A DNA stretch of 42,237 nt, from NCBI GenBank assembly GCA_021737265.1, contig JAIPEF010000007.1, positions 1 to 42,237 on the forward strand, given 5' to 3'. Positions 1 to 42,237 of this stretch are shown here, piece by piece (within the stretch, counting starts at the first letter, position 1; each line of letters starts with the position of its first letter). The notes beneath the pieces are model-generated. The model was not told where the DNA came from and searched no databases. It saw only the letters and a program-made list of their open reading frames with translations. The DNA is from Desulfocapsa sp. GTDB lineage: Bacteria > Desulfobacterota > Desulfobulbia > Desulfobulbales > Desulfocapsaceae. A program made the position numbers and the translations under genes.

Positions 1-137
1 ATGCCCGGTAGTTAGGGTGAAAAGCTTCATATTCGAGGCGTGTGAATTTTGCTATTATTTCGGCGTACTAGAGTACGTCGTAATGATAGTGAAATTTGCA
101 ACAACGAAGTAGATGAAGAGTTTTTACGACACCATCA
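1..137 (-). repeat. Dispersed palindromic element copy R1 (left side cut by window edge)
   Basis: Reverse complement starts TTGATGGTGTCGTAAAAACTCTTCATCTACTTCGTTGTTGCA and contains the central hairpin ..TTACGACGTAC-TCTA-GTACGCCGAAA..; same organisation as copies at 11934 and 35967. Confidence 0.8.
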
Positions 138-141
138 ATGT

Positions 142-765
142 TCATCTTTCGAGCTGTCCTCTTATCACACCCACCACTTTCCCCTGCACCAGAATGTCAG
201 AGAAGGGATAACGGACAGCTTTAAATTCTCTGTTCTCCGGTCGTAACTCAATATGATCAGTCCCCAGGAAAAAACGTTTTACCGTGGCCTCTTCCCCTTG
301 GATGAGGACAGCCACAATCTCGCCATTTTCAGCGTACTGCCTGGGCTCACAGACGACCAGATCACCATCCAGAATCCCGGCGTCCTGCATGGATTTCCCC
401 TGAATCCGCAAGCAGAAGAGGTTGCTACCGGGAAATAATGCCCCATCCACCACCACGGAGCCATCCCACTCCTGCTGGGCATACATGGGCAGTCCGGCGG
501 TGATCCGTCCAACCACCGGCAATTCCCTGATTCGCCCGCCTTCCTTCAGCACTGCCTGTCGCGGCAGGAAACGAATGGAACGGCTGTAATGCCCCTCCCT
601 TGCAATCACCTTCTTCCGCTCCAGCTGATTGATCAGCTGGGCCACGGCATTCCGGCTGACACCAAGATCTTCTGCCGCCTGCCGCAAACTGGGAGCACGC
701 CCATCCTGCTCCAGGCTCTCCTGAAGATAGTCAAAGAGCTGCTGCTGTTTTTTTGTCAAATCCAT
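142..765 (-). CDS. lexA: LexA-family SOS repressor / S24 protease
   Basis: N-terminal winged HTH (APSLRQAAEDLGVSRNAVAQLINQLERKKVI), Ala-Gly cleavage site (ITAGLP), catalytic Ser (GKSMQDAGILDGD) and Lys (EATVKRFF). Start placed at MDLTKK (765), after the GGGGGGGGAGGA RBS, not at 786. Confidence 0.9.
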   Translation of the reverse strand: MDLTKKQQQLFDYLQESLEQDGRAPSLRQAAEDLGVSRNAVAQLINQLERKKVIAREGHYSRSIRFLPRQAVLKEGGRIRELPVVGRITAGLPMYAQQEWDGSVVVDGALFPGSNLFCLRIQGKSMQDAGILDGDLVVCEPRQYAENGEIVAVLIQGEEATVKRFFLGTDHIELRPENREFKAVRYPFSDILVQGKVVGVIRGQLER

Positions 766-885
766 TCCTCCCCCCCCAATGTACATGTACTTTTCTCCAT
801 TACACCCAATTTGGCGAAATATGTCAATGTACTTTTAAGAGAAGCAGGAAATAATGCGGGGGATGCGACAGGGAAGTCTACAAAC

Positions 886-917
886 TAGCGGTTAGCGGTT
901 AGCGGTTAGCGGTTAGC
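886..917. repeat. Heptanucleotide tandem repeat (TAGCGGT)x4 + TAGC
   Basis: Direct reading: tagcggttagcggttagcggttagcggttagc. Confidence 0.95.
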
Positions 918-1088
918 AAAAGAAGAGACTTGATACAGCCTGTTACGGCAACACCTAATATAGCCAGTAGCACTGCTCTTAAATCGTATAGTTATGGACG
1001 GACACTATTGAAGTTCACTGGACTCAGTTTAGTACCCCCTTGCGGGGTGCTCTGTATAGTGCCCGCATGGGTAAAAGTGCCTCATCAG

Positions 1089-1120
1089 AATATTTTCTTT
1101 GAAAAAACAAGAAAATATTG
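1089..1120 (-). terminator. Hairpin at the 3' end of the porin gene
   Basis: AATATTTTCTTTG-AAAAAA-CAAGAAAATATT inverted repeat directly after the porin stop. Confidence 0.45.
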
Positions 1121-1129
1121 TGTGACGCA

Positions 1130-2416
1130 CTAATATGCCATGGTGATCTGCAGCCAGAACTTCTTAGTATCCGTTTTATATTCATCGGCACTGTAGTTCG
1201 CGTAGGCAGCTTGAAGCGTATAGTGCTTACCAAATTTCTTGGTCAACATGGTATCAAATTCCGTCCCATAATCGCTATCGCCCTCATCGGACTCAAAGCC
1301 ATGATAGATCAGATCAATTTTGACTCCGGCGATATTTGTGCTCAGGATTCCGTACAGGTCACGCAAACCAGCAGCCGGTGTGGTCAGAAACTGGTCAGCC
1401 CAGCCGCTAAATGCATGGTTGGTTCCCAGAGGCGTCTTAAAGGAGACGCCATCATCCTCTCCCTGTACCTCGTAGGCAACTTTTGCACTGATATTGGTCA
1501 GCAGGGAATCACCATTTGGTACCAGAAAGCCGCCAATAAAATGGTAATAATCAGCATTAAAAGCCGTGGGATTGTCCTGGTAATCCGTCTGGTTGGCATA
1601 TTCGGCAGTATAAAGCAGCTTAAAGTTGTCGGCTACTGCAGTAGAGCCGTCAAAACGGAGACCAATTGTCTGGGTGGAAAGCCCATAGGGAGGGGATCCT
1701 GAGTTATCCGGGTCATCATAATCCAGCCAATACCCATATCCGGTGAGGGAGCCAACATCCGGAAACGTATACTTCAGATTAGCCAGTGGTGAACTCATAT
1801 TAACATCCTGACTGAAGATGTTGCGAACATTCCAGATATAGGCTGCATTGGCAGAAAAATTGCCAATGGATTGGTTGAGCAGTGTCACCGCATCAAAGGT
1901 CTGTTCCAGTTGCCGCCAGCCAACGGCGCCGATAAATCTCTGGTTGTCATACAAAATTTTCTGACGGCCGGCCTTGAGCAGAGTGTCCGGGACAGCATCA
2001 AGGGAAAGCCATGCCTGGTTCAGTTCCCCCTTGGATGGATCGGCAATAACTGCATATTCAGTTTTCCCGTTGAGCGTTGAGTTGTAGTCATCCGTAAAGA
2101 GCGGCGTGTTCCCCTCAAACTCGGCAAAGGCCTGGAAGCCGCCAAATTCCGGCGTCAGATAGCCCAGGCGCAGACGGATGGGGTCGCCATTGGCCGTCTT
2201 CAGACCGTCCTGCTCCACATGCTCAAAACGATAGCGCAGGTTCATATTGATCTGTCCCCAGTCACCCTGCAAGGCATCTTCAACTCCATCACTGGTGGTG
2301 GATTCTGCTGCAAGAGCGGTCCCACCCGTCATCATTAAGGCAAAGCTTGTCCCCAAAAGCAGTGACCCCGCCATGGAGAGTAAGGCGCTGCAACTCCAGG
2401 TTAAATATTTTCCCAT
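1130..2416 (-). CDS. Outer-membrane porin-like beta-barrel protein (alginate-export/phosphate-porin like)
   Basis: Signal peptide, repeated amphipathic beta strands (INMNLRYRFEHVEQDGLKT.., LKAGRQKILYDNQRFIGAVGWRQ..), terminal aromatic residue. Start placed at MGKYL with RBS GGAGGGAGGGCA. Confidence 0.75.
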   Translation of the reverse strand: MGKYLTWSCSALLSMAGSLLLGTSFALMMTGGTALAAESTTSDGVEDALQGDWGQINMNLRYRFEHVEQDGLKTANGDPIRLRLGYLTPEFGGFQAFAEFEGNTPLFTDDYNSTLNGKTEYAVIADPSKGELNQAWLSLDAVPDTLLKAGRQKILYDNQRFIGAVGWRQLEQTFDAVTLLNQSIGNFSANAAYIWNVRNIFSQDVNMSSPLANLKYTFPDVGSLTGYGYWLDYDDPDNSGSPPYGLSTQTIGLRFDGSTAVADNFKLLYTAEYANQTDYQDNPTAFNADYYHFIGGFLVPNGDSLLTNISAKVAYEVQGEDDGVSFKTPLGTNHAFSGWADQFLTTPAAGLRDLYGILSTNIAGVKIDLIYHGFESDEGDSDYGTEFDTMLTKKFGKHYTLQAAYANYSADEYKTDTKKFWLQITMAY

Positions 2417-2538
2417 TGCCCTCCCTCCATGCAAAAATTGAACTGGTCAGACTGATTAACACTTCCCCTATTTTCTCTTATTATACAGCTTTTCGCCGAG
2501 TAATGTCAAATTTGGGGAAATCTTGACTCTCCCACAGT

Positions 2539-2703
2539 TCATGGAGACAGCATCGACTCAATTTCCTGAAAATCGACACTGGCCAGGAGAATTCCGGCGG
2601 AATGGAAACCTCCCAACCGCTCCCGTATCCTCTGGTTAAGCAGTTGGTAGTAAAAAGCCGTGGATTTCCAGCTCATGCCACCAATCAGACCAACGGTCCT
2701 CAC
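2539..2703 (-). pseudogene. Truncated aspartate/glutamate racemase family fragment (54 aa)
   Basis: Manual translation, GTG start overlapping the RND stop (GTGA): VRTVGLIGGMSWKSTAFYYQLLNQRIRERLGGFHSAGILLASVDFQEIESMLSP*. This matches the N-terminus of YgeA-type racemases (TIGLIGGMSWESTxxYYxxxNExxxxRLGGxHSAxxLLxSVDFxEIE), then stops. Confidence 0.8.
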
Positions 2704-5700
2704 CCTTTCTGCTCCTTTTTTCCGCCTGCCAGGCCCAAAACATCATAATAGATAAGATAGAGGGCAGGCATGAGAAAGAGGGTGATAATCGTGGTAAAGA
2801 GGATCCCGTAACCTAGAGAGATGGCCATGGGAGTAAGAAAACGGGCCTGGACAGACTGTTCGAAGATCATGGGGGCAAGCCCGAAAAAAGTGGTGAGAGC
2901 AGTGAGCATAATGGGACGAAAACGGCGGATTGAGGCATTGCGCGCTGCCTCGGCCACCATCATTCCCTCATCACGGTAGCGGTTGGCGGTCACCATGAAA
3001 ACCATCCCCCCGTTGATGACCACCCCGCAGAGGGCAATCATCCCGAAAATAGAGATAATACTCAGGCTATAGCCCATAATTATATGGCCAATAAGGGCAC
3101 TGACCAGACCAAAGGGGATGGAGATCATCACCAGTAGGGCCTGGCCATAACTGCGAAAGAGGATGGCCAACAGGCAGAAAATGGCAGGCAGGGTAAAACC
3201 GATACCGGTGAGAAGGTCATGCACAGCCTCGCGCGTCTCCCGCTGTCTCCCCTCAAAAGAGTAGCTGAGCCCGCTGTAACGACTTAAAAGCTGAGGCAGA
3301 AAATCACTTTTCAGACTGGCCAGGATCTTATTTTCGTTGGCCTTACCCGCGACCACATTGGCCGTAACACTGAGAACCCGTTTACCATCCACCCGGTTGA
3401 TCTTAGTATAGGCCCGGTTCTGAACCATCTCCGCTGCCCGGTCCAGAGGGATCTCTCCACCATCCGGGGTCCGAATCAACAACTGCTCCAGGTGAAAGAG
3501 GGAACTCCTCTCAGCCTCAGGCAGGCGAACAACAACCTTCAGTTCATTTCTTCCCTGCTGCTGTCTCAGAGCCTCTGCTCCGTAAAAGGAATGCCGGATC
3601 TGACTGCCTAGTTCCTGGGCGGTAAGCCCAACAGCTCGGCCTTCAGGGAGCATCTTGAAGTCAAATTGTACTTTACCCTGGGAAAATCCGTCATTGACAT
3701 CGGTCACCCCGTTATACTGGGAAATGGCATCTGCCAGATCTGCGGCAGCAAGTTCCAGGGTCTTTGGGTCAGGATGGGTGAGTTCCACATTAATGGCAGC
3801 AGATCCACCCGGTCCGACCAGATAATCGAAAAAGAGTTTCTCCAGACCTGCAATCTCCCCGACTTCCTGCCGCCACAGAACACTGAACTCCCGGGTGGTG
3901 ATACTGCGCCTGTTCTGGGGAACCAGGGTGATGGAAACTTCCGCATTGTTACCGCCCTGGCGGCCAATATCGGTACGGATACCGACCAGGATATCCCGGC
4001 CGCCGCTCTTTTCCACAGCTCGTACTCCGCCCTCTTCCACCCGGCGGGCAATTGATTTTACCTCCTCCATACTCACCCCGTAGGGAAGTTCTATTTCGGC
4101 ATCAATGGAGTCTGTTTGGATATTGGGACGAAAAGAAAAGTTGATCTGACCACTGTCCCAGAATGAGTAGAATACGGCCAATACGGCCACGGAGATGACA
4201 GCCACCAGGTAACGGCTGGAAAGTACCAAGCCCAGGGTCTTCCTAAAAGGACCGGCCACAAAACGATTCAACAGCCGACCGCAGTAGCGGGGGACGTGTT
4301 CCAGAAGCAGAAAAACGGCCCCTTTTCGTTCCTGTTTGCGGTAACTGAGGTGAGCGGGCAACACGTAAAGACATTCCACCAGCGAAATACAAAAGACCGA
4401 GATAACTACGGCCGGCATGATGGAAAAAAAGCGACCGGTGGATCCGGAGACAAAAGACAGCGGCAGAAAGGCGATAATATTGGTAAAGACTGCAATAAGT
4501 ACCGGAGCTGACATCTCCCGCACCCCTTCCACAGATGCCTTGAGTGGCTCCAGCCCCTGCTGCCGCTTATAAAAAATATTCTCACCTACCACCACGGCAT
4601 CATCCACTACAATTCCAAGGGTGATAATGAAGGCAAACATGGAGACCATGTTGATACTGCCGCCAAGAAAGTAGAGGATAAGAAAAGAACCGATGATGGA
4701 AATGGGAATCCCCATGGAAACCCAGAAGGCAAGACGTGGTTCGAGAAAGAGTCCCAGAGAGAGCAGGACCAGGCAGAGACCAAGTACCCCGTTACGAAGA
4801 AGAAGTTCCATCCGGTCCTGGTAAAGTTCCGACCGATCTCGGTAGATTGCCAGGTTCACTGAAGCAGGCAGAGTGGGAGCCAGTTCTTCCATATAGGCAT
4901 GGACGGCCCGGGAAATATCCCTGGGAGTCTGGTCTCCGGTCCGATAGACATAGAGCAGAACGGCTCTCTTCCCGTTATACCAAGCCTCCCTGTCACTTTC
5001 CTCAAAGCCATCGAAAATATGAGCAATTTCACCAAGAATAAGCTCTGTGCCGTCCTCTTGGCTGACCAGGGCTAAGTTGGAAAACTCACTGGCCAGCTCC
5101 CGTCGCTCTGTGGTTCGCAGCAGGACCTCACCACCGGGACTTTTGATACTGCCCGCAGGAACATCCACTGCCCGCTTTCTCACACTCTCCGCCACATCTG
5201 CCAGGGTGAGATTATGAGCACTGAGAATATCCTGCGACATCTCAATGCTCAATTCCGGATTCCGCACCCCGTTCAATTCAACCTGAGTGATTTCAGGGAG
5301 ATCAATGAGTTCTTCACGGATGGTTTCTCCGAGATCAAAGAGGACACGCTCACCCAGATCACTATAGACGGCCAGACGCAAAACCTCCCGCCGCCTGGTC
5401 TTGAGGCTGACTATGGGAGATTCCACATCGTCGGGAAATGAATTGATCCGATCCACACTGCTTTTGATCTCTTGCAGACTACTATTGGGATCGGCCCCGG
5501 AAAGCAGCTCCACACTGATCGTCGCCCTGCCTTCCTGGGCAATTGCTGTCACCCGTTCCACATTTTCCAGGGCTCGAATCTCCTCTTCTATTGCCAGGAC
5601 AATCCCCTCTTCCACCTCCTCGGGGCTGGTCCCGGGATAACTCACAGAAACATCCACGATATCAAGATCATAACTGGGAAAGACCTCTTGGGTAATCCTG

Positions 5701-5813
5701 GTGGCAGCAAGGAGACCACCGGCCACGAAGAGCACCATCAACAGATTGGCAGCCACAGGGTTACTGGCCATCCAGGCGAGCAAGCCCTGTTCACGGGGTG
5801 GAGTTATATGCAT
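2700..5813 (-). CDS. RND-family efflux pump inner-membrane subunit (AcrB/MdtB-like)
   Basis: 1037 aa; TxxVFPSYDLDIVDVSVSYPGTSPEEVEEGI, FAIITLGIVVDDAVVVGENI, 12-TM RND layout. Confidence 0.95.
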   Translation of the reverse strand: MHITPPREQGLLAWMASNPVAANLLMVLFVAGGLLAATRITQEVFPSYDLDIVDVSVSYPGTSPEEVEEGIVLAIEEEIRALENVERVTAIAQEGRATISVELLSGADPNSSLQEIKSSVDRINSFPDDVESPIVSLKTRRREVLRLAVYSDLGERVLFDLGETIREELIDLPEITQVELNGVRNPELSIEMSQDILSAHNLTLADVAESVRKRAVDVPAGSIKSPGGEVLLRTTERRELASEFSNLALVSQEDGTELILGEIAHIFDGFEESDREAWYNGKRAVLLYVYRTGDQTPRDISRAVHAYMEELAPTLPASVNLAIYRDRSELYQDRMELLLRNGVLGLCLVLLSLGLFLEPRLAFWVSMGIPISIIGSFLILYFLGGSINMVSMFAFIITLGIVVDDAVVVGENIFYKRQQGLEPLKASVEGVREMSAPVLIAVFTNIIAFLPLSFVSGSTGRFFSIMPAVVISVFCISLVECLYVLPAHLSYRKQERKGAVFLLLEHVPRYCGRLLNRFVAGPFRKTLGLVLSSRYLVAVISVAVLAVFYSFWDSGQINFSFRPNIQTDSIDAEIELPYGVSMEEVKSIARRVEEGGVRAVEKSGGRDILVGIRTDIGRQGGNNAEVSITLVPQNRRSITTREFSVLWRQEVGEIAGLEKLFFDYLVGPGGSAAINVELTHPDPKTLELAAADLADAISQYNGVTDVNDGFSQGKVQFDFKMLPEGRAVGLTAQELGSQIRHSFYGAEALRQQQGRNELKVVVRLPEAERSSLFHLEQLLIRTPDGGEIPLDRAAEMVQNRAYTKINRVDGKRVLSVTANVVAGKANENKILASLKSDFLPQLLSRYSGLSYSFEGRQRETREAVHDLLTGIGFTLPAIFCLLAILFRSYGQALLVMISIPFGLVSALIGHIIMGYSLSIISIFGMIALCGVVINGGMVFMVTANRYRDEGMMVAEAARNASIRRFRPIMLTALTTFFGLAPMIFEQSVQARFLTPMAISLGYGILFTTIITLFLMPALYLIYYDVLGLAGGKKEQKG

Positions 5814-5835
5814 GGACCGCTCACTCCTTCCTCAT

Positions 5836-7005
5836 TTATCTACTGCTGTCATCGCGAATGTTTATTCCAGGAATCGGGGACTGCAAACGACTGACAATTA
5901 TCCGTTCGTCGGAAGCCAGCTGCGTATCCACCAATACCTCGTCGACACGCCGCCAGAGAACAGTCACCTCGCGAATATCCAGCGTCCCCTCACCATTGAT
6001 CAACCACAAGCGGTTCCCCTCTCGCAGGGCGACACGGGGAATAACATATACATTATCAAGTACCCCGGCACTGATCTGAACTTTGACATAGCTGCCAAGG
6101 AATATTTTCTCCTCCTGACTGGCAGCCCCCTGACCCTGCAGGTTAAAGGGGTCCTTGACTGTTACCAGAATCCTGGCCTTACGGGCCTTGGGATCAAGAT
6201 CGGGCAGGAGCTTAAAAAGGAACCCCTCACGGAGAGTTGTTTTCCCCCCATCCCCCTGCTGCAGGACAATCTTGGCGGGGCTCCCCTCCTCTCCTATCTT
6301 GTCAGGAAAGCGGAGCCGATTCAGGAGGAAAAGAGGGATTGAAACCTGGACCCAGAACTGATCAGTGGATACCAGTGTTGCAATGGCTGTCTGCCTGCCG
6401 ACAAACTGGCCCTTTTCCACAGACTCTTCCAAAACCAGGCCGGTAAAGGGAGCACGAATCCTTGTCCGTTTTTCTGCAAGCCGAGCCGCTTCAAGACGAC
6501 TCCCGGCAGCAGCAAGACGGGCATGAACATTTTCCAGGTGGGGCTCTCGCAGGGCCAGATGCTTACTGACCTGATCGCCGGGGAGTTCATTTTCCAGAAG
6601 GAGCCACTCCTGACTGGCTATGATCTGCCTTCCCTCCTCCACCTTCACTTCGTAACGGGCCGTGGCAAGCTCGGCCTCACGTTCACTGACCTGCAGGCTG
6701 TAGTCCAGGGGATCTATCTGTACCACCAACTCACCCTTTTTTATAATCCCACCGGGGACCAGTTCAGGATTCTGGTCGATGATGCGGCCCTCCACTTCAC
6801 TCTGCAGTTCCACCCTTTGCGCCGGGATCACAAGCCCTGCGGCCTCAAAGACCACTGGTTCATTGCTGGCCTGAATAGCCACTGTCTTCACAATCGGCAC
6901 AGGTCGCTGCGGCTTGACCTTTTTGGTCTGCGGCTTGTGGGTATAGAGCCAAAATGATACGCCGGTTGCCAGCAGCAGGACGAGAAAGGAGAGGAAAGTT
7001 TTCAT
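5836..7005 (-). CDS. RND efflux periplasmic adaptor (membrane fusion protein, HlyD-like)
   Basis: N-terminal TM, VELQSEVEGRI barrel-sandwich motif, IRAPFTGLV. Confidence 0.93.
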   Translation of the reverse strand: MKTFLSFLVLLLATGVSFWLYTHKPQTKKVKPQRPVPIVKTVAIQASNEPVVFEAAGLVIPAQRVELQSEVEGRIIDQNPELVPGGIIKKGELVVQIDPLDYSLQVSEREAELATARYEVKVEEGRQIIASQEWLLLENELPGDQVSKHLALREPHLENVHARLAAAGSRLEAARLAEKRTRIRAPFTGLVLEESVEKGQFVGRQTAIATLVSTDQFWVQVSIPLFLLNRLRFPDKIGEEGSPAKIVLQQGDGGKTTLREGFLFKLLPDLDPKARKARILVTVKDPFNLQGQGAASQEEKIFLGSYVKVQISAGVLDNVYVIPRVALREGNRLWLINGEGTLDIREVTVLWRRVDEVLVDTQLASDERIIVSRLQSPIPGINIRDDSSR

Positions 7006-7016
7006 ATGGATAGTTT

Positions 7017-8444
7017 TCAGTTTTCGGTTTTCAAAGTTAGCAATTCAGGGGCCAAAACATTGCCGCCCAGGCCACGATAGAGGAGGAGGCGATAAGAAAT
7101 TCTTTCCTGTTGACGCCTCAGGATATCCATCTCCAGGCTCTGAAAGGAAACCAGGGCTGTGAGTACCGGCAGGTAATCAGTAACTCCCTGGATATAGCGG
7201 CTTCTACTCTCACGAAGTGTTGCTTTTGAGATACGCAGCTGCTCATTAAGGGCAACGAGCAGTCGCTCATGCTGTCGTTCCTGCCAGAGCGCATCTTCCA
7301 CCTCTTGGATGGCCACCAGGTATCTTTGGGAATATCGAGCCATGTGTTCTTCAACCACCGCCTTCTTCTTTTCAACCTCACTCTTCTTCTCCCCCCAGTC
7401 AACAATGGTGGCCAGGGCCTCTGCAAAAATGGAAGTAAGAAAATCACCAGTGACCCAGCCTGCAGCGCCACCGATTTTCAGACCAGGTAAACGGTCAGCC
7501 ACAGCCTCGGCGACCCTGTAATCAGCCGCTACCAGTTGCCTCTGAAGCTGTCGCAGGTCAGGCCGATTCTGGAGAAGATCAACAGGAACACCCAACTTCG
7601 GGAGAGCAGGAATATCAGGTAAGGTATAACGCAGGGCCAGGGAGTCTGACTCCGGGGGCTGTCCCAACAGCACAGACAATCTGTTTCGCAGGACAATATT
7701 TTGCGCATCACTGAGGGGAATCCTGGCCTTGACAGAGGCAAGCAAGGCCTGCTGTTGATAAACGTCAACCAGGGAAGCAGCACCATTGGCAAAGCGGAGT
7801 TTGATCACTGCCAGAGAGGTTTCATTGGCTGTAACCTGCCTGTGCAGGAGTTCCTGGTAGAGATGTTGCACCGCCAGCTGAAAATAGGTATCTGCCACCT
7901 CAGTGCTAAGAAGCAGGGCGAGCCCCTGCAGAGCATCCTCTGTGGCCTCTGCCTCTGAATCTGCTGCCTTGGCTGCTGCCGAAAGCCTGCCCCAGAGATC
8001 CACTTCCCAGGTCAGTTCCAGCTGAACCCTGCTGCTCTCGTCACGCTCGCCATCTGTTTCCCATTCCGATCCTCCACTCACTCGACCGTCAACACTTGGG
8101 TAACGGCGAGAGTCTTCCTGGATCTGGAGATGACGAGCCTGTTTGAGCCTGGCAACCCCCTCTTTCAGACTAAAATTCTCTGTCAGGGCTCTCTGGATAT
8201 GATTATTCAGAAGGGGATCATTAAAAACCTGCCACCATTGATGGCAAGAGTCAGCCTCTGGTGCTGATGGCTCCAGAGTGTAAGATGGTTGCGGAATGAC
8301 CGGGGGACGGACATCTTCCTGAACAACATGACCGCAGCCGGAAGAAACGAAAAAAGAAATCAGTAACAGCAGGAAAGCGAGAACTGGGCGCGAGCCGGGC
8401 GACAGGAGACAGTTCATGCTCAATACAGATTGTCTGGCACTCAT
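7017..8444 (-). CDS. TolC/NodT-type outer-membrane efflux lipoprotein
   Basis: Lipobox FFVSSGC; NRPDLRQLQRQLVAADYRVAEA and ELTWEVDLWGRL motifs. ORF open to 8591; start at MSARQSVL (8444) puts the signal peptide at the N-terminus. Confidence 0.9.
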   Translation of the reverse strand: MSARQSVLSMNCLLSPGSRPVLAFLLLLISFFVSSGCGHVVQEDVRPPVIPQPSYTLEPSAPEADSCHQWWQVFNDPLLNNHIQRALTENFSLKEGVARLKQARHLQIQEDSRRYPSVDGRVSGGSEWETDGERDESSRVQLELTWEVDLWGRLSAAAKAADSEAEATEDALQGLALLLSTEVADTYFQLAVQHLYQELLHRQVTANETSLAVIKLRFANGAASLVDVYQQQALLASVKARIPLSDAQNIVLRNRLSVLLGQPPESDSLALRYTLPDIPALPKLGVPVDLLQNRPDLRQLQRQLVAADYRVAEAVADRLPGLKIGGAAGWVTGDFLTSIFAEALATIVDWGEKKSEVEKKKAVVEEHMARYSQRYLVAIQEVEDALWQERQHERLLVALNEQLRISKATLRESRSRYIQGVTDYLPVLTALVSFQSLEMDILRRQQERISYRLLLYRGLGGNVLAPELLTLKTEN

Positions 8445-8634
8445 CAACAAACGCTTCCCATCGCATAAAGTAAAAAAAACCGATCTATAGAGGAGGATGT
8501 AACTGCAGAATTTCTCAGACAAAGGAAACCCACACCTGGTCCGCTTGTCATCATAAAAAAAATCTGCAGGAATGGCAAATTCTATTATCAAGGATGGTTT
8601 TTGGATTTAAACTAGCCATATCCAAAAAAAGGAT

Positions 8635-8660
8635 CCCCGGGAGAATGATTCCTCCCGGGG
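8635..8660 (-). terminator. Rho-independent terminator
   Basis: CCCCGGGAG-aatgattc-CTCCCGGGG perfect 9-bp stem flanked by A-runs on both sides; follows the DUF1566 gene on the minus strand. Confidence 0.85.
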
Positions 8661-8682
8661 AGAGAGGAAAAAAAAATTACAA

Positions 8683-9630
8683 TTACGCTTTTCTACAAAG
8701 CCTGGCAAAAGCACCTGGAATAGTACCGGATGACCAAAAAACTCGTCCCTGCTTGAAGTCCACGAACCAATACCCACCGGGCTGACGCTTGGCAGCAACA
8801 AAGATAAAAGGCTGTTCCTTGGAAAAACAGAGGTGGAGATATGTTCCTTTGCTGTTCCGCTCCGGCTCCATGAGTGACATGGCCTCTTCCATGGTGGGCA
8901 TGCGCCAGTCATTATAACCGGCAAAATTTTCTTTATTCAGCTTTTCAATATTTCGCTGCATTGTGCGTACAGCAGTGATGTCCAGCCCTGCCCGTTGCCA
9001 CATGAGTCCGGTACGCTGATCAACAACCGTGAGTCCGTCTCCGCTATCTGCGAAACTGTTCTCAAAACGCCCTTCCGGATTGAGTTCAGCCTCAAAGAAG
9101 TTCCCTTTCTTCATTACAGCTACGATCTCATCGTCATTAATAACAGAATCCTCCGCCGGCAATAGGACAGTATCTCCCTGAAAATTTGAGTCCACAAGGG
9201 ATGGCAACGCTGGGCCCATATCCTCAACCAGTTGTTCTTCCACTAGAGGAATAACCCGGGATGTATCATCAGACTCCAGAACATTGGCGATCAGCCATTC
9301 CTTGATAGCCTCATTAATGGCATAACTTTTTTCAAAAAGAGAAGAACTTCCCTGGTCTTTTACACACTCCTTGATCATCTGTTCCGGGGCCTGGATTTCC
9401 GCCAGCACCCTGGCATGTTTAACCCCGCGTTCCATAAGGCAAAGTTTAGGCTCTTCTTCCCAGTTGTCGATAAAAAAGTAATAGACACGCTCGCTATCAC
9501 TTATCCTGCTCCGAACCTTTTCCCGGCCTCCCCAGGACTCGAATGTTCCAAAGGTCATATCTGGAGTCATCTCCCAATCAATTGCAGGGGTGACAGTGCC
9601 GCCGATCTTCAACTTCTGAAACATACCCAT
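8683..9630 (-). CDS. DUF1566 / Lcl C-terminal-domain protein
   Basis: VVDQRTGLMWQR.., NFAGYNDWRMPTMEEAMSLMEPE, YWFVDFKQGRVFW. ORF open to 9762; MGMFQKLK (9630) has an AAAGGAGT RBS. Confidence 0.75.
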   Translation of the reverse strand: MGMFQKLKIGGTVTPAIDWEMTPDMTFGTFESWGGREKVRSRISDSERVYYFFIDNWEEEPKLCLMERGVKHARVLAEIQAPEQMIKECVKDQGSSSLFEKSYAINEAIKEWLIANVLESDDTSRVIPLVEEQLVEDMGPALPSLVDSNFQGDTVLLPAEDSVINDDEIVAVMKKGNFFEAELNPEGRFENSFADSGDGLTVVDQRTGLMWQRAGLDITAVRTMQRNIEKLNKENFAGYNDWRMPTMEEAMSLMEPERNSKGTYLHLCFSKEQPFIFVAAKRQPGGYWFVDFKQGRVFWSSGTIPGAFARLCRKA

Positions 9631-9807
9631 AACAGACTCCTTTCCTGTGGCTTCACTGAGATGAGGCCAGGTTTTCAGCGCCGAAAGCTTTTCCTCAAAG
9701 GCGCCACAAAGTAGTTCAACTTTTCCTTCTCCTGGTGTATTCTGAATAGACAAGTGCTCCATCCCGACTACTGCATGGTGGTTTTAATTATAGTTACCAT
9801 TACTACA

Positions 9808-11877
9808 ATGAGCAAGAAAAAAACACCCTTCTCCCTTGAGCGGGGGATTCCCCTGCCGAGTGGAGCCACAATTCTTGACCATGGTATTAACTTTGCCATT
9901 TTCTCAAGACACGCTACAGAGGCAACCCTTGTCATCCAGTTTGCAGGTTCTGCTGAAACCGCTCAGAAAACTTTTGAAATAGAACTGGATCCGGAAGTCA
10001 ACCGAACTGGTGACATATGGCATCTCATGCTGGTAACCGGAAAGCGGAATTTTTTATATGGCTACCGATTTGACGGTGAAAGAGATATCAGCAACAAGGG
10101 TCTGGCTTACAACAGGAAGCATATCCTGCTTGACCCGCTATGCCAGAACATAAAGGGTCGCAGTTGGGGAGAAGAATTCCCCGGTGCAAGCAGTCCGCTC
10201 TGCCACCTGACAACACATGATTTTGACTGGCAGAAAGACAGACCGCTGAAGACCCCCATGGTGGATTCCGTTATCTACGAGCTCCATGTGCGCGGTTTCA
10301 CGAGGGACAGCAGTTCAAATGTAAAATACCCTGGAACCTATCTTGGCATCATAGAAAAAATACCCTACCTGAAAAGACTTGGCGTGACTGCTGTTGAACT
10401 CATGCCGGTGACAGAATGGGACGAAAACGACAACTTCTATTCTGACCCGGAGACAGGAGAAAAACTAAAAAACTACTGGGGCTACAACCCGATTTCGTTC
10501 TCCGCTCTCAAATCCGGATTCGCATCCGACCCGCATCAGCATATCAACGAATTCAAGACCATGGTCCGCAGCCTGCATCAGGCTGGGATAGAAGTTATAC
10601 TCGACATGGTGTACAACCATACCGGAGAGGGCGGGTACCAGGGCAACACATCAAGTTTCCGTGGTATCGACAACCCCATTTTTTATCTACTCGATCAACA
10701 CGACCACAAATACCTCAACTATTCCGGTTGCGGCAACACCTTTAACTGCAACCATCCGGTGGTGCGAGAGCTTATTCGGCAATCCCTGCGCTACTGGGTC
10801 ATGGAAATGCACGTGGACGGATTTCGTTTTGATCTTGCATCCATTCTAGGCCGGGACAGCAAAGGAAAGGCTCTTGCCAACGCGCCCATGATTGAGATGA
10901 TTGCCCAGGATCCAATCCTCAGGGACACAAAAATCATTGCTGAGGCCTGGGATGCTGCAGGATTGTACCAGGTTGGCAGCTTTTCAACCGACAGCCGCTG
11001 GGCTGAATGGAACGGTAAATTCAGGGACGATGTCCGCGCCTTTATGGCTGGACACTCCAATACTGTCGCCAACCTGGCCACGCGCATTGCCGGCAGTTCC
11101 GACCTGTACCAGACCAGTTCGCGCAGCCCCTGCAACTCTGTAAATTTCATTACCAGCCATGATGGATTCACACTCTATGACCTGGTAAGTTTTGAGCAAA
11201 AACATAACCTGAAAAACGGAGAAGACAACCGGGATGGCGACAACCACAACATCAGTTGGAACAGCGGCGTAGAAGGGGCAAGCAACGACACTAAAATCCT
11301 GGAGCTGCGCTACAGACGCATACGCAGCATGGCCCTGATTCTCATCCTTTCTCAAGGTGTACCAATGATTACGGCTGGTGACGAATTCGGCCGCAGCCAG
11401 GGAGGGAACAACAACTGCTGGTGCCAGGACAACAAAACCAGCTGGATTGACTGGAACCTCACCCAAAGCAACAAAGGGTTGCTGCGTTTTTTCCGAAAAT
11501 GCCTTGAATTACGAAAAACCCATCTCATTTTCCGCCGACGTATTTTTTTCACCCAGGGGCTGGGGCGGGAAATAACCTGGCAATCGCTTACGCCTGGAGT
11601 AGAAGATTGGTCAACCCACTGTCACACACTGGCCTTTCTTCTCCAGGGGAATGGAATAGATGACGATTTTTTCATCATGTTTAATGGACAACGCGCAGGA
11701 ACGGTGTCATTTACTCTCCCTTCCCTTCCTGGTAAAAAAAAGATATGGAACCGGATTATTGACACCGCACAGCCTAGTCCCTATGACTTTCCATCTGAAA
11801 AAAATGTTGTGAAACATAACGGTGGCAGTACTATACGAGTGCAGGCCATGGCTGCAGTTGTTCTCCAGTCAATATGA
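9808..11877 (+). CDS. glgX: Glycogen debranching enzyme GlgX / isoamylase (GH13)
   Basis: VIYELHVRGFTRD, EVILDMVYNHTGEGG, DGFRFDLASILGRD, IAEAWDAAGLYQVG, NFITSHDGFTLYDLVSF, GDEFGRSQGGNNNCWCQDN. Confidence 0.93.
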   Translation: MSKKKTPFSLERGIPLPSGATILDHGINFAIFSRHATEATLVIQFAGSAETAQKTFEIELDPEVNRTGDIWHLMLVTGKRNFLYGYRFDGERDISNKGLAYNRKHILLDPLCQNIKGRSWGEEFPGASSPLCHLTTHDFDWQKDRPLKTPMVDSVIYELHVRGFTRDSSSNVKYPGTYLGIIEKIPYLKRLGVTAVELMPVTEWDENDNFYSDPETGEKLKNYWGYNPISFSALKSGFASDPHQHINEFKTMVRSLHQAGIEVILDMVYNHTGEGGYQGNTSSFRGIDNPIFYLLDQHDHKYLNYSGCGNTFNCNHPVVRELIRQSLRYWVMEMHVDGFRFDLASILGRDSKGKALANAPMIEMIAQDPILRDTKIIAEAWDAAGLYQVGSFSTDSRWAEWNGKFRDDVRAFMAGHSNTVANLATRIAGSSDLYQTSSRSPCNSVNFITSHDGFTLYDLVSFEQKHNLKNGEDNRDGDNHNISWNSGVEGASNDTKILELRYRRIRSMALILILSQGVPMITAGDEFGRSQGGNNNCWCQDNKTSWIDWNLTQSNKGLLRFFRKCLELRKTHLIFRRRIFFTQGLGREITWQSLTPGVEDWSTHCHTLAFLLQGNGIDDDFFIMFNGQRAGTVSFTLPSLPGKKKIWNRIIDTAQPSPYDFPSEKNVVKHNGGSTIRVQAMAAVVLQSI

Positions 11878-11933
11878 CACCTCTCCATTATGATTGTTGC
11901 AGCACTTTTCCCATATGGTATGCTTGTCATGTT

Positions 11934-12111
11934 TGATGGCGTCGTATTTATACCCTTTTTTCGGGTGAAAACTCTTCATCTTGTTCGTTGTTACAATTTT
12001 TCTATCATTACGACGTACCGTATGTACGCCGAAACGATAGAAAAATTGCACGCCTCCAATATGAAGTTTTTTACTTATCCATCGGAAATCGAAGTTTTTA
12101 CGACGCCATCA
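11934..12111 (+). repeat. Dispersed palindromic element copy R2, full length (178 bp)
   Basis: 13-bp perfect terminal inverted repeats TGATGGCGTCGTA/TACGACGCCATCA; inner hairpin CAATTTTTCTATC(11994-12006)/GATAGAAAAATTG(12036-12048). Confidence 0.9.
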
Positions 12112-12178
12112 TGTTTAGAGAGAGCACTTATTTTCTCATCTACTTCTCAACTAAGAACATTGAACGGACTTAGACACA

Positions 12179-12703
12179 ATGGCAAAAGAAACATTTCTTT
12201 TTCTTGGTGATTCACTCATAGCTGATTTTGACTGGCAGAAGAGAATGACTCATTTCAACATTCTCAACTACGGACTGGCTGGTGAGACAACACAGGGACT
12301 GTTAAAAAGAATTCCATCCATTACTCAAAAAGTCGAGGATCCTGGACTTATTCTGCTGATGGTTGGTACCAATAATCTGATTATCGAAGACTACAGCTTC
12401 GTGAGCGATCTGCAGGAAATCATTGTCCAGTTAACCAGCCGTTACCCGGTTACCGAGGTAATCACCAATAGTCTGCTTCCCTGTCAACTTCCCTGGGTCA
12501 ACATGGAAGCTCTGGAACGAATCAACAGTCAGATTGAACCCATGACCCAGCAGACCGGATCCTGTTATCTGGATATGTATTCCAAATTTAAATCTAAACC
12601 AGACTATTTCCAGGGGGACGGAGTCCACCTCACCCCCAAGGCATATGACATCTGGGCAAAATGTATACTTGAATTTGTTTCCTTTTTAATTGAAGATGAT
12701 TAA
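12179..12703 (+). CDS. SGNH/GDSL-type hydrolase
   Basis: FLFLGDSLIADFDW (block I), NYGLAGETTQGLLKRI, ILLMVGTNNLI (block III), DGVHLTPKAYDIW (block V). Confidence 0.88.
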   Translation: MAKETFLFLGDSLIADFDWQKRMTHFNILNYGLAGETTQGLLKRIPSITQKVEDPGLILLMVGTNNLIIEDYSFVSDLQEIIVQLTSRYPVTEVITNSLLPCQLPWVNMEALERINSQIEPMTQQTGSCYLDMYSKFKSKPDYFQGDGVHLTPKAYDIWAKCILEFVSFLIEDD

Positions 12704-12772
12704 AATGTACAAATGACAAACGAAACGGTGCCTCAGCACCATAAACTTTTTTTCAACAAGGAACATACCAAC

Positions 12773-13591
12773 ATGAAAAAAACACTACTCAACGGAATCG
12801 CAATTTTCCTTTTTATCAGTTTTGCCGCATTTAATGGGTATGCCAATCCCGGTGCAGGACAGACCCTCAGCGGAAAAGTCCTGGAGACCATGGATGCTGG
12901 TGGTTACACCTACATACAACTTGATACCGGAACCGGCCAACCTTGGGTTGCCATTCCGCAAGCAACGGTAAAAGTCGGCGACGAGGTGAACTGCCAGCCC
13001 GGTATGGCCATGAGTAATTTTAACAGCAAAACCCTGAACCGAACCTTTGACTCCATCATTTTTTCTGGTGGCCTTGCAGGAGCTGCAGGTAACCAGGCTG
13101 GTGGCGCAATGGGTTCCATGGGTTCCATGGGCACTCCCCCTCCGGCTCAGGGCGGTGACGATTCTTTCGCCAGTGCTGTCCAGGCGGAGAGTGGTGGCCC
13201 CGCTATGCAACAAGCCCCCGCTGCCGAATCAGGTGGAAGTCTTGGTGCCCAGGCCCCTTTTAGTGAAATCAAGGTGGAAAAAGCCAGTGGTGATAATGGA
13301 TACACTGTAAGTGAAATCTTTGCCCAAAAAGACAGTCTGGGCGGAAAGACTGTCGCTATCAAGGGAAAAGTAGTCAAATTCAGCCCCATGATCATGGGTC
13401 GCAACTGGATTCACCTGCAGGATGGAACCGGTGACCCAATGGCCAACACCCACGACCTTGTTGTCACCACCTCTGAAGAAGTAACAAATGGGGATGTGAT
13501 TACAGTGGAGGGAGTGCTGGCTATCGATAAAGACTTTGGCGCCGGTTACAAATATGATGCCATTGTTGAAGACGCAAAGACCCTGAAGTAA
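12773..13591 (+). CDS. Secreted tandem OB-fold protein (NrfJ-like)
   Basis: Signal peptide (MKKTLLNGIAIFLFISFAAFNGYA); two OB-like units (SGKVLETMDAGGYTYIQLDTGTGQPWVAIP; GKTVAIKGKVVKFSPMIMGRNWIHLQDGTGDP) joined by a Gly/Ala/Met/Pro-rich linker. Confidence 0.7.
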   Translation: MKKTLLNGIAIFLFISFAAFNGYANPGAGQTLSGKVLETMDAGGYTYIQLDTGTGQPWVAIPQATVKVGDEVNCQPGMAMSNFNSKTLNRTFDSIIFSGGLAGAAGNQAGGAMGSMGSMGTPPPAQGGDDSFASAVQAESGGPAMQQAPAAESGGSLGAQAPFSEIKVEKASGDNGYTVSEIFAQKDSLGGKTVAIKGKVVKFSPMIMGRNWIHLQDGTGDPMANTHDLVVTTSEEVTNGDVITVEGVLAIDKDFGAGYKYDAIVEDAKTLK

Positions 13592-13706
13592 TTCACCATA
13601 GCAGTGAGTGTCTGTCCGGAAATGCGTTTTTTTCTTCTCAGTCGAATTACAGGAGAAACGGACCTTTTCCGGACTGGCACCTATTTGCAGCAAAAAGGAG
13701 GAGAAG

Positions 13707-14645
13707 GTGCGCATTGCTATCATCGGCCCGGGTGCTCTCGGTTGCCTCTTGGCGTGCCGACTCTCCTGTGCCTCAGGTAAGCAGAGTGATGTCCTGCTTA
13801 TTGACCACAGACCTGAACGGGCTAAGCTGCTGGACGAGCAGGGGATTGTCTGCGAATCCGATGGCGAGAAACACCGAATCTCTCTTCCGGTAAGCAGCAC
13901 CCCTGAACATGCCACCCCTCCGGATATCCTTTTTTTCTGTGTCAAATCCCATGATCTAGAAGAGAGCCTTACCTTTGTCGCCCCACTGCTTAGCCCTGCC
14001 GGCCTGATCATTTTTATGCAAAACGGTATCACCCATCTGGACCTTGAACACGCTGACTGGCTGCAGGGGATTCCAGTTTTTGCCACAAGCTCTGAGGGAG
14101 CAACCTTATTGGAACCAGGCCATATCCGCCACGGAGGAAGCGGCCATACCCATTTTGGCTTTTTAACGCCCCGGAGCAAACCGGAAAATGAACGGTTGCA
14201 GGTCCTGACTGCTCTCCTGCAAAAGGGGAAAATTGCAGCCTCTGTTTCAAATGACATAAGATCCAGGCTCTGGGCTAAACTCTTTGTCAATGTAGGAATC
14301 AATGCCCTAACCGCCATTTACAGCCGGACAAACGGCCGGCTGCTGACATCCCTTGATACACTGAGCAAACTCAAAACACTGGTCAAAGAAGCGGAACAGG
14401 TAGCTCGTGCCTCAGGGATTACAATCAAAGAAGATCCCGTTGCAGCCACAATAACCGTCTGTGAACGGACAGCAGTCAACACCTCCTCCATGCTTCAGGA
14501 TATCCGGAACTGTCGACCCACTGAGATTGATTCCATCAATGGTGCGATCAGCCGCCTTGGCAAAGAGTTGAATATTGCCACCCCGGCAAATGATGCGGTC
14601 ATTGCTCAAATCAAAACCATTGAGGCAGGATACAATGCGCCCTGA
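13707..14645 (+). CDS. Ketopantoate reductase family (PanE/ApbA-like)
   Basis: VRIAIIGPGALGCLLACRL Rossmann motif, FFCVKSHDLEESL, QNGITHLD, KLFVNVGINALTAI, EIDSINGAI. GTG start at 13707 preceded by AAAGGAGGAGAAG; ORF open from 13608. Confidence 0.85.
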   Translation: MRIAIIGPGALGCLLACRLSCASGKQSDVLLIDHRPERAKLLDEQGIVCESDGEKHRISLPVSSTPEHATPPDILFFCVKSHDLEESLTFVAPLLSPAGLIIFMQNGITHLDLEHADWLQGIPVFATSSEGATLLEPGHIRHGGSGHTHFGFLTPRSKPENERLQVLTALLQKGKIAASVSNDIRSRLWAKLFVNVGINALTAIYSRTNGRLLTSLDTLSKLKTLVKEAEQVARASGITIKEDPVAATITVCERTAVNTSSMLQDIRNCRPTEIDSINGAISRLGKELNIATPANDAVIAQIKTIEAGYNAP

Positions 14646-14681
14646 GAGGATAAACCGGGAAGATCCCCCCCAATGTCACTT

Positions 14682-14747
14682 GTACCCGTAATTAGGGTAA
14701 TTCCTGCGTAACAACGAACAAGATGGAGAGTTTTCACGACGCCATCA
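14682..14747 (-). repeat. Dispersed palindromic element copy R3 (internally deleted)
   Basis: Reverse complement TTGATGGCGTCGTGAAAACTCTCCATCTTGTTCGTTGTTACGCAGGAATTACCCTAATTACGGGTAC. Confidence 0.7.
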
Positions 14748-14759
14748 ACAAAGATAGAG

Positions 14760-15344
14760 ATGAAAAACAATCACAACAGTATCAACAGTCACGAAATAGG
14801 ATTTGATCTGGACGGAGTTATTGCCGACACCGGGGAAGCCTTTATCCGTCTGGCATGTGAAGAATTTGACTATTGCTCCTTTCGCCTGGAGGATATCACA
14901 AGTTTCCAGGTGGAAGACTGTATTAATATTCCAACTGACCTGGTGGAACAGATCTTTTATGCTATCCTCCGAGACTCACTGGGAACCGGACTCACTCCCA
15001 TGTCAGGGGCTGTGGAAGTTATTGCAGAGATGGCTGATAAGGCTCCGGTAACCATTATCACGGCTCGCAACCTGGAACGTCCCGTCAGCGACTGGCTGGA
15101 TCACTTTTTTCCCGCCAGAACCTGCAGGCAGATACGGCTTGTGGCCATGGGTGATCACGACGACAAAACCCGCTACATCAAGGAGCACAAACTCCGGTAT
15201 TTTGTCGATGACCGGATGAAAACCTGCCTCCAGCTGGCCGACAATGAGATCACTCCCATTGTCTACAATCAGCCATGGAACAAGGGTAAACACAATCTGC
15301 AGAATGTGAGCAACTGGCAGGAAATCAAAGCACTACTTGCATGA
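14760..15344 (+). CDS. HAD-superfamily phosphatase / 5'(3')-deoxyribonucleotidase-like
   Basis: IGFDLDGVIADTGEAF (motif I), VTIITARNLERP (motif II), RYFVDDRMKTCLQLAD (motif III/IV). Confidence 0.8.
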   Translation: MKNNHNSINSHEIGFDLDGVIADTGEAFIRLACEEFDYCSFRLEDITSFQVEDCINIPTDLVEQIFYAILRDSLGTGLTPMSGAVEVIAEMADKAPVTIITARNLERPVSDWLDHFFPARTCRQIRLVAMGDHDDKTRYIKEHKLRYFVDDRMKTCLQLADNEITPIVYNQPWNKGKHNLQNVSNWQEIKALLA

Positions 15345-15392
15345 TGGCGTCGTATTTATCCATCGGAAATGAAGAATTTTCAGGACACTCCA
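15342..15392 (+). repeat. Dispersed palindromic element copy R4 (short form)
   Basis: TGATGGCGTCGTATTTATCCATCGGAAATGAAGAATTTTCAGGACACTCCATTA; right end degenerate. Confidence 0.7.
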
Positions 15393-15405
15393 TTAACTAT
15401 CAATC

Positions 15406-15876
15406 ATGCACTGCCCCTACTGTAAAAAAGAAATCCGGATCTATCGCAACCCTGTTCCAACCGTTGACATCATCATCGAAATTGGAGAGGCCATAGTCCT
15501 GATTAAACGCAAAAACCCGCCCCATGGCTGGGCCCTGCCCGGTGGTTTTGTTGACTATGGGGAATCATACGAGACAGCGGCGCTGAGAGAGGCAAAAGAA
15601 GAGACGGGCCTTGCTGTGGAAAATCTGCAGCAGTTCAGGACTTACTCCGATCCTGATCGCGACCCCCGGCAGCATACCGCCTCCACCATATTCATTGCTC
15701 AGGCTGATGCACAGCCCATTGCCGGAGATGATGCTGCAGAAGCGAAACTCTTCACCGAAGAGACGCTACCTGAACTGGCCTTTGACCATGACAGGATTAT
15801 TAGTGATTATTTTATTTTTAAGGAAAAGAAAGGGTCAAAGGCTGACAATGACAAGCTGTCAGCTTTTAGCTCTTAG
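15406..15876 (+). CDS. NUDIX hydrolase with N-terminal zinc-ribbon-like CxxC
   Basis: [15 protein letters not shown] box [24 protein letters not shown]. Confidence 0.9.
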
Positions 15877-15884
15877 CTAAAAGC
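15862..15884 (+). terminator. Hairpin overlapping the NUDIX stop codon
   Basis: GCTTTTAGCT-CTT-AGCTAAAAGC, perfect 10-bp stem; no strong T-run, so only a possible terminator. Confidence 0.4.
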
Positions 15885-15952
15885 ATCCCATAGTCCTATA
15901 CATCCAGTTAGCTAACACCTAATCGCTAACAGCTAACAGCGCCAGCCGGTGC

Positions 15953-16117
15953 CTATGGAAAAAGCCATTTAAGAGCCATAAATATCACGAGACCTGCGCC
16001 CAGGCCTCCATAAAGCATCAGTCAGGGAATACAGTCTTTGCCATACTTCTTGGCAATCAACATAATTGTAGCGATACCCGCCATCCCTGCAAGTACAACA
16101 AAAAGAAGATCTTTCAT
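15953..16117 (-). CDS. Candidate small membrane selenoprotein (in-frame TGA, CxxU motif)
   Basis: Codon-by-codon translation of the minus strand: MKDLLFVVLAGMAGIATIMLIAKKYGKDCIP-[TGA]-LMLYGGLGAGLVIFMALKWLFP-TAG. GGGAG RBS upstream, ATG 9 nt after the typA stop. TGA at 16022-16024; SECIS-like hairpin at 15989-16008. Confidence 0.6.
15989..16008 (-). promoter_or_regulatory. SECIS-like stem-loop
   Basis: Minus strand GAGGCCTG-GGCG-CAGGTCTC: 8 bp with one G-U pair, tetraloop starting GG, loop 22 nt after the TGA. Confidence 0.5.
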
Positions 16118-16126
16118 TCAGGCTCC

Positions 16127-17926
16127 CTACCCTCTGATGCGGACACCGGTCTTTTTACGGAGACGGATGGATTTTGGAGTTACTTCCACCAGCTCATCAT
16201 CATTGATATAAGCGATGCAGTCTTCCAAAGTCATCTCGGCCGGCGGGGTGAGAATCACGGCCTCGTCTGACCCGGACGCACGCATATTGGTCAATTTTTT
16301 CCCCTTGGCAGGATTTACCACCAGATCTGCAGGCCGGCTGCACTCACCCACGATTTGTCCCTGATAAAGAGGGTCTCCCGGAGAAACAAAAAGTTTTCCA
16401 CGATCCTGGAGATTGAACAGAGCATAGGCTACAGCAGTACAGGGCTCTTTTACCAGAAGGACACCATTTATCCGGTTTTTAATCTCTCCGGCCCAGGGAC
16501 CATACTCAGCAAAAACATAACTCATCAGCCCCATCCCCTTGGTGTCGGTCATAAATTCAGAACGGTATCCAAGGAGTCCACGGGTGGGAATCTTAAACTT
16601 CAGACGAACCATACCATTCTGGGTATTCATCTCTTCCATCTGACCACGCAATTTGCCCAGTTTCTCAATAACCGGTCCCTGATACTGCTCATCCACATCA
16701 ACAGTCAATTCTTCGTACGGCTCCAAGACCTTGCCATCTTTTTCCTTGATAATAACCTGGGGACGAGTGACCTGCAACTCGAAACCTTCGCGCCGCATCT
16801 TCTCAATAAGGATTGAAAGATGCAACTCTCCACGTCCTGATACCCGGTAGCCAACACCCTCTGTCAAGGGCTCAACCTGCAGGGCAACATCCGCCAGAAT
16901 CTCTTTCTGCAAGCGCGCCTCGAGATGACGGGAAGTGACATACTTCCCCTCTTTCCCGGCAAAGGGCGAATCGTTGGGGATAAAATTCATGGAGATGGTG
17001 GGTGGATCGATATCAATCAAGGGTAAAGGACGCGGATCATCGGCATCAGTAAAGGTCACGCCAACGGTCACATCTTCCATACCGGCCACCGCCACAATCT
17101 CGCCCGTGGTTGCTGTCTCGGTGGGTATTTTTTCATCGCAGGAAAAGCGATAGATCTTTGTAATACGCACGGGTTTGATGGAACCGTCACGACGAGCCAC
17201 CACAATGGGCTGGTTAATGGACATGGTTCCATTCACCACTTTTCCGATGCCGAGACGGCCAAGATAGGGAGAGTAGTCAATGGTTCCGACCTGCATCTGC
17301 AGAGAAGCATCCTTAGATCCGGCAGGCGCGGGAATGTGGCTCACAATCACCTCTGAGATGACGTTCATGTTGCCGCCATTTTCCACAGGATCACCATGCT
17401 CTTTCAGGGCATACCCTTCCTTGGCCGAGGCATAAACCACCGGGAAATCAAGGACATCATCGGGTGCGTTGAGCTTGACAAACAGATCAAAAACCTGGTC
17501 TACAACCCAGTCACAACGGGCTGCGGGTTTATCGATTTTATTGATAACAACAATTACCGGCAGATGATTTTCCAGGGCTTTTTTCAGAACAAAATAGGTC
17601 TGGGGCATGGGCCCTTCCTGGGCATCCACCAGCAACAGAGCCCCATCAGCCATACGGAGAACACGTTCAACCTGCCCCCCGAAATCGGCATGACCGGGAG
17701 TATCAATGATATTGATCCAGAAGTCCTTGTACTCGTAGGAACCATTTTTGGCAGTGATAGTAATTCCACGCTCCCGTTCCAGATCCATGGAGTCCATCAT
17801 ACGCTCGGCAACATGTTGGTTGTCCCTGAACATGCCGGAATGTTTAAATAACTCATCAACGAGGGTGGTTTTACCGTGATCAACGTGGGCAATGATCGCC
17901 ACGTTCCGAATCTTATTCTGTTCCAT
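16127..17926 (-). CDS. typA: Ribosome-associated GTPase TypA/BipA
   Basis: NVAIIAHVDHGKTTLVDELFKHSG, RERGITITAKN, IIDTPGHADFGGQVERVL, NKIDKPAAR; full-length BipA. Start at MEQNKIRN, since the upstream extension to 17986 overlaps a terminator. Confidence 0.96.
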   Translation of the reverse strand: MEQNKIRNVAIIAHVDHGKTTLVDELFKHSGMFRDNQHVAERMMDSMDLERERGITITAKNGSYEYKDFWINIIDTPGHADFGGQVERVLRMADGALLLVDAQEGPMPQTYFVLKKALENHLPVIVVINKIDKPAARCDWVVDQVFDLFVKLNAPDDVLDFPVVYASAKEGYALKEHGDPVENGGNMNVISEVIVSHIPAPAGSKDASLQMQVGTIDYSPYLGRLGIGKVVNGTMSINQPIVVARRDGSIKPVRITKIYRFSCDEKIPTETATTGEIVAVAGMEDVTVGVTFTDADDPRPLPLIDIDPPTISMNFIPNDSPFAGKEGKYVTSRHLEARLQKEILADVALQVEPLTEGVGYRVSGRGELHLSILIEKMRREGFELQVTRPQVIIKEKDGKVLEPYEELTVDVDEQYQGPVIEKLGKLRGQMEEMNTQNGMVRLKFKIPTRGLLGYRSEFMTDTKGMGLMSYVFAEYGPWAGEIKNRINGVLLVKEPCTAVAYALFNLQDRGKLFVSPGDPLYQGQIVGECSRPADLVVNPAKGKKLTNMRASGSDEAVILTPPAEMTLEDCIAYINDDELVEVTPKSIRLRKKTGVRIRG

Positions 17927-17944
17927 CTTCTGCCTCATATACAA

Positions 17945-17977
17945 TAAAAAAAAGCACCCAGCCTTCTGCGGATGCTT
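17945..17977 (-). terminator. Rho-independent terminator between the helicase gene and typA
   Basis: Minus strand AGCATCCGCAGAAGGCTGGGTGCTTTTTTTT. Confidence 0.65.
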
Positions 17978-18052
17978 CAAAAACAACCCTCAATTGGGGT
18001 CGAAAAACATAATAGAATAACAAAAACACAGGGGTTTGGCAAGAAAATTAAA

Positions 18053-19408
18053 TCAGAATCCTGCCAAAATCTTTTTCCGGCTCTCAGCAGAACGGCAGAG
18101 CACAGAAACAGATTCATCGACATAATCAAAAAACCTGGCCTGCTTCCCCTCAGCCGGGCGCATGATCCTCCCCAGAACCTGAAGAAGCCGACCTTCAAAC
18201 GTTATGGGAGTACTGAGAAAAAGGCTGCTCAATCCCGGACAGTCAAAGCCTTCACCAATAAGCTGCAGGGTAGCCACCAGAACCTTCACCTTCCCGGCCT
18301 GCACATCTTTCACAACTGCAACCCGCTGGTCAGCAGAGGTTTTTCCGGTGAGCATGACCACATTGACACCTTGGGCTATAAGCCCGTCTTGAAAGAGTTG
18401 GCAGTGGCTGATACGGTCTGAAACCAGGAGCTGAATACCGCTGTTTTCCTCCCTGCTCACCTTTACAACATCATCAATAATCTGTTGGTTTCGCTCCGCA
18501 TCCTTGACAAGTGCGGTGATCAATGGTTGATAATCGCCCCGATAGTTATACTGAAACAGGGTTTTGCGGCGAATCAGTTCAGGTTTGACAATGGCTCCAG
18601 TGGCCCGAAGCTCTTCCTGATCCACCCGATGAATCCGATCCCCCATATAAAAATAGATCAGCCGGGTCAAACCCTCATCACTGCGAAAGGCCGTGGCAGA
18701 CAGACCAAGGAGATAATGCCCTCCAAATCCGCTCACCACATCGGTAAAAAGAGCGGCGGGAACCCGATGACACTCGTCCACAACAAGATGCCCAAAACAG
18801 GGTGCCAGCTCCTGTACCCGTTTTCTTGCCGTATTCACAATGGCCACAGTAACCGGCTGCAGGTCAAAATGGCCATCCCCCACAATCCCTGCAGAAACCC
18901 CCAGAAATGTTACAATACGTTCCCGCCACTGATAGAGCAGCTCTTTGGTGTGCACTACAATCAAAGTGGGCTGCTTGCGGGCTGCGACAATGGCCAGCGC
19001 CATCACTGTTTTTCCGCTTCCGGTTCCAGCCTCAAGTACCCCAAACGACCGTTTGTCAGTGGCAGCCACTGCCATCTGCTGATAAGGGCGCAGGGTTCCG
19101 CAAAAACAAAAATCAACTTCAGGCAGCAGCAGACGTTCATCGCGGATCTTCGGTGTACACTTCAGAAATTCGCGGCACAGCAGGACTGCCTGATTGGCAA
19201 AACCACGCGGAAACCGCAGACCACCGGGAACAACCTCATAGTAATGGAGTTTTGGCTTCAGCTCCTTTCCCACCCAGCGCCCATATTTTTTGGCGGACAC
19301 ATATTTTGGATTATCAATGGTAAGTCGTGCTTTAATTGCCTTTTCCAATGCAAAAGGAATATCTGTCAGGAGACAGTCAGCTGCGACAGTGAGGGATGGC
19401 GTTGGCAT
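18053..19408 (-). CDS. XPB/Res-type SF2 DNA/RNA helicase
   Basis: LRPYQQMAVAA, LEAGTGSGKTVMAL (Walker A), HLVVDECHRVPA (DECH), LLGLSATAFRSDE, LLQVLGRIMRPAEGK. Confidence 0.9.
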   Translation of the reverse strand: MPTPSLTVAADCLLTDIPFALEKAIKARLTIDNPKYVSAKKYGRWVGKELKPKLHYYEVVPGGLRFPRGFANQAVLLCREFLKCTPKIRDERLLLPEVDFCFCGTLRPYQQMAVAATDKRSFGVLEAGTGSGKTVMALAIVAARKQPTLIVVHTKELLYQWRERIVTFLGVSAGIVGDGHFDLQPVTVAIVNTARKRVQELAPCFGHLVVDECHRVPAALFTDVVSGFGGHYLLGLSATAFRSDEGLTRLIYFYMGDRIHRVDQEELRATGAIVKPELIRRKTLFQYNYRGDYQPLITALVKDAERNQQIIDDVVKVSREENSGIQLLVSDRISHCQLFQDGLIAQGVNVVMLTGKTSADQRVAVVKDVQAGKVKVLVATLQLIGEGFDCPGLSSLFLSTPITFEGRLLQVLGRIMRPAEGKQARFFDYVDESVSVLCRSAESRKKILAGF

Positions 19409-19533
19409 ATTTTTCGATTGTATATCTTGCCGGTCTATGGCATTACCTTGAGGCGTTCAGTAACTAGAAGAATATTTTTTCCATTCGACCTTAAGCGCTC
19501 GATGTTCAACCTTGGACGTTCATCTTTTTTATC

Positions 19534-20442
19534 ATGCCCAACACTCTGACCCATATCGGATTTCAGACACCTCTAAGCTGGTTGGGGATAAAAGAAGCAC
19601 CGCTCCAGTGGGTTGCCCTAGGTTGTATTATCCCTGACATCCCTTGGATTGTCCAGCGCATTTTCCTCCTCGTCCCCGGTATCGATCCTGTCGACCTGTT
19701 ACTCTATGTTGCCACCCAAGCCAGCCTTGCATATTGCCTCATCCTGTCGCTGGCCCTGGCCATGCTATGCAGTTCCAGCAGAAAAATCTTTCTGATCCTG
19801 GCACTCAACTGTCTCCTCCATCTGCTCATTGATGCCAGTCAGAGCAAATGGGGGAACGGGGTAAACTTTCTGATTCCATTTTCCTGGCAGACCACAAATT
19901 TGGGACTGTTCTGGCCTGAACATTTTTCAAACACCCTCTTGGCAATCATGGGCGGTGGTATATTTCTTCTTTACTGGTCAAAGGCAATCCACAGCACCAG
20001 CCCGTTACTTAAAAAACCAACTGCTGCAAAAACAGTATGCTTCGCCACCTGCCTCGCTTGCTACTGTTTAAGTCCCGCTCTTCTGCTTAATGCGGCCTAC
20101 GAAGCAGATATACACTACAGTAAAACCCTGTCCAGCACAGAACCACGAACAGGCAAAACAGTTGAACTGGACCGGGGGAGATATTCTGCCACAAATCAAA
20201 GCATTCGCAGTTATACCGGCGAACAGTTCACTATTACCAGCCCACCTCTCAACTTAACACCCATTCTCACTGTTCGAGCTCAGTTTCAGAGCGAAAACAC
20301 CCTCCAGCTCACAGAGTATCATACCCACCGGACCAATCGAGACTATGCGTCGTATGTCGGTCTGCTGCTCACTTTACTGCTCTGGATACACACCCTGTTC
20401 TTTCAGACAACCCACAAAAATATGCACAGGAGTCCTCAATGA
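19534..20442 (+). CDS. Integral membrane protein, YdjM/DUF4184-like
   Basis: MPNTLTHIGFQTPL.. IPDIPWIVQR.. LHLLIDASQSKWGNGV (His/Asp pattern), multiple TM segments. Confidence 0.6.
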   Translation: MPNTLTHIGFQTPLSWLGIKEAPLQWVALGCIIPDIPWIVQRIFLLVPGIDPVDLLLYVATQASLAYCLILSLALAMLCSSSRKIFLILALNCLLHLLIDASQSKWGNGVNFLIPFSWQTTNLGLFWPEHFSNTLLAIMGGGIFLLYWSKAIHSTSPLLKKPTAAKTVCFATCLACYCLSPALLLNAAYEADIHYSKTLSSTEPRTGKTVELDRGRYSATNQSIRSYTGEQFTITSPPLNLTPILTVRAQFQSENTLQLTEYHTHRTNRDYASYVGLLLTLLLWIHTLFFQTTHKNMHRSPQ

Positions 20443-21056
20443 AACCCCTAAAACCATTCACCACTCCTCTCTTTTTAATCCTGCTAATCGCCACGACCTC
20501 ATTTGCCTCTCCCGTTCAGGAGATCATCACCATGACGCTGCCGGAGTGGGTTATTCAGGAGGCAATTTCCAAGAGCCTTCCCCTGGATTTCAAGCTGCAA
20601 TCCGACACCCTGCTCGGATCTGTATCAATCGACAAGATACAAGGTCTGCAACTGCAGCAGAACAAACTCTCCAGCCACATTACCCTGTCCGGCCACAAAT
20701 TGAATGTCGTCACCAACATTGCCGGCCATGATCTTCGCATGAAAATCGGTTCACTGACCATGGACTTTCAATGCGATGCCACCATTCGCTTTGACACACA
20801 GAAACAGACCCTGTATATCAAACCGATTATCACCGAAGTCCAATCCACGAATACACAGAATACCGAAGTTGCCTCTGCCCTTGCCCTCCTCTTTAACAAC
20901 CGTGAATTTCCATTACCCTTCGAGAAACTGAGACCCATCGTAGCAGACGCAGGCAGCAAACTCCTGAGCATCTCCATGATTATCTCCAATATCAAAATAC
21001 AACCGGAAAATCTGCAGCTAAGCCTCTTCCCGCGGATAGAAACAACTTCCAAATAA
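20439..21056 (+). CDS. Secreted protein of unknown function, possibly DUF1439/lipid-binding-like fold
   Basis: Signal peptide (MKPLKPFTTPLFLILLIATTSFA), overlaps the preceding gene by 4 nt (ATGA), so likely translated with it. Confidence 0.55.
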   Translation: MKPLKPFTTPLFLILLIATTSFASPVQEIITMTLPEWVIQEAISKSLPLDFKLQSDTLLGSVSIDKIQGLQLQQNKLSSHITLSGHKLNVVTNIAGHDLRMKIGSLTMDFQCDATIRFDTQKQTLYIKPIITEVQSTNTQNTEVASALALLFNNREFPLPFEKLRPIVADAGSKLLSISMIISNIKIQPENLQLSLFPRIETTSK

Positions 21057-21061
21057 AAATG

Positions 21062-21155
21062 TGATGGCGTCGTATTTATCCCCCTCAAGGGAGGACTGAA
21101 AAGAGTACCCTTTTTTCGGGTGAAAACTCTCCATCTGCTTCGTTGCTGCATTTTT
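21062..21155 (+). repeat. Dispersed palindromic element copy R5 (left half only)
   Basis: TGATGGCGTCGTATTTATCCCCCTCAAGGGAGGACTGAAAAGAGTACCCTTTTTTCGGGTGAAAACTCTCCATCTGCTTCGTTGCTGCATTTTT; about 2 mismatches to the copy at 33357. Confidence 0.85.
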
Positions 21156-21172
21156 AGCCCAACTTTGCGTGA

Positions 21173-21301
21173 ATCATTAAAAAGCTCGACCACGGTCTGA
21201 GTAAAAAGCGATGTCTCAAGAAGTATGACAAGGTTATGGTGAAGAGTAGCCGCCTGGGATTCTTGGAACGCCTGCGCATCAGCGTTGCCTCTTCCAGGTG
21301 A
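21173..21301 (+). pseudogene. Possible IS1634-like transposase remnant
   Basis: Frame reads IIKKLDHGLSKKRCLKKYDKVMVKSSRLGFLERLRISVASSR*; the GLSKKRxxKKYDKV part resembles IS1634-type transposases. No ends or full domain present. Confidence 0.3.
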
Positions 21302-21516
21302 AGTACGGCACAAAATATGTCTATATGGGGGTGCGCATGGATTGTCGGATCCGCCCTGATCTCTTTGCTGAAGAATGTCAGGATGAACTCACCTGCCGCA
21401 AAAGCCTTTTGGATTTTTCAGCTCAATAGTGATAAAGTGAAATAGAGAAATTTCTATTGAAAAATGCGCTGACTGCCGGAATTCAGCCAGCCACAGAATA
21501 AAGAGAGACTCTTTCC

Positions 21517-21810
21517 ATGAAAAAGCTCCTTGTTCTACTTTGTCTTTTATTCATTTTCCCGACTGCATTATCGTACGGTTCCGAGCATGCAGTGACCCTG
21601 CAACTCCCCTGGCACCATCAGTTTCAGTTTGCAGGTTACTCTACCGCTCGTGAACAGGGATTCTATAAGGATGCCGGTTTCAATGTCACTCTCCTGGAAG
21701 GGCGATATGGCAGTACCCCGGTCGATGCGGTTGTTAACGGAGAGTACCAGGCTCCTCTTCCCTTGACGGTTTTCTCTACGACCCGGATCTACCTGGGGAT
21801 AACACCATGA
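21517..21810 (+). pseudogene. N-terminal remnant of an NMT1/THI5-like periplasmic sensor domain, internally deleted
   Basis: Signal peptide then VTLQLPWHHQFQFAGYSTAREQGFYKDAGFNVTLLEG, then frameshifted sequence. The kinase frame encodes SSSLDGFLYDPDLPGDNT, the expected C-terminal edge of this domain. Confidence 0.7.
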
Positions 21811-23807
21811 TTATTATGGTAATCGTGGCTGTTGTACTTACGGGTGTCTTGTATACCTTTTTGATGTTGCTCTTTTTCAATTACCGCTTGAAACAAAACC
21901 TGCGAGAACGCATTGCTGAACTTGAGAAAAAGGAATTACGTTTTCGAGAGGTATTCAACAATATGCAGGACGGGGTTGCCATCTATGACCCCACTCCTGA
22001 CGGCACTGATTTTGTTCTCAAAGACCTTAATCCAGCCGGCCTCAGATCCAGTCAGGCACAGAAAGAAGATATTATCGGCAGGAGTGTCCTGGAGGCCTTT
22101 CCCGGTGTCGTGGATTTAGGACTCTTTGACGTATTTAAACGGGTCTGGCAGACCGGTGAACCTGAAAACCTTCCAACCGCAATCTATACAGATAACAGAA
22201 TAACCCTTTATGTCGAGAACCACGTCTATAAACTGCCGTCAGGAAAAATAGTCGCTATCTATACGGACACAACTCAAAGAAAAATTGCTGAAGATGAAAT
22301 GCGTCGTGAAAGAGATACTCTGCGTAACATCCTCAACAGTATGGATGATGGTGTCTGCATTATTAATGCAGACTATGATATTGAATATGTAAACCCCAGT
22401 CTTGTAAAAGAATACGGGGCAATCAGCGACCAAAAATGTTTTGCGTATTTACATGGTCGCAGTACCCAATGTCCCTGGTGCAAAAATAAAGCGGTACATC
22501 AGGGGAAAACCATCCATTGGCAATGGCAAGCACCTGTAACCAAGAAGACTTATGATCTGACCGAAACTCCCCTGAAGAATCCTGACGGAACTACCTCCAA
22601 AATGACGATATTTCACGATATTACCGAGATAAAACACCTTGAAAACCAGCTGCACCAGTCTCAAAAAATGGAGGCCATTGGCACTATCGCCGGTGGGATA
22701 GCCCATGATTTCAACAACATTCTTGCTGTGATCCTGGGCTGTGCTGAGTTTATCCGGAAAGAGACTCCACTGGAAAGCAGGATAAGGGAGGACATTGATG
22801 AAATCCTTACTGCAGGGAATCGAGGTGCCGATCTTGTCAAACAGATCCTCACCTTCAGTCGGCAGAAAGAAAGTGAAAAGCAGGTCCTGCAGCCCCACCT
22901 GATTGTCAACCAGGCATTGAAGGTGCTCCGTGCCACCCTGCCCGCGACGGTAACTATAGAAGAAGCTATTGATCCTGATTGCGGCAGGATCGTTACTGAT
23001 CCCCTCATCATCCACCAGATTGTTGTCACTCTCTGTAGCATTGGGCTCCAGGCCATGACTGAACAAAAGGGAACCTTGCGCGTGGAGCTGCAGCGCCGGG
23101 AGCTTACTGCTGCTGACATCGGTACCAGGGGAAACGTGTCTCCAGGAACCTTTGTTGTCCTCACTGTCAGGGTGAGTGGCCGCGGTATGGAACAGCAAAC
23201 CATGGAGCGAATCTTTGAACCCTATTTTACTACCAAGGAGTTGGGGCGCGGCACCGGCCTGGGGCTGGCCATTATCCACGGTGCAGTGAACGAGTCCCAT
23301 GGATTTATTGAGGTAGAGAGCAGTATCGAAAAAGGGACCCTCTTTTCCATTTACTTCCCGGCAACCGAGGAGCCTGTCACCCGGGCAGTTGCCTTGGAAG
23401 ATTTGGCACAGAAGGACAGAGAAGACATTCTGCCCGGTAAGGGAGGGATACTCATCGTCGACGACGAACCGCTGATGGTGAAGATTAATGAAAGGCGCCT
23501 GAAAAGCCGTGGTTATGATGTCACAGCGGTGACAGACTCCAATGAGGCCCTGGAGATATTTCGCAGCCAACCGGAGAACTTTGACCTGCTCATCACCGAT
23601 CAGACCATGCCGGGACTCACCGGCACTGAACTGGCCAGGGCTGTGCTGAAGATAAAACCGTCCCTGCTCGTTATCATGTGTACCGGACACAGTGATATTA
23701 TCCCTGAAAAACAGACAGGTTCCATGGGTATCAACAGATATGTTTTTAAGCCGCTGCACAAAGACGAACTTCTTGATGCTGTTCAGGAGCTGCTGGCTGA
23801 GAAATAA
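21807..23807 (+). CDS. Hybrid PAS histidine kinase with C-terminal receiver (CA domain degenerate)
   Basis: TM, PAS x2, H-box GTIAGGIAHDFNNILAVILG, G2 GRGTGLGLAIIHG, receiver ILIVDDEPLM..LLITDQTMPG..FKPL. N-box TLCSIGLQAM and G1 VSGRGM deviate from consensus. Confidence 0.88.
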   Translation: MIIMVIVAVVLTGVLYTFLMLLFFNYRLKQNLRERIAELEKKELRFREVFNNMQDGVAIYDPTPDGTDFVLKDLNPAGLRSSQAQKEDIIGRSVLEAFPGVVDLGLFDVFKRVWQTGEPENLPTAIYTDNRITLYVENHVYKLPSGKIVAIYTDTTQRKIAEDEMRRERDTLRNILNSMDDGVCIINADYDIEYVNPSLVKEYGAISDQKCFAYLHGRSTQCPWCKNKAVHQGKTIHWQWQAPVTKKTYDLTETPLKNPDGTTSKMTIFHDITEIKHLENQLHQSQKMEAIGTIAGGIAHDFNNILAVILGCAEFIRKETPLESRIREDIDEILTAGNRGADLVKQILTFSRQKESEKQVLQPHLIVNQALKVLRATLPATVTIEEAIDPDCGRIVTDPLIIHQIVVTLCSIGLQAMTEQKGTLRVELQRRELTAADIGTRGNVSPGTFVVLTVRVSGRGMEQQTMERIFEPYFTTKELGRGTGLGLAIIHGAVNESHGFIEVESSIEKGTLFSIYFPATEEPVTRAVALEDLAQKDREDILPGKGGILIVDDEPLMVKINERRLKSRGYDVTAVTDSNEALEIFRSQPENFDLLITDQTMPGLTGTELARAVLKIKPSLLVIMCTGHSDIIPEKQTGSMGINRYVFKPLHKDELLDAVQELLAEK

Positions 23808-23830
23808 CTGCTTGAAGAAATAAGGGACCT

Positions 23831-23867
23831 GCCATCCTAGGTTTGTGGGTTTTACGAGTTTATCAAA
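23831..23867 (+). repeat. Dispersed palindromic element fragment R6 (right end)
   Basis: GCCATCCTAGGTTTGTGGGTTTTACGAGTTTATCAAAT, near-identical to 36091-36125. Confidence 0.7.
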
Positions 23868-23919
23868 TTTACCGAACAAACATTGTGTACAGAAAACTCA
23901 ACAGGTATGGGAGCAGTCA

Positions 23920-26001
23920 ATGGGTGACAATGATCTCATGAAAGACATTTTTGCTGATGAAGACGTTGATAAAAAAAATCCTTTGTCAGGCAGAAATGAC
24001 GGATCATGGAAAATACTAGTGGTGGATGATGATGAGGATATCCGCAGCTTAACCAGATTGACCCTCGAAAACTTTTCTTTTGAAAACAAAACATTACAGC
24101 TCATAGAGGCGACATCTGCTGCGGAAGGGAAGAAGATCCTCCGGGAGCAGCCTGATATTGCCCTGGTCTTGCTTAACATGATGATGGAATCCACTACTGC
24201 CGGTTTACAATTGGCAAATTTCGTCCGGGAAACGCTGGGCAACCACTTTGTCCGTATTATTTTACGAACCGGCTATCCAGGAGAGTCTCCGGAGCGGGAA
24301 GTTCTTCTATCTTATGACATTGACGGCTACGTAACAAAGACAGAATTAACCGTTGATAAACTCTTTTCGCTCGTCGTATCCGCTCTGCGCGCCTACAAAA
24401 CTATCATGGAGGTGGAAGGATATCGCCGGGATCTGGAGCGAAAAGTTAAGGAACGAACCCATGAGTTAACGACCAGTGAAGAGAAATACAAGACCCTCTA
24501 TGACAATGTCCCTTTATCATATCAATCCCTTGATGGTGATGGCTGTTTTATTGAGGTAAATCCCTCATGGCTCAGGACTCTCGGGTTTGAACGGAAAGAA
24601 GTGATTGGGAAATGGTTTGGAGATTTTCTCCATCCGGACTGGAAACCCCATTTTGAAAAATATTTTTCGGTATTTAAAGAGCCTGGCTATATAAAAGACG
24701 TAGAACTCAAGATACGACACAAAGATGGGCACTACCTGGACGTATCCTTTGAAGGCTACATCGAGTATGGACCCGATGGAACAGTTAAACAGGCCTATTG
24801 TGTATTCCAGGTTATCACCAAGCGTAAACGGATTGAGAACGCGCTGCGTAAAAGTAGAAAACTGTGGCACCGAACCTTCAACTCTATTAGCGATTTTATC
24901 ACCCTTCAGGATACTGAACTGTGTATAATCAAAGCCAATCAGGCAGCCTGCACTACCCTGGATCTTCCCCATGATGCAATTGTTGGCCAGCACTGCTATG
25001 AGATCTTTTATAATTTACAAGAAGCCTGTTCGGATTGCCCAATGCTTGAAACCGGGAAACCCTATGAACCCTACGGGCGGGAGATATTTCATGAGAAACT
25101 GGGGAAAACATTTCTGCTCTCGGCCGCACCAGTATTCGATGATCAGGGTAAAATTGAATATATCGTCCACGTAGCCAAGGACATCACCTTCTGGAAACAG
25201 GCGGAAGAACGTCTCCTCCTCTCCGAAAAAATGAACAATATTGCCGGGCTTACCGCAGGTGTTGCCCATGAGATCAACACCCCTCTCTCCGGAATCCTCC
25301 AGTCAATCCAAATCATTCAAATGGAACTTGACCCGGATTCTCCCAAAAACCGGGAAGTGGCGGCAACGTGTGGGATTGATTTATCATCTGTCCAGGCCTA
25401 TTTCAAGAAACGAGAGCTCGATTTCTTTCTTGATGGCATCAGAAGCTCGGCCATGAATGCATCAATAATTATAAAAAGACTGCTTGCATTCAGTCGTCCT
25501 TCCATAGGAATCATCTCTTCACATAATCTCAACAAGCTCATTCAAGAAGCTTTAATATTGGCCAAGTCAGACTATGACCTGAGAAAAAAATATGACATCA
25601 TCAATATTAAAATCATTGAGGAGTATACTGAAGACCTTCCTCATGTCATTTGTATGGGAGTCGAGATCGAACAGGTCATTTTGGATCTTATCAAAAATGG
25701 AGTCCAGGCCATGGCTGAGACAGAGAACACGGAGCATTGCCTCAGCCTGCGAACCCTGCATACAGGTACGGCTGCACGTATTGAAGTGGAAGACAATGGG
25801 CCGGGGATGGATGATGAAACAAGAAAACAGATATTCGACCCCTTCTTTACCACAAAAGACGTAGGCGTCGGCACCGGGCTAGGGCTGTCAGCCGCCTACG
25901 CCATTATCAGCAAGAAGCATAATGGGAAAATATGGGTAGAAACAAAGCCTGGTAAGGGCGCCACATTTATCATAGAGTTGCCTTTCAATCAGGAAAGTTG
26001 A
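23920..26001 (+). CDS. REC-PAS-PAS histidine kinase with noncanonical receiver domain
   Basis: Receiver ILVVDDDEDIRSLTRLTL..ALVLLNMMMESTTAGL..IILRTGYPGESPERE; PAS x2; H-box GLTAGVAHEINTPLSGIL; G1 VEDNGPGMDD; G2 VGTGLGLSAAYAI. Start at MGDNDLMK. Confidence 0.88.
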   Translation: MGDNDLMKDIFADEDVDKKNPLSGRNDGSWKILVVDDDEDIRSLTRLTLENFSFENKTLQLIEATSAAEGKKILREQPDIALVLLNMMMESTTAGLQLANFVRETLGNHFVRIILRTGYPGESPEREVLLSYDIDGYVTKTELTVDKLFSLVVSALRAYKTIMEVEGYRRDLERKVKERTHELTTSEEKYKTLYDNVPLSYQSLDGDGCFIEVNPSWLRTLGFERKEVIGKWFGDFLHPDWKPHFEKYFSVFKEPGYIKDVELKIRHKDGHYLDVSFEGYIEYGPDGTVKQAYCVFQVITKRKRIENALRKSRKLWHRTFNSISDFITLQDTELCIIKANQAACTTLDLPHDAIVGQHCYEIFYNLQEACSDCPMLETGKPYEPYGREIFHEKLGKTFLLSAAPVFDDQGKIEYIVHVAKDITFWKQAEERLLLSEKMNNIAGLTAGVAHEINTPLSGILQSIQIIQMELDPDSPKNREVAATCGIDLSSVQAYFKKRELDFFLDGIRSSAMNASIIIKRLLAFSRPSIGIISSHNLNKLIQEALILAKSDYDLRKKYDIINIKIIEEYTEDLPHVICMGVEIEQVILDLIKNGVQAMAETENTEHCLSLRTLHTGTAARIEVEDNGPGMDDETRKQIFDPFFTTKDVGVGTGLGLSAAYAIISKKHNGKIWVETKPGKGATFIIELPFNQES

Positions 26002-26087
26002 GCTCCCTGCTTACGGCTCCAGCACTCCCAACATCCCTGTAACATGTTGCACACAAGGACTTTATTTCAGCTTATGACTGTGAATCC

Positions 26088-26222
26088 CTCTGCCGTCATT
26101 CCCGAGTTTCTTTATCGGGATTGTCCAGAGGTTGTCTGTGGAAATCCAGTTGTTTTTTTATATTCCTATCAGCGGGTTGCAAGCTCTCGTCATCCCCGAG
26201 TGTTGTTATCGGGGATCCAGGA
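26088..26222. repeat. Two copies of a second hairpin repeat family (GTCATYCCCGAGT..ATCGGGGATCCAG)
   Basis: gtcattcccgagtttctttatcgggattgtccag and gtcatccccgagtgttgttatcggggatccag. Confidence 0.7.
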
Positions 26223-26295
26223 ATTTGTTAATGGCTGAGTTTCATAACGTAATCAGAAAAAAAGAAGACCTGTCACTGTTACGCGAGAAAATATT

Positions 26296-27348
26296 ATGAT
26301 CGATAAAACAAAAACCACTATTTTAATCGTTGAAGATGACCCGATTATTCGCAAGAGTGAAGCTGTTTTCCTTGAGGGTAAGGGCTATACGGTAATCCTG
26401 GCTAAAAATGGCCGTGAAGGGTTGGAAAAATTCAAACAGGGCCAACCGGACCTCGTGCTGCTGGATCTGCGGATGCCTGAAGTGGACGGCCTGAAGGTTC
26501 TGGACACCATCACAAGTGGGTCTCCTGACATTCCGGTGATCATTGTCTCTGGAGTTGGAACCATGGATGATGCCATCAAGGCCCTTAAGCTCGGTGCCTG
26601 GGATTTTCTCACCAAACCCATCAGCAACATGGCCGTCCTTGAGCATGCAATTGAAAATGTTCTCGAAAGGCTGAAACTGATCCGTGAAAACAAGAGCTAC
26701 CAGCAGCATCTTGAAAAAGAAGTGGAGAAAAGGACTATAAAACTCCAGCTCAGTGAGCAGCAGTTAAGAATTGCACTGCAGGGGATCATTGATGTTGTAG
26801 CAACCACAGTTGAAGTTCGGGATCCCTATACTGCCGGCCATCAACAAAGAGTTGCGGATCTTTCCATTGCCATTGCCAGACAATTGAACCTGTCAGAGGA
26901 ACAGACAGAAGGTCTTCGCCTGGCTGCCCTCATTCATGACCTTGGTAAGGTGGCGATTCCCAGTGAAATTCTTACCAAGCCCGGTCAGCTGACGGATATT
27001 GAGTATCAGCTGATCAAAACCCACGCCCAGGTGGGTTACAACATCCTCAACAAAAACAAGGTTGACTTCCCCTGGCCCATCAAAACCATTATCTATCAAC
27101 ACCACGAGCATTTGGATGGTTCAGGATACCCACAGGGTATTGCCGGTGACGATATTCTTCTTGAGGCTCGTATACTGGCCGTAGCTGACGTAGTTGAGGC
27201 CATGGCATCCCCTCGCCCCTATCGAAGGGCCCTGGGCGTAGAAAGAGCCCTGAAAGAGATTCAAAAGTACCGGAGCATCCATTATGATCCTGCGGTAGTT
27301 GACGCATGTCTGCGGCTTTTCAAGGAAAATCGTTTTACTTTTGCATAG
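26296..27348 (+). CDS. REC + HD-GYP response regulator (putative c-di-GMP phosphodiesterase)
   Basis: TILIVEDDPIIRK..LVLLDLRMPEVDG; LAALIHDLGKVAIPSEIL; YQHHEHLDGSGYPQGI. Confidence 0.93.
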   Translation: MIDKTKTTILIVEDDPIIRKSEAVFLEGKGYTVILAKNGREGLEKFKQGQPDLVLLDLRMPEVDGLKVLDTITSGSPDIPVIIVSGVGTMDDAIKALKLGAWDFLTKPISNMAVLEHAIENVLERLKLIRENKSYQQHLEKEVEKRTIKLQLSEQQLRIALQGIIDVVATTVEVRDPYTAGHQQRVADLSIAIARQLNLSEEQTEGLRLAALIHDLGKVAIPSEILTKPGQLTDIEYQLIKTHAQVGYNILNKNKVDFPWPIKTIIYQHHEHLDGSGYPQGIAGDDILLEARILAVADVVEAMASPRPYRRALGVERALKEIQKYRSIHYDPAVVDACLRLFKENRFTFA

Positions 27349-27408
27349 CTCTTCAGTTAGGATGAGGTACTCATTGACAGGTTGGACTCTGAGAATGGGG
27401 CGTGGACC

Positions 27409-28980
27409 ATGAATACCGAAGCAGAACGAACAATCCTGGTGGTTGAAGATGATATCCTGATGCGCAAAAGTATTACTACTTTTCTGCAGGAAACGGGCTA
27501 CCATGTTCTCCAGGCCGAAGACGGACAGAAAGGGTTGGATACGTTTCGTCGTCAGGCGCCGGATCTTGTCCTGCTCGATCTACGCATGCCGAGAATGGAC
27601 GGCCTGGAAGTACTGGAGGCCATAACCAAAGAAACGACCGAAATACCAGTGATTATTGTTTCCGGTGCGGGCTCCATAAGTGATGCTATCAAGACCTTAA
27701 CCTTGGGGGCATGGGATTATGTCACCAAGCCGATCACTGACCTGGCCCTGCTTAAACATGCCGTTACCAAGTCATTTGAACGGGCCGAAATGATCCAGGA
27801 GAACAGACGATACCAGAACCATCTTGAAGAAGAGGTGAAAAAAAGAACTACCGAACTGCACCAGTCTCAGAAGCTGGAGGCAATCGGTACACTGGCTGGC
27901 GGTATCGCCCACGACTTCAACAATATCCTGTCCGCAATTCTTGGTTATACCGAGATGGCAAAAGGGGCTCTTCCCGCAGACAGTCAACCGGCCAAAGACC
28001 TGGGAAAAGTGATCACAGCAGGAAACCGGGCTGCAGAACTGGTGAAACAGCTCCTGACATTCAGCCGCCAGGGAGAACAGGAATTACAGCCGGTTCGAAT
28101 CCAATACGTCATCCAAGAGACGTTGAAACTGCTCCATGCTTCCATCCCGACAACGATTGAAATCCGAGAGGATATTGACTACAGCTGCGCTCCGATTCTG
28201 GCAGATTCCACCCGGATCCATCAGATCTTACTCAATCTCTGTACCAATGCCAAATCTGCCATGCTTGGGAAAGGCGGGATATTGAGTGTTTCTTTATCGG
28301 AGGTCGAATCCCCTGAGACCGAACTTGGAGTCAAAGACGGTACATACCTGATTCTCAGGGTTGGTGACACCGGCCATGGAATGGACAGAGACACCATGGC
28401 CAAAATATTTGATCCCTTCTTTACCACAAAGGCACGAGGTGAAGGTACCGGCCTGGGATTGGCAGTTGTCCATGGCATAGTAACAAAGCTTGGAGGACAG
28501 ATAACCGTTTCCAGTAAACCAGGCAAGGGAAGCATTTTTCAACTTTATTTTCCCGTAGTTGGCATAGAGGAATCTGTCAAAGAGAAGGACAGCACTCCTG
28601 TTGTTGGCGGAAAGGAACGTATCCTTGTGGTGGATGATGAAGCTGAGCTTGCAGAGATGATACAGCGAATGCTCACTGAACTCGGATACAATGTCACCTC
28701 TTTTGCGAACAGCGCCGAGGCCTTACAAGAGTTTACACGGGATACCGAGGCCTATGACCTGGTTATCAGCGACATGACCATGCCGGTACTCACCGGTACG
28801 GAACTGGCCCGAAAAATACTCTCTGCGAAACCCGGTATACCGATAATTCTCTGTACCGGCTTCAGCGAGATAATGGATGAAAAAAAAGCCAAAGCAATGG
28901 GTATCCGGGAATATATTATGAAACCTGTTATCAAAAGCGAGCTGGCTAAAAGAGTGCGAAAGGTGCTGGATAATGGCTAA
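27409..28980 (+). CDS. REC-HisKA-HATPase-REC hybrid sensor kinase
   Basis: REC1 LVLLDLRMPRMDG; H-box GTLAGGIAHDFNNILSAILGY; N-box NLCTNAKSAM; G1 VGDTGHGMD; G2 GEGTGLGLAVVHG; REC2 LVISDMTMPV. ATG at 27409; the ORF begins upstream with TTG at 27382. Confidence 0.92.
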   Translation: MNTEAERTILVVEDDILMRKSITTFLQETGYHVLQAEDGQKGLDTFRRQAPDLVLLDLRMPRMDGLEVLEAITKETTEIPVIIVSGAGSISDAIKTLTLGAWDYVTKPITDLALLKHAVTKSFERAEMIQENRRYQNHLEEEVKKRTTELHQSQKLEAIGTLAGGIAHDFNNILSAILGYTEMAKGALPADSQPAKDLGKVITAGNRAAELVKQLLTFSRQGEQELQPVRIQYVIQETLKLLHASIPTTIEIREDIDYSCAPILADSTRIHQILLNLCTNAKSAMLGKGGILSVSLSEVESPETELGVKDGTYLILRVGDTGHGMDRDTMAKIFDPFFTTKARGEGTGLGLAVVHGIVTKLGGQITVSSKPGKGSIFQLYFPVVGIEESVKEKDSTPVVGGKERILVVDDEAELAEMIQRMLTELGYNVTSFANSAEALQEFTRDTEAYDLVISDMTMPVLTGTELARKILSAKPGIPIILCTGFSEIMDEKKAKAMGIREYIMKPVIKSELAKRVRKVLDNG

Positions 28981-30382
28981 AATCCTGGTGATTGATGATG
29001 ATGCCATGCTCTCCACCATGCTCGTCGACCAGTTGGATCGTATTGGACATGCCGCCACAGGTGTTTCGACACTGACCGACGGGGTGAATATGGTCGGAAA
29101 GGATGATTTTGACGTTGTCTTCCTCGACGTACAGTTGCCAGACGGCAACGGTCTGGAATTCCTGCCAGAATTTAAAGCTGCTCCTTCGTCACCGGAAGTG
29201 ATTATCATGACAGGAAAAGGTGACCCCGATGGAGCAGAAAAAGCCATCACCAGTGGTGCCTGGGCGTACATTGAGAAACCACACGTTGTCAGAGATCTCC
29301 TTCTCCATCTTACCAGGGCCCTTCAGTACCGGGAGGAGACCAAGCGAATCAAGAAGATACCGGTCGCACTGAAAAGGGGAGATATCATAGGCAGCAGTAA
29401 CGAGATTGCTGCCTGCCTGGACATGGTTGCCAAATCTGCTGCCAGTGAGGTCAGTGTCCTGATAACAGGTGAAACAGGGACTGGCAAAGAGCTCTTTGCC
29501 TGGGCAATCCATGAAAACAGCAACCGTGTGCAGAGTAACTTTGTTATCGTTGATTGCGCTGCCTTACCGGAAACCCTCATTGAATCCACGCTGTTCGGAT
29601 ATAGCAAGGGGGCTTTCACCGGTGCCGACAACTACAGGGATGGGTTGATCAAGCATGCTGACGGAGGGACGCTCTTTCTTGATGAGGTTGGAGAGCTGCC
29701 CTTAAATACTCAGAAAACTTTTTTGCGGGTATTGCAGGAACACCGCTACCGTCCCGTTGGCTCTTCCCGGGAAAAACACAGCGATTTCAGATTGGTTGCG
29801 GCAAGCAACCGTAATCTTGAAGAGTGCGTGCAGGCGGGAACCTTTCGCAGTGATCTGCTTTTTCGCCTGCAGGCATTTTCCATTACCCTACCACCTCTTA
29901 AGACGAGGATTAGCGATATTCGGGAACTGACCACTTTTTATATTGAAAAGCTTTGCAAACGCTACGGCCGGGAAACAAAGGGTATTGCCCCTGATTTTAT
30001 AGAGGCCCTTTCTGCCTACGATTGGCCTGGCAATATCAGAGAGCTGTTCCAGGTTCTCGAACTGGTGCTCGCCAACGCTATTCAGAGTCCGACTCTCTTT
30101 TCCTATCACCTTCCGAAGCAATTTCGTATTTTACAGGCCCAGGCAGGAATTCAAGGCGCTCAACCAAGCCCTTCCAGTTCAGAAGGCCCCCCTCTATTCG
30201 ACAGATTCCCCTCTTGGCGGCAGAACAAAGAATGCCGGGAAAAAGAATATGTGCAGCAATTAATGCTTCATTCAAAGGGAAGTATCAAAGAGGCCTGCAG
30301 AATATGCAAACTCTCCAGGACCCGTCTCTACCAACTCCTTCATAAGTACGATTTGTACTCCACCACAGCCAACGGCAAATAA
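28973..30382 (+). CDS. NtrC-family sigma-54-dependent response regulator
   Basis: REC FDVVFLDVQLPDGNG; Walker A GETGTGKELFA; GYSKGAFTGA; LFLDEVGELPL; C-terminal HTH GSIKEACRICKLSRTRLYQLLHKY. Confidence 0.94.
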   Translation: MAKILVIDDDAMLSTMLVDQLDRIGHAATGVSTLTDGVNMVGKDDFDVVFLDVQLPDGNGLEFLPEFKAAPSSPEVIIMTGKGDPDGAEKAITSGAWAYIEKPHVVRDLLLHLTRALQYREETKRIKKIPVALKRGDIIGSSNEIAACLDMVAKSAASEVSVLITGETGTGKELFAWAIHENSNRVQSNFVIVDCAALPETLIESTLFGYSKGAFTGADNYRDGLIKHADGGTLFLDEVGELPLNTQKTFLRVLQEHRYRPVGSSREKHSDFRLVAASNRNLEECVQAGTFRSDLLFRLQAFSITLPPLKTRISDIRELTTFYIEKLCKRYGRETKGIAPDFIEALSAYDWPGNIRELFQVLELVLANAIQSPTLFSYHLPKQFRILQAQAGIQGAQPSPSSSEGPPLFDRFPSWRQNKECREKEYVQQLMLHSKGSIKEACRICKLSRTRLYQLLHKYDLYSTTANGK

Positions 30383-30902
30383 TCCGCACCTGTTCCGGGC
30401 AAGTTCAGCAATCTATCAGGAGGCTGTCCAAATGGAGTTATCGGCCATCCAGGAAATCACCACCAGTTTCTGAATAATTCACGCAGGAACGGTTGAACCT
30501 CTTAGGGTCCTCCTGGAAGTGGAGGGTTTATTGATGAACAATACGTTTACATCGTACACAATAGTTGACAATTTCCTCCTTCCCTGATTGCCACCCCCAA
30601 CACCTTCCTCACCTAACATTTTGTTTTCAATCTGTTTATACGTTTTGAGTACCAGCCCGCAGATTATGGCATGCATCATGCAAAAGAAACAGTAAAGCTT
30701 GAAGCATTTACCTCTCAAAATAGTATTGAGACAGTGACAAGGTTGCCAAACTCAATAATTGACATCGTCATTAACCACATAAAGGAGGCACCACAAACGT
30801 GTAAGTATGATCGTGAGCAACTTCCCAGTCTAGAATTAATTAGAGTTTAGATTGTGAAGTCAGAGTTTACGCGAAAAAAGTTGGTGAAAAAGGAGCAAGA
30901 TC

Positions 30903-31388
30903 ATGGAAAATAACAATAAAACCAAAATATTAATCGCCGAAGATGACAAAATATTACGTAAAACTGTTGCATGGTTTATTGCACAAAATGACTATATACC
31001 TTTGGAAGCTGAAGATGGACACGAGGCATTGAAGATTTTCAGGCAGGTGCGGCCGGCATTGATTTTGACAGACCTTCAAATGCCCGTCATGAGTGGTTTT
31101 GCTCTGCTTCAGGCGGTGTCTATAGAGTCACCAAGAACACCAGTGATTATTTTTTCAGGCGCCGGAGAAAAGCATGATGTGATTAGTGCCCTTCGCTACG
31201 GTGCCGTTGATTATATTTCAAAGCCGGTTGAAGATGCTGACTTTTTGATGGATAGAATTGAAAAAGCCCTGCTAAAGGCACAGTGTAGAGACAAATCTGA
31301 ATCAGAGTCTGATATTGGAGTCTGGAGTTTCAGCCACGCAGCCATTGAAACAATTCAATTTAAAAAAGACCACACTAGTACACTGTAA
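30903..31388 (+). CDS. Single-domain response regulator (CheY-like)
   Basis: KILIAEDDKILRK..LILTDLQMPVMSGF..VIIFSGAG..YISKPVED. Confidence 0.88.
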   Translation: MENNNKTKILIAEDDKILRKTVAWFIAQNDYIPLEAEDGHEALKIFRQVRPALILTDLQMPVMSGFALLQAVSIESPRTPVIIFSGAGEKHDVISALRYGAVDYISKPVEDADFLMDRIEKALLKAQCRDKSESESDIGVWSFSHAAIETIQFKKDHTSTL

Positions 31389-31408
31389 GGCTTATATCTT
31401 CTCATCGA

Positions 31409-31515
31409 AGTCATCCTCGAGGGAGTTAAGCGGGGATCCAGAGCTGAGCTAAATTCCTGGATACCCGATAACGCTTGTCCCAGTATGTTTTAAGCAGGGA
31501 GCACTCGGGTATGAT
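31409..31515. repeat. Degenerate copies of the second hairpin repeat family
   Basis: gtcatcctcgagggagttaagcggggatccag and cctggatacccgataacg...gcactcgggtatgatgg. Confidence 0.55.
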
Positions 31516-31650
31516 GGACAAACCCAAAACGGCACATTAAAAGTAAAGACAGGACTGTTCTTTTTCTGGCGCCAGGACCATACCTTCCCACCTATTCGCG
31601 AATGACAAAAAAAAGGAGCCGGCCATCTCTGGTTCACTCCTTGAATTTAC

Positions 31651-31727
31651 TGGTACGCCAAGCAGGGTTCGAACCTGCGACCTACGGCTTAGAAGGCCGT
31701 TGCTCTATCCAGCTGAGCTATTGGCGC
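31651..31727 (-). tRNA. tRNA-Arg (anticodon TCT), CCA encoded
   Basis: GCGCCAATAGCTCAGCTGGATAGAGCAACGGCCTTCTAAGCCGTAGGTCGCAGGTTCGAACCCTGCTTGGCGTACCA; cloverleaf folds, anticodon loop CTTCTAA. Confidence 0.97.
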
Positions 31728-31981
31728 ATATTCCCCTCTGCTATACGATATCGTACATAAAAAATCAACCTCATTCTTGAAAGAGATATTTCCTTCCTTT
31801 TAATTCTTCCGGGTACCCTGTACAGTACAATGTATAGTGTCTCCTCACACTTGCAATACCTGAAACAGTTCGTCAATCATGGGCTTTTTTTTTATTGAAA
31901 AGATCATTTTATTCACTTGACGAGGCCATTTTAATAGGCAATCCTAGTTTATGCTTTTTATGTGATTTCAGGGTGTAACAA

Positions 31982-31998
31982 ATATCTGTGACAGATAT
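31982..31998. other. 17-nt perfect palindrome
   Basis: ATATCTGT-G-ACAGATAT. Confidence 0.6.
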
Positions 31999-32080
31999 CA
32001 TGTCATCCCCTCGGAACAAAACATGAAACCAAAAGAGCCTTAACCTTATCATTTCCAACCTTTTCTGATAGAATTCTTCT

Positions 32081-32130
32081 TGATGGCGTCGTATTTATCC
32101 ATCAGAAATCGAAGTTTTTACGAGTTTATC
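32081..32130 (+). repeat. Dispersed palindromic element copy R7 (short form)
   Basis: TGATGGCGTCGTATTTATCCATCAGAAATCGAAGTTTTTACGAGTTTATC. Confidence 0.8.
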
Positions 32131-32191
32131 CTTTTTGAGATAGCGTATGGTGTTTGCATAGCAACAGGGAATACCGGACAAAAGGAATATT

Positions 32192-33139
32192 ATGAAGCTG
32201 GCGTGTCGATTTCTCTTTTTCATTGTTGTTTGCTGCCCCCTTTCACTAACAGGGTGTGGCTCCAACTGTGTAAAAGGAAATTGCTCCAATGGTACGGGAA
32301 CACTCATCCTCGATACTGGCGAACACTACCAGGGGACATGGAAGGGAGGAAAACTACACGGCCAGGGAACCTTCACCGAAGCAAATGGCGATACGTACAC
32401 AGGCCACTGGGTCTCTGGAAAGAAACAGGGTCACGGCATTGCCACCAGGGCTGATGGACATCGTTATGAAGGCAACTGGCGAAATGACAAAGTAGACGGC
32501 AAAGGCCAAATCACCTTTGCCAATGGTGACCTATTTGAAGGTACCTGGCAGGAAGGGAAAAAGCATGGACCGGGCCGGTTCACTTATGGCAATGGCAACA
32601 CTTATGAAAGTGAATGGCGCGAAGATGTTGATGTTGGAAAGGGAGTTTTCATAACAGCGTCAGGTGAACTTTACGTTGATGCCTGCATAAGGGGTGACTG
32701 CCGTAATGGTCATGGTGTAGCTACCAAGTCAAACGGAGAGCACTATACCGGAGAGTGGTTAAATGGACTGAAAAATGGCCATGGAACGTTAATTTATGGA
32801 AATGGCGACACCTACACCGGACAGTGGAAAGATGACAAGGAGAATGGCTACGGAACCTTTCGCAAAACAGACGGCAGCAGTTATGTCGGCAACTGGAAAA
32901 ATGGAGTGTGGGATGGGCATGGCACTTACCAATCTGCAAGTAGAGGCCGTTTTGTCGGGGAGTGGCAAAATGGAAAAATGCACGGCTATGGAACGATAAA
33001 CATGCCCAACGGCAACCAATATATAGGCAACTGGAAGAATGGAATGAAGCATGGCCGTGGAACTCTGCTTTTTACCGGTGGCTTTAAATATGTTGGCGAA
33101 TGGAAGAATGATAAGATGATCGAGATATATCCTCGATAG
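32192..33139 (+). CDS. MORN-repeat lipoprotein
   Basis: Lipobox PLSLTGC; about 11 tandem YxGxWxxGxxxGxGxxxxxdG repeats. Confidence 0.9.
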   Translation: MKLACRFLFFIVVCCPLSLTGCGSNCVKGNCSNGTGTLILDTGEHYQGTWKGGKLHGQGTFTEANGDTYTGHWVSGKKQGHGIATRADGHRYEGNWRNDKVDGKGQITFANGDLFEGTWQEGKKHGPGRFTYGNGNTYESEWREDVDVGKGVFITASGELYVDACIRGDCRNGHGVATKSNGEHYTGEWLNGLKNGHGTLIYGNGDTYTGQWKDDKENGYGTFRKTDGSSYVGNWKNGVWDGHGTYQSASRGRFVGEWQNGKMHGYGTINMPNGNQYIGNWKNGMKHGRGTLLFTGGFKYVGEWKNDKMIEIYPR

Positions 33140-33356
33140 TACATTTTGTCTCTGAAGTTACTAATGGACAAAAAAAAATGAACAGTCGCATCTTAAAATC
33201 TTATAGCAATTTCCCAGGAGTGCTCTTTACCCATAAGTTGCTCATCCGCAGGTATGGGTGTCGGAGGCCCCGAAGGGGTCAGGTATTATAGCCGGTGTGC
33301 GTGAGCCACCGGTCTTGAATCCACCTCACCACCTGTCCTGAAGGGACAGTGTTATT

Positions 33357-33453
33357 TGATGGCGTTGTATTTATCCCCCGCAAGGGAGGACTGAAAAGAG
33401 TACCCTTTTTTCGGGTGAAAACTCTCCATCTGCTTCGTTGCTGCATTTTTTAT
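33357..33453 (+). repeat. Dispersed palindromic element copy R8 (left half only)
   Basis: TGATGGCGTTGTATTTATCCCCCGCAAGGGAGGACTGAAAAGAGTACCC...GTTGCTGCATTTTTT. Confidence 0.85.
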
Positions 33454-33507
33454 TTTGCTGTAACGAAGAGCTTGGGCGAATAGGCAATTTTTCAAGGTAT
33501 GCGCTCA

Positions 33508-35835
33508 TCAATCTTCCCCCACAGGTTTCCAGACCGGACCAGTAGCTGTATCAATGATCTGAATGCCACGACGAATCAGTTCATCCCGTACCTCATCCGC
33601 TGCCTGCCAGTCTTTCTCCAGGCGGGCTTTTTCCCGCCGCTGAATCAGCGCATTGACAGGCGGTGCGAGTGGGCAGCCTTTCAAACGGAAGATATGCAGA
33701 ATCTCATTGATCTTACGCAAGCTTTCCAGAATATATTTTTTCTGGTCCCCATCCAGATGATTGACATGGAGGATCGGATTAGTCTGCTTGATAAACTTAT
33801 ACACAGCACCCATCCCCTTTGACACATTGAGATCATCATCCATGGCCTCAAAAAACTGCTCTTCCATGGCTGAGACATAGGCCGCAACTTCAGGATGTGG
33901 TTTGCCGGGGGGCAGGCAGAGCAGTTTGCAGGTAAATTCATCAATCCTGCGCAGGGCTGTCCGCACAGTGGTCAGCCGGCGAAAGGAAAAGTTAATCGGC
34001 TTACGATAGTGAACGGAAAGCAGCATAAAGCGAACATCACGAGGACTAAAGCCGCGCAGCATAACATCTTTTAAGGTGATTATATTACCGGCCTCTGCAG
34101 ACATCTTTTTCCCGTCCACCAGCAACAGTTCAGAATGGAGCCAGTACCTGGCCAAAGGTTTGCCGGTAAGGGCTTCGGCAATGGCTATCTCGTTTTCATG
34201 ATGGGGGAAAATCAGATTACGGCTGGAGGTATGAATATCCATGGTCTCACCCAGGTATCTGGTCGACATTGCAGAACATTCAATATGCCATCCCGGGCGA
34301 ACATTTCCCCAGTCGGTCTCATAAAAAATCCCTTCTTTCAACTCTGCCAGGGTGGAACGCTTGAGCAGGGTGAAATCGCGGGGATTATCCTTCTCATAGT
34401 TATCCAGGTCAACCGTCCGCCCCAACTGAATCTTACCAAGATCAATGCCGGAAAGGCGCCCGTAATTCTTGAATTTTGAAATATCAAAATAGATTGAACC
34501 GTGCTTTTCATAGGCAAAGCCTTTGTGCAGCAATTCATGGGTGATCTCGATCATGTCAGCCACATGCTCGGAGGCCTTGGGATAATTTGTTGCCTGCTTT
34601 ACAGCCAGTGCCTCAATATCCTCCATAAAACCATCAATATACTTGGTGGTAAATTCCTGCAGCGACTTCTTGGCAGCCCTTGCCCCTTCAATGGTATTAT
34701 CATCCAGATCGGTGAAATTCATACAGGAGTTCACCTCGAACCCCTTATGCTCAAGGTAGCGGGTGATGAGGTCCGACACCACAAAACGTCTGCACAGAGA
34801 AAGATTGGCCGGTTCATAAGCCGTTGGCCCGCAGGTATAAAAGGTGACCGACTTTTCCTGCTGCGCTTGGAATTCATCCTTCTTTTTCGTCAAGGTGTTG
34901 AAAAAACAGAGGCTGGTTTTTTTTTCTTCCACCTTGTTTTTTCTGGTAAAAAGGGGGGTCGAAAGATAGCGTTCACCACCATCCGGGATAATGACCACAA
35001 CAAATCCATCTTCCAGCTCTTTGACCAGATCAAGGGCAGAATACATGGCCGCACCACTGCTCATGCCGACCAGCATCCCTTCTTTTCTGGCTAAAAGCCG
35101 AGCCATGCGAAAGGCATCCTCATCATGAACATTAACTATGCTGTCCGGCAAAGACTTGTCAAATATTCCGGGCCGATAGGACTCCTTCATATTTTTCAGT
35201 CCCTGAATTTTGTGGCCAAGGAAGGGCTCTACCGCAATAATTTTCACATCAGGATGCTTTTCATGAAACCACTTGCAAAGCCCCATCACTGTCCCGGATG
35301 TGCCCAGAGTAGCAACCACGTGGGTTACTTTCCCCTCTGTCTGCTCCCATATTTCCGGTGCGGTATGTTGATAATGGGCCATCCAGTTTGCTTCGTTATT
35401 AAACTGGTCAGTCAGATAATAACGATCCGGAAACTCGCGGGCCATATCATAGGCCTTCTCTATAGCACCATCAGTACTCCTTTTTGCCGGTGTAAGAAGA
35501 ATCTCAGCACCATAGGCCTGCATGATTTTTCGACGCTCAAGGGATGCGGATTCGGGCATGACCAATTGACAGCGATACCCTTTTGCGGCACAGACCATGG
35601 CCAGACCGATGCCGGTATTACCACTGGTTGCTTCAAGGACGATTTTATCCTCTGTCAACTCGCCGCTGGACTCTCCCGCCTCAACAAGGGACAATGATAT
35701 TCGTTCCTTTACTGATCCACCTGGATTTTTAGACTCCAGCTTTCCATAGATAGGAACCTGAGTAGGGTTCAGCCGATTAATGCGAACCAGAGGAGTATTG
35801 CCGATTGCATCTAAGATAGTATTACAGAGAGTCAT
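33508..35835 (-). CDS. Fusion of PLP-dependent cysteine synthase and cysteinyl-tRNA synthetase-like domain (HIGH/KMSKS degenerate)
   Basis: N-half: ILDAIGNTPLVRINRL, NPGGSVKERI (PLP Lys), EATSGNTGIGLAM, LGTSGTVMG. C-half: FYTCGPTAYEPANLSLCRRFVVSDLITRYL, GWHIECSAMSTRYLGETMDIHTSSRNLIFPHHENEIA, LLVDGKKMSAEAGNIITLKD. Confidence 0.92.
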   Translation of the reverse strand: MTLCNTILDAIGNTPLVRINRLNPTQVPIYGKLESKNPGGSVKERISLSLVEAGESSGELTEDKIVLEATSGNTGIGLAMVCAAKGYRCQLVMPESASLERRKIMQAYGAEILLTPAKRSTDGAIEKAYDMAREFPDRYYLTDQFNNEANWMAHYQHTAPEIWEQTEGKVTHVVATLGTSGTVMGLCKWFHEKHPDVKIIAVEPFLGHKIQGLKNMKESYRPGIFDKSLPDSIVNVHDEDAFRMARLLARKEGMLVGMSSGAAMYSALDLVKELEDGFVVVIIPDGGERYLSTPLFTRKNKVEEKKTSLCFFNTLTKKKDEFQAQQEKSVTFYTCGPTAYEPANLSLCRRFVVSDLITRYLEHKGFEVNSCMNFTDLDDNTIEGARAAKKSLQEFTTKYIDGFMEDIEALAVKQATNYPKASEHVADMIEITHELLHKGFAYEKHGSIYFDISKFKNYGRLSGIDLGKIQLGRTVDLDNYEKDNPRDFTLLKRSTLAELKEGIFYETDWGNVRPGWHIECSAMSTRYLGETMDIHTSSRNLIFPHHENEIAIAEALTGKPLARYWLHSELLLVDGKKMSAEAGNIITLKDVMLRGFSPRDVRFMLLSVHYRKPINFSFRRLTTVRTALRRIDEFTCKLLCLPPGKPHPEVAAYVSAMEEQFFEAMDDDLNVSKGMGAVYKFIKQTNPILHVNHLDGDQKKYILESLRKINEILHIFRLKGCPLAPPVNALIQRREKARLEKDWQAADEVRDELIRRGIQIIDTATGPVWKPVGED

Positions 35836-35929
35836 ATTTTAAGAGGAAAAACCCCATTTATTCATGAATGTCAGTGAGTTAATTGAGCAACAGCTTACAA
35901 TTGCAGATAGCTGAGTACTATATCCCTTC

Positions 35930-35964
35930 TTTAAGGTGAAAAGCTACAAATACGACACCATCAA
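35930..35964 (-). repeat. Dispersed palindromic element fragment abutting R9
   Basis: Reverse complement TTGATGGTGTCGTATTTGTAGCTTTTCACCTTAAAGAAGGG. Confidence 0.6.
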
Positions 35965-35966
35965 AG

Positions 35967-36125
35967 TTGATGGCGTCGTAAAAACTCTCCATCTGCTTCG
36001 TTGCTGCATTTTTTATTTAATTTCGACGTACCTTAGTACGCCGAAATTAAATAAAAAATACGCGCCTCGCATATGAAGCTTTTTACTTAGCCATCCTAGG
36101 TTTGAGGTTTTTACGAGTTTATCAA
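35967..36125 (+). repeat. Dispersed palindromic element copy R9 (near full length, long perfect hairpin)
   Basis: TTGATGGCGTCGTAAAAACTC...ATTTTTTATTTAATTTCGACGTAC(36008-36031)-CTTA-GTACGCCGAAATTAAATAAAAAAT(36036-36059)...TTTTTACGAGTTTATCAA; 24-nt arms with a single mismatch. Confidence 0.9.
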
Positions 36126-36238
36126 AGTTGAACAGAATTCCATTCTATTGCTATTTAGCTTTGGACGCAAGCAGGGAAAGCAGTGATTAACTACCGATTG
36201 AAAACTGACGACTGAACACTGCAAACTGCAAATTGTCT

Positions 36239-36790
36239 TTATTCTCTCCTGCACGCCTGAGACAAGTACCAGAAACGAACTAAAGATTCTCTCACATCCT
36301 TGTCCGAAATCGATTCCACCTGCCGCTCAAAGGCCGCAACATCCTTGGCCGGAGGCTGGACGTAGCGAAGAGAAGGCCCATTTTTTTTTTCATCCTTTTC
36401 CCTCTCTTCCAGACAAAAGCGAAGCCCCCCCAAGGTGGAGATGCGTAAGGATTTGTTCAGAATTTCCAGAAGCAACACTGTCTGAAACTGCAGCTGCTGG
36501 AGCCAGGCGGAATTCTCAACCTCCACCCACAAAATTTTTTTTACAATTTTTACCGGACGGCAATGGTCGGTTATGTCACTGTCCAGTAACTCCTGCCAAC
36601 GCAAAAAGATGGAATGCAGATCAAGCTTTTCTTCCCAGCCACGCTGCCGGGTAAGCTGCGGTAAGACATTACCCAGTTCAAATAAGGAATCTTTTTTTTT
36701 CAATATTTCAGCCAGAACTTTTATTGTTATTCTTGATGGCGTCGTATTTATACCCGACGTTGAGGTTTTTACGACGCCATCATTCTTCAT
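36239..36790 (-). CDS. DUF721 / DciA-like protein
   Basis: LDLHSIFLRWQELLDSDITDHCRPVKIVKKILWVEVENSAWLQQLQFQTVLLLEILN; N-terminal ~20 aa encoded by repeat R10. Confidence 0.7.
   Translation of the reverse strand: MKNDGVVKTSTSGINTTPSRITIKVLAEILKKKDSLFELGNVLPQLTRQRGWEEKLDLHSIFLRWQELLDSDITDHCRPVKIVKKILWVEVENSAWLQQLQFQTVLLLEILNKSLRISTLGGLRFCLEEREKDEKKNGPSLRYVQPPAKDVAAFERQVESISDKDVRESLVRFWYLSQACRRE
36734..36782. repeat. Dispersed palindromic element copy R10 (49-bp minimal form)
   Basis: TGATGGCGTCGTA-TTTATACCCGACGTTGAGGTTTT-TACGACGCCATCA, 13-bp perfect TIRs. Confidence 0.85.
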
Positions 36791-37029
36791 TCTTTATAGT
36801 AACCATGATACTTCGGTGAAATGACAATTTAGGACATGGTCTCACTCCGATATATTCAGTGGGAATATTACCACATAGAGACATTGGAGAGGAATAAATT
36901 ACAGTTATAATTCCCAATTAACAATAAATTAAAGTTTTATCTGTTGTATTACCCTATTATTTCTGATAAATTAAAAATCCAGGCTAAAAGAGTTAGACTT
37001 TTATTTACCATATATCAAATGGAGAAATC

Positions 37030-37464
37030 ATGAAAACCATTTCTATTGTTCTGCTTCTTTCTTTCTTCTGGGCAGCAACAGCAAGTGCAACAGACACAGA
37101 ATGGAAAGAGATTTTTGACTCTACATACCAGGATAAGGGTATTCAGGTAGCTGTCGAGAAGGTATTAAAAGAAGGGGTAACACCGGAAAGCATCATCCAT
37201 CAGGGCCTTACCATTGACGGCCTGCTGGCACAGGATATAGTAAAATCCCTGTACTGCGCCGGCGTTGAGGGTGAAGATATAGAAGCTGCCTGCCAAACAA
37301 TCGGAATCCCGGAACTCATAGTTGTTACTGCTCACGAAAAAGCTACAGAAGAATGTTTTGATCCGCTAAATCCCACACAATCAGTTGTTTTTATCGGGGC
37401 ACCTAATTCTGCTGACAGCGCCTCCGGTGGCAGCTACGCGAGTCCCCATAAACCTTCTCAGTAA
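37030..37464 (+). CDS. Small secreted protein of EPS locus, unknown function
   Basis: Signal peptide MKTISIVLLLSFFWAATASA; conserved-looking Cys residues (SLYCAGV, AACQTIG, EECFDPL). Confidence 0.6.
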   Translation: MKTISIVLLLSFFWAATASATDTEWKEIFDSTYQDKGIQVAVEKVLKEGVTPESIIHQGLTIDGLLAQDIVKSLYCAGVEGEDIEAACQTIGIPELIVVTAHEKATEECFDPLNPTQSVVFIGAPNSADSASGGSYASPHKPSQ

Positions 37465-37582
37465 CACCATCATATCAGGAAGTGTCCTGTGATGAGAAGA
37501 AGAGCAAAGCATATTTCTTGCAGGCGGCTCCCCTCTTTTTCTTATATCCTTTTAAACAACAATCCAATTCAGGAAGAAACAG

Positions 37583-38938
37583 ATGAAGTACAGATATCAT
37601 AGTATTCTCTTAGCCTTACTTCTCAGCCAGCCTCTCCATGCAAACGCTGCAAACCCATATAACCTGAATATTGACACCATGGCCATAGTGGCACAGAACG
37701 AGCCGCCACCTCTTTCCTACGACGACACAATCATCACCTACGATGAAGACGCGGAAACCAAAATCGAGAAGTACTTTCACCCTACCCTGGTGCTCTCCGG
37801 TGAATATACAGACAATTTGTATAATGTCGATCATGACACTACGGAAAACCTCCTGCTATCAATCACACCAGGATTCTGGCTGACAATGGGACAGGCAGAA
37901 GATATGCCCGCAGCCGTTTCAGTCAGGAACACCTCTGCAAGCGGTATTATGATGGCTCCCCTGCGTACTGATGGCTACGACTGGCTCAATGCCACCCTTA
38001 TGGGGTCCATGAAGTTTGATTGGTACTCTGAAGAATCGGTGAATGATTTCATTGGTGGTGATCTCAATGCAAGCCTGCAATACAAACCCGGAAACAAGTT
38101 AACCCTCTATATCACGGATCAGTATCGTCGTGCCCGAATTGGCTTTGACATAGGAAACGATACTGCGGATGACGATCGGTGGTTTGACTCAAATCTTCTC
38201 TACACTGGTTTTGACTGGGATTTAACAGATAAATTCAGTGCCGGTGCGAAATATTCCGGTTTTCTTCTTAGCAACAACGACACTGTTGATGAATACATGG
38301 ACAGAACTGACCATTCACTTTCCGCATTTGGTGCGTTTAACTACAGTATGAAAACCAGCTTCTTCCTCCAGTATCAATATATTACTCTGGATTACGACTC
38401 AGCGGAGTATCAGGATAACGAGCAACATCACATATACGGCGGGGTCCACTGGATCTCCACCGAGAAATTAACCTTCGACTTAAAGGCTGGTTATCAACAA
38501 CGGGATTACAAAGATGAACGTATTGAAACAACATTCAATTCAGATGACAACTCCACAGTTGCCCTGGAACTTTCCTCTCTTTACCAGTTTTCAATGAAGA
38601 CGGGCGTTTCCCTTGCTTTAAGTCATAAATTTGAGGAATCCGATAGCTCACTGGCCCTTGGCAAAACAGTTTTTGCCGGAGATTTCACCTATCACCAGGA
38701 GCTAACAGAACGTTTACAAGGAATTTTAGCCCTGGGATACGAAAATGCTGATTACAACCAGATGGTTGATCAACCGCGCGAGGATGACCTCTTTGAAATC
38801 AGACCTTCCTTACAGTATACATTCCGTGAATGGCTGATGACTGAACTGGCATACAGTTATCGCGAGAGAGACTCCACAGACGACCTTTTTGATTACAAGA
38901 CAAACACGGTTTACCTTTCCCTGAATTCCGCTTTTTAA
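37583..38938 (+). CDS. Outer-membrane beta-barrel protein of exopolysaccharide locus
   Basis: Signal peptide, alternating beta strands, C-terminal aromatic (YLSLNSAF). Confidence 0.72.
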   Translation: MKYRYHSILLALLLSQPLHANAANPYNLNIDTMAIVAQNEPPPLSYDDTIITYDEDAETKIEKYFHPTLVLSGEYTDNLYNVDHDTTENLLLSITPGFWLTMGQAEDMPAAVSVRNTSASGIMMAPLRTDGYDWLNATLMGSMKFDWYSEESVNDFIGGDLNASLQYKPGNKLTLYITDQYRRARIGFDIGNDTADDDRWFDSNLLYTGFDWDLTDKFSAGAKYSGFLLSNNDTVDEYMDRTDHSLSAFGAFNYSMKTSFFLQYQYITLDYDSAEYQDNEQHHIYGGVHWISTEKLTFDLKAGYQQRDYKDERIETTFNSDDNSTVALELSSLYQFSMKTGVSLALSHKFEESDSSLALGKTVFAGDFTYHQELTERLQGILALGYENADYNQMVDQPREDDLFEIRPSLQYTFREWLMTELAYSYRERDSTDDLFDYKTNTVYLSLNSAF

Positions 38939-38976
38939 AAAGAGAATCTGGAGAGATCATTCTCTTCCGTTACCGA

Positions 38977-39801
38977 ATGCAACCTATTACTCAATCTGCA
39001 GATCGTTCTCCGGTCTCTTTTCGACAGCTCCTTTTCCTCTGTTTCAGCCTGCTTACTCTTTTAAGCGGCAGTGGATATGCGGAAGATTATATCCTGGGAG
39101 AAGGTGATGTCTTAAAGATCAGTGTCTATGACAATGAGGATCTCCTTACCGAAACCCGGGTAAACGGCAACGGTTTCATCGTCATGCCCCTTATCGGCCC
39201 GGTAAAGGTCGGTGGGCTGACAACTTCGGCAGCCACCACTAAACTCACAAATCTTCTGGCCGGCGACTACATCTTAAATCCTCAGCTTACCATTTTTATT
39301 GAGAAGTTCCGCACAAAGAAAGTTACTATCCTGGGCCATGTCAACAACGCAGGAATTGTCCAGATAGAAGGTCCCATGACCTTGCTTGAGGTTATCTCTC
39401 AGGCTGGAGGGTTAAAAGAGGGAGTTGGTGATCAGGCTACCATCAAGAGATCAACTGATTCGGAACAGGAAGTCATCGTCATCAACATACGTGCCCTTAT
39501 CGAAGACGGTGACCTTACCCAGAATATTGTGATTTACGAAGGTGACAGTATCTTTATCCCCAAAGGGGGAACATGCTACGTGACCGGGCTTGTCGGCTCA
39601 TCAGGTGCTTACCCCTGCAGCAGTGGATCCACCGTCCTTAAGCTGATTACCCTTGCGGGCGGATTTACCGGCAAGGCCTCTCAATCCAGTGTCCGCATTA
39701 TTCGATTGGTTGATAATGAAAAGACCGTACTAAAAGATGTTGACCTGGGAACCAAAGTTCTTGCAAACGATATCATTGTTGTTCCCGAAAGCTTTTTCTA
39801 A
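38977..39801 (+). CDS. Polysaccharide export protein, Wza-like (Poly_export + SLBB)
   Basis: YILGEGDVLKISVYDNEDL, VILG..VTILGHVNNAGIVQI, ISQAGGLKEGVGDQATIKRS, LITLAGGFTGKASQSSVRIIRL. Confidence 0.92.
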   Translation: MQPITQSADRSPVSFRQLLFLCFSLLTLLSGSGYAEDYILGEGDVLKISVYDNEDLLTETRVNGNGFIVMPLIGPVKVGGLTTSAATTKLTNLLAGDYILNPQLTIFIEKFRTKKVTILGHVNNAGIVQIEGPMTLLEVISQAGGLKEGVGDQATIKRSTDSEQEVIVINIRALIEDGDLTQNIVIYEGDSIFIPKGGTCYVTGLVGSSGAYPCSSGSTVLKLITLAGGFTGKASQSSVRIIRLVDNEKTVLKDVDLGTKVLANDIIVVPESFF

Positions 39802-39887
39802 GTTACTCATTTTAACGCCCCCAGGTATTTTACCGTGATCACTCTATCTCAATCACTATTCTGTTCTTCATCTCATAGTAAGAAATC

Positions 39888-42125
39888 ATGAACGATAGCT
39901 TTGCCCCAGAGCAGCACATAAATCAGACAGCTGAGGAGGAGATTCCCCATCTCCGAGACTATCTCCGTATCATCACTAAGCGTAAACTTACAATCCTCAC
40001 GATCTTCGTCATCATATTACTCATTACTATTATAAGAACGTACACAACTACTCCCATCTATACCGCCTCATCACATGTTCTCATTGAACGAAATTTAAGC
40101 CCCAGTGCCCTGGATACTGGAATTTACTCATCTTACGATCCGAACTTTATGGCAACTCAGCTGGAGCTCATTCGCAGCACCAATGTTGCTCTCAAGGTTG
40201 TTAACAGGCTGGAGCTGGATACAAAATACAGGCATTACTTTTTTAACAATGAAAAAGCTAATCGCTCTTCACCTTTTTCATCAATAAAGGGCTTTGTCAG
40301 CAGCATCTTTTCACTGGAACCTAACGAACAAACGACCGATGCACCCAATAACGCAGAGCAGTTGAATCGTCCTGCTGCAAAGACTGATGCCGAGATTATT
40401 GCTGCACGTATCCGTGACAACCTTTCCATAAAACCTGTGAAAGGCACCAAAACCGTTCTTATCAGCTACAGTGATACGACTCCCGTCATTGCCAAGCTCA
40501 TTGTTGATTCAATCGTTCAAGCTTACATAGATGAAATTCTCGAGATAAAGCTGTCAACCAGTCGCTACTCACAACAATGGATGACTAATAAGGCTGAGGA
40601 AGAGAGACAGAAACTTGCTGATGCGGAAAAGAACCTGCACCAGTACGTGAAGAAAAATGACTTAGTGACAGTTGAAAACAAACTGAATTCAGCCTACCCG
40701 GAAAAACTTGCTGAACTGAGTTCACAATTGACAAAGGTCCAGGCAGAGTTAAAGGAATATGAAACCCTCTACAACCTGCTGCAAACTTCGGCAAAAAACT
40801 ATAAACAAATTGAAACACTCAAAGTATTCACCAGCAATGAAACTCTGCAGCAATTACACCAGAAAATCTCCCTCACTGACCAGACGATAAGAGATCTTTC
40901 AAAAAAATATGGCCCAAAACATCCTGCAATGATCAAAGCCAGGACCGAACATGATTTGTTAACAAGAGAAAAAACATCAACAATCGACAGGATTGTAGAC
41001 GCAACACGGAACTCCTATGAGCTTGCAAAGGCACGTGAAGTAAACCTGAAGCAGCTCATCGCTAAGACAAAAACGGATATGCTCAATGTAAATGAGCGGT
41101 TCATGCAATACTCAATCATGAAACGAGAAGTTGACATGAACCAGGCCCTCTACAACTCCCTAACCTCCAGCATCAAAAAAGCTACTGTCACGGAACAGAC
41201 CCAGGATGTGAAAATATGGGTACTCCGCAAGGCGGATCTCCCTGAAGCCCCCTCCAAACCCGACAAAAAACGAAGCATTGCCATGGGTCTTATTCTTGGC
41301 CTGTTGGGGGGAATAGGGATGGCCTTTTTTCTCGAATATTTGGACAACACCGTCAAAAACGGAGAAGGAATTGAGAAACGTTTCGGCCTTACAGTTCTGG
41401 GATCGGTCGAAGAGCTTCAGGGTAAATCTGACCACATTGAGACCTACCTCCTAAAAAATCCACTTTCACCTCTAGCCGAAAGTTATCGTCTCATTCGTTC
41501 CGGCCTGCTCCTTTCATCCCCTGACCACCCTCCCCGTTCCATACTCATCACAAGCATGGTTCCCCAGGAAGGAAAGACATCAACAACCAGCAATCTGGCA
41601 AGGATACTGGCCCAGAACAATAAAAAAGTTCTCATCATCGACTGCGACATGCGCAGGCCGCGAATGCACTCTCTCTTCGGCATGCCAAACTCCCATGGAC
41701 TGAGCAGCTACCTCTCAGGAAATACTGACAAAAGCCCCATATGTGCCAGTGAGAATGAGCTTGTCTTCCTTATCCCATCCGGCCCTGTTCCTCCTAACCC
41801 TGCCGAACTCCTCCATTCAACAAAAATGCAACTTCTTGTTGGTGAAATGCTAAAGAAATATGATTATGTTCTCCTTGATTCGCCGCCGATTCAGAGCGTT
41901 ACAGACAGTCTGACTCTCAGTAGTCTTGTGGATGGAACTCTTCTGGTAACCCGTTCCGGTAAAACCACCTTTGACATGATTGAATCAGGCCTGAAAAAAC
42001 TGCATGACGTGCGAGCAACTATCCTTGGTGTTGTTCTTAACGGACTGATTAAATCAAAGCATGATTCCGGCTACTATGGGTATTATGATTATTATAGTAG
42101 CCTCTTCAGACAAATCTGTGGGTGA
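39888..42125 (+). CDS. Wzc-like polysaccharide co-polymerase / BY-type tyrosine kinase
   Basis: Wzz domain with two TMs; TSMVPQEGKTSTTSNLARILAQ (Walker A), VLIIDCDMRRPRMHSLF, YDYVLLDSPPIQSVTD; Tyr-rich tail SGYYGYYDYYSSLF. Confidence 0.93.
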   Translation: MNDSFAPEQHINQTAEEEIPHLRDYLRIITKRKLTILTIFVIILLITIIRTYTTTPIYTASSHVLIERNLSPSALDTGIYSSYDPNFMATQLELIRSTNVALKVVNRLELDTKYRHYFFNNEKANRSSPFSSIKGFVSSIFSLEPNEQTTDAPNNAEQLNRPAAKTDAEIIAARIRDNLSIKPVKGTKTVLISYSDTTPVIAKLIVDSIVQAYIDEILEIKLSTSRYSQQWMTNKAEEERQKLADAEKNLHQYVKKNDLVTVENKLNSAYPEKLAELSSQLTKVQAELKEYETLYNLLQTSAKNYKQIETLKVFTSNETLQQLHQKISLTDQTIRDLSKKYGPKHPAMIKARTEHDLLTREKTSTIDRIVDATRNSYELAKAREVNLKQLIAKTKTDMLNVNERFMQYSIMKREVDMNQALYNSLTSSIKKATVTEQTQDVKIWVLRKADLPEAPSKPDKKRSIAMGLILGLLGGIGMAFFLEYLDNTVKNGEGIEKRFGLTVLGSVEELQGKSDHIETYLLKNPLSPLAESYRLIRSGLLLSSPDHPPRSILITSMVPQEGKTSTTSNLARILAQNNKKVLIIDCDMRRPRMHSLFGMPNSHGLSSYLSGNTDKSPICASENELVFLIPSGPVPPNPAELLHSTKMQLLVGEMLKKYDYVLLDSPPIQSVTDSLTLSSLVDGTLLVTRSGKTTFDMIESGLKKLHDVRATILGVVLNGLIKSKHDSGYYGYYDYYSSLFRQICG

Positions 42126-42237
42126 TTTCAGGAACTGGTAAATTACCAAGCGTATGATACAGGGCTATTTCCCGTAGTTTATCGCTCCTAAAACCGTAAG
42201 ATTTTCTGATGGTCAGTTTTGCTTTGTTGTTAAAGCC

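Follow-up and report, generated by a model that had tools for sequence, protein, structure and literature searches.

A MITE-like repeat family of Desulfobacterota with a conserved hairpin, probably mobilised in trans

Short intergenic repeats dispersed through a Desulfocapsa genome are likely to represent an old family of mobile DNA elements in Desulfobacterota that are non-autonomous and MITE-like, would be moved in trans by a transposase and carry a conserved hairpin. The family was studied from the copies in a 42,237-bp stretch of DNA (hereafter the window), which is the entire contig C4 of a 3.07-Mb assembly and whose left edge falls within one copy.

Copies and anatomy of the element

All ten copies listed in the initial annotation of the window are present, and their description as "almost all intergenic" is a fair one, as 3 of 169 sampled copies lie within an ORF of at least 100 aa (simple ORF call). 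Several copies had been regarded as full-length; within the window this holds only for 11935-12110 and 35969-36123, the copy at 7-136 being edge-cut and the others deletion derivatives or end fragments, and one derivative (~35907-35962) had been missed. The features are as follows.

7..136, minus strand: copy truncated in its outer right end where the contig stops, core intact and with an extra module (R1 E=4e-27)
11929..11934: target duplication ATGTTT, left of the 11935 copy
11935..12110, plus strand: complete copy from which the family was described, 176 bp, right end TACGACGCCATC, arm subfamily CAATTTTTCTATCATTACGACGTAC (R1 E=4e-24 on the minus strand)
~11945-11971: extra hairpin module inside the left end of the 11935 copy, added and outside the basic unit
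12111..12116: target duplication ATGTTT, right of the 11935 copy
14687..14746, minus strand: fragment with only the left end and first block
15343..15392, plus strand: short deletion derivative
21063..21157, plus strand: left-end derivative with two extra modules, lacking the right part
23831..23864, plus strand: fragment running from the inner right end through the tail to the outer right end
32082..32130, plus strand: 49-bp derivative that retains both ends and lacks the hairpin; its flanks, CTTCTT and CTTTTT, are one base apart
33358..33453, plus strand: left-end derivative, 97% identity to the one at 21063
35907..35962, minus strand: short derivative, new to the list, adjoining the 35969 copy across the common flank AAAGTT
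35963..35968: target duplication AAAGTT, left of the 35969 copy
35969..36123, plus strand: complete canonical copy, 155 bp, arm subfamily CATTTTTTATTTAATTTCGACGTAC (R1 E=1e-37 on the minus strand)
35969..36095, minus strand: hairpin core of the canonical copy, minus being the better-folding strand
36124..36129: target duplication AAAGTT, right of the 35969 copy
36735..36781, plus strand: 47-bp derivative with both ends and no core; perfect duplication ATTCTT at 36729-36734 and 36782-36787

Two observations concern the neighbouring genes. The stop codon TGA (15342-15344) of the ORF at 14760-15344 is composed of the T next to the 15343..15392 derivative and that derivative's initial two bases. 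A single 775-aa ORF at 33508-35835 (minus strand) fuses a cysteinyl-tRNA synthetase with a PALP domain of the type present in cysteine synthase.

The repeats of the window share one dispersed family: 251 matches of GATGGCGTCGTA with at most one mismatch were found in the 3.07-Mb genome, versus 13 for a reversed-motif control, and BLAST recovered at least 40 full or near-full copies. The elements are short, non-coding and of high copy number, full copies measuring 155-200 bp. The canonical element of ~155 bp consists of 16-bp imperfect TIRs, a ~127-nt hairpin core and an asymmetric right tail. As in MITEs, a terminal inverted repeat is found at each end, with the consensus GATRRNNTCGTAAAAA taken from a search pattern that itself fixes several positions. 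In the orientation of the 11935 copy the layout reads GATGGCGTCGTAAAAACTCTYCATCTGCTTCGTTGCTGCA - arm - CGACGTACnnnnGTACGCCG - arm' - GCGCCTCGCATATGAAGnTTTTTACTTAGCCATC - tail of ~12 nt - TTTTTACGAGTTTATC, and the copy at 35969..36123 follows this order: a left end and the hairpin core, then the inner right end with the tail, and last the outer right end. The unit thus has three end-like motifs, namely the two outer ones, left and right, and a third, inner motif at the hairpin base.

The TGATGG...CCATCA termini first described are present as end motifs, with the correction that their outermost letters, T and A, are part of the target duplication (A....T) and the element itself spans GAT...ATC. 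The palindromic right end TACGACGCCATC, at first taken as standard, proved to be a minority form found in tail-less elements (e.g. L211); the usual right end is TTTTTACGAGTTTATC, which follows the inner GCCATC and a variable tail.

Extra hairpin modules of the form TATTTATRCCC-loop-GGGTGAAAA occur within the GTA^AAAA motif of any of the three ends (left, inner right, outer right), and one copy may have them in a single end or in several. They were seen in the window (11945-11971, 21073-21126 and 33368-33421) and at L019, L046, L052, L221, L236, L518, L524 and L528; the additional hairpin of the 11935 copy is one of them. A second module, approximately CGAAGTCTGCGCTTATCTA, is found at this GTA^AAAA site in other genomes (L203, L230, L236, L238, L254 and the L088 flank). 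Contigs of the Desulfocapsa genome often end in a copy, and the family consequently is a plausible contributor to fragmented assemblies.

Target duplications and evidence of movement

Copies are flanked by duplications of 6, sometimes 7, bp with the target AWNNNT [A(A/T)NNNT]. An exact 6-bp duplication was present in 40 of 80 full-length copies, although such per-copy counts are not independent, the copies being kin. Flank identity at 6 bp was 0.74 versus 0.48 for shuffled flanks (80 full copies), with most other lengths near background. In the single-contig genome G036, from the same family as the Desulfocapsa assembly, 31 of 44 copies bear a 6-bp duplication and, with flanks read by eye, some 8 of the remainder one of 7 bp; among 163 duplications in a wider sample, 132 measured 6 bp, 30 measured 7 bp and a single one 5 bp. 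TIRs together with duplications are the footprint expected of a TIR-recognising transposase, and the combination found here identifies the repeats as MITE-like non-autonomous transposable elements, neither solo IS ends nor REPs.

Near-identical copies sit at unrelated sites. At one locus a copy present in the Desulfocapsa genome is absent between the orthologous genes of a diverged relative, and no base-precise empty site was recovered from that comparison. Derivatives of 47-127 bp that have lost most or all of the hairpin still bear duplications, forms as short as 47 bp retaining both ends; consequently, they either moved in that form or lost the core afterwards, and the core may be dispensable for movement.

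Copies often adjoin another copy or relic across a common target, as at 35907-36129 in the window and at L365 and L385, which suggests repeated insertion at one spot.

Search for the mobilising enzyme

MITEs usually derive from an IS with the same ends, which moves them in trans (PMC10969869). This lends some plausibility to a reading in which the copies arose by internal deletion from an ordinary IS that is still present, and the hairpin merely represents its joined ends. We nevertheless regard it as unlikely, given the pattern of transposase families and loci. PF01609, PF00665, PF00872 and NF033594 were each absent from several of the element-bearing genomes tested (all four from the element-rich G051; PF01609, PF00872 and NF033594 from G015), and PF01797 was absent from G037 only. 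With each of the five tested families missing from some element-bearing genomes, no mobilising enzyme was recognised. Likewise, none of the inspected PF01609 and ISNCY loci was bordered by family ends, and no gene-bearing unit with both ends was found among the G036 matches listed (about four-fifths of the end matches) or in the fetched stretches. The covariation of the core, described below, would also be unexpected for passive joined ends. The possibility raised at the outset that the copies are solo ends of an ordinary IS found no counterpart in the loci inspected, where no IS with these ends was seen, and no transposase-like family was prominent among the recurrent neighbour genes of copies.

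Several individual candidates were set aside. The PF01609 locus L143 only holds inserted copies, and ISNCY_2 is almost confined to G033. The rve and IS256 families are absent from many element-rich genomes, the flanks of their loci having been scanned by pattern only. A 1.28-kb pair of ends at L247, considered as an autonomous copy, consists of two truncated elements around a cyclase-like gene, and unpaired ends in G036 are one relic and one isolated match.

The initial annotation had suggested looking for a TnpA_REP (Y1) or other transposase with matching ends. On a Y1 route, a REP-like element would be moved by a RAYT/TnpA_REP transposase acting on single-stranded hairpin DNA. The hairpin is indeed preferentially conserved on one strand, and genes for RAYT-like Y1 enzymes are frequent in the group. 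The copies, however, have TIRs and 6-7 bp target duplications, and to our knowledge Y1 enzymes are not known to make either. Furthermore, G037 bears copies and has zero Y1 matches, inspection of 30 Y1 loci gave one partial match and no full copy next to a Y1 gene, and Y1 genes are present also in genomes without BLAST-detectable copies. Taken on this evidence the Y1 route is highly improbable.

A non-autonomous element moved in trans thus remains the preferred reading, with the mobiliser probably a DDE-type enzyme. The search turned up neither an enzyme nor an autonomous copy, and the DDE mechanism is accordingly one that we infer.

Selection on the hairpin fold

The arms of the central hairpin differ between copies, and the early observation that opposite arms change to match is borne out by the alignments. 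Alignment A1, made from the better-folding strand of 48 diverse copies and aligned without structure, supports a 50-pair hairpin with 89% paired cells. Double-change cells numbered 217 versus 75 in shuffles, and the covariation score was 0.299 versus 0.07-0.10 with partners slid. Among the 7,875 column pairs of a 106-sequence alignment, nine of the ten strongest covarying pairs are hairpin pairs. A tree-based null was applied with a purpose-written, R-scape-like test, not R-scape itself: when structure pairs alone were tested 13 of 49 were significant, and in the underpowered all-pairs test one structure pair passed in each alignment. Covariation of the proposed pairs therefore exceeds the phylogenetic null as well as the shuffled and slid ones, and one strand folds better. 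That the compensatory changes reflect selection on the fold, as had been proposed, is supported.

Outside the Watson-Crick hairpin list, columns 28:97 also covary significantly; they apparently form a non-canonical contact within a conserved internal loop.

The predicted energy was lower on one strand in 44 of the 48 diverse copies and in 57 of 59 distant phylum-wide copies, in a comparison that selects nothing and cannot separate RNA from single-stranded DNA. G.U outnumbered A.C by 173:53, or by 47:27 when distinct within-cluster events were counted, and a cruder wobble test on distant copies gave a weak bias of 123:105. Much of the strand difference could stem from a few conserved positions.

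Intrastrand template switching can correct palindrome arms, and matching changes might accordingly arise by repair of imperfect palindromes instead of selection on a fold. The right end of L211, which mirrors the left end and bears a duplication, would fit such an origin. Conversely, the mirror forms L212 and L244 have inverted flanks that resemble contig-end assembly fold-backs, the unpaired internal loops, which template switching would erase, are conserved phylum-wide, and the strand bias is unexpected. We consider template switching improbable as the explanation. The perfect left-left palindromes at L212:69-197 and L244:36-168, rejected as proof of the process, lie at contig ends and are likely products of assembly fold-back.

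Strong covariation and strand-specific folding would also be expected if the hairpin were a host-serving RNA regulator (an mRNA-level element, terminator or sRNA) with incidental or past mobility, and a similar Geobacter family is termed "predicted short RNA elements" in the section of the Geobacter study concerned with it (PMC2700814). Against this stands the orientation of copies relative to flanking tandem genes, which is even (41:41) and thus argues against service at the mRNA level and for a step in the life of the element itself. Near-identical copies at unrelated sites and the loss of the core in many copies point the same way, and Rfam returned no family at threshold, only unrelated sub-threshold matches. 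A regulatory role for the host is, on balance, very unlikely.

A further alternative retains mobility and gives the fold a direct part in it: an orphan phylum-wide element in which the strand-specific fold of the hairpin, as RNA or as single-stranded DNA, is itself required for movement, with an unrecognised, possibly host-encoded enzyme leaving the 6-7 bp duplications. This we consider a tentative reading of low probability.

Distribution in the phylum

The genome-wide covariance-model search suggested at the outset was carried out with model R1, which matched 76 of the 117 genomes surveyed within the order and 56 of 158 within the phylum, nearly all of the 158 lying outside the order; most genomes surveyed are drafts of varying completeness and contamination. 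On inspection the copies from these other bacterial families have the same ends, blocks and tail, and duplications were found in 24 of 59 copies. Desulfocapsa and further Desulfobulbaceae account for most named records with the element family, alongside Desulforhopalus; two bins labelled Sulfurovum and Pseudomonadota carry it as well, under labels that may be wrong. One query of phage and plasmid records gave no family match, and viral contigs yielded just isolated motif matches and no element.

Proposed mechanism and significance

In the proposed mechanism a trans-acting transposase, probably of DDE type, would recognise the 16-bp ends, cut targets of the AWNNNT type with a stagger of 6-7 bp and insert the element, and gap filling would then leave the target duplication. 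The hairpin would be kept since its better-folding strand is folded at some step, as element RNA or as single-stranded DNA, and presumably not for service to neighbouring genes.

These results unify previously unannotated intergenic repeats of Desulfobacterota into a single family, and the covariance model lets them be masked or tracked. A widespread element without a recognisable transposase points to an unrecognised mobilising enzyme, and the strand preference makes the involvement of a folded nucleic acid in DNA-element mobility a testable idea.

Comparison with known systems

The BOX elements of Streptococcus pneumoniae are modular, with fixed ends and variable inner units. The Desulfocapsa family shares this modular build and differs from BOX in sequence and host, and in that its modules lie inside GTAAAAA end motifs.

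Bacterial MITEs reviewed to date include Correia, ERIC, QMITE2 and Chunjie (PMC10969869). Like these, the present elements are short, gene-free, intergenic and of high copy number, with TIRs, target duplication, truncated derivatives and a transcript predicted to fold stably. Unlike them, they have other ends and duplications of 6-7 bp, and both their sequence and a covarying hairpin are conserved phylum-wide; a partner IS was looked for and not found. Chunjie, according to the part of that review devoted to it, is a MITE of 178-235 bp from Geobacter uraniireducens, a member of the same broad bacterial group (PMC10969869); it was set beside the Desulfocapsa family by description only.

REPs are palindromes of 20-40 bp tagged by GTAG or CGTC, the CGTC repeats being without a dedicated transposase (PMC3733652). 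The present family resembles REP/BIME repeats as a set of dispersed imperfect palindromes and, as for CGTC-tagged REPs, no dedicated transposase was recognised for it. However, REPs are without target duplication (PMC3733652), whereas the elements described here are ~155 bp long with TIRs and target duplications.

In the literature the Geobacter families were the only leads for this element. The relevant section of the Geobacter study describes the Gmet_R1005 elements as intergenic and multicopy, with 24 published copies and the central palindrome GRCGTAGCGCTGCTACGCC (Aklujkar 2009, PMC2700814). It also reports relatives in Desulfotalea psychrophila and, for the Geobacter short RNA family, a copy that two species have at their orthologous dap locus (PMC2700814). 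The palindrome is close to the GRCGTA...TACGCC centre of the Desulfocapsa family, and the exact Gmet_R1005 centre is absent from the first 443 loci. In that section the repeats are presented as RNA elements, without ends, duplications or mobility (PMC2700814). The Gmet_R1005 family, compared by its palindrome centre only, is a probable partial precedent of, and likely identical with, the Desulfobacterota element. What seems to be new is the recognition of these repeats as one phylum-wide mobile family with defined ends, a defined target and a conserved one-strand fold.
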